64,000 nucleotides of DNA from Companilactobacillus heilongjiangensis. Lineage in GTDB: Bacteria > Bacillota > Bacilli > Lactobacillales > Lactobacillaceae. The notes beneath the pieces are model-generated. The model did not search any database. It was not told the origin of the DNA and was given only the letters and a program-made list of their open reading frames with translations. The DNA lies in contig NZ_CP012559.1 in NCBI RefSeq assembly GCF_000831645.3, positions 1-64,000 on the forward strand. Direction: 5' to 3'. Both the position numbers and the translations under genes were made by a program. Of this stretch, positions 1 to 64,000 are shown in pieces; position 1 is the first letter of the stretch; every line of letters starts with the position of its first letter.

Positions 1-725
1 GGAAACGAAGATGCTTGATCCCAAACTAGCGTCATGATTGTCTGCAATCCGCACAATCCAAGTGGTCATATTTGGGATAAGGCAACGTTAACTAAGATTG
101 GGCAGATGGCTAAGCAACATAATGTCCTAATTATTTCTGATGAAATTCATGGCGATTTAACGATGCCAGGTCACGACTATGTTCCATTTGCTTCATTAGA
201 TTCTGATGTGACTGACAATAGTATTTCCCTAGTTTCACCAAGTAAAACGTTTAATGTGGCTATTCTGCACGCCGCAACAATGATTATTCCAAATGAACAA
301 TTGCGTCAAAGAGCTACCAGAGCTGTTTCCGTTGACGGTATAAATGAACCTGGAATTTGGCAGTCGATGCCTCAATTGCAGCTTATACTGAAGGTCACGA
401 ATGGCTTCATGAATTGCGTAAATATATCCAAGGTAATCGTGAATATTTGGAAAAATTTGTTCAAGATAATATCCCCGAAATCAAAGTTATCCCAGCTGAA
501 TCAACCTATCTGGCATGGATCGATTGTCGACAATTGACTGATAAATCGGATGACTTTAATCAATTCTTGCGTGACGAAACTGGTTTGTATTTGGCTGAAG
601 GTACTAAGTATCGTGGCAATGGGAACTGTTTCTTAAGAATGAATTTGGCTACACCTAGATGTAACGTTGAAGATGGTGTTGAGAGATTGAGAAAAGGTAT
701 TAATAAGTTTACTAATAGGAAATAA
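1..725 (+). pseudogene. MalY/PatB-type C-S lyase (aminotransferase class I/II), 5'-truncated and frameshifted
   Basis: PLP-dependent cystathionine beta-lyase / aminotransferase family, probably cleaving cystathionine or cysteine C-S bonds. The window opens inside the gene. CNPHNPSG, the DEIH motif and SPSKTFN (the lysine that binds PLP) are visible in frame 1 from base 34. The C-terminal part (AVDASIAAY to the stop at 723-725) continues in frame 3. Joining them needs one lost base near 345-357, where an expected GGA-AAT-TTG reads GGAATTTG. A second shift near base 32 separates frame-2 residues ETKMLDPKLAS from MIVCNPHNP. Either a decaying gene or sequencing errors at a contig edge. Family call is firm; substrate is not. 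Confidence 0.75.
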
Positions 726-760
726 AAAAACGCTGAGACTTAAAAAATCTCAGCGTTTTT
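726..760. terminator. bidirectional intrinsic terminator
   Basis: A perfect 13-bp stem (726-738 with 748-760) has A5 on the left and T5 on the right, so it can end both the lyase from the left and the AEC transporter from the right. Confidence 0.9.
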
Positions 761-761
761 G

Positions 762-1695
762 CTATTTAATTAAAACCATAATAATTGGCACAACGATTAA
801 ACTCAACAAAGTGGTTTCGGTAACCATGATTGCCGCGTAGTCTGAATCGGCGTGATAAAGTTTGGCAACAACGGGGGCGTTTGTCATAACGGCATTGCTG
901 CCTGAACAATGAAGACTTGTCTCATCAATGGTGTAGCAGGTATGAAGAGGAACAACGCTGCCATTAACAGTGGAGCACATAAGAAGCGTCCAAAAGGATG
1001 CCCATTGTCTTTGTGGAAAGAAATATTTTTGAGACCGGCGTTATAGATTGAAATACCGATGAATATCATTGATAACGGAATAGTTAGCCCACCCAAGTAT
1101 TCAAAGTCAGACATCAAGAATTTTGGCAAATGAATATTGAGCATTACTAAAATCAAACCAATGATGAATCCCATTAATGGTGGGGAGAATACTTTCTTGA
1201 GAGTTGTCTTGAGTTTGAAATGACCCTTAATTTCACCATCCATTTGGATTAAGTATGTTCCAATGTCCAGAAAAATGTCGTGTTAGCCATGTAATAAACA
1301 AGGACGTAGGGTAAACTTTTTTCTCCAAAGAGTGCCATGTTGACGGGTAAGCCAACGAAGACGGTATTGGAGTTAAAGAACATGGAAGAGAAGAGTCCTT
1401 TATGTTTGGGGTCAATTTTGAGGATTTTAATCAGGAGAATTGAAATAAAGATCAAAATGGTCATTGAAATGACAGGAATTGCCAAGTCGGGCAACAATTT
1501 GATCAACTTTGCGGCCGTAAAATCTTTAGTAATGGTCGAAATCATGTATGTTGGCAAAGCCACTTGTGTGACTAACTTGGCGATTAATCTAGTTGAATTT
1601 TCAGAAAACCAACCAAGTGCACTGAGGCCGTAGCCCACAGCGATTAAACCGATGATTATTAGAATTCCTTGAATACTGGAAAAGAAAACACCCAT
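762..1695 (-). pseudogene. AEC (auxin efflux carrier) family transporter, frameshifted twice
   Basis: Integral-membrane AEC permease, a family that includes malate and other organic-acid exporters in lactobacilli. Reading leftwards, the first part (start ATG 1695, preceded by AAAGGTG) runs through TMs with SSMFFNSNTVFVGLP and ends early after WTLEHT. The next frame resumes at about QMDGEIKGHF and ends at IVQAAMPL. A third frame supplies the end, VMTNAPVVAKLYH to PIIMVLIK. Both joins are explained by one missing base each (near 1250-1260 and near 886). Restored length is about 310 residues, normal for the family. No transport substrate can be inferred. Confidence 0.8.
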
Positions 1696-1890
1696 ATAAA
1701 GGACACCTTTCATATTATATATACGGCTTATGTTACACTTTTTGAAAAATTTTGAAAAGAGAATATTGTAGTGAAAATAGGTACGGTCCAATATAAAAAG
1801 TGGACGAGTCTAAATTCTTGTAAAATGTAATCGCTGTCTTACAATAGAACCATAAGATAATAAGTACCTTTTAAATAGGAGGAATTGATT

Positions 1891-3307
1891 ATGGCTTATA
1901 AAACAGTCAATCCATATACAAATGAACTCGTAAAATCGTACCCTGACGCTACATCTGAAGAAATTGAAACAGCATTGAGCACTGGACATGCACTATATAA
2001 ACAGTGGCGTGATGAACCTGTCGAAAGTCGAGCTGTTATTTTGCACGAAATTGCTGACCGTTTGCGTGAGAATGAAGACGAATTGGCAAAAAATCGCAAC
2101 AACTGACATGGGTAAACTTTACGCTGAATCAAAAGGTGAAGTTGAACTCTGTGCCATCATCGCTGACTATTATGCTGACAACGGCACCGACATGTTGAAA
2201 CCAACTCCACTCAGCAGTCGCAATACTGGGGATGCCGAAATTTTACACCAAGCAACTGGTGTTTTGATGATGGTTGAACCTTGGAACTTTCCATATTATC
2301 AAATCATGCGTGTCTTTGCCCCTAACTTTATGGTCGGCAATCCGATGATTTTGAAACATGCTTCAAATACTCCTGGCTCAGCTGCCGCATTTGAAAAGAT
2401 TGTTAAAGATGCTGGTGCTCCCGAGGGTAGTTTGACAAACTTATTTGCCAGTTACGACCAAGTAGCTGATATCATTGCTGATCCTCGTGTTCAAGGCGTT
2501 GCTTTGACCGGATCCAAGCGTGGTGGGCAATCAGTTGCCGAATCAGCAGCCAAGAGTTTGAAGAAGAACTCAATGGAACTCGGTGGCTCCGATGCCTTTG
2601 TTGTTTTGTCAGACGCTGACGTTGATAAAGCAGTCGATTTGGCATGGCGTGTCCGGATTTATAACGCGGGTCAAGTATGTACTTCAGCCAAGCGATTTAT
2701 CGTTGCTGACAATTTGTACGATGAATTCTTGAAGAAACTAAAAGCTAACTTTGAAAAATTGGTTCCCGGCGATCCAATGGATCCAAAGACTACGATTGCC
2801 CCAATGAATTCCAAGCGTGCTAAGGAGAAGTTGCAAGGTCAAATTGACAAAGCTGTTGCTGGTGGTGCTAAGGTTTACTATGGCAATCAACCAATCGACT
2901 TGCCTGGTCAATTTATTCAACCAACTATTTTGACTGACATTGCTCCTGATAACCCTGAATTTTACGATGAAATGTTTGGACCTGTTGCTCAAGTATTCAA
3001 GGTCAGTTCTGATCAAGAGGCAATCGATTTAGCCAATGATTCTGAATTAGGTTTAGGTGGAATCGTTGTTTCAGCTGATCCACAACATGGTAAAGCGGTA
3101 GCCGAAAAGATTGAAACTGGGATGGTATTTGTAAATTCATTCTTAGTTTCATTGCCTGAATTGCCATTTGGTGGTGTTAAAGGTTCTGGTTATGGACGTG
3201 AAATGAGCCAATTAGGTTTGACGGCATTTACTAATGAGAAGTTAGTGGTTACAGCTCAAGAACCAGACTGGACCAATCCAGCCGGTGGGTTGGCAGTTTT
3301 TAAATAA
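1891..3307 (+). pseudogene. NAD(P)-dependent aldehyde dehydrogenase, succinate-semialdehyde-dehydrogenase-like, frameshifted
   Basis: Aldehyde dehydrogenase superfamily, oxidising an aldehyde to its acid; closest in style to lactobacillal succinate-semialdehyde dehydrogenases. ATG 1891 follows AGGAGG. The N-terminal piece stops at 2106, and the rest continues in another frame from about KIATTDMGKLY. The join lies in a run of six A (about 2089-2094); five would restore frame. Downstream are VEPWNFP, the catalytic-Glu motif MELGGSDAF, the catalytic-Cys motif GQVCTSAK and the C-terminal PFGGVKGSGYGRE. Everything needed for catalysis is present once the single A is removed, so a sequence error is as likely as a true pseudogene. 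Confidence 0.8.
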
Positions 3308-3308
3308 A

Positions 3309-3500
3309 CTAAGCGAGCCGCCTTTGGTGGCGAGGTATGGAGTACCGCTATGGGACCGGTGCGAGCCAAGGTCTCGCGCCTCGATTTTGAGCTTTGCAAA
3401 AACCGCAAATCTCAAAATACGTCGGTGGAGTATGAGCAGAAAATCACTGCTCTAACACCACCTGCACTGCGGACTACATTACTGACACCTCCGGCTAGAA
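3309..3500 (+). repeat. palindromic intergenic element, copy A
   Basis: One of six full copies of a ~180-bp element. It begins GCCGCC, ends CGGCTAG and holds the shared core GGGACCGGTGCGAGCC near 3351, followed by GGTCTCGCG, CCTCGATTTTGAGC and CTCAAAA. Outer arms (GGTATGGAGTACCGC against GCGGACTACATTAC) are imperfectly complementary, and a second hairpin uses GAGCAG/CTGCTC. It lies between the ends of two convergent genes. Confidence 0.85.
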
Positions 3501-3535
3501 TATTTTTTAAAAACTTTGGTTTTAATAAGAATAAA

Positions 3536-3575
3536 TTCAAAAAAAGCGGACTACCAAATTCTGGTAATTCGCTTT
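3536..3575 (-). terminator. intrinsic terminator after the YxeA-like gene
   Basis: Read leftwards, a bulged stem (AAAGCG/CGCTTT and TACCA/TGGTA, 3543-3575) is followed by a T-rich run. It starts immediately after the stop codon at 3577. Confidence 0.6.
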
Positions 3576-3576
3576 C

Positions 3577-3963
3577 TTACTGTGCTGATAATTTATTGTA
3601 TATATCATTGGACATATCTTTTTCGAACACTTCTCTGTAAGTGTAGACGTAAGCCCCTTTGGCAGTGACTTCTAGGAAATGGCCTTGTTTCAATTTTCCC
3701 ATACCAGTGAATTTGATTGGATGTTCGTTCCCATTTTTGTCGTAACTTGTCAGTGTGTAGTCATAGTTGCCATAGCCATCTTCGTCACGTCCTTTGGCAT
3801 TGTCAATCTTGACGTAGTAAGGTTGTTTCTTGACTAGGAAGTTGTATTGTCCCAGCATTGATGCGAAATCATCAGTCTTATCTTTTGTATAGAAACAAGC
3901 TCCAACATAGACTACTCCGACAATTGATATTGTTAGCAAGATTGAATGCAATAATTTTCTCAT
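3577..3963 (-). CDS. YxeA family (DUF1093) small exported protein
   Basis: A 128-residue protein with an N-terminal hydrophobic segment (about residues 4-24) that could be a signal peptide or anchor, then a small beta-rich domain. QPYYVKIDNAKG, YDYTLTSYDKNGNE and the final YREVFEKDMSNDIYNKL fit the YxeA family of Firmicutes, whose function is not established. ATG 3963 is preceded by AGAGGTGG. It is a single gene convergent with the aldehyde dehydrogenase and divergent from the nitroreductase. Confidence 0.75.
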   Translation of the reverse strand: MRKLLHSILLTISIVGVVYVGACFYTKDKTDDFASMLGQYNFLVKKQPYYVKIDNAKGRDEDGYGNYDYTLTSYDKNGNEHPIKFTGMGKLKQGHFLEVTAKGAYVYTYREVFEKDMSNDIYNKLSAQ

Positions 3964-4059
3964 AGTTAACCACCTCTTGATAATAGTTTAAAATGGTGAG
4001 AAATTTTTTGACATTTGAATTCCTAACATTTCACTTACAAATATGTAAGGCATTTTATC

Positions 4060-4073
4060 TGAAAACGATTACG
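4060..4073 (+). promoter_or_regulatory. cre-like site upstream of the nitroreductase
   Basis: TGAAAACGATTACG matches 13 of 14 positions of TGWAANCGNTNWCA. It lies about 45 bp before the nitroreductase start, so CcpA could act there. Confidence 0.55.
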
Positions 4074-4116
4074 CGGTATAATTAAGATATTAATAATTGT
4101 GATGGGAGAAACATTT

Positions 4117-4764
4117 ATGGACGAAACAAAAAAGTTAGTAAACAATGATTTTGAAGATATTATGTTAAACCGGCACTCATATCGTAAGTTCCAAAGTGAT
4201 GTAGTTATTCCACGTGAAGAGATCACTGAGATGCTCAAGGAGACAATTTCAGCCCCTTCAGCATGTAACTTACAATCATGGCACTTCGTTGTCTGTGATG
4301 ACGCTAAGGGTAAGGAAAAGGCACACTCAGTTATGATGCCATTCAACTACCCACAAATCGACAGTGCTTCCGCAGTTATCTTCGTTTTAGGTGATACACA
4401 ATCACACTACAAGTACCGTGACGTTTGGAATAAAGCTTGTGAGAATGGTCAAATTTCTCCAGAGGAACGTGACAAAGTCTTCAAGACATTCTTGCCATTG
4501 TACGAACACGCTGACAGAAGTTTCTTGGAAAAGGACGCTACAATCGACGGCAGTATGGCCGCAATGCAATTGCTATTGATTGCTAGAGCTCACGGATATG
4601 AAGCAAATCCTATGTCAGGTTACTTCTTTGATAAAGTTGCCTCAACATTTGACTTGGATAGCGAGCGTTATATCCCCGTTACAGCTGTTGCTATTGGTAA
4701 ACCAGAGAGTACATATACAAAGTCGGTTCGTTATGACATTAAAGACGTTAGTGAATTCATTTAA
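4117..4764 (+). CDS. nitroreductase family protein (FMN-dependent oxidoreductase)
   Basis: Cytosolic FMN enzyme of about 215 residues that uses NAD(P)H to reduce nitro compounds, quinones or similar acceptors. The FMN phosphate motif RHSYRKF is near residue 20. SAPSACNLQSWHF (near 45) and the dimer-interface stretch MAAMQLLLIARAHGYEANPMSGY (shared with NfsA/YdgI-type enzymes) follow. I chose ATG 4117 because GGGAGA sits eight bases upstream; an in-frame GTG at 4099 lacks a good ribosome site. It stands alone with its own terminator and a cre-like site. The natural substrate is unknown. Confidence 0.85.
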   Translation: MDETKKLVNNDFEDIMLNRHSYRKFQSDVVIPREEITEMLKETISAPSACNLQSWHFVVCDDAKGKEKAHSVMMPFNYPQIDSASAVIFVLGDTQSHYKYRDVWNKACENGQISPEERDKVFKTFLPLYEHADRSFLEKDATIDGSMAAMQLLLIARAHGYEANPMSGYFFDKVASTFDLDSERYIPVTAVAIGKPESTYTKSVRYDIKDVSEFI

Positions 4765-4779
4765 AAAATAATATTGAAA

Positions 4780-4840
4780 ACGAAAAGAGGAACTTCACCA
4801 TACTTGATTATCTCAAGTGTGATAAAGTTCCTCTTTTCGT
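4780..4840. terminator. long bidirectional hairpin terminator
   Basis: ACGAAAAGAGGAACTT pairs with AAGTTCCTCTTTTCGT around an inner ATACTTGA/TCAAGTGT stem. It sits between the nitroreductase and the convergent amino-acid permease. Confidence 0.8.
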
Positions 4841-4872
4841 GTGATTAAGTTAGTACATTTTATTCTAAAAAA

Positions 4873-4916
4873 TTAGTTGGAAGAGCTGAGTGTATTCATC
4901 AGCTCTGGAAACGGCA
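4873..4916 (-). repeat. internally deleted remnant of the palindromic element
   Basis: Only the outer arms of the B/F subtype remain: TTAGTTGGAAGAGCTGAG, a short spacer, then CAGCTCTGGAAACGGCA. The core and inner hairpins are gone. It ends about five bases from the stop codon of the amino-acid permease. Confidence 0.75.
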
Positions 4917-4920
4917 GCGA

Positions 4921-6339
4921 CTAATCTAATTCTTCATCATCAACTTCTGTTGGTTCAATTTCAGCTGTAACAGGAGCTTTATTGCGTTCTTTAAAGAAAT
5001 AAATTATCGTCATAACGACTAAGAAGACGACACCAACCATTAGTGAAACAGTTGTTTCTGGATTTAGGAACATGAAAACTAATATAATTAAGAGAGAGAT
5101 GATTGCTAGGTAATTACTGATTGGATAGAGTGGCATTTTGAATGGGTGAGTTTCCATCATTTTGTGATTGATTTTTCTAAATCTCAATTCACTCAAGAGG
5201 ATAACGAACCATGGCACCATACCTGGCAAGACGCTGGAACTGTACACGACAACGAAGATGTTGCTTGATGTGTGTAGGAATAGTGGCAATGTGTAGTTCA
5301 AAATTAGTCCGATTAGAATACCGACAGATATCGTTATAACGGGGATGTATGGAACGTTGTGTCTCGAAAGCTTTACGAATGACTTAGGTAAGTGTTTTTC
5401 CAAACCGAGTGTATAAAGCATACGACTGGAACTGAAAATACCTGAGTTACATCCGGACATGGCAGCTGTCAACATAACAAAGTTAATGATTTCGGCCGCA
5501 AATGTGATACCAACTTTAGCAAAAGTTTCAACGAAAGGTGATCCAATTGTACCTAATTTATCCCAAGGATAGATTGAAACGATAACGAAAATGGCACCAA
5601 TATAGAAAATTAAAATTCTACCAACGATTGAACGGATGGCTCTAACGATATTTTCTTGAGGATTTTCAGCTTCACCAGCGGTAACACCGATAACTTCGAT
5701 ACCTTGATATGAGGCGACAACAATCGAAAGCGCAAAAACAAAGCCTTTCAGACCACCAGTGAAGAATCCACCGTTTGTCCAAAGATTACTGATACCAACG
5801 GGATGACCGCCGTTACCAACACCGAAGACGATAACGAAGAAACCTAAGATAATCATCATAATAATTGTGAAAACTTTGATCAAAGCGAACCAGAATTCCA
5901 ATTCACCGTAAGCTTTAACAGAAGTTAAATTGGCTAAACATAACGTTACTACAACGATGACACCGGCAATCCATTTCGGCATCGTTGGGAACCAAAACTC
6001 AAGATATGTTCCGACAGCGATAACTTCACTGATACCAACAACTAGATATTGGAAAACATTGCTCCAGGCTGTTAAATAACCAACCACAGGATGTAAGTAT
6101 TCGGTCGCATATTTGGCAAATGAACCAGTAGCAGGGTCAACGTAAAGCATTTCACCCAAAGCACGCATTACCATATATAGAATCAATCCAGCCAATGCGT
6201 ATGCCAACAACACTGACGGACCAGTCCATTTAATAGTAGAAGCTGATCCCATGAACAGACCAACCCCAATGGTTCCGCCCAAAGCAATCATTTGCATTTG
6301 TCTTGAAGACAAACTGCGACTTAGTTTTTCCTTAGCCAT
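4921..6339 (-). CDS. amino acid permease (APC superfamily, AAT family)
   Basis: Proton-coupled amino-acid importer of 472 residues with about 12 hydrophobic segments. The N-terminus has the family signature LSSRQMQMIALGGTIGVGLFMGS. ALGEMLYVDPATGSFAKYA and AGEAENPQENIVRAI, both typical of AAT-family permeases such as CycA, LysP and GabP, follow. The C-terminus is an acidic cytosolic tail. Start ATG 6339 is preceded by GAGG. The substrate cannot be read from sequence; CycA-like or broad amino-acid specificity is plausible. It is a single gene, divergent from the XRE regulator. Confidence 0.85.
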   Translation of the reverse strand: MAKEKLSRSLSSRQMQMIALGGTIGVGLFMGSASTIKWTGPSVLLAYALAGLILYMVMRALGEMLYVDPATGSFAKYATEYLHPVVGYLTAWSNVFQYLVVGISEVIAVGTYLEFWFPTMPKWIAGVIVVVTLCLANLTSVKAYGELEFWFALIKVFTIIMMIILGFFVIVFGVGNGGHPVGISNLWTNGGFFTGGLKGFVFALSIVVASYQGIEVIGVTAGEAENPQENIVRAIRSIVGRILIFYIGAIFVIVSIYPWDKLGTIGSPFVETFAKVGITFAAEIINFVMLTAAMSGCNSGIFSSSRMLYTLGLEKHLPKSFVKLSRHNVPYIPVITISVGILIGLILNYTLPLFLHTSSNIFVVVYSSSVLPGMVPWFVILLSELRFRKINHKMMETHPFKMPLYPISNYLAIISLLIILVFMFLNPETTVSLMVGVVFLVVMTIIYFFKERNKAPVTAEIEPTEVDDEELD

Positions 6340-6685
6340 ATATATACCTCATCCTCTTTTGTTCACGTTTCATGAACACTTGTATTAATAATATGGATTA
6401 TATGATAACGCAGTCTTGTGAAAATGTCATATGTTTTTTCACATTATAATGAAAAAGATAGGTGTAAAGTTAAATGATTAATATTTTTGATAAATATTCT
6501 TGTTTTGTGATTCAATATAAATTTGTTTATATATATTTACAAATCGTCCTATAAATTAGATAATATAAGGTAATAGTAAAGAGACTTTTCGAATCTATAT
6601 AATTATGCGGGATATAAGGCAAAACTTTACCTTTTATTCCGCATAATTTATCTAAGGGATTTGAAGATGTAGCGAGGACAAAACT
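6340..6685. promoter_or_regulatory. divergent promoter region with a long inverted repeat at 6601-6648
   Basis: This 346-bp AT-rich stretch has no gene. At 6601-6648 AATTATGCGG and CCGCATAATT form the arms of an imperfect ~19-bp stem (AGG/CCT at its tip). No T-run follows, so it is better read as an operator or an RNA hairpin in the leader of the regulator gene than as a terminator. The permease promoter should lie in the left part. Confidence 0.5.
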
Positions 6686-7567
6686 ATGGATATTAATATT
6701 TTTATTGAACGGAGAAAGTCATTAAAAATGTCGCAGGTAAAGCTGTGCGAGGGTATTTGTACGCAATCGACCTTGAGCAAATTTGAGAATAACGGCCGTG
6801 TACCTTCATTGAATATCTTGAATAAACTTTGTGAGCGCTTGGGATTATCAGTGGATGATCTCTATAAAAATTCAACCGACTCCACAGCTCATATGCGTCG
6901 GGTGATAGAGCAGATTGAAAAGAAATTTATGATGGAAAGTTATCCTGAAGTAGCTCAAGGTTTGAGTGAAATCGATGTTAATACGATCAATAACACGACC
7001 TTAAAACTCCAGTATTACTACCAAAAAGGCTTATTTACGACGTTAACTAATGGCAAGCCGGAAGAGATGTTTTTCTACTTCTCACAGATTTTGGACGATT
7101 TAGACGAAAAACATCAGACAATTTATTCGTATATCGCTTATATTGGCTTGGGAACCTTCTATTCTCGAATCAATCAAATCAAAGAAGCTAATTTTTATTT
7201 TGAAAAAGCTTGGAATTTTATCAAGTTACATGAAAACGAAACTTACCCTAAGAATACAGTGAACGATTATCTGCGCTTATTGACAGTTATCTTTTTCACG
7301 GCTTCCTTCTATATTAAGGTGGAAGATTATGATAAGGGGACTGATTTAGTTAACCGTGGAATCAAGTTGTGTGCTGAGGAACATATGACATACTACTTGC
7401 CACGTTTGAAGTTGTTGGCGGCCAAGATTGCTATTGGTCAAAGTAAGTCTGCCGAAGAGGTTAAAGGCTTGTTGACGGAAGCTGCGGCTTTTGCCAAGAT
7501 CAATCGGAATGAAGTAGTTGAATTGAGAATTAATGCATTACGTAAACAATATGAAAATGAAAAATAA
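6686..7567 (+). CDS. XRE-type helix-turn-helix regulator with C-terminal TPR-like helices
   Basis: A 293-residue DNA-binding protein. Residues 1-60 form a Cro/C1-type HTH (KMSQVKLCEGICTQSTLSKFENNGRVPS). The remainder is all-helical and looks like tetratricopeptide repeats, for example ANFYFEKAWNFI and KGTDLVNRGIKLCAEE. This layout is that of Rgg/PlcR-like (RRNPP) peptide-responsive regulators, but I see no signal-peptide gene beside it. It may control the divergent permease or the neighbouring adhesin; that is inference. A terminator follows directly. Confidence 0.75.
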   Translation: MDINIFIERRKSLKMSQVKLCEGICTQSTLSKFENNGRVPSLNILNKLCERLGLSVDDLYKNSTDSTAHMRRVIEQIEKKFMMESYPEVAQGLSEIDVNTINNTTLKLQYYYQKGLFTTLTNGKPEEMFFYFSQILDDLDEKHQTIYSYIAYIGLGTFYSRINQIKEANFYFEKAWNFIKLHENETYPKNTVNDYLRLLTVIFFTASFYIKVEDYDKGTDLVNRGIKLCAEEHMTYYLPRLKLLAAKIAIGQSKSAEEVKGLLTEAAAFAKINRNEVVELRINALRKQYENEK

Positions 7568-7606
7568 AAAAATTCCTAGCAGGATAATTTTCTGCTAGGA
7601 ATTTTT
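7568..7606. terminator. bidirectional intrinsic terminator
   Basis: A perfect 15-bp stem, AAAAATTCCTAGCAG with its complement at 7592-7606, flanked by A and T runs between convergent genes. Confidence 0.9.
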
Positions 7607-10600
7607 TTATGCTCTTTTACGTTTTAGTTCACAGATTGAAATGAATCCTAAGATCAATACTCCCAAAATTGAGTAGAGAATATTGGCATCTTTGGAACCG
7701 GTCTGAGGCAAAAGACTATTTGAAGTATTAGTCCTTTGATAAGGAACAGATGGAACCATTGGATTGTTAGGTGTGAAGTCGGTAGTTGTGTCAGAACCGC
7801 CGCCACCGTTATCTGTATTTATTTGGTCGCCAGTACCGCCATTGCTACCGTTGTTTCCATTATTACCACCAGGATTGTCTGGAGTAAATGGAGTGCCAGG
7901 GTTATCAGGATTATCTGGGTTTCCTGGTGTCTTTGGTGTGTGAGTATTGGTAATCGTTATAACGTTGTTATTGGTTGATTGAGCAGCAGTATAACCAGAA
8001 ACAGCATCTTCTTGAACGCTGTAGTTGCCATTCTTGTCCAAGTTATTCCAAGTGTATGACCAAGCATTGAGTGAACTCAATTGAACCGCTTGACCAATTA
8101 CTGAGCCATTCTTCAAAAGATGAACGGTTACTTGGCTAGGACGTAGATTATCCTTATTATTGCTGTCATTCCAAAGTTTATTGACAGTTAGATTAGTTTT
8201 ATCGTCTTTTGTAGTTGTTGTGCTTGGCGTGTGAGTGTTGGTGATTTTCACATTGGTGGCGCTTGTCTTATCAATGTTAGATGTGTAACCAGAAACGGCA
8301 TCTTCAGAAACCGTATAGGTCGAAGCCTTGTCGAGTCCTGTGAAGTTGTGGGCCCAGTTGTTGTCTGCGTTTAGAGCAGATGAGTCAACTTCTTTACCAT
8401 CTTTGAAGAGGTGAATAGTAACTTGACTAGGGCGAAGATTATCTTTGTTGTTACTATCGCTCCATGTCTTAGTTACATTCAAGTTAGTTTTGTCATCAGT
8501 TGTGGTTGTTGTTGAAGGTGTGTGGGTATTGGTAATCTTTACGTCAGCTGGATCAGTTTGATTAATGTTAGTTGTGTAGTTATCAACATCATCTTCAGTA
8601 ACATGATATTTCGTAGACTTATCAAGTCCAGTGAATTCGTGGGTCCAGTTGTTGTCCGAATTGAGGACTGTTGAATCAACGTTGGTATCGTCAGCATTTA
8701 ATAAATTAACTGTTACTGATGAAGGACGAAGCTTGTCTTGATTATTATTATCGCTCCATATTTTAGTGACCTTCACGTTAGTTGTTGTGTCACCAGTGTT
8801 GCCACCAGGTGTTTTGTCTAACGTATTGGTGATTGTTGTGACAGTATCATCTGTATTATCGACAATCTTTTTGTCATAATCATTAACATTATCTTCATCA
8901 GCTGAGTATTGAATAGCTTTGCCATCAGCGTCATTCTTAGCTAAACCAGTCCATGTATAAGACCATTTACCATTAGTATCAGGTTTGATAGTTACAGGGT
9001 CGCCGGTTTTTGTACCATTGGCTGTTAAGTACACCGTGATAGAACTAGGACGTTTGGAACTATCATTATCAGACCAAATCTTGTTGACGGTAAAGTCGCG
9101 TGTATCGTCGGTTGGTGTGGTTGTTGATTTATATGTATTGGTGATGGTTTCTTTTGTTTTATCAATTTCAGATGACATGGTATATCCATCAGGTACGGTT
9201 ACTTCTTGGGCCGAGTAAGTTATTTCATTGCCGTCAGCATCATATTTTGGTAACTGGTTAGTTTCGCTTGCGGTATTGTTTGGATCATTGGCGCCAAATT
9301 TATATGTCCAGTTATTATCAGAATTCAAGGTAACTGGATCGCCTAGTGGTTGGTCACCTTGTTTATTGTCATTTTGATATAGTTGAATTTGAACAGAAGC
9401 AGGGTTGGTAACATTTTTATTGCCGCCGTCGTCCCAAACTTTGTTTACTGTTAAGCTTGTCGCAAGTGTATTAGTAATGGTTTTATCAAACTTGTTACCA
9501 TTATTTGTTGTCTGAGTGGCAATATAACCTTTGGGTGCAGACCAAGTAAAAACATCTTTACCATCGTTATCTATATAACCGATTTCTGAAACAGTCCAAT
9601 TGGCATTTGATGGTAAATTCTCCAAAGTATAGGTCCAATTATTGTCGGCACTCAAAGCGAAGACGTTATTTTTAGGGGCGCCATCACCATAAATACCGGT
9701 AAGAACAGGATTATGTTGATCTGCATTATTACCATCGTTCCAAACCTTAGTAACCTTCATTTTGGATAAAACGTTAGTAATATCATAATTGGTTGGATCA
9801 GTAATAGATGTGAAACCAGTAACAGGAGTCTCTTGAACGGTATAGTTGTAAGCATTACCATCATTATCATATTTAGGTAAGTTATTGAAAACATATGACC
9901 AATTGGTATCAGCTTTAATTGTTTTTGAAGCATAGGGTGTTGCTGAATTACCATTTTGAATCAAATTGATTGTGACAGAATCAGGTAACTGGGTCCCAGC
10001 AGGAACATTCCAAATCTTGTGACCCATAATTGAAGTTACTTGGTCACCATCGTGTGCATCACTACCAAGCGTTGTATTCGGTTGGTTGATTGTAATATTT
10101 TGTAGTTCATCTTTATTGGAAAGTAAGTCACCAGTATTTGAATAAGAGGTTGACTTTTCAGCTAAATTATCGATTTTAGTGTAGTAAGTGATGATTGCAG
10201 TTTGATCAATAGTACCTAAGTTTACATCAAACCCATCTTCAGTTGTTGTTGCGTTGATATCTGCAAATTTGTTTACAGCATCATTAGTGATATTACCGGT
10301 CGTATGATCAGCGGTGGCAGAATTAACTGTAATCGGATGATCAGCATCATTTAATAGGGTTTGATTTTTCCCTAATGTGTCTCGATAAATGGCATCAGGA
10401 ATTTTTTCGCCCTTATAGTTAACTCGGACGGTCCATTGAATAATGTCACCATTTTCGATGTAGCTACCGTACTTGTAAAGAATTTCATTAGGATCAGTCA
10501 CAGAGGCTTGTCCGACTGAAGCACTGCCTGTCGAATCGCTATTGTTTGTAGCTGTACCACTAACGTTCCAATCAATAGGAACGTTTTGATGTTCTTGGAC

Positions 10601-11149
10601 TAGGTTCAAATTCCAACTAGTACTGACGAAAAATGAACCTGTGACAGTATCAGTCTTTGATTTATTAGCTGCATAATTATTGAATTTGATGGTTACAGTT
10701 CGATTTGTTTTATTTAAGGTAGCTGTACCAATTTGTTTTCCACCAGGTATTTCAGTTACTGGTTGTGGTGCAGTAACATCACTGGTAATAACTAATTCTT
10801 TGGGAACGGTGACAGTAATTGTGTCACCCTCATTTACGCCACCCTCATTTACGCCACCCTTTGGAGTAGCAAATTCCCAGTAAGCTCTGATGGTGTCGTA
10901 CGGATCAAAGGTGTTTTGAGGCTTACCCTTGGCATTTTGTAATTGAACCTTAGTAATAAGTTGACTGCCCCAATCTTTGGCAGTTGTTTGAGTAGCATCG
11001 GTATTTTGATCACTATTCGTTTGATTTGTTACGGATGTAGTCTCTGGAGTGGAACTATCAGCCGCATTAATGATATTTACTGAGCTGGTCATAAAAACAG
11101 ATAGGATTATGATCAGTAGACTAAATATGTTATTTCCCTTTTTAAACAT
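7607..11149 (-). CDS. LPXTG-anchored surface adhesin with CnaB repeats
   Basis: A large secreted protein (about 1180 residues) covalently linked to peptidoglycan by sortase. An N-terminal hydrophobic signal peptide ends near VNIINAAD. The next ~370 residues resemble collagen-binding or adhesive head domains. Seven CnaB-type modules follow, recognisable by openings such as KVTKVWNDGNN, TVNKVWDDGGN, TVNKIWSDND and KTWSDSNNKDNLRPS; the last three are nearly identical. A Pro/Asn/Gly-rich wall spanner, LPQTGSKD, a membrane helix and KRKRA end the protein. ATG 11149 is preceded by GAGGGGAG. Probable adhesin; the ligand is unknown. The Lys/Asn/Glu residues needed for isopeptide bonds were not checked. 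Confidence 0.9.
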   Translation of the reverse strand: MFKKGNNIFSLLIIILSVFMTSSVNIINAADSSTPETTSVTNQTNSDQNTDATQTTAKDWGSQLITKVQLQNAKGKPQNTFDPYDTIRAYWEFATPKGGVNEGGVNEGDTITVTVPKELVITSDVTAPQPVTEIPGGKQIGTATLNKTNRTVTIKFNNYAANKSKTDTVTGSFFVSTSWNLNLVQEHQNVPIDWNVSGTATNNSDSTGSASVGQASVTDPNEILYKYGSYIENGDIIQWTVRVNYKGEKIPDAIYRDTLGKNQTLLNDADHPITVNSATADHTTGNITNDAVNKFADINATTTEDGFDVNLGTIDQTAIITYYTKIDNLAEKSTSYSNTGDLLSNKDELQNITINQPNTTLGSDAHDGDQVTSIMGHKIWNVPAGTQLPDSVTINLIQNGNSATPYASKTIKADTNWSYVFNNLPKYDNDGNAYNYTVQETPVTGFTSITDPTNYDITNVLSKMKVTKVWNDGNNADQHNPVLTGIYGDGAPKNNVFALSADNNWTYTLENLPSNANWTVSEIGYIDNDGKDVFTWSAPKGYIATQTTNNGNKFDKTITNTLATSLTVNKVWDDGGNKNVTNPASVQIQLYQNDNKQGDQPLGDPVTLNSDNNWTYKFGANDPNNTASETNQLPKYDADGNEITYSAQEVTVPDGYTMSSEIDKTKETITNTYKSTTTPTDDTRDFTVNKIWSDNDSSKRPSSITVYLTANGTKTGDPVTIKPDTNGKWSYTWTGLAKNDADGKAIQYSADEDNVNDYDKKIVDNTDDTVTTITNTLDKTPGGNTGDTTTNVKVTKIWSDNNNQDKLRPSSVTVNLLNADDTNVDSTVLNSDNNWTHEFTGLDKSTKYHVTEDDVDNYTTNINQTDPADVKITNTHTPSTTTTTDDKTNLNVTKTWSDSNNKDNLRPSQVTIHLFKDGKEVDSSALNADNNWAHNFTGLDKASTYTVSEDAVSGYTSNIDKTSATNVKITNTHTPSTTTTKDDKTNLTVNKLWNDSNNKDNLRPSQVTVHLLKNGSVIGQAVQLSSLNAWSYTWNNLDKNGNYSVQEDAVSGYTAAQSTNNNVITITNTHTPKTPGNPDNPDNPGTPFTPDNPGGNNGNNGSNGGTGDQINTDNGGGGSDTTTDFTPNNPMVPSVPYQRTNTSNSLLPQTGSKDANILYSILGVLILGFISICELKRKRA
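10825..10854 (-). repeat. 15-bp direct repeat inside the adhesin gene
   Basis: Two exact copies of a 15-bp unit (CACCCTCATTTACGC on the + strand) encode the doubled GGVNE in the head domain. Copy-number change here would keep the reading frame. Confidence 0.85.
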
Positions 11150-11281
11150 ATTTATTTCTCCCCTCAATTCGATAATTCATGATTACTTACTAAAATACGT
11201 ATATTAGTAATTTTACTACTATTGTCTCAAATATAAATATATTGATAATAAAGCTTAACAAAAAGTTGTCGATATATAAGC

Positions 11282-11287
11282 TATAAT
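11282..11287 (+). promoter_or_regulatory. -10 element of the suf operon
   Basis: TATAAT lies about 30 bp before sufC. I find no convincing -35 at normal spacing. Confidence 0.5.
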
Positions 11288-11317
11288 GACTTTATCTGTA
11301 ACAATTTGGAGGAAAAT

Positions 11318-12112
11318 ATGGCCACACTTGAAGTTAAGAATTTGCATGTTGAAATTGAAGACGAAGAACGTAAAACCAAAAAAGAGATTCTCAAAGGTGT
11401 CAATCTTGAAATGAAAACTGGCGAGATTCATGCCATTATGGGTCCCAACGGTACTGGTAAATCTACTTTGTCGCAAACAATTATGGGGCAATCCAATTAT
11501 CACGTTACTCAAGGGGATATTTTGTTGAATGGTGAAAGTATCTTGGAAATGCCTGTCGATGAAAGAGCTCGTAAAGGTTTGTTCTTGGCAATGCAGTATC
11601 CTGCCGAAATTCAAGGTGTTACTAACGCTGAATTTTTGCGTGCTGCCATCAATGCTCGCCGTCCCGAAGATGATAAAATTTCAGTGATGGATTTCCTCAA
11701 AGAATTAGATAAAAATTTGGAACTCTTAGATATGAGTCAAAAAATGACTGAGAGATATCTTAATGAAGGCTTTTCCGGTGGTGAGAAGAAGCGTAACGAA
11801 ATTCTCCAATTATTGATGATCAAGCCCAATTTTGCCTTGCTAGATGAAATCGATTCTGGCCTAGATATTGATGCGCTAAAAGTTGTCTCCAAAGGTGTTA
11901 ATTCCATGCGTGGCGATAATTTTGGTGCATTGATTATTACGCACTATCAACGTCTCTTGAACTACATTCAACCTGATGTTGTCCATGTAATGATGGGTGG
12001 TCGAATTGTCAAAACTGGTCCAGCTGACCTGGCTTTGAAACTTGAAAAAGAAGGTTACGCTGGTTTGCGGGATGAACTGGGACTTGATGTTAAATTGGTT
12101 GATGAAGATTAG
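11318..12112 (+). CDS. sufC: SufC, Fe-S cluster assembly ATPase
   Basis: ABC-type ATPase of the SUF scaffold complex SufBC2D, which drives Fe-S cluster assembly in the cytosol. About 264 residues. Walker A GPNGTGKST (around residue 40), signature FSGGEKKRNE, Walker B FALLDEIDSGLD and the H-loop ITHYQR are all intact. ATG 11318 sits behind GGAGG; an in-frame TTG at 11306 overlaps that ribosome site and is unlikely. First gene of sufC-D-S-U-B, with 11 bases to sufD. Confidence 0.97.
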   Translation: MATLEVKNLHVEIEDEERKTKKEILKGVNLEMKTGEIHAIMGPNGTGKSTLSQTIMGQSNYHVTQGDILLNGESILEMPVDERARKGLFLAMQYPAEIQGVTNAEFLRAAINARRPEDDKISVMDFLKELDKNLELLDMSQKMTERYLNEGFSGGEKKRNEILQLLMIKPNFALLDEIDSGLDIDALKVVSKGVNSMRGDNFGALIITHYQRLLNYIQPDVVHVMMGGRIVKTGPADLALKLEKEGYAGLRDELGLDVKLVDED

Positions 12113-12123
12113 GAGGTAGCGTT

Positions 12124-13311
12124 ATGACGCCGGATAAATTAGTACAAATCGCTACTGAAAATAATGAGCCAGAGTGGTTTATTCAAAAAAGACGGATGGC
12201 TTTGGACGTTATGGATGAATTACCTTTGCCAGAAATCCAACGATTCGATTTTCATAATTGGCAAATGACGCCAGATGTTTCTAAACGAATTAGAACATCA
12301 TTGCCATCCAATCAAAATTACGTATTAACTGATATTTTTGATGCAATTAATGATTATCCAGAATTATTGCAAAAATATTATATGCAAAAAGTTATTAAAC
12401 CTGATGAAAATAAATTTACTGCTTATCACACAGCCTTTATGAATCAAGGGGTATTTCTCTACGTGCCCAAGAATACGGTGATTGATGAACCAATTGAAAT
12501 TAATTTTGAACAGGATTCCCAGACACCATTTATTTCACATATTTTGATTGTGGCCGAAGAGAATACGCAATTTTCATTCATTCAAAAAATGACCACTAAG
12601 GGTGATCAAGATAGTGTTGCCAACTGTATCGTGGAAATAGTTGCTGAAGCCAATAGCAATATTAAATATGCGGCAGTCGATGAATTAGGAGAGAACGTTA
12701 CTTCCTATTTAAGCCGTCGAGCTTACGTGGGACAAAACGCCTATGTTGATTGGTCAATTGGGATGATGAATAGCGGCAATACTATCGCTGACTTTGACAC
12801 TGATTTGTATGGTGAAGGTTCGCATTCGGAAATTAAAGTTGTTGATATTACGTCTGGTCGTCAGCAACAAGGAATCAACACGCGTGTAACCAACTATGGC
12901 AAGCATTCGATTGGAAATATCAATCAACGTGGGATCATCATGGATCGATCACGCCTGATTTTTAACGGTATTGGTCACATCATTAACGGTGCTTCTGGTT
13001 CTAATGCCGAGCAACAAAATCGGGTCTTGATGATGTCTAGTAAAGCACATGGGGATGCTAATCCCATTTTATTAATTGATGAAAATGATGTTTTAGCAGG
13101 TCATGCGGCCAGTGTTGGTCAAGTTGATCAAAAGCAATTGTATTATCTGATGAGTCGTGGGATTGATAAGAAAACTGCTCAACGCTTAGTTATTCGTGGT
13201 TTCTTGGGTGATGTACTCGTTTCAATTCCATCAAAACAGATCCGCGAACAATTAGTTCAGACAATCGAGAGGAAGTTGGAAAATGGACAACAAGTTTCTG
13301 AAAATTCGTAA
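12124..13311 (+). CDS. sufD: SufD, Fe-S scaffold subunit
   Basis: Partner of SufB in the SufBC2D scaffold. 395 residues with the beta-helical SufB/D core. The C-terminal region carries the family motifs NQRGIIMDRSRLIFNGIG, DANPILLIDENDVLAGHAASVGQV and LYYLMSRGI. Start ATG 12124 follows AGGAGG. The last 29 bases overlap sufS, which suggests translational coupling. Confidence 0.95.
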   Translation: MTPDKLVQIATENNEPEWFIQKRRMALDVMDELPLPEIQRFDFHNWQMTPDVSKRIRTSLPSNQNYVLTDIFDAINDYPELLQKYYMQKVIKPDENKFTAYHTAFMNQGVFLYVPKNTVIDEPIEINFEQDSQTPFISHILIVAEENTQFSFIQKMTTKGDQDSVANCIVEIVAEANSNIKYAAVDELGENVTSYLSRRAYVGQNAYVDWSIGMMNSGNTIADFDTDLYGEGSHSEIKVVDITSGRQQQGINTRVTNYGKHSIGNINQRGIIMDRSRLIFNGIGHIINGASGSNAEQQNRVLMMSSKAHGDANPILLIDENDVLAGHAASVGQVDQKQLYYLMSRGIDKKTAQRLVIRGFLGDVLVSIPSKQIREQLVQTIERKLENGQQVSENS

Positions 13312-14512
13312 TGATTTTCCAATTCTCAATCAAAAAGTTAACAATGAGCCATTAGTATACTTGGATAACGCCGCTACAAGTCAAAAACCACAAGCAGTGC
13401 TTGATGAAATGGTCCGTTACTATCAAAACGACAATGCTAATACTCACCGGAGTGTCCATACTTTGGGCGAGCGTGCTACCGAAGAATATGAAGCAGCACG
13501 TGGCAAGGTACAAAAGTTTATCAATGCCAAGGAAAGTCGAGAAGTCATTTTTACCAAAGGTACGACTGACAGCTTGAATTTAGTGGCAGCTACTTATGGT
13601 GAAGAAAATGTTTCTGCTGGGGACGAGATAGTCGTCTCATATATGGAGCACCACAGTAATCTGATTCCGTGGCAACAACTGGCTTTAAGAAAACACGCCA
13701 CTTTGAAATATATTGAATTAACAGCTGATGGGCAGTTGGATATGGCTGATGCTGAACAGAAAATCACTGTTAAAACTAAGATTGTTGCCATCGCTCATGC
13801 TAGTAATGTGCTAGGAGTTACGAATGATATTCAAAAACTAGCTCAAATGGCACATCTACATAACGCCGTTATAGTGGCTGATGGGGCTCAAGCAGTCCCA
13901 CACCAACCAGTCGATGTTCAAAACTTGGATGTAGATTTTTATGCTTTTTCGGGTCATAAAATGTTGGCACCAATGGGTATTGGCGTACTTTACGGTAAGA
14001 GTGATTTGTTAAAAGCAATGTCACCATATCAATATGGTGGTGAGATGATCGATTTTGTCGAAAAATATCAAAGTACTTGGACTGATATTCCTTGGAAGTT
14101 TGAAGCTGGGACACAAAATGTCGCTGGGGCAATTGGATTAGGTAAAGCAATCGACTATTTGACTGAGATTGGCATGCAAAATATTGCTGAATATGAAAAA
14201 CACTTAGTTGAATATGCGTTACCTAAATTATTGGAGATTCCTGGTGTAACAGTCTATGGACCACAAAATCAAATCAATCGTAACGCCGTTATATCATTTA
14301 ATTTAAAAAATCTCCATCCACATGATCTGGCAACAGCCTTAGATATGGATGGAGTAGCGGTCAGAGCGGGACACCATTGTGCCCAGCCACTGATGAAATA
14401 TTTAAATGTAGTGGCAACAGCTCGAGCTAGTTTTTATATTTATAATACCGTTGAGGACATTGACCAATTGATTTATGCCATCAAAGATGCAAAGGAGTTC
14501 TTTAAAGTATGA
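13283..14512 (+). CDS. sufS: SufS, cysteine desulfurase
   Basis: PLP-dependent group II cysteine desulfurase that removes sulfur from cysteine and passes it to SufU as a persulfide. 409 residues. LDNAATSQKP near the N-terminus, the PLP lysine in SGHKMLAP (about residue 226) and the active-site cysteine in AGHHCAQP (about residue 366) are present. It overlaps sufD by 29 bases and sufU by four. Confidence 0.97.
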   Translation: MDNKFLKIRNDFPILNQKVNNEPLVYLDNAATSQKPQAVLDEMVRYYQNDNANTHRSVHTLGERATEEYEAARGKVQKFINAKESREVIFTKGTTDSLNLVAATYGEENVSAGDEIVVSYMEHHSNLIPWQQLALRKHATLKYIELTADGQLDMADAEQKITVKTKIVAIAHASNVLGVTNDIQKLAQMAHLHNAVIVADGAQAVPHQPVDVQNLDVDFYAFSGHKMLAPMGIGVLYGKSDLLKAMSPYQYGGEMIDFVEKYQSTWTDIPWKFEAGTQNVAGAIGLGKAIDYLTEIGMQNIAEYEKHLVEYALPKLLEIPGVTVYGPQNQINRNAVISFNLKNLHPHDLATALDMDGVAVRAGHHCAQPLMKYLNVVATARASFYIYNTVEDIDQLIYAIKDAKEFFKV

Positions 14513-14955
14513 GTTTGTCAGGGTTGAACAATTTATACCGTGAAGTGATATTGGACCATTCAGAGCATCCACATCACAAACACAATTTGGAACATGCGAC
14601 AGATAAAGTGACTTTAAAAAATCCTACTTGTGGCGATGTAATTAACTTGGAAGTCAATTTGGTTGATGGGAAAGTCGCTGACATCGGCTTTACTGGTGAA
14701 GGGTGTACGATCAGCCAGTCGTCAGCTAGCATGATGACCGATGCGGTGATTGGCAAAACTACTGCTGATAGTTTGGAAATGGCACAGATATTTTCCGACA
14801 TGGTGATGGGTAAAAAACGTTCGGATGCCGACTTGGAAAAACTTGGTGATGCGGCAATCTTGTCCAGTGTCATGCAATTTCCAGCACGAATAAAATGCGC
14901 CACACTTTGTTGGTGGGCCTTGAGAAAATCATTAGGAGAAGAAGTCGATGATTGA
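14509..14955 (+). CDS. sufU: SufU, zinc-dependent sulfurtransferase
   Basis: SufU takes persulfide sulfur from SufS and passes it to the scaffold in Gram-positive bacteria. 148 residues. The three zinc-ligand/acceptor cysteines appear in NPTCGD, GEGCTIS and [10 protein letters not shown], with the SufU-type insertion (GKKRSDADL) that separates it from IscU. It overlaps both neighbours by a few bases. Confidence 0.95.
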
Positions 14956-16339
14956 TTTAAATGATTCAGATTATGAATATGGTTTTCACGATGACATTGA
15001 ACCAAAATATTCTACTGGTCGTGGTTTAACGGAAGAAACGGTTCGTCAAATTTCGGCTGAAAAGCAAGAGCCCCAATGGATGTTGGATTATCGTTTGAAA
15101 TCATATGCATTATATAAAAAGTTACCAATGCCCAATTTTGGACCAGATTTATCTGATTTGGATTTGGAAAATATGTATTATTATCAAAAAATGACTGATA
15201 AAAAATATCGGGACTGGAATGATGTCCCTGATAAGATGAAACAGACTTTTGACCGTTTAGGAGTTCCCGAAGCCGAAAGAAAATATTTAGCTGGTTCGTC
15301 AGCTCAATATGAATCTGAAGTGGTCTACCACAATATGCGTGATGAATTTGAGAAAATGGGAATTCTGTTCACTGATACGGATACGGCTTTGAAGGAATAT
15401 CCCGAGCTATTCAAGAAGTGGTTTGGTAAATTGGTCAAGCCCAGTGATAACAAGTTTGCAGCTTTAAATGGTGCCGTTTGGTCTGGTGGTTCGTTCATCT
15501 ATGTACCAAAGGGCGTGCGTTCCGATATTCCGATTCAGTCATATTTCCGCTTGAATTCTGAAAACTCCGGACAGTTTGAACGAACTTTGATCATTGTGGA
15601 TGAGGGTGCCAAAGTTGATTACGTTGAAGGGTGTACTGCCCCCAATTATTCTTCTGACAGTCTGCATGCCGCGGTGGTCGAAGTGAACGTTCAAAAAGAT
15701 GCGTATTGCCGTTATACAACGATACAAAATTGGTCCGATAACGTTTATAGTTTGGAAACTAAACGGGCCGCTGCAGAAGAAAACGCCACGATGGAGTGGG
15801 TCGACGGAAATTTAGGTTCCAAAGTTACCATGAAATACCCAAGCGTGTATTTGAATGGCGAAAATGCTCGTGGAACAATGTTGTCAATTGCGGTTGCCAG
15901 TAACGGAATTCATCAAGATTCAGGTGCCAGAATGATTCATAACGCCAGGAATACTTCGAGTTCAATTGTCTCTAAGTCCATTGCTAAAACTGGTGGCTCC
16001 GTTGATTATCGTGGGACCGTTCGTTTTGGAAAACATTCGGATGGTTCAAAGGCACACGTTGAATGCGACACTATCATCATGGATAACGAGTCTTCGTCAG
16101 ATACAATTCCATATAATGAAATTGATAATGCTAACGTTTCAATGGAACATGAGGCTAGGGTTTCTAAGATTTCGGAAGAGCAATTGTATTACTTGATGAG
16201 CCGTGGAATCTCTGAAGCCAAGGCTACGGAAATGATTGTTATGGGATTTGTGGAACCATTTACGAAAAAATTGCCAATGGAATATGCGGTGGAATTGAAT
16301 CGCCTGATCAGTTATGAGATGGAAGGTTCGATTGGATAA
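14948..16339 (+). CDS. sufB: SufB, Fe-S scaffold subunit
   Basis: Main scaffold of the SUF complex, on which nascent clusters form with SufD and SufC. 463 residues. [43 protein letters not shown] and the C-terminal [21 protein letters not shown] are strongly conserved SufB features. It is the last gene of the operon and is followed by a terminator. Confidence 0.97.
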
Positions 16340-16342
16340 GGT

Positions 16343-16369
16343 AAGCATCCTAAAATAGGGTGCTTTTTT
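16343..16369 (+). terminator. intrinsic terminator of the suf operon
   Basis: AAGCATCCT pairs with AGGGTGCTT around a short loop, followed by T6. Confidence 0.85.
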
Positions 16370-16425
16370 GTTGAACCCTGTATAATACAGTTAAATTGAC
16401 TGTTTTGAAGAAAGTGGTGAGGAAC

Positions 16426-17598
16426 TTGTCAAAAACAACATATTTGTTAGATAAAAATGATTATGAGCAGTATCGAGATTTGTTTTTTTACTCGTTTGAT
16501 GAGCCTGAAAGTGACGCCGAAAAGGAATTTTTGAAACGTGAATTTGAGCATTCAAAAGTTTATGGAATCAAAGATGATGGGCAGTTGCAGGTATCGATTA
16601 CTTGTGTACCTTTCAAAGTTAATTTCTTCGGTAAAGAGTTTGACATGTCAGGAATTGCCAACGTCATGAGTGCCCCAGAATATATGCAGAGTAACGGTGT
16701 CGATACCTTGATGGATCAAGCATTCACTGATATGTATCGAAATGGTACAACACTGTCATATTTGGGACCATTTTCTTACGATTATTACCGTCGTTTTGGT
16801 TATGAGCAGGTTTTTGAAAACTTGAAGATAACTATGCCATTTACGAAATTGGCTCGTTACAGCAAGCCCTCGATGGGTCGATTGAAGCGCTATAAATACT
16901 CCCAAGCTCAAGATGTGATTGGTGATTTATTTGCGTCAGTTAATACATCAGGAACAGTGGCTAGAAAAACTTGGTGGTGGAAAAATCTAGCACTTTGGTA
17001 TCCGGATGATTTATTGGCGGTATACTATGATGCAACGGATGAAGTTCGTGGTTATATGCGTTATGCATTCCATAACGGTACATTTATCGTCCAAGATATG
17101 TATTATCAGACACCAGATACCTTTTTAGGATTGATACATTTTATAAATAAACATCGTTCGATTTATAAAGATATTGTTATTAATTCAACAGATACGAATC
17201 TTAGAATTAATAATTTTTCCACGAATCCAACAGATGCTAAAGTCGAAATTAAGCCAGCCAAAATGGCTCGAATCGTTGATATTAAAAAGTTCTTCACTGA
17301 TTATCCAGTGCAAGTTGATAATATTGAGTCAATCAATTTAGAGGTCAATGATTCTTTGAGTTGGAATAATCATATCTGGACGTTATCTGTGAAAGATGGC
17401 GTGGTCAATATTGAAAAATCCGACAGTGAGATTCCCGAAGTAATCGTTGATATACAGACGTTGACTAAGGCGATGTTTGGTTACCAATCATTGACGGATT
17501 CATTTAAAGTGGGAAATGTTCTCGGAAATACAGATGAAATTGAAACTTTGGATAAACTATTTGTCCATGAAAAAGCTCAACTAAAGGATTTTTTCTAG
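16426..17598 (+). CDS. Eis-like GNAT acetyltransferase with SCP2-type C-terminal domain
   Basis: About 390 residues. The arrangement is that of the Eis family: an N-terminal GNAT domain (MSGIANVMSAPEYM, then GPFSYDYYRRFGYEQVFENL), a second GNAT-like half with KTWWWKNLALWYP, and a sterol-carrier-like C-terminal domain ending PEVIVDIQTLTKAMFGYQ. Such enzymes transfer acetyl from acetyl-CoA to amines; the substrate here is unknown. A TATAAT lies at 16381-16386, so the in-frame TTG at 16396 would be nearly leaderless. I prefer TTG 16426 behind AGTGGTGAGG, with modest certainty. Confidence 0.75.
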   Translation: MSKTTYLLDKNDYEQYRDLFFYSFDEPESDAEKEFLKREFEHSKVYGIKDDGQLQVSITCVPFKVNFFGKEFDMSGIANVMSAPEYMQSNGVDTLMDQAFTDMYRNGTTLSYLGPFSYDYYRRFGYEQVFENLKITMPFTKLARYSKPSMGRLKRYKYSQAQDVIGDLFASVNTSGTVARKTWWWKNLALWYPDDLLAVYYDATDEVRGYMRYAFHNGTFIVQDMYYQTPDTFLGLIHFINKHRSIYKDIVINSTDTNLRINNFSTNPTDAKVEIKPAKMARIVDIKKFFTDYPVQVDNIESINLEVNDSLSWNNHIWTLSVKDGVVNIEKSDSEIPEVIVDIQTLTKAMFGYQSLTDSFKVGNVLGNTDEIETLDKLFVHEKAQLKDFF

Positions 17599-17627
17599 TT
17601 AAGTAATAAAGATTGAGGATACTGAAT

Positions 17628-17948
17628 ATGGTAGAAAAGAAAGATCAAGTTAAGGAAGCGTTGGAAAAAGTCATTGATCCCGAGCTTGGTATCGACATTG
17701 TTAATTTGGGATTGATTTATGATGTAGAAGTTGAAAATGACCAACGAGCCGTTATAACGATGACATTAACGACAATGGGCTGCCCTTTGAGCGATATGTT
17801 GCATGATTCAATCAAAAATGCGGCTGAATCAGTTGAGGGAATTAAATCCTGTGAGATTCAGCTAGTCTGGTACCCCGTTTGGAATATAGGCAAGATGAGC
17901 CGTTATGCACGTGTGGCATTGGGAATTCCAGAGGGATTTGGCGTTTAA
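17628..17948 (+). CDS. MIP18/DUF59 family Fe-S assembly-associated protein (SufT/PaaD-like)
   Basis: A 106-residue cytosolic protein. VIDPELGIDIVNLGLIYDVEV and TMTLTTMGCPLSDML are hallmarks of the MIP18 family, which helps mature Fe-S proteins. Its nearness to the suf operon fits that role, though the Eis-like gene intervenes. ATG 17628 follows TTGAGG; the upstream in-frame start is poorer. Confidence 0.85.
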   Translation: MVEKKDQVKEALEKVIDPELGIDIVNLGLIYDVEVENDQRAVITMTLTTMGCPLSDMLHDSIKNAAESVEGIKSCEIQLVWYPVWNIGKMSRYARVALGIPEGFGV

Positions 17949-18061
17949 GAACCTAACAAAGCAGGAATAGACTTTATAAGTCGGATATTGTGCTGATAGA
18001 TAATCTGTTTCGGCTGTATCTTATCTAAAAAATCAGTGGATTATTTATCCAAAAAGATAAA

Positions 18062-18244
18062 TTAGTTGGAAGAGCAGAGAGTATTTACCTGCAGCGGAAG
18101 TGGCGTTATGGCTTTAGCCATTACACCACTGGGCGTGTTGGAGACTTTCCGGGTTTTGGAAAGGCTTCAACCGAGATTCGAGACCGCTCTTTGGTTTGAA
18201 TCGTACCGCGCAGCAGATGAATACTCTCTGCTCTGGAAACGGCA
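18062..18244 (-). repeat. palindromic intergenic element, copy B
   Basis: On the minus strand it opens GCCGTTTCCAGAGC and ends TTCCAACTAA. The outer arms pair (AGAGCAGAGAGTATT with AATACTCTCTGCTCT, allowing one mismatch). The core is a variant, with GGTCTCGAATCTCGG and TTGAAGCC. A second hairpin uses GTGGTGTAATGGCT/AGCCATAACGCCAC. It is nearly the same as copy F. It fills most of the 405 bp between 17949 and 18353, which hold no gene I believe. Confidence 0.85.
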
Positions 18245-18353
18245 TATTTCAATAGACGGAAGCGACTTAATAATATATTTAATATCAGCTTGAAACATAT
18301 GTTTGACTAAACTAATATTAGGAATGAGTATAAGAGAATACGGAGGGTTTATT

Positions 18354-19487
18354 TTGAAAAAGAGTACATCATTACTATTAAGTGGAGTTTTGGTTTCAGG
18401 TATGGTACTTGGAACAATTGTTACGCCCGCAACAGTTCACGCATCAGACGATGCAGCTGCCGTTACACAAGCTGATAAAGATGTTACAAATTCAGTGACT
18501 TATTATGATAGAGCAGGGGTTCAGCTGCCAATACCCCCAACTAAAGTAACTGGTACTGTGGGAGCTCCTATTACAACGGTTCCAGATGGCTATACTTTAA
18601 TTGATGGTGAAAAACCAGTTTTTACAGATAGTAGTACAGGTAGTGTTGGCGTTGAAATTACACCAATGATTTCTGTCAAAGTTAACTTTGTTGACCAAAA
18701 CAATGGCCTAGTTAAGACAGAAACAATTAACGGTGGCGATGGTAATGCCTACACATTTTCAACATTACCTGCCGGTTGCTCATGGCCAAAGGATGCCAAT
18801 AAGACAATTACTTTGGAAGCAGGCAAGGAATATAACGTTCCTGTTGACAGACAAGTTTCAAATACAGTGATTTTCAAAACTTCTGACGCAACTGAAGCCG
18901 GAAGAACTCAAGTATTCGGTGATAAAGTCGGTGACAAAGTAACTTTGACTGCTGATCAAATCCCTGCAGGTTACACAGTTATCAGTAATGACCTAACACT
19001 TCAAAGTGATGGCAATACACAAATGATTACCGTTACTAAGAATGTTGAAGGTATCACACCATTTACCGCTACAGTAAGAGTTGGAAAGTCCGCTACAACG
19101 TTGTATACCGTTGATGGCAAGGCTATTACGAGTCGTTTATTGGGGGCAAACAGTGATTGGAAGACAGCCAACAAACTAGTTCTTAATGGCAAAGCTTATT
19201 ATCAAGTCGCTACAACAGAATGGGTTCCAGCTGATAAAGTAACTGTAGTTTCACAAACAAACGAAAATACTGATACTAATTCAACTGCTGAAAAAGCTGA
19301 CAGAAAGACTGTTACAACTAAGAATGTTGACTACACACCACTTTATGATGGCAATGGTAAACAAGTAAGTAACCGTGGTTTGGGTAAGAGCTCAGCCTGG
19401 GCTACTGATCAAATGCAAACAATCAATAATGTTAAATATTATCGTGTCGCAACAAATGAATGGCTAAAAGCTTCAGATATTGCCTAA
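18354..19487 (+). CDS. secreted wall protein with two C-terminal SLAP-like repeats
   Basis: A 377-residue exported protein. The signal peptide (KKSTSLLLSGVLVSGMVLG...HA) is clear. The middle has MucBP-like beta segments (VKVNFVDQNNGLVKTETI). Two ~60-residue C-terminal repeats have the pattern LYxxxGKxxxxRxLGxxSxW...YYxVATxEW, like the SLAP domain that binds lactobacillal cell walls without a covalent anchor. TTG 18354 is chosen for the GGAGG upstream and the fit of the signal peptide. It is a paralogue of the next gene. Function beyond wall binding is unknown. Confidence 0.75.
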   Translation: MKKSTSLLLSGVLVSGMVLGTIVTPATVHASDDAAAVTQADKDVTNSVTYYDRAGVQLPIPPTKVTGTVGAPITTVPDGYTLIDGEKPVFTDSSTGSVGVEITPMISVKVNFVDQNNGLVKTETINGGDGNAYTFSTLPAGCSWPKDANKTITLEAGKEYNVPVDRQVSNTVIFKTSDATEAGRTQVFGDKVGDKVTLTADQIPAGYTVISNDLTLQSDGNTQMITVTKNVEGITPFTATVRVGKSATTLYTVDGKAITSRLLGANSDWKTANKLVLNGKAYYQVATTEWVPADKVTVVSQTNENTDTNSTAEKADRKTVTTKNVDYTPLYDGNGKQVSNRGLGKSSAWATDQMQTINNVKYYRVATNEWLKASDIA

Positions 19488-19502
19488 ATTAATTGCAGAA
19501 AT

Positions 19503-19539
19503 GACTGTGAATCGATTTATGATTCATGGTCTTTTTTTT
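19503..19539 (+). terminator. intrinsic terminator
   Basis: GACTGTGAATC pairs with GATTCATGGTC, followed by T7. Confidence 0.85.
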
Positions 19540-19835
19540 ATCCCAAAATCGACTTAGTAAAGAAAATTTACAATTTTCATAATGATTTGGTGAATGTTAC
19601 CAATACATTATTTTTAGATTAAAATAATCTGATAAATTGACGCTTACATAATTAAAATATTACGAATTTATAAAAATAAGCTAGTTAAATATAATTACCT
19701 AATTTTAGCTAAATTAATAAAAAACTCAACTAAATTTAAATATGTGATTTATTTATTGCTAAAATATTTTGGATATAATATATTGTTCTTGCCTTATTGA
19801 ATGTAAGGAATAATTTTTTTTCGGAGGAAAATGAG
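19540..19835 (+). promoter_or_regulatory. AT-rich upstream region of the second wall-protein gene
   Basis: No gene is seen. TATAAT at 19774-19779 is the likely -10; no clear -35 is found. The region is extremely AT-rich, typical of strong surface-protein promoters. Confidence 0.4.
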
Positions 19836-21047
19836 ATGAAATTAGGGAAGAGCTTAATTATTACAGGTTTATTGTTTTCAAGTATTCTAGGTAGTGTGAA
19901 TGTGGGTAGCATTACTGCCATGGCTGCTGATGGTGGAGCAACACCACCCGTAATATCTCCAGCACCAGAAACAAGGGAAATTAGTGTGCATTATATTGAT
20001 GCAGATGGAAAGCAAATTACAGATGGTGAATTTTTATGGTCGGCTAAAAGATCTATTTATGTTACACCGGATGCTACTAAGTTCTCCGTCAGTAAATTGA
20101 ATTTACCAGAAAACTACAAATTGGCTGTTGATTCAACCGATATCAACATTGCATCTGATGTGAATGGCTTAGATGTTAAGGTTGTCAATGTACCTAGAGT
20201 TACGGTAGACGTCGAATATCCCAAAGGAACAACAGATAAGACGTTGCCAGACAAGCTCAACTTAATAGATGTAACAAAACAGGTTAGAGCAGGCAATGTA
20301 ACTCTTCCTGAAGGATATGAAATTTTGGACTATAAAAATGGTAAAGTAACACTTCAAAAAGTTAATAATTCTGAAGTGCAAATTATTTTTGTTGATGAAA
20401 ATAATAAACAAGTTAAGACTGATAGCTTGAAGAATAAGAATATTCTGGAGACTGTTTCTGCTAGAGAAGTTACAGCTCCCGAAGGATATACTGTTATACC
20501 TGATCAAAATGCGGTTATTGCTTCTCAAACCAACGGTGGAGTTACATCATATGCGGCAATCATCAACGTTAAAAAGAATGCACCTACTGCCACTCATAAT
20601 GGAAGTAATACCTCAGTTAAACATGGTAGTCATGGTGGTTATGTCTCACAAAAAGTTCGTGTTTCGTTTGTAGATCAAGATGGTGATGAAGTAGGTTACC
20701 AACAACTAAATGGTAAAGCAAGTTTTGATACAAAAATTTCAGCACCAGCTGGCTATTCATTTGTAAATGCTAACGAAGCAAACATCAAGTTTGATAAGAG
20801 TGGCAACAAGGACCTTAAACTTAAGGTTACAAAGAACAGACCAGTTTCAACTATGGAAGAAGGCATTGTTACAACAAACAGTGGTGACTTCAAACACCTT
20901 TACACTATTGAAGGTAAAGATATTACAAACCGTGGTTTAAGTGGTGATTCAAAGTGGTACACAGACCAATACGCAACAATCAACGGTGAAAAAATGTTCC
21001 GTGTAGCAACTAACGAATGGGTTAAAGCTACTGACGTTTATAAATAA
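19836..21047 (+). CDS. secreted wall protein with one C-terminal SLAP-like repeat
   Basis: A 403-residue exported protein. The signal peptide ends near ITAMAADGG. Several MucBP-like beta units follow (REISVHYIDADGKQI, VQIIFVDENNKQVK, VRVSFVDQDGDEVG), then a Ser/His/Gly linker and one wall-binding repeat (LYTIEGKDITNRGLSGDSKW...FRVATNEWVKA). ATG 19836 follows GGAGG by seven bases. It shares its architecture with the upstream gene and is probably a tandem paralogue. No sortase motif is seen, so attachment should be non-covalent. Confidence 0.75.
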   Translation: MKLGKSLIITGLLFSSILGSVNVGSITAMAADGGATPPVISPAPETREISVHYIDADGKQITDGEFLWSAKRSIYVTPDATKFSVSKLNLPENYKLAVDSTDINIASDVNGLDVKVVNVPRVTVDVEYPKGTTDKTLPDKLNLIDVTKQVRAGNVTLPEGYEILDYKNGKVTLQKVNNSEVQIIFVDENNKQVKTDSLKNKNILETVSAREVTAPEGYTVIPDQNAVIASQTNGGVTSYAAIINVKKNAPTATHNGSNTSVKHGSHGGYVSQKVRVSFVDQDGDEVGYQQLNGKASFDTKISAPAGYSFVNANEANIKFDKSGNKDLKLKVTKNRPVSTMEEGIVTTNSGDFKHLYTIEGKDITNRGLSGDSKWYTDQYATINGEKMFRVATNEWVKATDVYK

Positions 21048-21068
21048 CATTTTCAAAATTGAGTAAAG

Positions 21069-21102
21069 AAAAACGCAATCCAAAATCTGGATTGCGTTTT
21101 TT
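21069..21102. terminator. bidirectional intrinsic terminator
   Basis: AAAAACGCAATCC pairs with GGATTGCGTTTTT between convergent genes. Confidence 0.9.
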
Positions 21103-21110
21103 AATATCCT

Positions 21111-21860
21111 CTAGAAGTACTGCAACAAGTCAGCCTCAGTTAACTTATTCTTTTCTTCCTGATTCAAATCTAAAATAATTTCACCTTTCTTCAAAACAAC
21201 CAAACGATTGCCATATTGCAATGCGTCCGAAAGGTCATGTGTAATCATCATACAAGTCAGTTCTTTTTCCAAAATGATACGATTAGTTAATGCCATCAAG
21301 TCTTTGCTTGTTTGTGGATCCAGAGCCGCTGTATGTTCATCTAACAGCAGTAATTCAGGCTTCTGGATAATTGCCATTAAGAAACTCAACGTCTGTCTTT
21401 GACCACCTGAGAGCTTTTCAGTAAATGTATTCAAGCGATTATCCAATGTTGGCAAGTTTGAAATTAATTTTTTGAATTCTTCCATATGGTCATTTAATTT
21501 ACGTAATCTTAAACGTCTGGGTAAGCCACGTCTTTTGGCCAACAATAGATTTTCAGCCACGGTCATTCTGGGAGCTGTACCAGATTTTGGATCCTGATAA
21601 ACTCGGCTGATGTGACGGCTACGTTTGGCTAAGTTTTCGCCGGTAATGTCGTCGCCATTTAACAAAATTTTGCCCGATGTTAGTTGGTTAGTTCCGGTAA
21701 TAGCGTCCAATAATGTTGATTTACCAGCACCATTTGTTCCGAGGACAACTAAGAAATCTTTGGGATTAATGGTTAAATTAATGTTATTTAAAATGTTTAA
21801 ATTGTCATCGTCGTTGTAAATAGTTTTAACGGCGTCTTTAATTTCTAGTAATGGTTTCAT
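21111..21860 (-). CDS. ABC transporter ATP-binding protein (TrpZ/YtrE-like importer group)
   Basis: A 249-residue ATPase. Walker A GTNGAGKST, signature LSGGQRQTLSF, Walker B LLLLDEHTAALD and H-loop MITHD are intact. It forms a three-gene importer with the permease and binding protein, each overlapping by four bases (ATGA type). The EHTAALDP motif is typical of the ATPase partnered with TrpX-type binding proteins. The assumed cargo is tryptophan or a related aromatic, by family comparison only. Confidence 0.85.
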   Translation of the reverse strand: MKPLLEIKDAVKTIYNDDDNLNILNNINLTINPKDFLVVLGTNGAGKSTLLDAITGTNQLTSGKILLNGDDITGENLAKRSRHISRVYQDPKSGTAPRMTVAENLLLAKRRGLPRRLRLRKLNDHMEEFKKLISNLPTLDNRLNTFTEKLSGGQRQTLSFLMAIIQKPELLLLDEHTAALDPQTSKDLMALTNRIILEKELTCMMITHDLSDALQYGNRLVVLKKGEIILDLNQEEKNKLTEADLLQYF

Positions 21861-22747
21861 TTCGTTTTAACCCCGTTTCTCAAAGTATGTAGGAATTGTG
21901 CTCGAATTGTTGGTAATGCCAAGCAAAGAGCCAAGATGATAGCTGAAATAAGTTTCAAATCGTTGGTGTTGAAGCCTAATTGTAATACGATCATCAAAAT
22001 TAAACGGTAGACGATACTACCAATGACAATGGTAATCAGACGAACGCTCAATGGAACGTCAGGGTAGATAACTTCACCGATAATGATGGCAGAAAGTCCG
22101 ATAACGATGACACCGATACCCATGTTGACGTCGGCGAAACCATTCTGTTGGGCAATCAAGCCACCAGTTAAAGCAACGATTCCGTTAGAAACCATCAAGC
22201 CGATAAATTTCATGACGGTTGTATTGATACCAAGGGATGCGGCCATTGTTTCGTTATCACCAGTTGCGATAACAGCCTGACCTTTTTCAGTGTTTAAAAA
22301 GATAATTAATAGGAAGATTATTAAAGCAATAATAACGATACCTAAGATGATGCCGTTAAAGTTGGTTGGTAATTTATCTAAACCGAATTGGTTAAAGATA
22401 TTAGTTGATTTAGTTAGTGACATGTTGGCTTTACCCAAGATTCTCAAGTTGATTGAGTAAAGGGCAGTCATTGTTAGGATTCCAGCTAGCAGAATGGGAA
22501 CGTTGAGTTTAGCGTAGAGAAATGCGGTCGCAAATCCGGCTAAACAACCAAAGATAAAGGCAATCAAGAGTGAATAAAGTGTTGAGTGACCGCTTTGAAT
22601 CAAGCTGATAGCAGTGACGGCACCTAATGGGAAACTTCCTTCAACGGTCATATCAGGAAAGTCCAAAATCCGAAAGGTAATGAATAACCCGATGGCCATG
22701 ATGGACCAGATGAAACCTTGACTTATAGTAGATACGATTAAATTCAT
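21857..22747 (-). CDS. ABC transporter permease (TrpY-like, branched-chain-type fold)
   Basis: A 296-residue membrane protein with about eight hydrophobic segments. RILDFPDMTVEGSFPLGAV, ATGDNETMAASLGINT and NGIVALTGGLIAQQNGFADVNMG are characteristic of the permease group paired with TrpX/ABC-SBP proteins. It overlaps both neighbours, so the three proteins should be made together. Confidence 0.87.
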   Translation of the reverse strand: MNLIVSTISQGFIWSIMAIGLFITFRILDFPDMTVEGSFPLGAVTAISLIQSGHSTLYSLLIAFIFGCLAGFATAFLYAKLNVPILLAGILTMTALYSINLRILGKANMSLTKSTNIFNQFGLDKLPTNFNGIILGIVIIALIIFLLIIFLNTEKGQAVIATGDNETMAASLGINTTVMKFIGLMVSNGIVALTGGLIAQQNGFADVNMGIGVIVIGLSAIIIGEVIYPDVPLSVRLITIVIGSIVYRLILMIVLQLGFNTNDLKLISAIILALCLALPTIRAQFLHTLRNGVKTK

Positions 22748-23751
22748 TTGATGATTTGTCCTTTCTTTTGAGCTTCCTTAACTAGTGAATCTGGGAATTG
22801 AATATTGAGCTTTTGAGCCATCTTTTCGTTGAGCATTAAGTGGCCTTTCTTCATAAATGTAACAGGTGTTGTTGCAGGATCCTCTTTGTGTTCCAAGATG
22901 CGAACGACATGTTTACCAGTTTCTTCACCGAGTTCATATTGGCTGAGTCCGACTGTAGCAAGTCCGCCATCTTTAACCATGGTAGTTGCGGCTGGGAAAA
23001 CAGCAATATTTTGTTTAGCAGCGATGGAAGAAAGCAATTTCATACCAGAGGCCACGGTGTTGTCGGTTGGAACGTAGATTGTTTGAACGCCTTGTGCTAA
23101 AGCTGTTCCGACTTGTTGAATATCGTTAACTGAGTTGATGCTGGAAACCTTAACTGTTAAACCTTGTTTCTTGGCGATTGCTTCCATTTTCTTCATTTGG
23201 CTAGTAGCGGAAGCATCGCTGGATGTATAAATAATACCGATAGATTTTAGATTAGGAATAACTTTTTTCATTAATTCCAATTGAGCTTCTAGTGGAGCTT
23301 GATCAGAAACACCAGTGATATTGCCACCAGGCTTTTGGTTATTGCTGATGATACCAGCGCCTTCTGGGTCAGTGACAGCACCCATGACGATTGGAATTTT
23401 TGAAGTAGCGTTCTTCAATGATTGAACGGAAGGAGTGGCAATTCCGACTGCTACATCAACGTTATCTTGCACGAATTGTTTACTGATAGTTCTTAGATTA
23501 CTTTGATCTCCTTGGGCATTTTGAAATTCAATTTTGACATTCTTGCCATCAATGTAACCATTTTTCTTTAATGTGTCATCAATTCCCTTATTGATTTGGT
23601 CCAAAGCGGGATGTGACATCAGTTGGAGAACCCCAACTTTTGGAATCGCGTTTTGTTTCTGGTCATCAGCGCGTCCGGTATAAAAGTATGCAAAAATTAA
23701 GAACATTGCTAGTGCAATTAGTGTTACGTAAAGTCTTCTCGTATGTTTCAT
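22744..23751 (-). CDS. ABC transporter substrate-binding protein (TrpX/ABC_sub_bind family)
   Basis: A 335-residue extracytoplasmic binding protein held by an N-terminal membrane helix (about residues 7-26); there is no lipobox cysteine. IPKVGVLQLMSHPALDQINKGI, IVMGAVTDPEGAGII and VYVPTDN-type motifs place it in the family PF04392, which includes proposed tryptophan binders. It is first in its operon and is preceded by a transcription attenuator with a leader ORF that contains Trp, which supports but does not prove an aromatic amino-acid cargo. Confidence 0.85.
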   Translation of the reverse strand: MKHTRRLYVTLIALAMFLIFAYFYTGRADDQKQNAIPKVGVLQLMSHPALDQINKGIDDTLKKNGYIDGKNVKIEFQNAQGDQSNLRTISKQFVQDNVDVAVGIATPSVQSLKNATSKIPIVMGAVTDPEGAGIISNNQKPGGNITGVSDQAPLEAQLELMKKVIPNLKSIGIIYTSSDASATSQMKKMEAIAKKQGLTVKVSSINSVNDIQQVGTALAQGVQTIYVPTDNTVASGMKLLSSIAAKQNIAVFPAATTMVKDGGLATVGLSQYELGEETGKHVVRILEHKEDPATTPVTFMKKGHLMLNEKMAQKLNIQFPDSLVKEAQKKGQIIK

Positions 23752-23770
23752 CGTATATATCCCCCAAATT

Positions 23771-23802
23771 AAAAAGGCAACCCCATACAGTGTGGGATTG
23801 CC
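23771..23802 (-). terminator. attenuator terminator before the ABC importer
   Basis: GGCAATCCCA pairs with TGGGGTTGCC (one G-U) around a 7-base loop, followed by T5. It lies about 20 bases upstream of the binding-protein start, so it must be bypassed for expression. Confidence 0.85.
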
Positions 23803-23818
23803 TTAAATAAATAAAATA

Positions 23819-23924
23819 CCCACATGGCTAAATTTGTTAAAAATTTTTCCATGCGGGCTTTGAAATTATCATAGTTTAATAAGCCGACACGGATTCAATC
23901 CTATTCAGACTGAATCCATATCGG
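23819..23924 (-). promoter_or_regulatory. attenuator RNA with mutually exclusive stems
   Basis: Read leftwards: CCGATATGGATTCA (23911-23924) pairs with TGAATCCGTGTCGG (23884-23897), a 14-bp stem. TCGGCTT (23881-23887) can pair either with AGCCGA inside the leader ORF (23939-23944) or with AAGCCCG (23854-23860). CCCGCATGG (23849-23857) pairs with CCATGTGGG (23819-23827). TGTGGG (23819-23824) can instead pair with CCCACA (23791-23796), which would break the terminator. No T-box consensus (TGGNACCGCG) is present. See findings. Confidence 0.65.
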
Positions 23925-23935
23925 ACCAATCTGAG

Positions 23936-23989
23936 TTATCGGCTTTGCCAACGATTATTTACGATGTTTAGAGAATTTAGATTTTTCAT
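23936..23989 (-). CDS. putative 17-residue leader peptide containing Trp
   Basis: The ORF encodes MKNLNSLNIVNNRWQSR and stops. AGGAG lies nine bases before its ATG and a consensus promoter stands upstream. Its 3' end (AGCCGA plus the stop) is one arm of the attenuator. Tryptophan is codon 14, four codons before the stop, a good place for ribosome stalling to change RNA folding. A single Trp codon is weaker evidence than a run, so the sensed amino acid is uncertain. Confidence 0.6.
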   Translation of the reverse strand: MKNLNSLNIVNNRWQSR

Positions 23990-24021
23990 GATGTCTATCT
24001 CCTAACAAATTTGATGTTTCA

Positions 24022-24050
24022 AATATATTTCAACATGACCATCTTGTCAA
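24022..24050 (-). promoter_or_regulatory. sigma-A promoter of the leader/ABC importer operon
   Basis: TTGACA (24045-24050) and TATATT (24022-24027) are separated by 17 bases, reading leftwards, and would start transcription about 30 bases before the leader ATG. Confidence 0.75.
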
Positions 24051-24133
24051 CCTCAAATTTATAATGAAAAAAATATTAAATATTTTCTGCAAAAACATAT
24101 AATGTAGAAAGGGGAGAAATTCGAGGCAAGTTC

Positions 24134-25210
24134 ATGAAAAAAAAATTACGAATACTGTTGCTAGTCGGAGTAATTGTGGCATTTGTCACTGGATTAACAT
24201 ACTTTGACAGCTTCATGTATCACGATCCAATTATCAGGGTTACTCAAGTAAAGCAACTTGATAAGAGTACCTCAACTGACGAATATAAGAATACCGATAC
24301 TCAGATTACACAACGAGTAACGGGTCGTCTCCTGAATACAAATAACAAGGGAAAAACAATTTCCTTCAAGAATACTTACTACAATTCTCAGTTAACAGAT
24401 ATTAAATATACGGCTGGGCAGCAAGTTATTCTTACTAAGAGTGGGCACACTTATATACCAAAAAATGTGAAGCGTGACACGGCACTAGTATTTACTGTTG
24501 GCTTAGTCGTTTTCTTAATGTATTGTATGAAATTCGACCGACGGAAGCTATTTATCAGTATTTTAATTAATGTCATTATTTTTTATGGATTCTTAAATAT
24601 AATTATTAGAACACACAATAGTGTTCTGCTACCGCTGACCGTTATAACGGCGTTATTAATATCGGCAGTGGCGTTATTAGTTATCTTAGGACCGAGCTAT
24701 CAAGCGTTAATGGCGTACTCAAGTACAGTCATTGCAACGACTACAGCTCTAGTCTTGAGCGTCTTTGTATTGTATATGTCTGGTTATAGCGGTGTGCATG
24801 TAGAATTGAATGATTTCGAATTGCAACCGTACAAAGGCGTTTTCTTTGCGCAAGTTATCTTTAGCGTTTTAGGGGTTATTTTGGATGAGACGATGGATAT
24901 TTCTTCATCATTGATTGAAATGAAAAAAGAATTAGCCAATGTTAAAGAAGCAACTTTGTTCAAATCAGGTATCAATATCGGGCGGGAATTGATTGGACCA
25001 TTGATCAATATCCTCTTATTTATCGTGATTGCTGAGAACTTGAATGTGGTTTTATTGTACCTAAGCAATGGCAATTCAATCGGTTATACAGTCGAAATGA
25101 CTTTGGGACTTGGACTGACACAACTTTTAATCAGTGCCATTGGAATTATTTTGACAGTTCCGGTGACGAGTTTTATTGCCAGTAAAGTAATTACAAAGAG
25201 GGTGAAATAA
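24134..25210 (+). CDS. YibE/F family membrane protein (first of a pair)
   Basis: A 358-residue membrane protein. An N-terminal anchor is followed by an extracellular-looking beta domain (about residues 30-115: RVTGRLLNTNNKGKTISFKNTY) and about seven to eight hydrophobic helices. GVILDETMDISSSLIEMK and KSGINIGRELIGPLINILLF are diagnostic of YibE/F proteins, whose function is unknown. The stop overlaps the start of the second member by one base, so the two probably form a complex. Confidence 0.8.
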   Translation: MKKKLRILLLVGVIVAFVTGLTYFDSFMYHDPIIRVTQVKQLDKSTSTDEYKNTDTQITQRVTGRLLNTNNKGKTISFKNTYYNSQLTDIKYTAGQQVILTKSGHTYIPKNVKRDTALVFTVGLVVFLMYCMKFDRRKLFISILINVIIFYGFLNIIIRTHNSVLLPLTVITALLISAVALLVILGPSYQALMAYSSTVIATTTALVLSVFVLYMSGYSGVHVELNDFELQPYKGVFFAQVIFSVLGVILDETMDISSSLIEMKKELANVKEATLFKSGINIGRELIGPLINILLFIVIAENLNVVLLYLSNGNSIGYTVEMTLGLGLTQLLISAIGIILTVPVTSFIASKVITKRVK

Positions 25211-25962
25211 TGCTGTATTTATTTTTGACCTTCGTTGTCTTACTACTGTTGGTCACAGGTACACGTGGATTCACATTATTGTTTGGTTTAGGAATAAATG
25301 TTTTCTCAATCATTGCGCTATTGATACTGATTGCGGACGGCTTCAATGCGTTGATTACAACATGTATCATTTCAATAATTATTTTGGTAGTGGCAATTTA
25401 TATGAACGTTGATAATCCCAACACTGCCAGTACAGCGTTTAAAACTTCCTTGATGATCATGGTCGTGATTTTGTTGATCATGATTCCTTTGGAATATTGG
25501 GCCAGTGCTCAAGGGATGGCAGCGGAAAATCAAGATGAGCTCGAAGGATTCTCTTTGGCAGCCGGAATATCATATCCACAATTAGCAATCTCAATTATTG
25601 TCATCAATAGTTTGGGAGTGATTTCGGAAACAAGTGTCGCAATTACCAGCGGTTTGAATGAAATCGTCGAGAACAAACCAACATTGACACCGTCTGAAAT
25701 TTTCGATGATGGCTTCTCAGTTGGAAATAAAATTTTGAATACACAGACAAATACGTTGCTGTTTAATTTCTTTGCTTCAACATTCCCATTATTTTTCGTT
25801 ATTCATTCATTAGGATATAAATTTACTGAAGTGTTGAACGATAAGTTAGTCGTTGCGGAAATATTAACGACGTTGATTTGTACGATAGGAGTTATTTGGA
25901 CAGTGCCGATAACGTCGTATTTGGTCTATATAAAGGCAAATAATAAAGTGAAAAAGAACTAA
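25210..25962 (+). CDS. YibE/F family membrane protein (second of a pair)
   Basis: A 250-residue multi-pass protein that lacks the extracellular domain of its partner. INSLGVISETSVAITSGLNEIVE corresponds to the family's ILDETMDI region, and SVGNKILNTQTNTLLFNFF to its GREIIG region. It starts within the stop of the preceding gene (A-TAATG), which argues for coupled translation. A strong terminator follows. Function is unknown. Confidence 0.8.
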   Translation: MLYLFLTFVVLLLLVTGTRGFTLLFGLGINVFSIIALLILIADGFNALITTCIISIIILVVAIYMNVDNPNTASTAFKTSLMIMVVILLIMIPLEYWASAQGMAAENQDELEGFSLAAGISYPQLAISIIVINSLGVISETSVAITSGLNEIVENKPTLTPSEIFDDGFSVGNKILNTQTNTLLFNFFASTFPLFFVIHSLGYKFTEVLNDKLVVAEILTTLICTIGVIWTVPITSYLVYIKANNKVKKN

Positions 25963-25973
25963 AAGTTAAACCT

Positions 25974-26020
25974 AAAAAGGTGTTCAATTACTTGATATTA
26001 AAGTAATTGAACACCTTTTT
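25974..26020 (+). terminator. strong intrinsic terminator
   Basis: A perfect 20-bp stem (25974-25993 with 26001-26020) starts with A5 and ends with T5. Confidence 0.92.
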
Positions 26021-26047
26021 GAAATATATTTCACTTTTTGAAAAAGT
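26020..26047. promoter_or_regulatory. two adjacent palindromes, candidate operator of the alpha-glucoside locus
   Basis: TGAAATATATTTCA (26020-26033) is a perfect 14-bp palindrome. ACTTTTTGAAAAAGT (26033-26047) follows directly as a 7-1-7 inverted repeat. TGAAA/TTTCA half-sites resemble those of RpiR-family repressors, and a gene for such a regulator lies in the same locus. Confidence 0.45.
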
Positions 26048-26131
26048 TTTCTATTATCGAAATGCCTCCATTAATGTCTTAGAATCATTGAATTCGAGTA
26101 ATTCTGATGTAATAATGCAGTTGTCAATTGA

Positions 26132-26145
26132 TGAAAGCGCTTTTA
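26132..26145 (+). promoter_or_regulatory. cre-like site before the first GH4 gene
   Basis: TGAAAGCGCTTTTA matches 13 of 14 cre positions, about 40 bp before the start codon. Confidence 0.55.
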
Positions 26146-26167
26146 GAAAAGTTGTCATTCAATATAA

Positions 26168-27526
<1,359 letters not shown>

Positions 27527-27551
27527 TTGATTTTAAGTATTGGTAATTATT

Positions 27552-27594
27552 GAAAGGCTATTTCAACAAGGGTGGAATAAGCCTTTCTTTTTTT
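27552..27594 (+). terminator. intercistronic terminator between GH4 and EIICB genes
   Basis: GAAAGGCT pairs with AGCCTTTC, extended by weaker pairs, followed by T7. It should lower EIICB transcription relative to the hydrolase unless a second promoter exists. Confidence 0.7.
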
Positions 27595-27622
27595 AAATTA
27601 AAAAGAAGTGGGATGAATTACT

Positions 27623-29506
27623 ATGATGCAGAAATTGCAAAAATTTGGTGCTGCAATGTTTGTTCCTGTCTTGTTATTCTCATTTGCAGGGTTAATTGTA
27701 GCCTTTGGATCACTATTCACTAATCCAGAAATCTTTCATAACTTAGCTCAACCAACGACAAGTTGGTATGGCATCTGGTTCACCATTGAAGAAGGTGGCT
27801 GGACAATCTTTAGACAGATTCCGCTACTATTCGTTGTTGGTTTGCCAATTGGGTTGGCTAAGAAATCTCAAGGACGTGCAGCTCTGGAGTCGTTAGTAAC
27901 ATATCTAACGTTTAATTACTTTATTGGTGGAATGTTAAGCCAATGGGGACCATTCTTTGGTGTTAATAATTATGCCAAAGATATCACCGCAAATTCTACT
28001 AACGGTGGTTTAACTATGATTGCCGGGATTAAGACGCTGGATACAAGTATTGTCGGTGCCTTAGTTGTAGCTGGGATTGTAGTTTGGTTACACAACCGAT
28101 ATTTTGATAAGAAGTTGCCTGAATGGTTAGGTACCTTCCAAGGATCATCATATGTTGTTATTTTAGGATTTATTAGTATGTTTGCTTTAGCTTTCGTTAC
28201 TTGTCTTGTATGGCCTAAGATTCAGTTAGGTATTTCAAGTCTTCAAGGATTCATGAAGAATACAGGTGTTATTGGTGTTTGGGTATATTGTTTCTTACAA
28301 CGTGTACTTATTCCTACCGGACTACATCACTTCATTTATATTCCATTCCAATATGGTCCAGCTGCTGTTGCTGGTGGTCTACAACCATACTGGTTAAATC
28401 ATTTGGCAGACTTTGCCGGCAGCACACAATCCCTAAAAGCTCTTGCTCCATCAATGGGATTTGAATTGTTTGGTAATGAAAAAGTATTTGGTATTCCTGC
28501 TATTTGTTACGCATTCTATGTTACGGCCAAAAAAGACCGTAAGAAGCAAACAGCTGCTTTGTTGATTCCCGCTGGATTAACTTCAATTGCAGCTGGTATT
28601 ACAGAACCTGTTGAATTTACATTCTTGTTTGCTGCTCCAGTACTATGGTTTGTTCACTCATTCCTAGCAGCTACAATGGATGCAACTATGTATGCTTTTG
28701 GTGTTGTTGGTCAATTTGATGGTGGTTTAATTCAGTTTATTAGTATGGATTGGATTCCACTTTGGGCAAATCACTGGCACACATGGGTTACTCAAATCAT
28801 TATTGGACTAATTTTTGCATTAATTTATTTTGTTGTATTCAAAACTTTGATTGAGAAATTTGATTTTGCAACACCAGGTCGTGAGGCTGAAGGTGAGGCT
28901 ACAAAATTAATTAATAAGAAAGAATATAAGTCAAAGAAAGCAACTGGTACAGATGCATCAAATCCTTATATTGAACGTGCACAAGCATATCTTTCTGGTT
29001 TAGGTGGTACTAAGAACATTGAAGATATGACAAGTTGTGCTACAAGATTACGTATTACTGTTAAGGATCCAGAGAAGGTTGAATCTGATGAAATGTTTAA
29101 ATCTAATAAAGCAGTTGCAGTGGTAAGACACGGTAAAGCAATTCAAGTTATTGTTGGATTGGATGTTGCCCAAGTTCTTGAAAAGATGCAGGAATTATCA
29201 TCAGGTCCAATTGAACCTGGAGAAGATAATAATTCTGAACCAACTACTACTAAAGATTTAACGCCTATTCAGCAGAGAGCGCTGTTAATCTTGGATTCAT
29301 TGGGAACTATTGAAAATGTTGAAAATATTGAAACAAATGATGGAAAGATAACTGTTACCGTCGTAGATCCCGCTTCAGTTGACTCAAAAGATATATTTGA
29401 TGATTTAGGATTAAATATTGATGATGTTCAACTTAATGATAAAAAGGCAACTATTAGTATGAAAGATGCCGAATTATATGCTCATACGATGCTATCGATG
29501 ATTTAA
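27623..29506 (+). CDS. PTS alpha-glucoside transporter EIICB with extra C-terminal EIIB-like domain
   Basis: Imports and phosphorylates alpha-glucosides such as maltose. 627 residues, about 100 more than its paralogue at 34.7 kb. The EIIC domain (residues ~1-420) has about ten helices and GITEPVEFTFLF. The EIIB domain has its phospho-cysteine in DMTSCATRLRI (Cys472). After an acidic linker, residues ~545-627 look like a second EIIB fold (LDSLGTIENVENIETNDGKITVTV...) that has lost the cysteine. It has no EIIA domain; EIIA is encoded 1.4 kb downstream. Confidence 0.9.
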   Translation: MMQKLQKFGAAMFVPVLLFSFAGLIVAFGSLFTNPEIFHNLAQPTTSWYGIWFTIEEGGWTIFRQIPLLFVVGLPIGLAKKSQGRAALESLVTYLTFNYFIGGMLSQWGPFFGVNNYAKDITANSTNGGLTMIAGIKTLDTSIVGALVVAGIVVWLHNRYFDKKLPEWLGTFQGSSYVVILGFISMFALAFVTCLVWPKIQLGISSLQGFMKNTGVIGVWVYCFLQRVLIPTGLHHFIYIPFQYGPAAVAGGLQPYWLNHLADFAGSTQSLKALAPSMGFELFGNEKVFGIPAICYAFYVTAKKDRKKQTAALLIPAGLTSIAAGITEPVEFTFLFAAPVLWFVHSFLAATMDATMYAFGVVGQFDGGLIQFISMDWIPLWANHWHTWVTQIIIGLIFALIYFVVFKTLIEKFDFATPGREAEGEATKLINKKEYKSKKATGTDASNPYIERAQAYLSGLGGTKNIEDMTSCATRLRITVKDPEKVESDEMFKSNKAVAVVRHGKAIQVIVGLDVAQVLEKMQELSSGPIEPGEDNNSEPTTTKDLTPIQQRALLILDSLGTIENVENIETNDGKITVTVVDPASVDSKDIFDDLGLNIDDVQLNDKKATISMKDAELYAHTMLSMI

Positions 29507-29578
29507 TGGAAAATAATATTGCTGATTTTGAATATACATTGTTAACCTTCATAATAAAAGTATTAGGAGGGGATATAT

Positions 29579-30343
29579 TTGAAATTAGATTCATATATTT
29601 ATAAACATTTTGATGATTTGAATCCAAATGACAAATCAGTTATTAGTTTCATATTAAATAATAGCAAAAAGGTTATTAATATGAATATTAATGAGGTGGC
29701 CAAGGCATGTTTAGTTTCACCATCGGCAGTTTTTAGGCTTACTAGGAAAATTGGATTGTCAGGATTTAACCAGCTGAAATTTATCTTAGCTGAGGATCAA
29801 GAATTTATCGCATCAAAGGGTAACACTAATTTTGTTAAGGATACGAAAAATGCTATTGATTATACGGTCCACCAGTTTGAAACTACTAAGATAAATAATC
29901 TATATGAAAAGATGGATAATGCACCTAATATTTATGTTTATTCGACTGGCTGGGTTCAAGAAATAATTGCAAATCAATTACAGAGAAATTTTTTTCTAGT
30001 CGGTAAAAATGTATATGCTTTACCGTCAGCCGTAAGTGAATTAGCTAAAGTTTCACATCGTCTTAAAGAAAATGATATTTTAATTGTCGTCTCTTATACC
30101 GGAGAGAATAGTGAATTGGTAAATACAGTTAAAGAGATTGCTTTAAGGGGAATCTCAACGATTGCCTTTACACCATTTAATCAAAATAAGTTAGCAGGTG
30201 TTTGCGAATTTAGCTTAAATTACAATACCGTTGAATGTCCAATGCCAGATGACAAAGAAGGTAGTGAGATTTTCTTTACAGGTGTTTATGTACTAAACGA
30301 TTTATTAGTAATGGGATACTCGAATTATGTAATTAACAAATAG
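29579..30343 (+). CDS. MurR/RpiR-type regulator, alpha-glucoside locus 1
   Basis: A 254-residue transcription factor with an N-terminal RpiR HTH (MNINEVAKACLVSPSAVFRLTRKIGL) and a C-terminal SIS sugar-phosphate domain (VVSYTGENSELVNTVKEI). It probably responds to a phosphorylated glucoside made by the flanking genes. TTG 29579 is used because AGGAGGGG precedes it and the ORF lacks a better start. It lies in the same orientation between EIICB and a small membrane protein. Confidence 0.87.
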   Translation: MKLDSYIYKHFDDLNPNDKSVISFILNNSKKVINMNINEVAKACLVSPSAVFRLTRKIGLSGFNQLKFILAEDQEFIASKGNTNFVKDTKNAIDYTVHQFETTKINNLYEKMDNAPNIYVYSTGWVQEIIANQLQRNFFLVGKNVYALPSAVSELAKVSHRLKENDILIVVSYTGENSELVNTVKEIALRGISTIAFTPFNQNKLAGVCEFSLNYNTVECPMPDDKEGSEIFFTGVYVLNDLLVMGYSNYVINK

Positions 30344-30355
30344 GAGGTAATTTTC

Positions 30356-30847
30356 ATGTTTACTAAAACTAACAATAGGCTAATGGATAAATTTGTTGGA
30401 TTTTTAAGATATGATTTGAAAAAGTCGTTGAATATGTATACAGCAGTTTTAGCTATTGTTCCAATTGTCTTTTTCACATATATTGCATTTGCACTAAACT
30501 TGGCGCAAATGGGGTTACAAGAATATTTTTATAAAAGTCCAATAACAGCAGTTATGTTTATTGTTTGTTTGGTAGATTGGATTGTTGCCTATGTCCTATT
30601 TTTCCAACGAGACGTATTGATGAATAGTAGCAAAAGTATGGTTTATGTTTTCACCGTACTATCAATTGCACAATTAGCCGTTGGTAACTTGATATCCTTC
30701 GTTTTGGGAATAATCGTTTTATATCTATCAAAGGATATAAGATCAAATGATAATAAATTAAATAAGAATTTTATGTATTTGTTAATTGGATGCACTCCGT
30801 TGTACACAATCAGTGCTTTATTTTTAATAAATATGGGAATTCATTAG
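30356..30847 (+). CDS. small four-helix membrane protein of unknown function
   Basis: 163 residues with about four hydrophobic helices (residues ~28-48, 60-82, 92-118, 138-158) and a short basic N-terminus. I do not recognise a family. It starts 12 bases after the RpiR gene behind AGGAGG and is followed within 25 bases by the EIIA gene, so it is co-expressed with the alpha-glucoside PTS and could assist it. No catalytic motif is visible. Confidence 0.65.
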   Translation: MFTKTNNRLMDKFVGFLRYDLKKSLNMYTAVLAIVPIVFFTYIAFALNLAQMGLQEYFYKSPITAVMFIVCLVDWIVAYVLFFQRDVLMNSSKSMVYVFTVLSIAQLAVGNLISFVLGIIVLYLSKDIRSNDNKLNKNFMYLLIGCTPLYTISALFLINMGIH

Positions 30848-30869
30848 AGATACTAGGAAGGTGAAAATT

Positions 30870-31346
30870 ATGTTTGGATTTGGTAAAAAGAAAGATAAGG
30901 TAGTAGCTGTTGCTGATGGGAAACTAATTCCCCTCGCAGAGGTAAAGGATGATGTATTTTCTGAAAAATTAATGGGAGATGGTTTTGCTGTAATACCATC
31001 AGATGATAATGTCTATTCACCAATTAGTGGTACCGTCTCTACTGTTTTCCCTACGGGTCATGCACTAGGTATTACGACGGATAAAGGACTAGAAGTGTTA
31101 GTTCATATGGGATTAGATACTGTAGAACTAAATGGTGCACCATTTATTAGTAAAGTTAAACAGGGACAAGAAATTAATAAAGGCGATCTATTATCGTTAA
31201 TGGATGTCGATTCGGTTAAAAATTCTGGACGTGATAGTGTTGTAGTCGTTGTTTATACTAATATGAATTTGATATCCGATGTACCTGACATCAGTGAAAA
31301 AGCTGTTAGTCACGGTGAAGATGTGGGGGAAGTTCGGTATAAGTAA
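30870..31346 (+). CDS. PTS EIIA, glucose family (Crr-like)
   Basis: A 158-residue phosphocarrier that passes phosphate from HPr to EIIB. YSPISGTVSTVFPTGHALGI and the phospho-histidine motif GLEVLVHMGLDTVEL (His79) are intact. It probably serves both EIICB proteins in this region, since neither has an EIIA domain. ATG 30870 lies behind AGGAAGGTG; a GTG at 30861 overlaps that site. Confidence 0.92.
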   Translation: MFGFGKKKDKVVAVADGKLIPLAEVKDDVFSEKLMGDGFAVIPSDDNVYSPISGTVSTVFPTGHALGITTDKGLEVLVHMGLDTVELNGAPFISKVKQGQEINKGDLLSLMDVDSVKNSGRDSVVVVVYTNMNLISDVPDISEKAVSHGEDVGEVRYK

Positions 31347-31360
31347 TGTAAGCGTTGTCT
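31347..31360 (+). promoter_or_regulatory. cre-like site before the GH13 glucosidase
   Basis: TGTAAGCGTTGTCT matches 13 of 14 cre positions. It begins directly after the EIIA stop codon. Confidence 0.5.
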
Positions 31361-31424
31361 TGAGGTAGAAAGTTATTTACAATGGAGTTGGTATTAAGGG
31401 CTCTCAAAGGGGGACAAAAAAATA

Positions 31425-33098
31425 ATGGCACAAAATGATTGGTGGAAAAAATCAGTAGTTTATCAGGTTTATCCAAGAAGTTATCAGGATAGTAATGGTG
31501 ATGGTGTTGGGGATATTCCCGGTTTAACAAGTCGGTTAGAGTATATTAAAGATTTGGGCGCAGATGTTATTTGGTTAAACCCAATCTATAAATCACCAGA
31601 TAAAGATAATGGGTATGATATTAGCGATTATCGCAATATCCAAGCTGATTATGGAACTATGGATGATTTTGAGAAATTACTTCAACGCGCCCATGTCTTA
31701 GGCTTGAAAATTATGATGGATTTGGTGGTAAACCATACTTCAGATCAGAATAAATGGTTCCAGGAGAGTAAAAAATCCAAAGATAATCCATATCGTGATT
31801 ATTATGTTTGGCGCGACCCTGTTGATGGCCATGCTCCAAATAACTGGGGATCTTACTTCAATGGACCTGCATGGAAATTTGATGAAGAAACTGGCCAATA
31901 TTATTTACACTTATTTGCTGATGGACAGCCCGACTTAAATTGGGAAAATCCTAAAGTGCGTGATGAAGTTTGGGATATAATGCGTTTTTGGTTAGATAAA
32001 GGCGTTGACGGATTTAGAATGGACGTTATTAATTTGATTTCTAAACCATCAGGATTGCCAGATGGTCCACAAGCACCAGGTGAACGTTATGCTAACGTTG
32101 CTAAAGTGGTTGCTGATGGTCCAAGATTAAATGAATTTCTTCAGGAAATGAATAAAAAAGTTCTTTCGAAATATGATGTGATGACTGTTGGTGAAATGCC
32201 AGGATCAACACCTGAAGATGCTATTAAATATACAGGGTTGGATTCTCATGAGTTGAATATGGTATTTCAATTTGACCATGTGGATTTGGCTTCTAATCCA
32301 GATGAGCGACTATCTAAATGGAATGATGAACCGGTTAAACTTGTTGATTTGAAAAAGTCATTGAGTAAGTGGGAAACGTCATTAGATGGTAAAGGCTGGA
32401 ATAGCTTGTACTGGAATAACCACGATCAACCAAGAACAGTCTCTCGATTCGGAACAGATGAGCCTAAATATAGAGTCCGTGCTGCCAAGATGTTGGGAAC
32501 CACTTTACATATGATGCAAGGAACACCTTATGTGTATGAGGGTGAAGAAATAGGTATGACGAATGTCCACTATACTAAACTGTCACAATATGAGGATTTG
32601 GAATCATTGAATGCTTATCATGAATTTGTTGACGAAGAAAAAATTGTTGATAAGGATACGATGCTGAAATATCTTTCACACATGTCTCGTGATAATGCGA
32701 GAACACCTATGCAATGGGATAATAGTGAGAATGGTGGATTTACAAGCGGAAAGCCATGGTTCGAGCTTAATCCAAATTACGATATGATTAATGCTAGAGA
32801 TAGTTTATCGGACAAGAATTCTATTTTCTATTATTATAAGAAACTAATCGATTTGCGTCATAAGAGTGATTTGATTGTTTATGGTGATTATGAGTTGCTT
32901 GATCCTAATGATGACAAAGTATTTGCCTATAAACGTCATTATAATGGTGAAACTTTATTGGTTATAAGTAACTTTACCGATCAGAATTTGTCACGTGATT
33001 ACAAACAAAACGAAGCTAAGTTATTAATTAGTAACTATGAAGACGATGAAGATACTAAATTAAGAGCTTATGAGAGTAAAGTCTACTTATTTAAATAG
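31425..33098 (+). CDS. GH13 alpha-glucosidase, oligo-1,6-glucosidase type
   Basis: Cytosolic exo-alpha-glucosidase of 557 residues. Catalytic Asp200 (GFRMDVIN), Glu257 (VGEMPG) and Asp334 (NNHDQPR) are present, as is the N-terminal WWKKSVVYQVYPRSYQDSNGDG (calcium-loop type). Val after the nucleophile is associated in this family with alpha-1,6 activity, so isomaltose-type substrates are likely; trehalose-6-phosphate is a less likely alternative. It extends the alpha-glucoside locus to unphosphorylated oligosaccharides. Confidence 0.9.
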   Translation: MAQNDWWKKSVVYQVYPRSYQDSNGDGVGDIPGLTSRLEYIKDLGADVIWLNPIYKSPDKDNGYDISDYRNIQADYGTMDDFEKLLQRAHVLGLKIMMDLVVNHTSDQNKWFQESKKSKDNPYRDYYVWRDPVDGHAPNNWGSYFNGPAWKFDEETGQYYLHLFADGQPDLNWENPKVRDEVWDIMRFWLDKGVDGFRMDVINLISKPSGLPDGPQAPGERYANVAKVVADGPRLNEFLQEMNKKVLSKYDVMTVGEMPGSTPEDAIKYTGLDSHELNMVFQFDHVDLASNPDERLSKWNDEPVKLVDLKKSLSKWETSLDGKGWNSLYWNNHDQPRTVSRFGTDEPKYRVRAAKMLGTTLHMMQGTPYVYEGEEIGMTNVHYTKLSQYEDLESLNAYHEFVDEEKIVDKDTMLKYLSHMSRDNARTPMQWDNSENGGFTSGKPWFELNPNYDMINARDSLSDKNSIFYYYKKLIDLRHKSDLIVYGDYELLDPNDDKVFAYKRHYNGETLLVISNFTDQNLSRDYKQNEAKLLISNYEDDEDTKLRAYESKVYLFK

Positions 33099-33115
33099 GT
33101 TAAGTTGACGAAAGA

Positions 33116-33145
33116 GATCATACCTTAATTGGTATGGTCTTTTTT
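33116..33145 (+). terminator. intrinsic terminator
   Basis: GATCATACC pairs with GGTATGGTC around TTAATT, then T6. Confidence 0.88.
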
Positions 33146-33172
33146 CTATCAAATTTAAAAGGGAGTAGTTTT

Positions 33173-34555
33173 ATGGGTGCATTGTATGATTCAAAAACAA
33201 AAACGATGTTTGATCATGGAGTTCGTTATTTTTTCACGGATGAGGCTAAATATCGATCATGGATTTATGTCGAAGTTATATTGGCACAGTCCCAGGCAGA
33301 GCTAGGCTATATACCAGATAAGGCAGCTAAAGAAATAACTAAAAAAGCAAAATATGAGAATCTAGACTTTAAGCAAATGGAACATATATATGAAAGGGTG
33401 GGCCACGGGTTTGTTCCTTTCGTAAAGGTACTTGCTGATACTTGTGGGGAGGCAGGGAAGTACATCCATTACGGCGTAACCACGCAAAATATTCAACAAA
33501 CAAGTGAACTTTTAATAATAAGAGAAGTAGATAAACGATTTATGATGGTTATTTCAGAAATATTGGATAATTTGGCTAAATTGGCAGCAAGTAATAGCAA
33601 TACTGTAATGCCAGGTAGAACACATGGAAAACACGCAGTACCAATAACTTTTGGATTTAAGGTGGCTGGCTGGATTCAAAACTTTCTTAATGATATCAAT
33701 AGATTACAAGAATTGGAGTCAAGAGTGTTTAATTCAATGATGGGAGGAGCAGTTGGGGCCTATAATTCAATGGGAGAGTACGGACCTAAAATTAATAGGT
33801 TAGTTGCTAAAAAGCTAGATATGAAACCAATGCCTATTCCATTACGCAATATTTCGGCTCAAAAAATAGAATATATGAATGCTTTATGCTTGTTAGCAAC
33901 ATCATGTGATCGAATAGCACAGGAGGTTTATGCAACCTCTATTGAAGAATACGGTGAAGTTTCAGAACCCTTTTTTCATGGTACCATCGGAAGTAGTACT
34001 ATGCCTCATAAAATAAATCCCAAACTTTCAAAGGGCATTATTGCAAATGCACAAAAATTATATTCAGTCCCTGTTTCAGCTTATTACTCTTCTACTAGAC
34101 CATTTGAGGCCGATAGTTCTTCAAATATGTTATTTGATGGCCTACTCAATGAGTCCTTGGAATTGGTTACTGAAGTGTTGCTAAGGACTGAAGAATTGAC
34201 ACGGGGCCTTCAAGTTCATAAGACAAAGATGGACCAAAATGCACATATTAATGATGGGCTAGATAATAGTGAGTACGTTATGATGAAAGTTGCGCAAAAG
34301 TTAGGAAAAGATCAAGCTCATTCAATGATTTATAAATTAGCTATGGAGGCTGAGCAGTCAGATGAAGGATATGAAGATGTATTATTATCTAATGAATATC
34401 TTCGGAACACATTTAGTAAAGAAGAACTTGAATGTATGCTAAAACCTGAAAAATATACTGGATTATCAAGTGAAATAGCTATTGAATTTTCGAAGAAGGC
34501 AAAAATAGAGTCTGACGAATTAAAAAAGCGGTATAAAAAACGATTAGAATTTTAG
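33173..34555 (+). CDS. adenylosuccinate-lyase-like enzyme (fumarase/aspartase superfamily)
   Basis: A 460-residue lyase of the superfamily that releases fumarate or a similar acid by beta-elimination. The signature GSSTMPHKINP and the active-site regions GVTTQNIQQTSE and MPGRTHGKHAVP are conserved. No purine genes lie nearby. It sits between two alpha-glucoside loci with terminators on both sides, so it is probably not the housekeeping PurB but a paralogue with another substrate. ATG 33173 follows GGGAG. Confidence 0.75.
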   Translation: MGALYDSKTKTMFDHGVRYFFTDEAKYRSWIYVEVILAQSQAELGYIPDKAAKEITKKAKYENLDFKQMEHIYERVGHGFVPFVKVLADTCGEAGKYIHYGVTTQNIQQTSELLIIREVDKRFMMVISEILDNLAKLAASNSNTVMPGRTHGKHAVPITFGFKVAGWIQNFLNDINRLQELESRVFNSMMGGAVGAYNSMGEYGPKINRLVAKKLDMKPMPIPLRNISAQKIEYMNALCLLATSCDRIAQEVYATSIEEYGEVSEPFFHGTIGSSTMPHKINPKLSKGIIANAQKLYSVPVSAYYSSTRPFEADSSSNMLFDGLLNESLELVTEVLLRTEELTRGLQVHKTKMDQNAHINDGLDNSEYVMMKVAQKLGKDQAHSMIYKLAMEAEQSDEGYEDVLLSNEYLRNTFSKEELECMLKPEKYTGLSSEIAIEFSKKAKIESDELKKRYKKRLEF

Positions 34556-34575
34556 AAGAAAGTTATGAAATTAGG

Positions 34576-34613
34576 AATGTCTTAAGACCATAGTTGGTTT
34601 TAAGGCATTTTTT
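34576..34613 (+). terminator. intrinsic terminator
   Basis: AATGTCTTAAGACC pairs with GGTTTTAAGGCATT, followed by a T run. Confidence 0.88.
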
Positions 34614-34655
34614 AGTTTCATTAGATGGACCAGGGTTCCAAGCATCTGCGAATTA

Positions 34656-34669
34656 TGTAAACGCTATCA
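34656..34669 (+). promoter_or_regulatory. perfect cre site, alpha-glucoside locus 2
   Basis: TGTAAACGCTATCA fits TGWAANCGNTNWCA at every position, 46 bp before the EIICB start and just upstream of a probable -10 (TATAGT 34679-34684). CcpA binding there should repress. Confidence 0.75.
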
Positions 34670-34680
34670 AAATTTTGATA
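34665..34680. promoter_or_regulatory. perfect 16-bp palindrome overlapping the promoter
   Basis: TATCAAAATTTTGATA is fully self-complementary, overlaps the end of the cre site and touches the -10. It is a candidate operator for the RpiR-type regulator at 37775. Confidence 0.5.
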
Positions 34681-34714
34681 TAGTTTAACTATCGAAATCA
34701 GGAGGATTAGATGT

Positions 34715-36271
34715 ATGAAAAAAGGAATGCAACAATTTTCAAGATCCGCTATCATTCCGATTAAGTTCATGGCTGTTATGGGATTATTCTTAGCTTTTGC
34801 TGTCCTAATGCAACTAGAATTTATGCCTACTTTTGTTCAAAGTACTGGTGCGATGATTAAGTCTATGATGGATGCCATGATGAATAATTTATCAATTATT
34901 TTTTGTGTAGCAATTGCATCGTCTATGGCAAAAAAGAACAAATTAGAGGCTGGAGTTTTGGCCGTGATAGTTTTCTTAATGTTTTTGGCTGCTAATAATG
35001 CGTGGCTATCTTCTCAACATATGTTGGCAAAAGAAGGAGCCGTTGGATTATATGGAACTGGTCAAAATTTAGTTTTAGGATTTCAAGTAGTTGATATGAA
35101 CGTATTTTTAGGTATGTTGTTGGGTATTTTAACGGCATTTATTCACAATAAGTTTGGTGAAAAGAAATTTATTGATGTTTTTAGTATTTATGGAGGTCCA
35201 AGATTGGCCTTTATCGTTATGATTCCTGTGACGCTGGCATTAGCAATTAGTCTTTGTTATGTATGGCCTGTCATCAATAAAGGGATTAATAGTACTTCGA
35301 ATTTCATTTTAGGTGCCGGGGCAATTGGTGTCTTTCTGTATGGCTTTGGTAATCGTTTCTTGATTCCAACTGGATTACACCATCTGTTATGGATGCCATT
35401 CTGTTTCACAGCAATTGGTGGAACAGCAACTATTGCAGGCAAGGTTTATACAGGGGCTGTAAATATTTTCTACGCGGAAATGGCTAATGTTGGTAGTATC
35501 ACATCATTAGACCCATCAATCCGATTTGCTTTCTTCGGATTTTCAAAGATTTTTGCATGTATTCCAATTGCCTTAGCTATTATTCATATGGCAAATAAGA
35601 ATCGACAAGATGAAATCAAAGGGATGGTTTTACCTGGAGCATTTGTCGGTACTGTCGCAGGTATTACTGAACCACTAGATTTTGCATATCTATTTGCAGC
35701 ACCACAATTATGGTTCCTACACAGTGTACTAGCGGGCTTATCAGAAGCTCTATTATGGCAGTTTGGAATTAGAACATTTGTAAAGGATGGAGTAATTGAT
35801 ACCACAGTTTCTAATGCAGTGTTTAGCCCATCATTAACAAAAGTCCATTGGTTTATTATCTTTGGCCTAGTTATGTCAGCGGTTTGGTACTTCTCATTTG
35901 TATTCTTAATTAAGAAATTAGATCTAAAGACACCTGGTCGTGAAGATATTCCTGATTTAGCGGTTGCCGGTGTTGGAGCTGCTGATGTAAATACAATGCA
36001 ACCAACTGTAGCAATGTCATCAAATAATGGTTCTAAATTTGACACATTAGTTGAAGGACTAGGTGGCAGAGAAAATATTGAAACATTAAATAATTGTTTT
36101 ACACGTTTAAGAATTGATGTTTTAGATCAAGAAAAGATAAATCAAGAAAAAATTAAATTATTCCCAGGTCAAAAAGGGGTAATTATTGATAAGAATAATG
36201 TCCAAGTTGTTATGGGAATGGGTGTGCAAACAATTCGAGAAGAAATGGCTGAAGAATTAGGTATGGAATAA
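34715..36271 (+). CDS. PTS alpha-glucoside transporter EIICB, copy 2
   Basis: 518 residues. The EIIC domain (about ten helices) includes RFLIPTGLHHLLWMPF and GAFVGTVAGITEPLDFAYLF. The C-terminal EIIB domain has its phospho-cysteine in LNNCFTRLRI (Cys461). It lacks the additional EIIB-like domain of copy 1 and has no EIIA domain. It heads EIICB-GH4-RpiR and presumably uses the EIIA at 30.9 kb. The exact alpha-glucoside cannot be told. Confidence 0.9.
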   Translation: MKKGMQQFSRSAIIPIKFMAVMGLFLAFAVLMQLEFMPTFVQSTGAMIKSMMDAMMNNLSIIFCVAIASSMAKKNKLEAGVLAVIVFLMFLAANNAWLSSQHMLAKEGAVGLYGTGQNLVLGFQVVDMNVFLGMLLGILTAFIHNKFGEKKFIDVFSIYGGPRLAFIVMIPVTLALAISLCYVWPVINKGINSTSNFILGAGAIGVFLYGFGNRFLIPTGLHHLLWMPFCFTAIGGTATIAGKVYTGAVNIFYAEMANVGSITSLDPSIRFAFFGFSKIFACIPIALAIIHMANKNRQDEIKGMVLPGAFVGTVAGITEPLDFAYLFAAPQLWFLHSVLAGLSEALLWQFGIRTFVKDGVIDTTVSNAVFSPSLTKVHWFIIFGLVMSAVWYFSFVFLIKKLDLKTPGREDIPDLAVAGVGAADVNTMQPTVAMSSNNGSKFDTLVEGLGGRENIETLNNCFTRLRIDVLDQEKINQEKIKLFPGQKGVIIDKNNVQVVMGMGVQTIREEMAEELGME

Positions 36272-36315
36272 GGTCCAACGTATGATACCTATGTATCAGT
36301 AGTTCTCGGATGTAT

Positions 36316-36329
36316 TGTAAACGGTTACT
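36316..36329 (+). promoter_or_regulatory. cre-like site before the second GH4 gene
   Basis: TGTAAACGGTTACT matches 13 of 14 cre positions in the 107-bp gap between EIICB and GH4. Confidence 0.55.
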
Positions 36330-36372
36330 GAGTAATTTAAGGTAATAATCAACAAAGAAAGAAAAAGGGTGA

Positions 36373-37716
<1,344 letters not shown>

Positions 37717-37774
37717 ACTTATAATTGTAAGAATTTATTTTCTTTAAATTAATAATTATAAGGGGCCTACTCAG

Positions 37775-38542
37775 ATGAAATTAGAAGAAATAATTGATAC
37801 ACATTATGATGAATTCAGTACGACCGAAAAAGGGATGTGCAGTTATATTCTAAAGAACCGTGAGAAGGTTTCTTCTATGGGAATTCTGGATTTTGCTAGA
37901 GAAAGTTTATCATCGAAATCTTCAGTGATAAGATTTTGCCAGAAAATTGGGTTCACTGGATATACTGAAATGCGAAACTTTATTAAATGGGATGATGGCG
38001 ATATTCAGGAAAATGCTAATTATAGTTTTTTTGGACAAGTTAAATCTGATACCGAGATGTTGATTGGATCTTTAGATAGTACTAAGTGGATTCCTATTTA
38101 TAAATCAATACTCAAAGCCAATCGGGTAATGATGATTGCTACTGGAGTGACACAACAGAACCAGGCTTTGGAGTTACAACGCATGCTAATGTTAAGTGGG
38201 AAGGATTCGGGATTAATACCGGGAAATAAACATTCTTCAGAATTTCAACGGATGATAGAAACTTTGAATGAAAATGACTTTTTGATAATCTTGTCTCTTT
38301 CCGGTGAAAATAAAAACTTAGAAGAGGTTGTCCAAAAGATTAAACAAAGACAGAGTAAAACTCTTTCTATAACCAATTATCATAGCAACTGGCTTTCTCA
38401 GAACTGCGATTTTAATTTATATTCCAGAAGCTCAAGAAGTCCTAATACAGAAGATTGGTGGTTAAGGACCACTTCAACATTTTTTGTATTGATAGAAGCA
38501 TTTGTTTTTGGATACAATGACTTTTTGAAATACTCAGAATAG
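37775..38542 (+). CDS. MurR/RpiR-type regulator, alpha-glucoside locus 2
   Basis: 255 residues with an N-terminal HTH (MGILDFARESLSSKSSVIRFCQKIGFTGYTEM) and a C-terminal SIS-like domain (LSLSGENKNLEEVVQKI). It differs strongly from the regulator at 29.6 kb, so the two loci probably answer to different sugar phosphates. Start ATG 37775 lies behind AAGGGG. A terminator follows. Confidence 0.87.
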   Translation: MKLEEIIDTHYDEFSTTEKGMCSYILKNREKVSSMGILDFARESLSSKSSVIRFCQKIGFTGYTEMRNFIKWDDGDIQENANYSFFGQVKSDTEMLIGSLDSTKWIPIYKSILKANRVMMIATGVTQQNQALELQRMLMLSGKDSGLIPGNKHSSEFQRMIETLNENDFLIILSLSGENKNLEEVVQKIKQRQSKTLSITNYHSNWLSQNCDFNLYSRSSRSPNTEDWWLRTTSTFFVLIEAFVFGYNDFLKYSE

Positions 38543-38550
38543 TTTAGAAT

Positions 38551-38588
38551 AATACCCTCGACAGTCTAGTTTGACTATCGAGGGTATT
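38551..38588 (+). terminator. intrinsic terminator
   Basis: AATACCCTCGA and TCGAGGGTATT, with an inner CAGTC/GACT, form the hairpin directly after the regulator gene. Confidence 0.8.
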
Positions 38589-38601
38589 TATTTTAAGGAC
38601 A

Positions 38602-38844
38602 TTATAATTGACCATGTTTATCATTATTCTTTCTTATGAAGTTAAACACGATAACTGATATCAGAATTATCGGAGTAAACGAAGTCAGAAATTTACTATT
38701 TGTCATAAGAAAATAAAGTTCTAACAGAGCCATCAAGAATAAAATGAACTTTAAGGTAATAACTAGATTTTTGTTCACTATAATCATCTTCTTAAATTGA
38801 TGGTGAATGGGTAAAATGCTTTTGAGTAAACTATTAATTTTCAT
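38602..38844 (-). CDS. possible small membrane protein
   Basis: About 80 residues with two hydrophobic segments (KFILFLMALLELYFLM and FTPIILISVIVFNFI) and basic ends. No family is recognised. I use ATG 38844; a TTG at 38874 is also in frame, and neither has a good ribosome site. The amino-acid composition is plausible for a real membrane peptide, but the call is weak. Confidence 0.35.
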   Translation of the reverse strand: MKINSLLKSILPIHHQFKKMIIVNKNLVITLKFILFLMALLELYFLMTNSKFLTSFTPIILISVIVFNFIRKNNDKHGQL

Positions 38845-38950
38845 TGAAATTATAGATCCATGCAATTGTAACAATCAATTATCAAGTATATACATAATGT
38901 TAATCTAAAAAATCATCATCTGTATTGGAACGCAGATAATGATTTTAGGG

Positions 38951-39814
38951 TTAACTATTTTTTTCGGCCAATTTCTCAGCCATTTCACCGTCAGGATAAA
39001 CAGTCAGCGTATCTGCTTTACCGGTAAATAAAACTAATCCTGGTTTAGCACCCTTTGGTTTATGTAACTGACGAACTTTCAAAACATCAACTGGGACTTG
39101 TTTCAAACCGCGGCCCTTACTGTAATAAGCAGCTAAACTAGCCGCCTCAAGCAGTGTCTGTTCACTTGGGTTAACGCTGTGAACGACCACGTGTGATCCA
39201 GCTAATTCACTGACATGCATCCAGTAATAATCTTTTTTGGCAGTGAGTGTTAGATGGTCGTTTTGAACGCTGTTTTTACCAACTTCAACTAGAACGTTGT
39301 CGGTCGTATAGAAGCGGCGAGGGTGAGCTGGCTCAGGTGCCTTTGATGAATGTAGAACTTTAGTTTTGATAGCATCTTCATCAATTAATTGTTGCTTAAC
39401 TAATTTAGCTTGTTCGGTGTCTTCGGCATCAAATGAGTGCTGACGTTGTAATTCTTGTTGTAACGCCGTTTCAGCTTTGGATAAATTGTTCTTGATTGTC
39501 TCAAGTCCACGTTTATCACGGTGATATTGGTGGAAATATTCTTCAGCGTTTTCCATGACTGATTTGTCGGTATCTAAATAAATCGTGATGTCTTTATCAG
39601 AATGGCTGTAATCTGGTAAAACCACATAGCCTTTTTGTTCATCAATTTGATTGACGTAAGTTTTTAGTAGGGTGCCTTTAACTTGTAAAATTTTGGCATC
39701 ACCGACTTTTTTGATTGCTTTTTTCAGTGAAGTAATTTGTTTTTTCGTGTGGTCAATTTGCCAGGCCATAGCTTCAATAACTTCAGTAGCAGTAGATTCT
39801 TGTTCAGTTGACAT
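38951..39814 (-). CDS. stand-alone NFACT-R (DUF814) protein, RqcH C-terminal-like
   Basis: 287 residues matching only the coiled-coil and NFACT-R part of RqcH/Fbp-family proteins. Residues ~1-145 are helical and charged; YYWMHVSELAGSHVVVHS and LAAYYSKGRGLKQVPVDV represent NFACT-R. Full-length RqcH is about 560-570 residues; the NFACT-N half is absent. ATG 39814 has its own ribosome site (TTGAGGT), so this is not a gene cut by the window. It may bind RNA or ribosomes; function is unknown. Confidence 0.75.
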   Translation of the reverse strand: MSTEQESTATEVIEAMAWQIDHTKKQITSLKKAIKKVGDAKILQVKGTLLKTYVNQIDEQKGYVVLPDYSHSDKDITIYLDTDKSVMENAEEYFHQYHRDKRGLETIKNNLSKAETALQQELQRQHSFDAEDTEQAKLVKQQLIDEDAIKTKVLHSSKAPEPAHPRRFYTTDNVLVEVGKNSVQNDHLTLTAKKDYYWMHVSELAGSHVVVHSVNPSEQTLLEAASLAAYYSKGRGLKQVPVDVLKVRQLHKPKGAKPGLVLFTGKADTLTVYPDGEMAEKLAEKNS

Positions 39815-39856
39815 TTATGGACCTCAATTCTTAACGTTGTACTTTGAGTATAGCAT

Positions 39857-39890
39857 TAAAAAAAGAGCTCTATTTTACTAGAACTCTTTT
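39857..39890 (-). terminator. intrinsic terminator after the azoreductase
   Basis: Read leftwards, AAAAGAGTTCT pairs with AGAGCTCTTTT and a T run follows; it overlaps the stop codon. Confidence 0.75.
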
Positions 39891-40519
39891 CCGGCTAATT
39901 CTGCTTTGGCATAAGCATGATCCAAAATTTCGATAGCGTGCATCGGATCTTTGTCCATACCTTCAGCGAAGACACCTGAATAATCGTCTACGCCCATCAT
40001 GTGCAACATAGTTTGTAAATATTGGTCGCCTAAATCATAAATCATTGAATCATTTTGAATTAGATTGTTATGATAGTTGCCACCACAGGACTGCAAATGA
40101 ATTGCTTTCTTACCATGCAAATCCCCAACGGACAAACCATCAGAATTGTAATGGAAAGTATGTCCAATTTGCATGACCATATCGATATATCTCTTCATTT
40201 CGGCAGGGATAAAGAGATTGTACATCGGATTGACGAAAATATACTTGTCGGCGTTGACGAATTCACTGACCCACTTTTGACGTGAATAATTGAAACGCTC
40301 TTCATCGGGATCCAACTTACTTTTGGCGAGATTCTTGTTATAAATTGAAATCGCAATTTTGTCTAATTTGAAGGGCATATACTCCGAGATATTGTGGACA
40401 ATAATTTCATCATCAGGATTTTTGGCAGTATATGAATTGATAAAGTGTTTATATAACTCATGTGTTGAAGAACCCTTGGCAGTTTCAGGGTGTGCATAAA
40501 TTACTAGTACTTTTGGCAT
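39878..40519 (-). CDS. FMN-dependent NADH-azoreductase / flavodoxin-fold quinone reductase
   Basis: A 213-residue cytosolic flavoenzyme that reduces quinones or azo compounds with NAD(P)H. KVLVIYAHP, the FMN-contacting NPMYNLFIPAEMKRYIDMV and SCGGNYHNN fit the AzoR family. Start ATG 40519 follows GGGG. A single gene whose upstream side holds a palindromic element. Confidence 0.85.
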   Translation of the reverse strand: MPKVLVIYAHPETAKGSSTHELYKHFINSYTAKNPDDEIIVHNISEYMPFKLDKIAISIYNKNLAKSKLDPDEERFNYSRQKWVSEFVNADKYIFVNPMYNLFIPAEMKRYIDMVMQIGHTFHYNSDGLSVGDLHGKKAIHLQSCGGNYHNNLIQNDSMIYDLGDQYLQTMLHMMGVDDYSGVFAEGMDKDPMHAIEILDHAYAKAELAGKEF

Positions 40520-40568
40520 ATTAAGGAAATCCCCTTTCTACAAATTTACTTATATTATATAACTGAAT

Positions 40569-40598
40569 AAAAAAACAAACTCACTATTGTGTGAGTTT
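40569..40598 (-). terminator. intrinsic terminator (leftward)
   Basis: AAACTCAC pairs with GTGAGTTT. Read leftwards it is followed by G then T7. It could end transcripts coming from the aldo/keto reductase. Confidence 0.65.
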
Positions 40599-40613
40599 AT
40601 TTAAAAATTTGTT

Positions 40614-40791
40614 GCCGCCGAAGGGTGCGAGGAAATTGAGGTTGCAGTGGGACCGGCTCGAGCCAAGGTCTCGACCCTCGCTTTTGAGCCGAAAATCACG
40701 TCTCAAAAGACGTCCTGTGATGTAAGACCGGAAAATCGCCGGCCTAACATCACTATCACGGCTACCTCATTTCCTCGCACCCTTCGGCTAG
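40614..40791 (+). repeat. palindromic intergenic element, copy C
   Basis: Begins GCCGCC and ends CGGCTAG. The outer arms are nearly perfect: CGAAGGGTGCGAGGAAA pairs with TTTCCTCGCACCCTTCG. The core has GGGACCGG, GAGCCAAGGTCTCG, TTTTGAGCCGA and GTCTCAAAAG. The inner hairpin is GTGATGT/ACATCAC plus CCGG. It occupies the gap of about 395 bp between azoreductase and aldo/keto reductase, where I see no gene. Confidence 0.9.
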
Positions 40792-40890
40792 TGTGTTTGT
40801 GTACTGTATTTAATTAGCAATATTTATTTAGGATACATTGAATTATATATCGTGCATAAATAACTTAGATATTACTATTAATCAAAATAG

Positions 40891-40912
40891 TGAATACTCT
40901 CAGCTCTGGAGA
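40891..40912 (+). repeat. short fragment of the palindromic element
   Basis: TGAATACTCTCAGCTCTGG is one outer arm of the B/F subtype without the rest. Like the remnant at 4873 it ends within a few bases of a stop codon (aldo/keto reductase, 40916). Confidence 0.55.
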
Positions 40913-40915
40913 GAT

Positions 40916-41836
40916 CTAAGGTAAATCGTTGCCTGCTGCGAAGTATACGTCGTACCACTCTTGTTTAGTTAATTCGATATCTCCACCTTTGGCACTGTCA
41001 GCGATGTGCTCAGGATTCATTGTTCCAATGATAACTTGGATGTTAGCAGGGTGTCTTAAAATCCAGGCTGCAGCGATGGCATTCTTGCTTACGTTATATT
41101 TGTCAGCTAGTTTTTGTAAAATTTCATTTAATTCTGGGAACTTGTCATTGTTGATAAATGTTCCGGCAAACATACCGTATTGGAATGGTGACCAAGCTTG
41201 AATTGTAACGCCCATACGTCTTGAAAATTCAAGGATTCCGCCGTCGTGATTGATTGAACGTGTGTCAGTCATATTTGTGTGCATACCGAAATCGACCATA
41301 CCAGTGTGCATGATGCTGAATTGAAGTTGGTTGAACATTAATCTTTGGTCAACAGCTTCTTGAACGAGTAAATATTGTTGAGGATTGAAGTTTGAAACAC
41401 CAAAGTGGCGAACTTTACCAGATTTTTGAAGTTCATCGAAAGCTTCGGCAACTTCTTCTGGCTCCATCAATGGGTCAGGACGGTGTAATAGGAATGAGTC
41501 TAGGTAGTCAACGCCTAGTCGTTCCAAAGATCCGTCAACGGCATCAAGGATATGTTTTTTAGAAAAGTCATATCTTTTGCCTGAAATAATGCCACCCTTT
41601 GATTGAATGTAAAGTTTATCACGGCTAACGCTACTCTTTTTTAATGCAGCACCGAAAACTTTTTCAGAATCTCCGCCACCATAAATGTCAGCAGAATCAA
41701 TAAAGTTGATACCACTGTCGTAGGCAACATCAATATCCTTGGCTGCTTGTTCTGGAGTCAGGCTGTTCATGCGCATGATACCAAGGGCTACCGCAGAAGC
41801 TTGCCAATTTGTGTCGCCAATATAAAGTTGTTTCAT
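40916..41836 (-). CDS. aldo/keto reductase
   Basis: A 306-residue NADPH-dependent carbonyl reductase with TIM-barrel fold. Catalytic Asp/Tyr in IDSADIYGGG, Lys in IQSKGG and His in LHRPDP are all present. GVSNFNPQQY and the C-terminal NPEHIADSAKG (coenzyme binding) support the YcsN-like AKR group. The substrate is unknown. ATG 41836 follows GGAGG. Confidence 0.88.
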   Translation of the reverse strand: MKQLYIGDTNWQASAVALGIMRMNSLTPEQAAKDIDVAYDSGINFIDSADIYGGGDSEKVFGAALKKSSVSRDKLYIQSKGGIISGKRYDFSKKHILDAVDGSLERLGVDYLDSFLLHRPDPLMEPEEVAEAFDELQKSGKVRHFGVSNFNPQQYLLVQEAVDQRLMFNQLQFSIMHTGMVDFGMHTNMTDTRSINHDGGILEFSRRMGVTIQAWSPFQYGMFAGTFINNDKFPELNEILQKLADKYNVSKNAIAAAWILRHPANIQVIIGTMNPEHIADSAKGGDIELTKQEWYDVYFAAGNDLP

Positions 41837-42169
41837 ATAAATGTTCCTCCAATTTTTAATATATCAATTTAATTATTGGGTGTCATTCTATAGAAGTCAA
41901 CCATAAAGATTGCGCTTACAATATGTATAGCTTTTGGAAAAAGCCAAAATCTTGTAAATCTTAAAATGTCGAACAAATTTTAATGAAATATGTAGGAGAC
42001 ATAAGATTGACTAATGTAAATTTACATAATTATGCTGAATTTTTACAGTAAAGGTATATATATTTCATTTAGTTATATAGTCTATAATTATTTTATATTT
42101 CAAATGTAAACGGTTCCAAGTTACGCTGTATGTGAAATAAGGCACATAGATTTCATATGAGGCTTTTTG
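41837..42169. promoter_or_regulatory. divergent promoter region with cre-like site at 42105-42118
   Basis: 333 bp, AT-rich, without a gene. TGTAAACGGTTCCA at 42105-42118 matches 13 of 14 cre positions and lies 52 bp before the MaoC-type hydratase start. Confidence 0.5.
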
Positions 42170-42607
42170 ATGAAAGAATATAAGATACTTTATGAAGGCG
42201 AATTAAAGGTGGGAATGAGTGGTTCAGTTTCCAAACGTATTACTGAGGAAGACGTTGAAACCTTTGCCAAAGTAACGGTCGATTATAATCCAATGCATAT
42301 GGATCAAGAATTTGCCGAGAGTACACAGTTCCATAAACGTATCGCGCACGGAATGTTATCCGCCGGTATGATTTCAGCCTGTTTAGGCACAAAAATGCCT
42401 GGACCTGGGGCCATTTACTTAAATCAATCGTTGAGATTTGATAAACCAGTTTATTTCGGTGATGTACTTGTAGCAACAGTTACAGTCGAAAAGATTGACC
42501 AAAAAGCACATTTCCAAATTGCAACATTATCAACCGTTGTAACTAATCAGAATGGGGATAAAGTTACTGAAGGTGAAGCACAGATAATGCCTGCAAAGAA
42601 AGATTAG
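42170..42607 (+). CDS. MaoC-like (R)-specific enoyl-CoA hydratase (PhaJ type)
   Basis: A 145-residue hot-dog-fold hydratase that adds water to trans-2-enoyl-CoA to give (R)-3-hydroxyacyl-CoA, or the reverse. The hydratase-2 motif DYNPMHMDQEFA supplies the expected catalytic Asp38 and His43, followed by RIAHGMLSAGMISACLG. ATG 42170 has GAGG seven bases upstream. It has a cre-like site and is the first of several acyl-CoA genes here. The physiological acyl chain is unknown. Confidence 0.87.
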   Translation: MKEYKILYEGELKVGMSGSVSKRITEEDVETFAKVTVDYNPMHMDQEFAESTQFHKRIAHGMLSAGMISACLGTKMPGPGAIYLNQSLRFDKPVYFGDVLVATVTVEKIDQKAHFQIATLSTVVTNQNGDKVTEGEAQIMPAKKD

Positions 42608-42610
42608 AGA

Positions 42611-42738
42611 GTGGAGACAGGGCGGTCAGCTCCTGAGCATTTGCGTACCTTCACGAATTATCCGCGTTTTTTGCGGATGATTTGGGAAGGTATGCAAAGC
42701 GGAAGGAGTTGCCCTGTCGGAACTCGTTTCAGAGCCAC
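42611..42738 (+). repeat. complex 128-bp palindromic element of a different family
   Basis: Nested arms pair: GTGG/CCAC outermost, GACAGGGC/GCCCTGTC, CTCCT/AGGAG, TTTGC-TACCTTC/GAAGGTA-GCAAA, and ATCCGC/GCGGAT with six T in the loop. It is not a standard terminator because the T run is inside the loop; a separate terminator follows at 42755. It shares no core with the six-copy family. Confidence 0.65.
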
Positions 42739-42754
42739 TGCATATATAAACAGA

Positions 42755-42793
42755 AAATAGCGCTAGTAATCAACTGAGATTACTAACGCTATT
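42755..42793 (+). terminator. intrinsic terminator
   Basis: AAATAGCGCTAGTAATC pairs with GATTACTAACGCTATTT with one mismatch. Confidence 0.8.
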
Positions 42794-42900
42794 TGTATGA
42801 ACACATGACAACTATATTATAGAAGAAACTGTCTTCTATATACAAGAAATTCACCAATAATTAAAGGAATTTCTTATACACGAAAGGTAATAGAGCCTAC

Positions 42901-42929
42901 AAAAAAACAGCCCTAACAAGTGGACTGTT
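42901..42929 (-). terminator. intrinsic terminator of the enoyl-CoA hydratase gene
   Basis: Read leftwards, AACAGTCC pairs with GGGCTGTT, followed by T5. Confidence 0.7.
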
Positions 42930-42961
42930 CTTCAGCGATAATTATATGGAGTGGAAATTTT

Positions 42962-43768
42962 TTATTTACCAGAGAACTTAGCGTGGCGTTTCTCAAGGAA
43001 TGCGCTCATACCTTCAGTTTGATCTTCTGTAGCAAATGTTTGTGCCCACATTTGTGTTTCGAAGTCGATAGCTGTATCCAATGGTAAATCAGCGGCACGG
43101 TCAATAACATATTTAGCCATACCAACGGCAATCAAACCATTCTTCATGATTGTCTTAGCGATTTCAGTTGCTTTGTCCATCAATTCTTCAGGAGCAGCAA
43201 TTTCATCAGCAATACCAACACGGTAAGCTTCATCAGCCTTGATCATTGTACCAGTAGCAATCATTTCCTTAGCTTTACCACGGCCAACAAGACGTGTTAG
43301 ACGTTGTGTACCACCAAATCCAGGAACTATACCAAGAGTAACTTCTGGTTGTCCGAACTTAGCTTTTTCTGAAACAATACGCATATCACATGATGAAGCT
43401 AATTCAAGACCTCCACCTAAACAGAAACCGTTAACGGCAGCAATAGTAAATTGTTTCAAGTTTTCGATCTTGCCGAATGAATTGTGAGCTAGTTTTGAAA
43501 GTTCAGCGGCTTGAATAGGATTCATGTCTCTCATTTGAGAAATATCTGCGCCAGCAACGAATGATCTATCGCCTGAACCTGTAACGATCAATACTTTAAT
43601 AGCATCTTCATTATTCTTAACAACATCTAGTGCTTCACCAATTTCTACCAATGTATCTGAGTTCAAAGCGTTTAGTGATTTTGGACGGTTAATAGATAAA
43701 GTAGCAATCCCGTCGTTAGCCTCTAGTAATACGTTTTCGAAATCTTTCATACCTGTTAATTCTGTCAT
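42962..43768 (-). CDS. enoyl-CoA hydratase / crotonase
   Basis: A 268-residue crotonase-fold enzyme that reversibly hydrates 2-enoyl-CoA to (S)-3-hydroxyacyl-CoA. Both catalytic glutamates are present: Glu122 in GFCLGGGLELASSCDMR and Glu142 in FGQPEVTLGIVPGFGGTQRL. The oxyanion-hole motif SFVAGADISQM is intact. It resembles short-chain (crotonyl-CoA) hydratases. Divergent from glpF across a region with a perfect cre site. Beta-oxidation partners (thiolase, 3-hydroxyacyl-CoA dehydrogenase) are not in the window. Confidence 0.9.
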   Translation of the reverse strand: MTELTGMKDFENVLLEANDGIATLSINRPKSLNALNSDTLVEIGEALDVVKNNEDAIKVLIVTGSGDRSFVAGADISQMRDMNPIQAAELSKLAHNSFGKIENLKQFTIAAVNGFCLGGGLELASSCDMRIVSEKAKFGQPEVTLGIVPGFGGTQRLTRLVGRGKAKEMIATGTMIKADEAYRVGIADEIAAPEELMDKATEIAKTIMKNGLIAVGMAKYVIDRAADLPLDTAIDFETQMWAQTFATEDQTEGMSAFLEKRHAKFSGK

Positions 43769-44155
43769 GTTAGTAACTTCCCTTCAAAGTTGTTACCAGC
43801 AAGTACTTTCGAGACCAATACTAAAGGTAAATTTTGAAAATGCAAATTTACGTCCGAAATTTGGTGATTATGAATGCCGAAAGCAAGGCTTTTTCAATTT
43901 CTGAAAAATTTTTTATACCCCCAAACTTTGTGAAAATTCATCTTTTTAAGATAATGTAAACGCTATCATACAGGCGAAAATTGTGACCTATAACATATAG
44001 TTATTAAAAGCATGAATAAATATCAATATTTACGTGGCTAAATTTCTCCGTTATAGTTCAGTTTGCTAAGTTGATTACGAGGTCGTAATTCATTTAATGA
44101 TTAAGGTATTGATCTATATTTTGACTTGGTAAAACTATTTTGGGGGTATTTAACA
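43769..44155. promoter_or_regulatory. divergent crotonase/glpF control region
   Basis: 387 bp without a gene. A perfect cre (TGTAAACGCTATCA, 43955-43968) lies between the two starts. ATTACGA-GG-TCGTAAT at 44074-44089 is a 7-2-7 palindrome about 65 bp before glpF and could be the operator of a local regulator. Confidence 0.6.
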
Positions 44156-44908
44156 ATGAGCGGAACTTGGGACGCACGCTTCGCAGCAGAGTTTTTTGGA
44201 ACGATGATTTTGGTATTATTCGGAAATGGTGCAGTTGCTAACTCATTTCTTAAAGACACGACCGGTAATGGGGAAAACGGCCAAGCCAATGGTGGTTGGA
44301 TCTTTATCGCCGTCGGATATGGATTAGGTGTTATGATTCCAGCAATGATGTTTGGATCAATCTCTGGTAATCATTTGAATCCAGCGATTACAATTGCACA
44401 AGCAGCCGCAGGGATTTTTCCTTGGGGTAAAGTTGCACCATATATTATTTTTCAATTTTTAGGTGCTATGGTAGGTCAACTACTAGTCTTAGTAATTTAT
44501 TGGCCATACTACAAACGTACTAAAGACGAGGGTGCAATATTCGCTACATTCTCAACTGGTGATACAGCCGGTAGTACAATGAACGGTTTTTGGACTGAAG
44601 CAATTGGTACAGCAATTCTAGTATTCGCAGCTATGGGATTGTATCGTGGAATGTTCTTCAAGCAAAGTATTGATATTGCTAACATCGGTGTAGGTTTAGT
44701 TATTACAACGTTAGTTATGTCAGTCGGGGGACCAACTGGACCAGCTTTAAATCCAGCTCGTGATTTGGGACCAAGACTAGTGCATGCATTCATGCCAGTG
44801 CCAAACAAAGGATCATCAAATTGGAATTATAGTTGGGTACCAGTAGTCGCTCCAATCGTCGGAGCAATTGTCGGAATCTTTATTTATAAAGGCTTCTTCG
44901 GACTATAG
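44156..44908 (+). CDS. glpF: glycerol facilitator / aquaglyceroporin, copy 1
   Basis: A 250-residue MIP-family channel with six helices and two NPA half-helices: GNHLNPAIT and GPALNPARDLGPR. Asp after the second NPAR is typical of glycerol-conducting (GlpF) rather than water-only channels. Lactobacillal members may also pass lactic acid, dihydroxyacetone or water. ATG 44156 follows GGGGG. A second channel gene is convergent to it 480 bp away; glpK and glpO lie 9 kb downstream. Confidence 0.88.
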   Translation: MSGTWDARFAAEFFGTMILVLFGNGAVANSFLKDTTGNGENGQANGGWIFIAVGYGLGVMIPAMMFGSISGNHLNPAITIAQAAAGIFPWGKVAPYIIFQFLGAMVGQLLVLVIYWPYYKRTKDEGAIFATFSTGDTAGSTMNGFWTEAIGTAILVFAAMGLYRGMFFKQSIDIANIGVGLVITTLVMSVGGPTGPALNPARDLGPRLVHAFMPVPNKGSSNWNYSWVPVVAPIVGAIVGIFIYKGFFGL

Positions 44909-44931
44909 ACAACTAAAAAGTACCGTAGTTT

Positions 44932-45000
44932 AAGGGCAAGAGTAATGGAACCTGCCGTGGATTTATAACCACAGCAGTCTCCATCACTCTTGCCCTTTTT
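44932..45000 (+). terminator. large intrinsic terminator of glpF
   Basis: AAGGGCAAGAGT pairs with ACTCTTGCCCTT around inner CCTGC-GTGG/CCAC-GCAG pairs, ending in T5. The region from here to 45155 shows no gene. Confidence 0.85.
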
Positions 45001-45155
45001 GTGTGTCGAAGTAAGCGCAGAACTATCTTTTTTTGTATTGAATTGGTGTTAATGGATCCGTGTTAGTGTAATAATTTGATGCTTGTATGTTGGGCCTTAA
45101 TCGCGTGTATTAAGAGACTCTGTTATATCTAATAACAATCAAGCGTATAAATAAA

Positions 45156-45333
45156 CTAGCCAGTGGGGTGCAAGAATTTCACCTGTAGTGAAGTGTGTTA
45201 TAAGGACGTAAGTCCTTATAACACAGGACGACTTTTGAGACGCGACCCTCGGCTCAAAATCGAGGCGCGAGACCGTACTGTGGCTCGCACCGGTCCCACA
45301 TCAGGTGAAAATTCTTGCACCCCACTGGCGGCA
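45156..45333 (-). repeat. palindromic intergenic element, copy D
   Basis: On the minus strand it opens GCCGCC and ends GGCTAG. The outer arms CAGTGGGGTGCAAGAATTT and AAATTCTTGCACCCCACTG are fully complementary. The core GGGACCGGTGCGAGCC, GGTCTCGCGCCTCGATT and GTCTCAAAAGTCGTCC is typical. The inner hairpin TGTGTTATAAGGAC/GTCCTTATAACACA is perfect. It lies between convergent channel genes. Confidence 0.92.
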
Positions 45334-45345
45334 GAGACCCCAAAC

Positions 45346-45379
45346 AAAAAAGCCGACCTTCATCTGAAGAATCGGCTTT
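45346..45379 (-). terminator. intrinsic terminator of the second channel gene
   Basis: Read leftwards, AAAGCCGA pairs with TCGGCTTT and T6 follows. Confidence 0.85.
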
Positions 45380-45388
45380 AATCAAATA

Positions 45389-46111
45389 TTAAGGAATCAA
45401 CATATACAACCAAGCGGCAACTGCACCACCAGCTAGAGGTCCAAGAACTGGAACCCAACTGTAAGCCCAGTCTGATTCGCCTTTGTTAGCAATTGGCAAA
45501 ATTTGGTGAGCAATACGTGGTCCTAAATCTCTGGCAGGGTTGATGGCATAACCGGTTGTCCCACCTAGTGAGAAACCAATTGATGTAATCAAGACACCAA
45601 CTACCATTGGATTTAATCCATCTGTGAACTTTCCACGTGTAAATGCTAAAAGTGCGAAAACAAGAACTAGAGTACCAATAAATTCACTGAGAAAGTTCAT
45701 TGGATAGTCACGAATTGCTGGTCCGGTAGCGAATGTACCAAGGATTGCTGCTGGATCATCAGTTTCTTTCCAATGTGGGTAGTAGTTAAGCCAAACGATT
45801 ACGGCACCAACTAAACCACCTAATGTTTGAGCAATCATATATGGTACTACGTATGACCATTTGAATAATCCGGCAATTGCCATTCCCAAGGTAACTGCGG
45901 GGTTCAAGTGTGCGGGACTTAAGAATGCTGAACAATAAAAACCAAGTGTAACTGCCAATCCCCATCCAAGTGCTATGGCAATCCAACCGGCTCCTTCAGC
46001 TTTCGACTTCTTCAGTGATACGGCCGCTACAACACCATCACCAAGAATGATTAAAACCATTGTCCCAATAAATTCTCCAAGTAACTGTAGCGTTAAGCTA
46101 TCATTCGTCAT
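45389..46111 (-). CDS. glycerol facilitator / aquaglyceroporin, copy 2
   Basis: A 240-residue MIP-family channel with PAHLNPAVT and GYAINPARDLGPR. The Asp of the second motif again indicates a glycerol-type pore. It is clearly diverged from copy 1. Related lactobacillal channels (GlpF1/LarD) carry lactic acid, so the two copies may differ in substrate. ATG 46111 follows GGAGG, and a cre-like site lies just upstream. Confidence 0.87.
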   Translation of the reverse strand: MTNDSLTLQLLGEFIGTMVLIILGDGVVAAVSLKKSKAEGAGWIAIALGWGLAVTLGFYCSAFLSPAHLNPAVTLGMAIAGLFKWSYVVPYMIAQTLGGLVGAVIVWLNYYPHWKETDDPAAILGTFATGPAIRDYPMNFLSEFIGTLVLVFALLAFTRGKFTDGLNPMVVGVLITSIGFSLGGTTGYAINPARDLGPRIAHQILPIANKGESDWAYSWVPVLGPLAGGAVAAWLYMLIP

Positions 46112-46689
46112 AATAAATCTCCTCCAATTTCACAATGATTACGCTTACATTTGAATTATACATGGCTAATAAAGGGATTACTATGCAATTCTATTGTGAA
46201 ACTATTGAGAATTTATTATGGAGAGTATGACAAGATTTTATAGGTTATCGAATTTTATCTGTATATAGGAGAAAAGACAGTCTTTTATTTAAAAAGTAAG
46301 AATATTATCTAGAAAATTATCAAAAACTAGAATGGTTTTTTACTAATAGACAACAAGATATTGTAACATGCAATATCTTGTTGTCTATTTTTAGTCTAAA
46401 CTGCTTCAATCGTTGGTATGACAAGATTATAACTGAATGTTATATCGCTGATAATCAAGTAATATTGGTTTGAACAATTGTAAAGGCTTACATTAGCAAG
46501 TGAAGATAGTTATTGATATCACAATGTGATGTGGCTATCGAGGTTTCGATCAAAATGAGGGAAATCATTTTAAGTTATCAAAAAACATTTGAAAACTCAA
46601 AACGCCAGCGAGTACTTTCAATCAAATGTTAAAAGATAATAATTGACTTCATTCATTCTATTAATTTGTTGATAAAGGTGGAGTTGAAT
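46112..46689. promoter_or_regulatory. regulatory region between the second channel gene and ter
   Basis: 578 bp without a gene. A cre-like site read leftwards (TGTAAGCGTAATCA, 46137-46150, 13 of 14) controls the channel gene. TGTAAAGGCTTACA at 46479-46492 resembles cre but has GG for CG. ATCACAATGTGAT at 46518-46530 is a 6-1-6 palindrome. A perfect 19-bp inverted repeat at 46345-46389 is listed separately. Confidence 0.5.
46345..46389 (+). terminator. orphan terminator-like 19-bp perfect inverted repeat
   Basis: AATAGACAACAAGATATTG and its exact complement flank a 7-base loop; T5 ends the right side. No gene runs into it from the left on this strand. Confidence 0.6.
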
Positions 46690-47901
46690 ATGTCAGATAC
46701 AATGGTAAAAATTACTGAAAAGCTCAAGGGTAATGTTGCTCGATCAGTAAATCCAGAAGGATGCCGTCAAGAAATTCTAAATCAAATCTCCTATGTACAA
46801 GGAAAAGGTAAGTATGAAGGTGCAAAGAAGGCTTTGATTATTGGGGGATCATCTAGTTATGGACTTGCTAGTCGAATTACAACAGCTTTTGGTCAGGGAG
46901 CTGACACAATCGGAGTTTCCTTTGAACGACCACCACGCGATGAAAATATGCTCGGAACTGCCGGTTGGTATAACAACATATACTTCCGTCAAGAAGCAGA
47001 AAAAGCAGGCTTGATTGGTAAAAACTTCATTGGCGATGCTTTTGCACAAGATATGAAGGATCAAGTTATTCAATATATTAAGGATAGCTTTGGGGGAAAG
47101 ATTGATCTCTTAGTATATTCTGTCGCTGCTCCAAAACGGACCAATCCTGACAATGCCGACGAAACGTGGCGTTCAGTGATTAAAACCGTTGGTAAATCAG
47201 TTACCGGTGAAAATATCAATCTAGAAGAGAATAAATTATTTGAACAAACAGTTGAACCTGCTACTGACGATGAAGTAGAAGCTACGAAACACGTCATGGG
47301 TGGCGAAGATTGGGAGATCTGGGTTGATGAGTTAAAAGCCGCCGGAGTTTTGGCTGATGGATTCAAGACAATTCTTTATTCATATATTGGACCAAAGAGT
47401 ACATATGATTTCTATCATGAAGGTACTCTAGGAGCTGCAAAAGACGCAGCCGAAGCATCATCTCACAAGATTCAAGACAAGATCAAAGATATTGATGGTG
47501 AAGCTCTAATTTCCGTATCTCGTGCCGTAACTACTAAGGCATCCGTTGTTATTCCTATTTTTCCAATGTATTGTATCGCACTTTATAAGATTGAAGAAGA
47601 AACGGGAACACATGAGACACCAATCATGCACAAAGATCGTCTATTCCGTGACATGGTTTACGGAAATCGCCGTGAGACTGATGATAGAGGCCGCCTACGT
47701 CCAGATGCTTGGGAGCAACGCGAGGATATCCAGGCTAAAGTTTCTGAATTAATGAAGAAGATTACACCAGATAACTTTAACAGTTCCTTAACTGGTTACG
47801 ATGAATTTAGAAGAGAATTCATGCAACTAAACGGTTTTGAAGTACCAGGGGCTGACATTGATACTGTAGATTTAGATAAATTAATGAAATTGAGACCATA
47901 A
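46690..47901 (+). CDS. fabV: trans-2-enoyl-CoA/ACP reductase (Ter/FabV family)
   Basis: A 403-residue NADH-dependent reductase that saturates trans-2-enoyl-CoA or enoyl-ACP. IIGGSSSYGLASRITTAFGQGADTIGVSFERP is the FabV/Ter cofactor site. The active-site pair Tyr242-X8-Lys251 (YHEGTLGAAK) is intact, with YSYIGPKSTYDF before it. Ter acts on crotonyl-CoA in butyrate formers; FabV acts in fatty-acid synthesis. Its place beside a CoA-transferase favours the CoA role. ATG 46690 follows AGGTGGAG. Confidence 0.9.
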   Translation: MSDTMVKITEKLKGNVARSVNPEGCRQEILNQISYVQGKGKYEGAKKALIIGGSSSYGLASRITTAFGQGADTIGVSFERPPRDENMLGTAGWYNNIYFRQEAEKAGLIGKNFIGDAFAQDMKDQVIQYIKDSFGGKIDLLVYSVAAPKRTNPDNADETWRSVIKTVGKSVTGENINLEENKLFEQTVEPATDDEVEATKHVMGGEDWEIWVDELKAAGVLADGFKTILYSYIGPKSTYDFYHEGTLGAAKDAAEASSHKIQDKIKDIDGEALISVSRAVTTKASVVIPIFPMYCIALYKIEEETGTHETPIMHKDRLFRDMVYGNRRETDDRGRLRPDAWEQREDIQAKVSELMKKITPDNFNSSLTGYDEFRREFMQLNGFEVPGADIDTVDLDKLMKLRP

Positions 47902-47986
47902 TATTTTTCGAATAGCATCTTACCTATAACTTTCAAAGCAGTAGGTAGTTGTGATCGATGAGTTAGAAAAGGATGGGGTGTTTTTA

Positions 47987-49582
47987 ATGACTGTACAATT
48001 TATTAACAGTGAAAAGGCTGCAGAGCTTATTCCTGATAATGCAACTATTGCTTTGGAAGGCTTTCTAGGCTCAGATGTTGCTGAAGAGATCCTAGAGAAT
48101 ATTCGTAAGAGATTTGATAAAGAGGGTCATCCTAAGGACCTAGAAGTATGGCACGCATCAGGTATTGGTGATGGTAAGGATAAAGGTACTAATAACTTTG
48201 CTGCTAAAGGTTTGTTGAAGAGATTAGTTGGTGGACATTGGGCACTAGCTCCACAACTAGAACCCTTAGTTGCAAACAATGACTTTGAGGCATATAACTT
48301 CCCTCAAGGTGTTATGTCACAAATTTTCCGTGATTCTGCTGCTCATAAGCCTATTCAAATTAGTCGAGTTGGCCTTGGAACATTCGTCGATCCAGACATC
48401 GAAGGTGGCAAGCTAAACGACGCAGCTAAAAAGACTGATTTAGTTTCAAAGATGAAGATTAAGGGTGAAGATTACTTAGCATATGATGTTCCAAAGCCAA
48501 ATGTTGCCATTTTACGTGGAACATATGCTGATGAGGATGGTAATATCACTTTCGATGACGAACCATTGACTCTTGAATCAACATCAATCGCTATGGCTGC
48601 TCACAATAACGGTGGTAAAGTCTTTGTTCAAGTAAAGAGAATTTTGAAGAAGGGTTCAATGAAACCTAAGGATATCAGAATCCCTGGACTATTGGTCGAT
48701 TACGTTGTTGAAACAAGCAATGAATTGATGACAAGACAAAGTACTGACACACAATTCAATCCAGATTACGTTAACCAAGCCGTTGTTAAAGCAGCTGGCG
48801 CAATTAACGTGCCACTAGATGCTAAGAAAGTTATCGCTAGACGTGCTGCCATGTACAAGAATGAAAATGACAACATTGTTAACTATGGTATTGGTAAATA
48901 TCCAGAAACAGTTTCTTTGATTTTGAAAGAAGAAGGAGCTGCTGAAAACGTTACGACAACTGTTGAACCCGGAACATTTGGTGGTGTTCCTATGGGTGGT
49001 GGTGACTTCGGTTGTGCTATTTCACCTGAATCAACAATTGATCAACCATACATGTTTGATTTCTATGATGGTGGTGGTATCGATATTACATTCTTAGGAC
49101 TTGCTGAATTGGATAAACTTGGTAACATCAACGTTTCTAAGTTTGGACCTAAGATTGCTGGTACTGGTGGTTTCGTTAATATTACACAAAACACACCAAC
49201 CGTTGTCTTTACCGGAACATTTACTGCCGGTGGTCTAAAGGAAGAAGTTAAGGATGGCAAGCTAAACATTCTTCAAGAAGGTAAGTTTAATAAACTTGTT
49301 GAAAATGTTGAACAAATTACCTTCTCAGGCCCTGTTTCACATGAAAACAAACAAAATGTCTACTATATTACAGAACGTGCTGTCTTCCAGTTGGTTGATG
49401 GTGGTATTGAGTTGATTGAAATTGCACCTGGTATGGATCTACAAAAGGATATCCTTGATCACATGGACTTTAAGCCAGAAATTAGTGATGACTTACGTTA
49501 CATGGATCCTCGTATCTTTGAAGAACCATTAATGGGCAATGTCACAAACCAACCAGGTGAAAAAGTAGCATTGACTGTTTAA
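47987..49582 (+). CDS. family I CoA-transferase (propionate/acetate-type, Pct/YdiF-like)
   Basis: 531 residues with fused alpha and beta halves. It moves CoA between short-chain carboxylic acids through a glutamyl-CoA intermediate. The catalytic Glu is in TTVEPGTFGGVPMGGGDFG (Glu327). The N-terminal half has LEGFLGSDVAEEIL and NFPQGVMSQIFRD. ATG 47987 is preferred (GGATGGGG upstream) over a GTG at 47951. It follows ter by 85 bases in the same direction, so the two probably act in sequence. Substrate acids are unknown. Confidence 0.87.
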   Translation: MTVQFINSEKAAELIPDNATIALEGFLGSDVAEEILENIRKRFDKEGHPKDLEVWHASGIGDGKDKGTNNFAAKGLLKRLVGGHWALAPQLEPLVANNDFEAYNFPQGVMSQIFRDSAAHKPIQISRVGLGTFVDPDIEGGKLNDAAKKTDLVSKMKIKGEDYLAYDVPKPNVAILRGTYADEDGNITFDDEPLTLESTSIAMAAHNNGGKVFVQVKRILKKGSMKPKDIRIPGLLVDYVVETSNELMTRQSTDTQFNPDYVNQAVVKAAGAINVPLDAKKVIARRAAMYKNENDNIVNYGIGKYPETVSLILKEEGAAENVTTTVEPGTFGGVPMGGGDFGCAISPESTIDQPYMFDFYDGGGIDITFLGLAELDKLGNINVSKFGPKIAGTGGFVNITQNTPTVVFTGTFTAGGLKEEVKDGKLNILQEGKFNKLVENVEQITFSGPVSHENKQNVYYITERAVFQLVDGGIELIEIAPGMDLQKDILDHMDFKPEISDDLRYMDPRIFEEPLMGNVTNQPGEKVALTV

Positions 49583-49646
49583 TATCCTGGCATGGAATTA
49601 ATAATATAAATGCAAACTGATCAAATTGATTTTTCTGCCAGAACAA

Positions 49647-49687
49647 AAAATGTCTAATTCACTTGTGTGAGTTGGACATTTTTATTT
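49647..49687 (+). terminator. intrinsic terminator of the ter-CoA-transferase unit
   Basis: AAATGTCTAATTCAC pairs with GTGAGTTGGACATTT, allowing G-U pairs, followed by a T-rich stretch. Confidence 0.85.
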
Positions 49688-49730
49688 TTCTTAGATTCCC
49701 CTTTTGGCTAGAATATTTTTGCATATATAT

Positions 49731-49776
49731 AAGAAAAAATCTCCAGCATTGAGAATTAGTTCTCAATATTGGAGAT
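49731..49776 (-). terminator. intrinsic terminator of the LysR gene
   Basis: Read leftwards, ATCTCCA-ATTGAGAA pairs with TTCTCAAT-TGGAGAT, then T6CTT. Confidence 0.88.
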
Positions 49777-49783
49777 AGTATGT

Positions 49784-50698
49784 TTAGTCATTGATATGGT
49801 CTTTGTGTTCTTTGAAGTAATTTATGAACCAATCTTCTGTGTATTTCACAACGGCATTTTGATAAACGTCTTTGATGCTACACATGCTGATTGTCCATGG
49901 GAAGTTTGGATCAATATCACGATGTTCGATGTTAGTTCCGGAATAATTTCCACCGATTGGTGAAGCTATGATTCCAACAGCATCGTCCATTTCGGAGCAG
50001 ATGTTTAAAATTAAATCCCATGAACTTGTTTTGAAGAAATAGTTGGGATGTAAATCGTTACGATTGAACCTTTGGTTTATTTGGTAAGTGACCATGAAAC
50101 TATCATCTAAAGTAACTATTTTTTCTTTGGCCACTTCTTTGAAAGGAATAGGTCCTTTGAAATTATGAAAACGATGATTTTTGTTGAACCAGACGGCAAC
50201 TGAGTCGTCATAGATTTTCTTTTCTTGAACGGATGGGTAGGTGGCTGGTGAAACTAGCACTGCCAGATCGATTTCTTGTAGGATTAACTTCTTTTGCAGT
50301 TCATAAGCACCTTTTTCGACTATTTGTAAGTCAATTTTGGGATTTTCCTGAATGAATTTGGGAATGGCTCGATTGAAGACAGTAGAAATGATGACTGGTG
50401 CGATACCGAGTTTGACAGTTCCGGTTTTATCATCAGCGCGGTCGTGAATACTTTTGATTAAATCATCGTAATCTCTACTGATAGTTCGACCGTGTGAGAT
50501 TAGATCCTCACCAGTGGAGGTCAATCCGGTAATCCTACCTTTACCACGAGTGAATATTTGGATTTGCTCAACATTTTCCAACTCGCTGATAAGCTTACTC
50601 AGTGCGGGTTGCGAGACATTTAGGACCCGTGAACTCTTTGTGAGATTAAAATCGTTGTCGACGATAGTTATTAAATATTGGATTTGATGTATATCCAT
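49784..50698 (-). CDS. LysR family transcriptional regulator
   Basis: 304 residues. The N-terminal winged HTH is MDIHQIQYLITIVDNDFNLTKSSRVLNVSQPALSKLISELE. The remainder is a periplasmic-binding-like effector domain (KLGIAPVIISTVFNRAIPKF, DLAVLVSPATYPSV). ATG 50698 follows AAGGGG; an upstream in-frame start overlaps that site. It is divergent from the alpha/beta hydrolase, with a perfect cre between them. Regulators of this type usually control the adjacent divergent gene and sometimes nearby operons, here perhaps the acyl-CoA genes. Confidence 0.88.
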   Translation of the reverse strand: MDIHQIQYLITIVDNDFNLTKSSRVLNVSQPALSKLISELENVEQIQIFTRGKGRITGLTSTGEDLISHGRTISRDYDDLIKSIHDRADDKTGTVKLGIAPVIISTVFNRAIPKFIQENPKIDLQIVEKGAYELQKKLILQEIDLAVLVSPATYPSVQEKKIYDDSVAVWFNKNHRFHNFKGPIPFKEVAKEKIVTLDDSFMVTYQINQRFNRNDLHPNYFFKTSSWDLILNICSEMDDAVGIIASPIGGNYSGTNIEHRDIDPNFPWTISMCSIKDVYQNAVVKYTEDWFINYFKEHKDHIND

Positions 50699-50746
50699 AA
50701 TTACTTTTCCCCTTTCAAAAGGCAACAGTAGCAAGTGGTATAGATG

Positions 50747-50760
50747 TGTAACCGCTTACA
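50747..50760 (+). promoter_or_regulatory. perfect cre site between LysR and hydrolase genes
   Basis: TGTAACCGCTTACA fits every cre position and is itself nearly palindromic. Confidence 0.75.
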
Positions 50761-50892
50761 ATGAATGTTGCAGTAATATAACGAAAATTTATAGTAGTGG
50801 CCACATACGAAAAACTAAATCAATCATTAACTAAAGGCCGTACAGAAGTACGAAACAACCTAAAATTTTAAGAAAGTATTGAGGTACTAACC

Positions 50893-51672
50893 ATGCAATT
50901 TATCACAAGTGATGATGTAAGACTGGAATATGATGACGTCGGCCAAGGAGAACCTATTTTAATTATGACTGGTTACGCTGGCTATAAGGAAATTTGGCGT
51001 TCACAAGTTGAACTCCTGAGCCAACATTATCGAGTTATTAATTTAGATAGGAGAAATCACGGTCGTTCGGAAACTACAACTAAAGGATTACGAATGAGCC
51101 GCCAAGGAAAAGATGTTGCTGAGTTATTAGATTATTTGAAAATAAATAAGATCAGTATGATGGGTAATTCTATGGGTGCAGCAACTATCTGGGCATATTG
51201 TTCCTTATATGGGGATGATCGGATTAATAAAATAATCAGTGTTGATCAATCACCCAAGATGATTTCTGATGAAACTTGGCCATATGGTCTATTGGATTTG
51301 AACTGGAATAATTTTCCTGAGGAAGCGGAACAGATGTATCACGTTCACACGACCTATCGCAATATTGATGATGAAACATATAAATTGGTCAAGACAGTTC
51401 AAGGTGGAAAGAAATTCGATTACGAATTGAACCGACCTTTACTATTTGATCATGCTTTTCAAGATTGGCGCGATGTAATTAAAACTTTGAAAGTTCCAGT
51501 TCTCTTTCTATCTGGAAAAGAAAGTCCATTCTGGTCTTCTGAGCATGCGACAGCCTCAGCTAAGTTATGTGAAAACGGCAAGGCTATCATTGTTCCTGAT
51601 TCTGGGCACATAATTATGTCCGAGCAACAGGAATTGTTCAATACCATCATGATGGATTTCTTGCAATCATGA
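50893..51672 (+). CDS. alpha/beta hydrolase
   Basis: A 259-residue cytosolic hydrolase. The nucleophile Ser lies in MMGNSMGAAT, the acid is probably Asp/Glu in LFLSGKESPFW and the His is in PDSGHIIMSEQ. INLDRRNHGRS is typical of the alpha/beta-hydrolase_1 family (esterases, haloperoxidase-like enzymes, lactonases). The substrate is unknown; an ester or thioester related to the neighbouring acyl-CoA genes is possible. Divergent from a LysR gene. Confidence 0.82.
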   Translation: MQFITSDDVRLEYDDVGQGEPILIMTGYAGYKEIWRSQVELLSQHYRVINLDRRNHGRSETTTKGLRMSRQGKDVAELLDYLKINKISMMGNSMGAATIWAYCSLYGDDRINKIISVDQSPKMISDETWPYGLLDLNWNNFPEEAEQMYHVHTTYRNIDDETYKLVKTVQGGKKFDYELNRPLLFDHAFQDWRDVIKTLKVPVLFLSGKESPFWSSEHATASAKLCENGKAIIVPDSGHIIMSEQQELFNTIMMDFLQS

Positions 51673-52364
51673 TTAATGAAAACGTTATAAATACGTTCAA
51701 ACTACTATATCTAAATTATACGATTTTTTGCGTTCAATGCGAGAACCGTTATTTGATAATTTAAAAGCTTATATTTTGAACACCATAGCTAAATAGTGAA
51801 ACCGTTTAAATTAGCACTATTTTGAGCCAATAAGTAGGCTATATAAGGCCAATAACCTTTGGTTATGAAAATATGGTCGATAATCTCTAATTATTTTTCT
51901 AAAAACTGCGTTAAACTAGCTAAAACAATAATCAACAAGTAAATGGCGAAAAAAGTCTTTACTGTTTATCATAATAACCATAAATATAGGTTATATAGCA
52001 ATATATCGTTGATATAACAGCGATTAGGGGACTTTTTTAGATCGAAAATAGCCCCAAAAGTAGAAAACGCTTACAGAAGTCATTTTCGCAAAATGCCGAC
52101 AAAACAGCATTTCTGATTATTTAATAATTAGTAAAAAATTGAACGCAATTTGCAATTATTGAGAACGATTGTAATATAAATTGTAGGAGCGCTCGAGAGA
52201 TAAAGAAATGTTTTTCATAAGTAAACGATTGCAAAAATAAATTTATTGCAAATCAAGATCGATTTTCAATATTTAGCCTAGGTAAATGAAAATTGATTTT
52301 TAACCTATGACTTACATTTATGGATTTGTTTTTCACACTTAACTTTCTATTGGAGGATTTAATT
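51673..52364 (+). promoter_or_regulatory. 692-bp non-coding control region before the FabK-like gene
   Basis: No credible gene. Several cre-like sites with one or two mismatches occur: TGAAAACGTTATAA (51677), TGAAACCGTTTAAA (51797), AGAAAACGCTTACA (52062) and AGTAAACGATTGCA (52220). ATAACC/GGTTAT inverted pairs occur twice (51852-51866 and 51974-51994). The density suggests complex control or a long leader RNA. Confidence 0.5.
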
Positions 52365-53300
52365 ATGAATAAAGTATGTGAACTTTTAGGAATCAAGTAC
52401 CCAGTTGTTCAAGGAGCTATGCAAGAAGTTGCTACTGCTGAATTAGCAGCCGCCGTATCAAATGGTGGTGGACTTGGAATTATCGCTGCTGGTGGTAAGA
52501 CAGCTGACCAAGTAAGAGAAGAAATTCAAAAAGCTAAGAAACTAACAAAGAACACATTTGCTGTTAACTTGATGTTGATGGATCCTAACACACCAGAAGT
52601 TGTTAAAGTTGTTATCGATGAAGGCGTTAAAGTTGTTACAACTGGTGCCGGTACACCTAAACCTTACATGAAAGATTTGAAGGCTGCTGGAATCAAAGTT
52701 TGTCCTGTTATTCCTAACGTTAAGATTGCTAAGAAGATGGAAGAAATGGGTGCCGATGCCGTTATTGCCGAAGGTATGGAAGGTGGAGGACACATTGGTG
52801 TTCTAACATCACAAACTCTATGGCCACAAATTGCTGATGCTGTTTCAATTCCTCTAATCGCTGCTGGTGGTGTTGGTGACGGACGTGGTGTTGTAAATGC
52901 CTTTGTTGCCGGTGCACAAGCCGTACAATGTGGAACAATCTTCTCAATCGCTAAGGAAAGTCCTGTTGGAGATAACTGGAGAAAGTTAGTTATCGATGCT
53001 ACTGATACTTCAACAATCGTTGCTGGTGCAACAATCAAAGATGCTTCACGTATCATCAAGAACAACATTGCTAACAAGTTGACAGAACTTGAATTAGATC
53101 AAGTATCACGTGACGAATTCAACTCAGTTATGAACGAAGGATTAAGAAATGCCGTTCAAAAAGATGATGTTGATGATGGACTAGTATTTAGTGGTCAAGT
53201 TTCAGGTCTAATCAAAGAATCATTACCAGCTGGAGAAATCGTTAAGAAGTTAATGGATGAAGCACAAGAAGTTCTTAACAAAAAAATTGAATTGGTATAG
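52365..53300 (+). CDS. FabK-like enoyl reductase / nitronate monooxygenase family FMN protein
   Basis: A 311-residue TIM-barrel flavoenzyme. GIKYPVVQGAMQEVATAELAAAVSNGGGLGIIAAG, VVTTGAGTPKPYM, AEGMEGGGHIG and PLIAAGGVGDGRG follow FabK closely. FabK reduces enoyl-ACP; 2-nitropropane dioxygenases share the fold. With no other fatty-acid synthesis gene nearby and a glycerol/acyl-CoA setting, it may act on a non-ACP substrate. ATG 52365 lies behind GGAGG. An exceptionally long control region precedes it. Confidence 0.8.
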   Translation: MNKVCELLGIKYPVVQGAMQEVATAELAAAVSNGGGLGIIAAGGKTADQVREEIQKAKKLTKNTFAVNLMLMDPNTPEVVKVVIDEGVKVVTTGAGTPKPYMKDLKAAGIKVCPVIPNVKIAKKMEEMGADAVIAEGMEGGGHIGVLTSQTLWPQIADAVSIPLIAAGGVGDGRGVVNAFVAGAQAVQCGTIFSIAKESPVGDNWRKLVIDATDTSTIVAGATIKDASRIIKNNIANKLTELELDQVSRDEFNSVMNEGLRNAVQKDDVDDGLVFSGQVSGLIKESLPAGEIVKKLMDEAQEVLNKKIELV

Positions 53301-53342
53301 GGATACCAACAAAGATTTATGTTAGGAGTTAATAAAAGTTAA

Positions 53343-53389
53343 CTTAGTATTTGTCGCCAAGGGATGGTGGCAATCGTGGGACTACTAAG
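53343..53389 (+). other. hairpin in the leader of glpK
   Basis: CTTAGTA pairs with TACTAAG, and inside it TTGTCGCC with GGTGGCAA. No T run follows. It lies 43 bases before glpK and could be a leader RNA structure, perhaps for an antiterminator such as GlpP; that is speculative. Confidence 0.4.
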
Positions 53390-53393
53390 CTAG

Positions 53394-54932
<1,539 letters not shown>

Positions 54933-54989
54933 AATGCAGTCAAGATAATCAAATTGGTTATCTATTGCGTAGTAACGAGGGACGAACTT

Positions 54990-56765
54990 ATGACATTTTC
55001 AATTAAGAGTAGAGCAGAAGAAATAAAAAAATTAAAAACTAGAAGACTTGATTTATTAATCGTTGGTGGTGGTATTACCGGAGCAGGTGTTGCTCTACAA
55101 GCTAGCGCTGCTGGTATGAGAACAGCCTTGATCGATATGCAAGACTTTGGAGCTGGGACTTCATCGAGATCGACACGACTAGTTCACGGTGGTATTAGAT
55201 ACCTTAAGAACTTTGATGTTGAGGTTGTCTCTGAGACGGTTCAAGAACGTGCAATTATTCAACATGTCGCACCGCACGTAACAAGACCAGATCCAATGTT
55301 GCTACCAATTTATGACGAACCAGATACAACGTTCTCAATGTTCTCAGTTAAAGTTGCCATGGATCTATATGATCACTTGGCCGGCATTAACAAATCAGAA
55401 CACTTGAAACAATACGCTAACTATACTTTGAACAAAGAACAAGTTTTGGAGCTAGAACCACAATTGAATCCAGAAAACTTAGCTGGTGGTGGGATTTATC
55501 TCGATTATTTGAACAATGACTCACGTTTAGTTATCGAGAACATTAAGAAGGCTCATGATTTAGGCGGCTTGATGGTAAGTCGTTTGAAGGCTGTCAAAGT
55601 TCTTCACAACCAATTTGGCAATGCATGTGGGATGACTGTCAAAGATATGATTACTGGCGAAGAATTTGATATCAAAGCCAAAATTGTTCTTAATGCTTCA
55701 GGTCCATGGTCAGACTTTGTTAAAGACTTGGACGAAAAACATGATCAAGCTAAGACACAAATGCGTCCTACCAAGGGTGTTCACTTAGTTGTTGATCAAT
55801 CAAGATTGAACGTTCCAAAGCCAACATACTTCGGTTCAGGTACAAATGATGGTCGTATGATCTTTACAATTCCAAGAGATGGTAAGACATACTTCGGTAC
55901 AACTGATACTGACTTTAAGGGTGATTTAACACATCCTAGGGTTGAACAAAGCGATGTTGACTACTTGTTAAGAATCATCAACAAGAAGTACCCAGAAGCT
56001 CATATTACACTTGACGATGTTGAATCAAGTTGGGCTGGTGTAAGACCTCTTGTTGCCGAAGAACCTGCTCCGGTAAATGAAAAAGCAGAAGAAAAACCAG
56101 ATGTAGTTTCAGGTGCCAGTGATTCTGGTAGCCACAAACTAACAGCCTCACAAGTATCTAGAGGTAGTTCATTGAAACGCGCTGACGACGGCTTAATTAC
56201 TTTAGCTGGTGGTAAATTAACTGACTATCGTAAGATGGCTGACGGTGCTATGAAGATGATCATCGAAATTATGAATACACAATATGCACGCGACTACAAA
56301 CCAGTGGATTCAGCAAATATCAAAGTTTCTGGTGGGGACTTTGACTCAGATCACGCTGAAGATGCACTTAAGAACTATGCCAAAGAAGCAGTTGCTGCAG
56401 GAGTTGATCCTGTTGGTGCTGAAAAGATGGCTAACATCTTTGGTTCAAACATGGAACAAATCCTTGCTGATGCCAAGAATGTTAAATTAGCTCCAGGTTT
56501 GAACTTAGCTGAAACTTTGAGCTTGCACTATTCAATGGAAAATGAAATGGCTATGACTCCAGAAGATTATCTATTCCGTCGTACAAATAACCTATTATTC
56601 AACCACGATGAAATTAAGAATATTGAAGCCGGTGTTATTAGTGAAATGGCTGACTACTATGACTGGTCAGATGACGAAATTCAAGCTTATACCAAAGCAA
56701 CTGATGAATTGATCAGCGAAGCTTCATTGGATTACTTGAAGAACGCTTCTACTGTTAAAGAATAG
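54990..56765 (+). CDS. glpO: alpha-glycerophosphate oxidase
   Basis: An FAD enzyme oxidising glycerol-3-phosphate to dihydroxyacetone phosphate and passing electrons to O2 (forming H2O2). 591 residues. The FAD motif is LLIVGGGITGAGVALQASAAG, then GTSSRSTRLVHGGIRYL. The insertion around residues 355-395 (VNEKAEEKPD...) distinguishes GlpO oxidases of lactic acid bacteria from GlpD dehydrogenases. ATG 54990 follows GAGGGACG. It implies peroxide production during aerobic glycerol use. Confidence 0.92.
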   Translation: MTFSIKSRAEEIKKLKTRRLDLLIVGGGITGAGVALQASAAGMRTALIDMQDFGAGTSSRSTRLVHGGIRYLKNFDVEVVSETVQERAIIQHVAPHVTRPDPMLLPIYDEPDTTFSMFSVKVAMDLYDHLAGINKSEHLKQYANYTLNKEQVLELEPQLNPENLAGGGIYLDYLNNDSRLVIENIKKAHDLGGLMVSRLKAVKVLHNQFGNACGMTVKDMITGEEFDIKAKIVLNASGPWSDFVKDLDEKHDQAKTQMRPTKGVHLVVDQSRLNVPKPTYFGSGTNDGRMIFTIPRDGKTYFGTTDTDFKGDLTHPRVEQSDVDYLLRIINKKYPEAHITLDDVESSWAGVRPLVAEEPAPVNEKAEEKPDVVSGASDSGSHKLTASQVSRGSSLKRADDGLITLAGGKLTDYRKMADGAMKMIIEIMNTQYARDYKPVDSANIKVSGGDFDSDHAEDALKNYAKEAVAAGVDPVGAEKMANIFGSNMEQILADAKNVKLAPGLNLAETLSLHYSMENEMAMTPEDYLFRRTNNLLFNHDEIKNIEAGVISEMADYYDWSDDEIQAYTKATDELISEASLDYLKNASTVKE

Positions 56766-56811
56766 CCAAGGCCATTTCAAGTAGAAAATCTTAGTCATTG
56801 GGAGTTTTATT

Positions 56812-57762
56812 ATGACAAATTTTACTAATACCTATCATGCATTAGGTACAGAAATTAAGTTAACAGTGTTTCAGGAAGAGCAAGTACCAGCTCTTGATAA
56901 GGCCAATGATTTAGTTCAATGTTGTGAGGATCTTTTAACAGTTAATCGCACAGAATCAGAAATTATGTCGATAAATCATGCCTCAGGTAAAGGTGCTGTT
57001 TCAGTATCTGAAATAAGTTATGACATAGTTAAAAGGGCCGTACAAGTTAGCCAAGAAAATCATGGTTTTAACGCAGCTATTGGGCCATTAGTAAAATTGT
57101 GGCATATAGGATTCTCCGATGCTGAGATTCCTAGCGACCAAGAAATTACTCACACCTTAAGATTGACGAATCCCAGACGTATTATGCTGAATGATAAAGA
57201 GAGATCAGTCTTTCTATTAGATGAGGGAATGGAATTAGATTTGGGTGGTATAGCAAAAGGCTATATTGCAGATGCCATTAAGAGATTGTGGCATGAACTG
57301 GGAGTTGATCAAGGAATTATAAATTTGGGCGGAAATGTTCTGCTGGTAGGTCACAGTATTCATGATGATGGTCTTTGGAAAGTCGGTGTTCAGTCTCCCT
57401 TTGATATGAGAAATGAACCAATTGGAATTTTAGAGATACCAGATTATTCAATAGTTACCTCTGGAATTTATGAAAGATTTTTGAATAAAGATGGGCACAG
57501 CTACCACCACATTATGGATCCGAAGACGGGGTACCCAGTAGAAACCGATTTATTGGGAGTTACTGTTGTTAGTCCTAAATCGATCGACGGGGAAATTTGG
57601 TCCAGTTTAGGATTTTATAACGATTATGAAGGAACTGTAAAACTATTAAATGATGATTCAATCGGATTGATCTTTGTTTATAAAGATATGACTGTACGCT
57701 TAACGGATAATCTTCGCGACAAGTTTCAAATTACCGATTCAGTCTTTAAAGTAGTTCAATAA
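56812..57762 (+). CDS. apbE: FAD:protein FMN transferase (ApbE family), apparently cytosolic
   Basis: Attaches FMN covalently to Thr/Ser of target flavoproteins. 316 residues. LDLGGIAKGYIAD, INLGGNVLLVG and the active-site HHIMDPKTGYPV are conserved. There is no signal peptide or lipobox (it starts MTNFTNTYHALGTEI), so it should modify a cytosolic protein such as a soluble fumarate- or acrylate-type reductase. No such target is encoded in this window. It follows glpO by 46 bases with its own GGGAG site and precedes a terminator. Confidence 0.88.
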   Translation: MTNFTNTYHALGTEIKLTVFQEEQVPALDKANDLVQCCEDLLTVNRTESEIMSINHASGKGAVSVSEISYDIVKRAVQVSQENHGFNAAIGPLVKLWHIGFSDAEIPSDQEITHTLRLTNPRRIMLNDKERSVFLLDEGMELDLGGIAKGYIADAIKRLWHELGVDQGIINLGGNVLLVGHSIHDDGLWKVGVQSPFDMRNEPIGILEIPDYSIVTSGIYERFLNKDGHSYHHIMDPKTGYPVETDLLGVTVVSPKSIDGEIWSSLGFYNDYEGTVKLLNDDSIGLIFVYKDMTVRLTDNLRDKFQITDSVFKVVQ

Positions 57763-57764
57763 AA

Positions 57765-57814
57765 AAATTCGATGAGATTGTACTTCTACGGAATGCAATT
57801 CATCGATTTTTTTT
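57765..57814 (+). terminator. intrinsic terminator of the glpK-glpO-apbE unit
   Basis: AAATTCGATGAGATTG pairs with CAATTCATCGATTT, allowing one mismatch and a bulge, followed by T8. Confidence 0.8.
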
Positions 57815-57825
57815 GTATTGAAGGA

Positions 57826-58008
57826 TGCCGTTTCCAGAGCTGAGAGTATTCATCTGCTGCGCGGCACGGCTCGAGCCAACGTGCGGTCTCGAACCTCGGT
57901 TGAAGCCTTTCCAAAAGCCGGAAAGTCTCCAACTCGTCCGGTGGTGTAATTGCTAAAGCAATAACGCCACTTTCGCGGCTGATGAATACTCTCAGCTCTT
58001 CCAACTAG
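57826..58008 (+). repeat. palindromic intergenic element, copy F
   Basis: Begins TGCCGTTTCC and ends TTCCAACTAG. The outer arms GAGCTGAGAGTATTCATC and GATGAATACTCTCAGCTC are perfectly complementary. The variant core holds GCACG/CGTGC, CGGTCTCGAACCTCGG and TTGAAGCCTTTCC. The inner hairpin is GTGGTGTAATTGCT/AGCAATAACGCCAC. A sister of copy B. Confidence 0.92.
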
Positions 58009-58198
58009 ATTATTTTTTTAATGGAGGTAATGATCTAATCAAAATTTCTGATTATTACATACATAGTAACTATTTACTATTGGACTTGTTTTTACTCGAG
58101 GCATTTCTAATTTAATAGAATAATTATTAAGAATCCGAGATAAATTACGTTGATAATCCGAGTTATTTTTAAATTTTATTTTCAGATAAAACATACTT

Positions 58199-58373
58199 TA
58201 GCTGGAGATTGGTAGTGATTTTCACCAGCTATGGGTGTGGCGTTATGGCTTTAGCCATTACACCACGGGGCGACTTTTGAGACGTGGTTTTCGGCTTAAA
58301 AGCGAGGTGCGAGACCTTGGCTCGCACCGGTCCCCATAGCAGGCGAAAAATCACTGCCAATCGGAAGCGGCAA
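58199..58373 (-). repeat. palindromic intergenic element, copy E
   Basis: On the minus strand: GCCGCTTCC-type opening, arms GATTGGCAGTGATTTT and AAAATCACTACCAATC (one mismatch), core GGGACCGGTGCGAGCC, AGGTCTCGCACCTCG and GTCTCAAAAGTCG, inner hairpin GTGGTGTAATGGCT/AGCCATAACGCCAC, end CAGCTAA. It lies 190 bp after copy F in the opposite orientation. The rest of the 786 bp between apbE and the esterase gene is AT-rich and empty. Confidence 0.9.
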
Positions 58374-58513
58374 TGGTCTATATAGATGTAAGAAAACAAC
58401 AGATTTTATGTAAAAAGCATAAAATAATATTCCAAATATGAAATATTATTTTATAAATATTATTTTTCACCGTGTATTATTGAAATTTTGTTCAAAAGTT
58501 GTATCATCATAAA

Positions 58514-58527
58514 TGTAAACGATTACA
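58514..58527 (+). promoter_or_regulatory. perfect cre site of the MurNAc operon
   Basis: TGTAAACGATTACA fits every cre position and ends 21 bp before the esterase start. TGAA...TTCA half-sites just upstream (near 58480-58495) may bind MurR. Confidence 0.8.
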
Positions 58528-58548
58528 AGAAATTCGGGGGTAAGAAAT

Positions 58549-59448
58549 ATGAAATCATATGTTAAAAGATTTTTAGTTATTTTATCCGGCATCGTAGGGA
58601 TGTTGGGAATAGCTACGTTTACGGCTACAAATGTGCAAGCTGCTGCAGCTAAGGTTTCACCTATCAGTACAGTAACGACCACCACAATGTATTCTAAAAA
58701 AATGCATTTGGATTGGAATTACGATGTTTATTTACCTGCTGGATATAATCCTAGTGCCAATAAGAGATATCCAGTGCTTTACATGATGCATGGATTATAC
58801 GGAAATCATAGAAATTTACTCGAGAGATTTAACTCTCAACAAATGCTTGATGGTGCGATGAAACGTAATAACAGTAAAGCAATTGTCGTCTTTGTCGATG
58901 GTTTCAATAGTTTTTACGTTAACCAAAAGGGCGGACTTCAAGTTGAAAGTGCTTTGATGAAGGATTTGGTTCCAAAGATCAATTCAACATACAAAGTTTC
59001 TAAATCAAGAAGTGATCACGCTGTCGGTGGTGTCTCAATGGGTGGCTACGCAGCTGCTAGATTGTCATTGAAGTATTCAAACTACTTCTCAAAAGCTATC
59101 ATGGTTTCACCTTCTGTTTGGTACAAGTTGCCTAAGGATAATTTGATCAGACAAAACATGCACGCCTTTACTAATGGCAAGACTCACTGGTCAGACAAGG
59201 TTTATAACAGTTTATTCCCTACACAATATATCAACAACAAGACTAAACCAGTTAAGTTCTATATCGAAACAACTTCTGGAGATACAACCGTTCCTATCAA
59301 AGATGTCAATCATTTCGTGAAAGACGTTAAGAAGGACACAAATAAAGTCTCAATCAAATATGTCAAAGATACTGGCGACAACCATAACTGGGCATACTGG
59401 ACTAAGGCTACTCCAAAAGCATATAACTGGTTGATGAATGAATTTTAA
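58549..59448 (+). CDS. secreted esterase of the esterase-D/antigen-85-like fold
   Basis: A 299-residue exported hydrolase. A signal peptide runs to about NVQAAAA. YPVLYMMHGLYGNHRN is the oxyanion region, GGVSMGGYAA carries the nucleophile Ser, and DNHNWAYW near the C-terminus the His. It is the first gene of the MurNAc recycling operon, 19 bases before murP. I infer that it acts outside the cell on a muropeptide-derived substrate, possibly removing O-acetyl groups from MurNAc; this is not established. Confidence 0.8.
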   Translation: MKSYVKRFLVILSGIVGMLGIATFTATNVQAAAAKVSPISTVTTTTMYSKKMHLDWNYDVYLPAGYNPSANKRYPVLYMMHGLYGNHRNLLERFNSQQMLDGAMKRNNSKAIVVFVDGFNSFYVNQKGGLQVESALMKDLVPKINSTYKVSKSRSDHAVGGVSMGGYAAARLSLKYSNYFSKAIMVSPSVWYKLPKDNLIRQNMHAFTNGKTHWSDKVYNSLFPTQYINNKTKPVKFYIETTSGDTTVPIKDVNHFVKDVKKDTNKVSIKYVKDTGDNHNWAYWTKATPKAYNWLMNEF

Positions 59449-59467
59449 ATAGGGGGAGGAAACAAAC

Positions 59468-60916
59468 ATGAACAATAAAGATATTGCTAACGAAATATTA
59501 AAAAATGTTGGTGGCAAAGAAAACGTTACTGCTAATGTTGCATGTATGACTAGATTAAGACTAGGCATTAAAGACAATGATAAAGTTAATGTTGATGCCC
59601 TAAAGAGGGTTGACGGCGTGTTGGCTGTTGTTCAAGCTGATACATTACAAGTTGTCTTAGGTCCCGGAAAAGTTAACAAAATTGCAGAACCATTCGCTGA
59701 TTTAACAGGGGTTCCTCTTGGCAGTGATTCTGATGATAGCGACGTAGCTGAAGATAGTAATCGTGGCGAAGATATCAAAGAAATTGCTAAAGAAAATAAG
59801 AAAGTTAATAAAGCTAAACATGATAAACCATTGCAACGTGGTCTACAACACATTGCCAACGTCTTTATCCCATTGCTTCCTGGTATTATCGCTGCTGGAT
59901 TGATCAATGGTCTAGCTAACGTTATTGATTATCAAACTGGTCAAGCTTTTGTAACTGACTGGTGGTACATGACTATTAAGACTTTAGGCTGGGGCTTGTT
60001 CACATTCCTACCTATCTTTGTTGGTATGAATGCGGCTCGTGAGTTTAAAGGTAGTGCCATTCTTGGTGGTATTGGTGGAACGCTTTGCTTAGGTGTTACT
60101 GTTACAGGTTCACCATTGAGTTCACAAGCTATCTCAATGCCATTTACACACGCACCATTTACTGTTGGTGTCGGTGGTTTGATTACTGCTTTACTAATGG
60201 GTATCTTCTTTGCCTTCTTGGAAAGAAATTTCCGCAAGATTATGCCTAGTGTTCTAGATACATTCTTCACCCCATTATTGACCGTTATCGTTGGTTCATT
60301 GATTGCTGTTGTCTTCCTACAACCTGCTGGTGCTTGGTTAACAACTGCTATCTATGTCGTAATGGATTTCGTTTATACAAAGTTGAGTGTCTTTGGTGGA
60401 TTTATTCTATCATCAACATTCTTGGCTTTAGTATCTGTTGGATTGCACCAAGCTTTAACTCCTATTCACGTTTTGCTAAACGATCCTGCTGGTCCTACAC
60501 ATGGTATTAACTACTTGTTACCAATCTTAATGATGGCCGGTGGTGGTCAAGTTGGTGCTGGATTTGCACTTTACTTCAAATCAAAGAACAAACGTTTTAA
60601 GAAAATGGTTATGAGTTCAATTCCTGTTGCTATCTTGGGTGTTGGTGAACCATTGATGTATGCCGTTACCTTGCCACTTGGTAGAGCCTTTATTACTGCC
60701 AGTATCGGTGCTGGTTTCGGTGGTGTCGTTGCTTCACTATTCCACTTGGGTGCTGTTTCTCAAGGTGTTTCCGGATTGTTCGGACTCTTGATTATGCAAC
60801 CAGGTCAACAATTTACATACTTATTGGCACTACTAGTTGCCTATGTGGGTGGCTTTATCGTTACATGGTTCTTCGGTGTCGATGAGAACAGAATTGACGA
60901 AATTTATCCAGAATAA
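59468..60916 (+). CDS. murP: PTS EIIBC for N-acetylmuramic acid (MurP-like)
   Basis: Imports MurNAc, or the MurNAc-GlcNAc disaccharide, with phosphorylation at C6. 482 residues. The N-terminal EIIB domain has its phospho-cysteine in VACMTRLRLG (Cys26). A charged linker precedes an EIIC domain of about ten helices with LHQALTPIHVLLNDP and ILGVGEPLMYAVTLPLG. No EIIA domain, so it needs an external one. The assignment rests on sucrose/MurNAc-type EIIBC resemblance plus the mupG-murQ-murR neighbours. Confidence 0.88.
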   Translation: MNNKDIANEILKNVGGKENVTANVACMTRLRLGIKDNDKVNVDALKRVDGVLAVVQADTLQVVLGPGKVNKIAEPFADLTGVPLGSDSDDSDVAEDSNRGEDIKEIAKENKKVNKAKHDKPLQRGLQHIANVFIPLLPGIIAAGLINGLANVIDYQTGQAFVTDWWYMTIKTLGWGLFTFLPIFVGMNAAREFKGSAILGGIGGTLCLGVTVTGSPLSSQAISMPFTHAPFTVGVGGLITALLMGIFFAFLERNFRKIMPSVLDTFFTPLLTVIVGSLIAVVFLQPAGAWLTTAIYVVMDFVYTKLSVFGGFILSSTFLALVSVGLHQALTPIHVLLNDPAGPTHGINYLLPILMMAGGGQVGAGFALYFKSKNKRFKKMVMSSIPVAILGVGEPLMYAVTLPLGRAFITASIGAGFGGVVASLFHLGAVSQGVSGLFGLLIMQPGQQFTYLLALLVAYVGGFIVTWFFGVDENRIDEIYPE

Positions 60917-60928
60917 AGGAGTTTAATT

Positions 60929-61984
60929 ATGTTAGGATTTTCGGCTTACTTGCACAGTTCATTGAAAAAAGCTGATTTAGTAATGTTTGATAAGTTTGTT
61001 AAGGCTGGCTTTAAAGGAGTCTTCACCTCCATTAATTTACCTGAAGATGATCCTGAAGTTTTGCTGGCAAATTTAAAATCTTTAGGTCAATTGTGTGCTG
61101 AGAATAAATTGGAATTGACATTGGATATTTCATCCAGTGCATTGAAGCGTCTCAATTTAGACTTACCACGCGATATTAAGACTTTCCAAGATTTGCACGT
61201 AGCAATGTTACGAATCGACGACGGTATTTCAATTCAGGAAATGGCACAACTCTCTCAGGAAATGAAAATCGCTTTGAATGCTAGTACCATCGTCCAGTCA
61301 GAAATCGATGAACTCAAGTCAGATCAAGCTAATTTCGATAATTTAGAAGCCTGGCATAATTACTACCCACGTGAAAACACTGGATTAGATGTCAATTGGT
61401 TTAATGAAAAGAATCAATGGCTGAAACAGAATGGTTTCAAAGTGATGGCATTCATTGCTGGCGATGAAAACTTGCGTGCACCAGTGTACAAAGGTTTGCC
61501 AACTCTAGAAGAAAATCGCTATGAGAATCCACTTGTAGCAGCTTTAAATATGAATGAATTAGGCGTCGACCGGATTTATGTTGGTGATCCTGCAATTACG
61601 GCGACTACCTTTGAACAATTTAGGAATTATTTCGTTGAAGATACTTTGCAGATTCGAGTTCATTTGAATCAGGCTCCAGATTATATTCAGAGTATTTTTC
61701 ATCAACGGGCTGACGTTTCACGAGATGTTGTCAGATTGAAAGAGGGGCGTTTGCTCAATAAAACTGAGATTAAGCCGCTCAATAGTGGTCTCAGACGTCG
61801 TGGCTCAATTACGCTTGATAACGTGTTAGCAGGTCGCTATCAAGGAGAATTACAATTAGTTAAATATCAATTGCCGGCCGATAATACTGTCAATGTCATT
61901 GGACAAATTGTTGACGCGGATATTGGTTTGATGAAATATTGCGTTGCTAATCAAGCAATTCAGCTGATTGATATTGAAAGTTAG
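60929..61984 (+). CDS. mupG: MupG family 6-phospho-N-acetylmuramidase (DUF871)
   Basis: Cytosolic TIM-barrel hydrolase that splits MurNAc-6P-GlcNAc into MurNAc-6P and GlcNAc. 351 residues. The N-terminal LGFSAYLHSS, FTSINLPEDDPE, LTLDISSSALKRL and HNYYPRENTGLD are typical of DUF871/MupG proteins. Between murP and murQ, the order expected for disaccharide recycling. It suggests that the organism takes up the disaccharide rather than only free MurNAc. Confidence 0.88.
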   Translation: MLGFSAYLHSSLKKADLVMFDKFVKAGFKGVFTSINLPEDDPEVLLANLKSLGQLCAENKLELTLDISSSALKRLNLDLPRDIKTFQDLHVAMLRIDDGISIQEMAQLSQEMKIALNASTIVQSEIDELKSDQANFDNLEAWHNYYPRENTGLDVNWFNEKNQWLKQNGFKVMAFIAGDENLRAPVYKGLPTLEENRYENPLVAALNMNELGVDRIYVGDPAITATTFEQFRNYFVEDTLQIRVHLNQAPDYIQSIFHQRADVSRDVVRLKEGRLLNKTEIKPLNSGLRRRGSITLDNVLAGRYQGELQLVKYQLPADNTVNVIGQIVDADIGLMKYCVANQAIQLIDIES

Positions 61985-61996
61985 GATATGAATGTT

Positions 61997-62887
61997 ATGG
62001 ACATAAAAAAATTATCAACCGAAGGTCGTAATCCTCAAACGACTGACTTGGATGAGATGAGTCCGTTAGAAATCGTCTCAGTCATGAATCAAGAAGATCA
62101 AAAGGTGCCAGCTGCCATCAAACCGGAGTTGCCACAAATAGCTACAGCCGCAGAAAAGATTTCGCAGTCCTTTAAAAAGGGTGGTCGTTTATTCTATGTC
62201 GGTGCTGGAACTAGTGGTCGACTTGGAGTTTTGGATGCTGCTGAATGTGTGCCAACTTTTGGAACTGAGCCCGAAATGGTTCAAGGTTTAATTGCTGGTG
62301 GTGGCAAAGCCATGACTTTGGCAGTTGAAGGTGCTGAAGATGATGTTGAACTCGGTGCTAGTGATTTGAAAGACCACAATTTAACTGAAAATGATGTTGT
62401 GGTCGGAATTGCTGCTAGTGGTCGAACTCCTTACGTGGTTGGCGCTTTGGACTATGCCAAATCAGTTGGAGCTGATACAATTGCATTATCGTGCAATCAA
62501 GATTCAATCATCAGTCAACATGCGGAGACAAAAATTGAAGTTGTCGTTGGTCCCGAAGTTTTGTCAGGTTCAACTAGATTAAAGTCAGGAACCGCTCAAA
62601 AGATGGTACTCAACATGTTGTCCACAGCCGCAATGGTCGGTGTCGGTAAGACTTATGGCAATTTGATGGTCGATGTTAAACCAACTAATAAGAAGCTAGT
62701 TCAACGTTCAATTAACATTATTGTGGAAGTTACCGGTGTGAAAGCTGATATTGCTCAAGCTACTTTAGAAGAAGCTAACTACTCAGTTAAAGATGCCATC
62801 GTGATGATTTCAAACAAGATGGATCAAGCTGCAGCCGAGCAAAAATTAACAGAGTCAGGTGGTTTTGTACGTCAAGCAATCAAGTGA
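61997..62887 (+). CDS. murQ: N-acetylmuramic acid 6-phosphate etherase
   Basis: Cleaves the lactyl ether of MurNAc-6P, giving GlcNAc-6P and D-lactate. 296 residues. [23 protein letters not shown] includes the catalytic Glu; [17 protein letters not shown] and [17 protein letters not shown] are SIS-domain sugar-phosphate contacts. The small C-terminal helical domain ([22 protein letters not shown]) is also typical. ATG 61997 is preferred because AGGAT lies ten bases before it; an in-frame ATG at 61988 is too close. Confidence 0.96.
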
Positions 62888-62895
62888 GGTAGCAC

Positions 62896-63768
62896 ATGGT
62901 CAATACAATTTTATTAACAATTCGTTCGAAAATGGAGAACGCTAGTAAAGCCGAAAAAGTTCTGGGTGAGTACATTTTAAAAAATGTCCAATTGATTCCT
63001 GGAATGAGTGTGGCTGAATTGTCGAAGCAAAGTGGTGTCAGTCAGGCCACAATAGTTAGATTTGCCCAAAATTTAGGCGTGGATGGTTTTAAAGGTTTAA
63101 AAGTGGAATTAGCACGCTGTTCCATGGACGATGTAACTAATGGCTTGTACGACGAAATTTCGCCAGATGACGGCATTGATGAGTTGAAAGAAAAGCTAGT
63201 TATCCGGATTCAACATACGTTGGAAACAACTAGTCAGGGTCTGGATAAAGATATTTTGAAAAAAACTGTCGATTTGCTTGTCAGTGTTAATGTCATTCAA
63301 GTTTACGGACTTGGTGCTTCTAATTTAGTTGCCGAAGACTTTACACAGAAGTTTTCTCGAATTGGTTTAAATGTGATCAATACACAAGATACTCACGAGT
63401 TGGCGTCGAATTTTTTGACCCAACACAATAGTCAAGTTATCTTCTTGATTTCTGATTCAGGTGAAACTGTGGAGACTTTGACATTGGCTAAATTAGCTAA
63501 GAAAAAAGGTATTCCGGTTATCAGTTTGACGTCGAATACAAATAGTAGTTTGGCTAAAGTGTCGGATATTCATATTTTGACAAGTGATAGTGTGCCGAAG
63601 GATAAGGTTAGATCAGCTGCGACAACATCTCTTATCAGTCAGCTGTATGCTGTTGATTTGATATATTATCTCTACCTACAACGAGATTACGATAAAAATG
63701 TTCAAAGACTGAAAGAATCACATCTTTTAGTTGATGAATATTTTGCTAAGAAAACGAAGAAACGTTAA
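62896..63768 (+). CDS. murR: MurR/RpiR-type regulator of the MurNAc operon
   Basis: 290 residues with an N-terminal HTH (GMSVAELSKQSGVSQATIVRFAQNLGVDGFKGLKVEL) and a C-terminal SIS domain (IFLISDSGETVETLTLAKLAKKKG). It begins eight bases after murQ. By analogy with MurR it should repress the operon and be released by MurNAc-6P. It is the last gene before a strong terminator. Confidence 0.88.
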   Translation: MVNTILLTIRSKMENASKAEKVLGEYILKNVQLIPGMSVAELSKQSGVSQATIVRFAQNLGVDGFKGLKVELARCSMDDVTNGLYDEISPDDGIDELKEKLVIRIQHTLETTSQGLDKDILKKTVDLLVSVNVIQVYGLGASNLVAEDFTQKFSRIGLNVINTQDTHELASNFLTQHNSQVIFLISDSGETVETLTLAKLAKKKGIPVISLTSNTNSSLAKVSDIHILTSDSVPKDKVRSAATTSLISQLYAVDLIYYLYLQRDYDKNVQRLKESHLLVDEYFAKKTKKR

Positions 63769-63807
63769 AAAGGATTCAATCTCATTTACAGATTGAATCC
63801 TTTTTTG
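63769..63807 (+). terminator. intrinsic terminator of the MurNAc operon
   Basis: AAAAAGGATTCAATCT pairs with AGATTGAATCCTTTTT around a 7-base loop, then more T. Confidence 0.92.
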
Positions 63808-63948
63808 TGTCTCATCTCCGGAGACAACATCATACAGTACCCTAGAATAACCACTAATCCTCAAATATCGACCACTTATTGCAAAGTCGAATACAAATGA
63901 ACCTTTTTGCATAAAATAATAATCATAAACATGAAAGAAGTGATTATG

Positions 63949-64000
63949 ATGAAACTACTTCAAGCAATAAACTTAACTAAAAAATTTCCCAATAAATTAG
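63949..64000 (+). CDS. start of an ABC transporter ATP-binding protein (cut by window end)
   Basis: Seventeen residues, MKLLQAINLTKKFPNKL, are visible behind GAAAGAAGTG. They look like the first beta strand of an ABC ATPase, before Walker A. An ATG at 63946 is an alternative start. Too short to say more. Confidence 0.4.
   Translation, partial: MKLLQAINLTKKFPNKL

Follow-up and report, generated by a model that had tools for sequence, protein, structure and literature searches.

The palindromic repeats in the window (the whole stretch of 64,000 nucleotides of Companilactobacillus heilongjiangensis DNA that was analysed) belong to a family whose natural unit is a pair of cloverleaf-forming halves arranged as mirror images, and the pair at 57826-58372 is one complete unit of this kind. 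Mismatches within the stems, the kinds of double changes and the changes observed in place at orthologous sites indicate that the fold is apparently kept as DNA, not as RNA. The most probable reading, with a probability of roughly 0.55, is a non-autonomous MITE-like element composed of two DNA cloverleafs, the arms of which are kept paired by templated correction, by selection, or by both.

Copies in the window

The initial annotation reported six copies in the window. All six were borne out at the claimed sites and on the claimed strands by a covariance model trained on five of them, with scores of 138-168 bits each. Copies A (3316-3498, plus strand), B (18062-18244, minus strand) and D (45156-45333, minus strand) are single. 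Copy C is at 40613-40791 on the plus strand, and an exact match to the arm motif, 22 nt long, is found at 40891-40912 on the minus strand (0 expected in shuffles); this arm remnant is perhaps the lost or truncated partner of copy C. Copy E (57826-58008, plus strand) is the left half of the mirror pair and, according to folding and the covariance model, comprises the outer stem and three hairpins, with a T-rich stretch after them. Its 3' end is separated from that of copy F (58198-58372, minus strand), the right half, by an AT-rich spacer of 189 nt with 22% G+C (58009-58197). The arm sequence of F is unlike that of E. The covariance model also detected a remnant absent from the earlier list, at 4873-4916 on the minus strand, in which the core is deleted and only the arms are left.

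Each of the six copies is about 180 bp long, with a G+C content of 0.50-0.56 compared with 37% for the window. B and F had been grouped together by a divergent core, which was wrong: sequence comparison places B in the subfamily of E (87% identity over 204 nt), and the core of F, the copy listed earlier at 58199, resembles those of A, C and D. Rfam gave 0 matches across the window. By eye, neither a terminal inverted repeat (TIR) nor a target duplication is recognisable at the window pair.

Two other repeated features of the window should be mentioned. A second structured repeat, unrelated-looking and about 140-170 nt long, is at 42606-42741 on the plus strand. It is a very long hairpin, the arms of which vary by copy yet pair, and it occurs at more than 30 places in the same genome. 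Its sites include L062:11828-11969, L077:13608-13744, L077:3030-3173, L476:8346-8483, L480:18473-18608, L080:6557-6698 and L479:9106-9240; no Rfam family was found for it in the window, L077 or L080. In addition, the segments 26213-26773 and 36394-36954 are 70-72% identical. They are inside the open reading frames 26183-27526 and 36379-37716, which, judged from this similarity, are probably paralogous genes.

Fold and pairing of the arms

Each copy had been claimed to pair with itself, and all six indeed fold singly, with a long outer stem enclosing three hairpins. When the 5' arms of the six copies were scored against all 3' arms, the own-arm scores were 21 (A), 24 (B), 29 (C), 29 (D), 25 (E) and 24 (F); the own arm was never beaten by a foreign arm, with ties for A/F and B/E. 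Among 132 non-redundant copies, 87% of the cells of the 17-pair outer stem are Watson-Crick, compared with a mean of 46% and a maximum of 49% when the arms were shuffled between copies (500 shuffles). Several of these outer-stem pairs occur as all four Watson-Crick types with at least 93% pairing. In an alignment of 42 sequences, 40 of the 49 predicted pairs show at least one two-sided change. At a divergence of 0.3-0.4, 32,736 outer-stem cells are two-sided and matched versus 8,392 one-sided, these being counts of comparisons and not of independent events. The two-sided changes and the arm-shuffle test support the earlier proposal that the fold is preserved via compensatory change.

Exchange of whole blocks between copies was considered and rejected. 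A core at least 93% alike with arms less than 60% alike occurs in 30 of 8,357 copy pairs of the same genome, and these 30 pairs are ascribed to conversion of the core by another copy. Where copies are close, the arms differ mostly at single positions.

Changes of the arms in place were followed at sites shared with the sister species C. huachuanensis. With cut-offs of at least 0.78 for identity and at least 0.70 for arm identity, 16 of 39 same-strand syntenic pairings (11 of 27 plus 5 of 12) were kept; in one of them the C. huachuanensis copy also pairs with a second copy of C. heilongjiangensis, so that orthology is uncertain at some sites. Among the 257 outer-stem cells of these pairings, 214 are unchanged and 23 are changed on one side only; 19 have two-sided Watson-Crick changes, and 1 belongs to none of these classes. 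From the divergence of unpaired positions (0.15 and 0.12), the number expected by chance is estimated at about 2 for two-sided matches and about 60 for one-sided changes. Two-sided changes are more frequent and one-sided changes less frequent than chance; therefore, the pairing was maintained or restored after insertion. This co-change occurs in a genome where an IS4-family transposase was not found. The pairing in place is attributable either to template-switch correction of quasipalindromes, a known process (PMC7202029), or to selection for the DNA hairpin.

Mirror-pair arrangement and copy number

In a profile search, 106 matches, fragments counted, were obtained in 464 kb of the C. heilongjiangensis genome (the window plus twenty 20-kb stretches). 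The chromosome carrying the window has 2,790,548 bp, and the extrapolated copy number is about 640 per genome for this Companilactobacillus genome; if this number holds, the family occupies about 4% of it.

The occurrence of copies in both orientations, noted earlier, was confirmed, but the orientation of close neighbours is not random: it is nearly always plus then minus, with the 3' ends facing each other. In the 464-kb sample this order was found in 33 of 37 neighbours less than 600 bp apart, and in 47 of 52 close neighbours when six stretches of the same genome were added. In C. huachuanensis, 11 of 19 close neighbours are plus-minus, the remainder being seven minus-minus, some of which are fragments, and one plus-plus. 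Mirror pairs account for 33 of 38 close neighbours at other loci. Hand counts gave plus-minus in all 25 neighbouring pairs in 20-kb stretches from four other genera and in all three pairs from another Companilactobacillus; 16 of the twenty further 20-kb stretches were picked around matches, and antisense echoes of the same palindrome were ignored. There were no neighbouring pairs among the four stretches picked independently of matches. The same order was counted by hand in 12 of 12 pairs from 30 further loci and in 13 of 14 pairs from sparse genomes.

The mirror pair is taken as the ancestral unit, and single copies as remnants or derivatives. The halves are unequal in many pairs of the twenty stretches, one scoring far above the other. 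Fixed left and right types, hinted at by a few species pairs, were rejected because partners in C. heilongjiangensis resemble each other about as much as random copies do: the similarity is 0.670 for partners and 0.700 for random copies in this genome, 0.685 and 0.690 in others, and 0.696 and 0.769 in C. huachuanensis (n = 4).

Distribution

Of 301 Lactobacillaceae genomes, 88, belonging to 12 of 40 genera, contain the cloverleaf fold according to a covariance model built from 42 sequences. The scoring covered the best 8 candidates of each genome and hence gives presence and not copy number. Carriers by profile match include C. huachuanensis, C. nantensis, Levilactobacillus brevis, L. tujiorum, L. 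hammesii and Secundilactobacillus odoratitofui. Among the repeats of food lactobacilli, this is a large family. No match to the element was found in phages, and 13 matches in viral contigs came from a pattern scan and stand at the level of the sequence pattern only. The pattern scan of genome contigs also had unrelated bacteria among the matches listed, presumably by chance; one of them, L099, has a weak profile match. Plasmids gave a single copy, with a deleted core. This copy, at L092:98-203 on plasmid NZ_CP030091.1 of Limosilactobacillus reuteri, has a related tail; an IS30-family transposase is a few hundred bases away, and a predicted vat(E) resistance gene is elsewhere on the plasmid.

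A 2.8-kb segment carrying a cloverleaf is 99.9% identical across two genera (L371 and L372, from genomes G227 and G152). Homologues of its genes, with 70-74% DNA identity, also flank a cloverleaf in L043 of the C. heilongjiangensis genome. As far as these alignments go, such placement suggests transfer or a long-kept position.

Mobility and the related insertion sequence

Some copies in Companilactobacillus and in a second genus, g55, are bounded by a 14-bp TIR, CTAAAGGTTGAAAG, which occurs exactly 220 times in C. huachuanensis and 3 times in the C. heilongjiangensis genome. Pairs of TIRs separated by 200-1500 bp were collected, most of them from C. huachuanensis, and 17 of the 38 combinations are flanked by identical repeats of 6-9 bp; among these 17, one is an insertion sequence (IS) relic that lacks a cloverleaf, and the cloverleaf was checked in some of the units only. 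The other 21 combinations have no duplication, and some of them join the ends of different elements. Many TIR-bounded units are 310-332 bp long, and those that were read carry one cloverleaf. Genus g55 has two twin units, 522 and 542 bp long, that carry the CTAAAGGTTGAAAG TIR and duplications of 7 and 8 bp; a TIR pair with a 7-8 bp duplication was seen in only these 2 of the 8 units examined there. The sister species C. heilongjiangensis and C. huachuanensis are colinear, at 85% identity, along a chain of about 130 kb, in which sites filled in one of them are vacant or almost vacant in the other.

C. huachuanensis and another Companilactobacillus contain IS copies of 1,442-1,475 bp that end in the CTAAAGGTTGAAAG TIR or a variant of it; a copy of 1,562 bp, ending in a related TIR, was found in a genome of another family. 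The transposase of the TIR-sharing IS copies belongs to NCBIfam NF049925 of the IS4 family. The TIRs, the duplications, the filled and empty sites and the IS with the same TIR together support the reading of a MITE-like mobile repeat. The possibility raised in the initial annotation, that an ordinary IS or MITE explains the arms, was borne out by half: an IS4-type MITE accounts for the mobility of some copies, but no cloverleaf was found in the TIR-bounded IS copies scanned, and hence the arms are left unexplained by the IS.

The association with the transposase is partial. No match to an IS4-family transposase was found in the C. heilongjiangensis genome at E 1e-30, nor in 72 of the 88 carriers at the same threshold. 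The cloverleaf is present in 16 of 31 genomes with the transposase versus 72 of 270 without it (P 0.006, a value which ignores relatedness and assumes the same 301 genomes in both scans). Furthermore, the outer ends differ between lineages, being different again in Levilactobacillus-type units, and thus the constant part of the element is the cloverleaf and not the TIR.

Two local variants were observed. A subfamily of C. heilongjiangensis (L065:12755, L068:3511, L070:2940 and L074:10426) has near-identical cloverleafs and fast-diverging AT-rich tails; in one copy or more, the 14-bp TIR is replaced by another inverted repeat, ATACGCGTGGTGCTAGTT, at the outer ends. In C. huachuanensis (L242, within 9953-10563), a cloverleaf is split by a small insertion with inverted ends AAGGCTGCTGAAAAACTCC, which is apparently another small mobile element.

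Proposed mechanism and alternatives at the DNA level

In the preferred reading, the body of the element would consist of two imperfect palindromes, each about 140-200 bp long and able to form a cloverleaf, which mirror each other with their 3' ends inward around a variable spacer. The copies in the window would be copies and remnants of a mobile element common to many Lactobacillaceae. The IS4-family transposase of the 1.4-1.6-kb IS, or a relative of it, might move the TIR-bounded copies in trans. The arms are considered to form a hairpin or cruciform, which may be extruded in vivo. A change in one arm would be matched in the other by template-switching during replication, by selection for the DNA hairpin, or by both, the templated correction being the putative step. 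Any benefit to the element or the host is conjectural.

It is also possible, as a tentative proposal, that the twin cloverleaf is of old origin and has been retained as a DNA structure in hundreds of intergenic regions of lactobacilli because the extruded hairpins are of use to the host or to the element, and that it has been passed between lineages on different transposon ends. Such hairpins might insulate replication or transcription, or might serve as structure-specific ends for recombination or transposition. If this is true, a large family of DNA hairpins, not RNA, shows genome-wide compensatory evolution.

Alternatively, the cloverleafs could be the recognised ends of a transposon family of their own, with a structure-specific transposase or HUH-type enzyme binding the folded strand at the two inverted ends and the IS4-type TIRs acquired later as boundaries. 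The mirrored two-half architecture across genera, the variation of the outer ends by lineage and the many carriers without an IS4-family transposase would fit this origin, which is nevertheless unlikely: none of the loci examined contained a recognisable gene-bearing version, the occurrence of Y1 transposase does not follow that of the element, and duplications of 7-8 bp suit a DDE enzyme. Three candidates for an autonomous element were rejected. In G006 (L286), 3.3 kb between two TIRs contain a helicase (Helicase_C_2, DEAD), and a transposase remnant is close to one TIR. In the near-identical 2.8-kb segment of G227 and G152, the cloverleaf is amid ordinary-looking genes. In L297, a transposase remnant and another open frame are between facing cloverleafs about 1.4 kb apart, an arrangement tentatively read as neighbouring insertions.

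DNA or RNA

Covariation is usually taken as the mark of functional RNA. A structured non-coding RNA, in which the cloverleaf is transcribed and the RNA fold is selected, would account for the strong covariation combined with conserved core letters and internal mismatches, and for the intergenic position. RNA stems tolerate G.U and not A.C. On the sense strand, the mismatches in pairs more than 60% Watson-Crick, counted column-wise, are 82 G.T versus 147 A.C, even though the paired columns were defined by RNA folding software in which G.U counts as a pair. In 28 tRNAs of the same loci, each read in the register giving the most Watson-Crick pairs, the numbers are 21 G.T versus 1 A.C; an earlier, badly registered tRNA count gave 30 versus 10. 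The contrast between cloverleaf and tRNA has a Fisher P of 3e-8, for which the cells are not independent. A count on single folds gave 383 A.C versus 286 G.T; since it includes conserved mismatch positions, the column-wise count was relied upon. The excess of A.C over G.T is a 1.8-fold lean to pairing of the opposite strand. An RNA from that strand is less contradicted, yet 1.8 to 1 is far below 21 to 1.

The kinds of substitution point in the same direction. Compensation in RNA usually proceeds via G.U and hence via transitions. The ratios of transitions to transversions among two-sided changes in four divergence bins are 50:52, 283:216, 689:543 and 1833:1963, compared with 827:862, 1473:1571, 3490:3739 and 8995:10832 in unpaired columns. 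In the middle two bins, transitions are favoured among the double changes (56-57% versus 48%); among the one-sided changes, they are favoured in all four. It should also be mentioned that the halves of a pair lie in opposite orientations, and that a DNA hairpin or arm-to-arm copying is strand-symmetric. In five further copy-bearing loci, Rfam found only purine and TPP riboswitches and gave no match for the copies. With no preference for G.T, little transition bias in the double changes, oppositely oriented halves and no Rfam match, the structured-RNA reading offered in the initial annotation is disfavoured and seems improbable.

The cloverleaf family, with hundreds of copies per genome, therefore shows covariation without the RNA marks that were tested. 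It provides a data set for asking how far templated palindrome repair or selection for DNA hairpins imitates RNA covariation. It is also a caution for RNA-discovery pipelines.

Gene context

By a simple ORF-based call, the 5' sides of the cloverleafs are a median of 47 nt after sense genes (43 cases) and a median of 104 nt before the starts of antisense genes (52 cases), and the 3' sides are oriented to the intergenic middle. In Companilactobacillus, a T-rich 3' end follows the hairpin in 15 anchored copies of 30 tried. Both the closeness of the 5' sides to genes and this T-rich end would suit bidirectional terminators or insulators at the two edges of an intergenic region. This role has little probability, however, because the T-rich end is absent from the units of other genera examined and because the pairs occur in every gene context, 5 of 32 being between divergent genes.

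Comparison with known systems

BOX, RUP, ERIC and bcr elements are, like the cloverleaf element, abundant structured intergenic repeats, and the ends of parvoviruses are paired terminal palindromes which, like the two halves here, are inverted relative to each other; the Rfam searches gave no match for the cloverleaf copies. BIMEs are inverted palindrome pairs with a spacer. Compared with REPINs and BIMEs, each cloverleaf half folds by itself and is 140-200 bp long, target duplications occur, and a consistent Y1/RAYT partner is lacking. Movement by a RAYT (Y1) transposase, as in REPINs, is highly improbable. Inverted palindrome doublets around a spacer, a high copy number, single copies that are probably remnants and compensatory changes in DNA hairpins are shared features (PMC3116915), but the units far exceed the doublet spacings of 71 and 110 bp given there, target duplications are present, and PF01797 was found in 7 of 14 cloverleaf-positive versus 6 of 16 negative genomes tested.

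Stem-loop families have been counted in Lactobacillus johnsonii (PMC2267715). An earlier description of the cloverleaf family was not found in the open-access literature, to which the search was mostly confined, and the words "lactobacill" and "cloverleaf" do not occur in the MITE review PMC10969869.

The IS4-family IS (NF049925) has a 14-bp TIR identical to that of some cloverleaf copies; unlike these, its TIR-bounded copies scanned contain no cloverleaf. The element is also like the bacterial MITEs that are mobilised in trans by an IS transposase (PMC10969869): it is short and intergenic, no transposase gene is seen in it, and TIRs, duplications of 6-9 bp and a TIR-sharing IS are present. 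Some copies have all three of a TIR, a duplication and a related IS with matching ends. The differences are that the cloverleaf element has a conserved twin-cloverleaf body, absent from the IS, behind varied outer ends, and that its arms co-vary at the DNA level. This twin DNA cloverleaf with co-changing arms is considered to be new.
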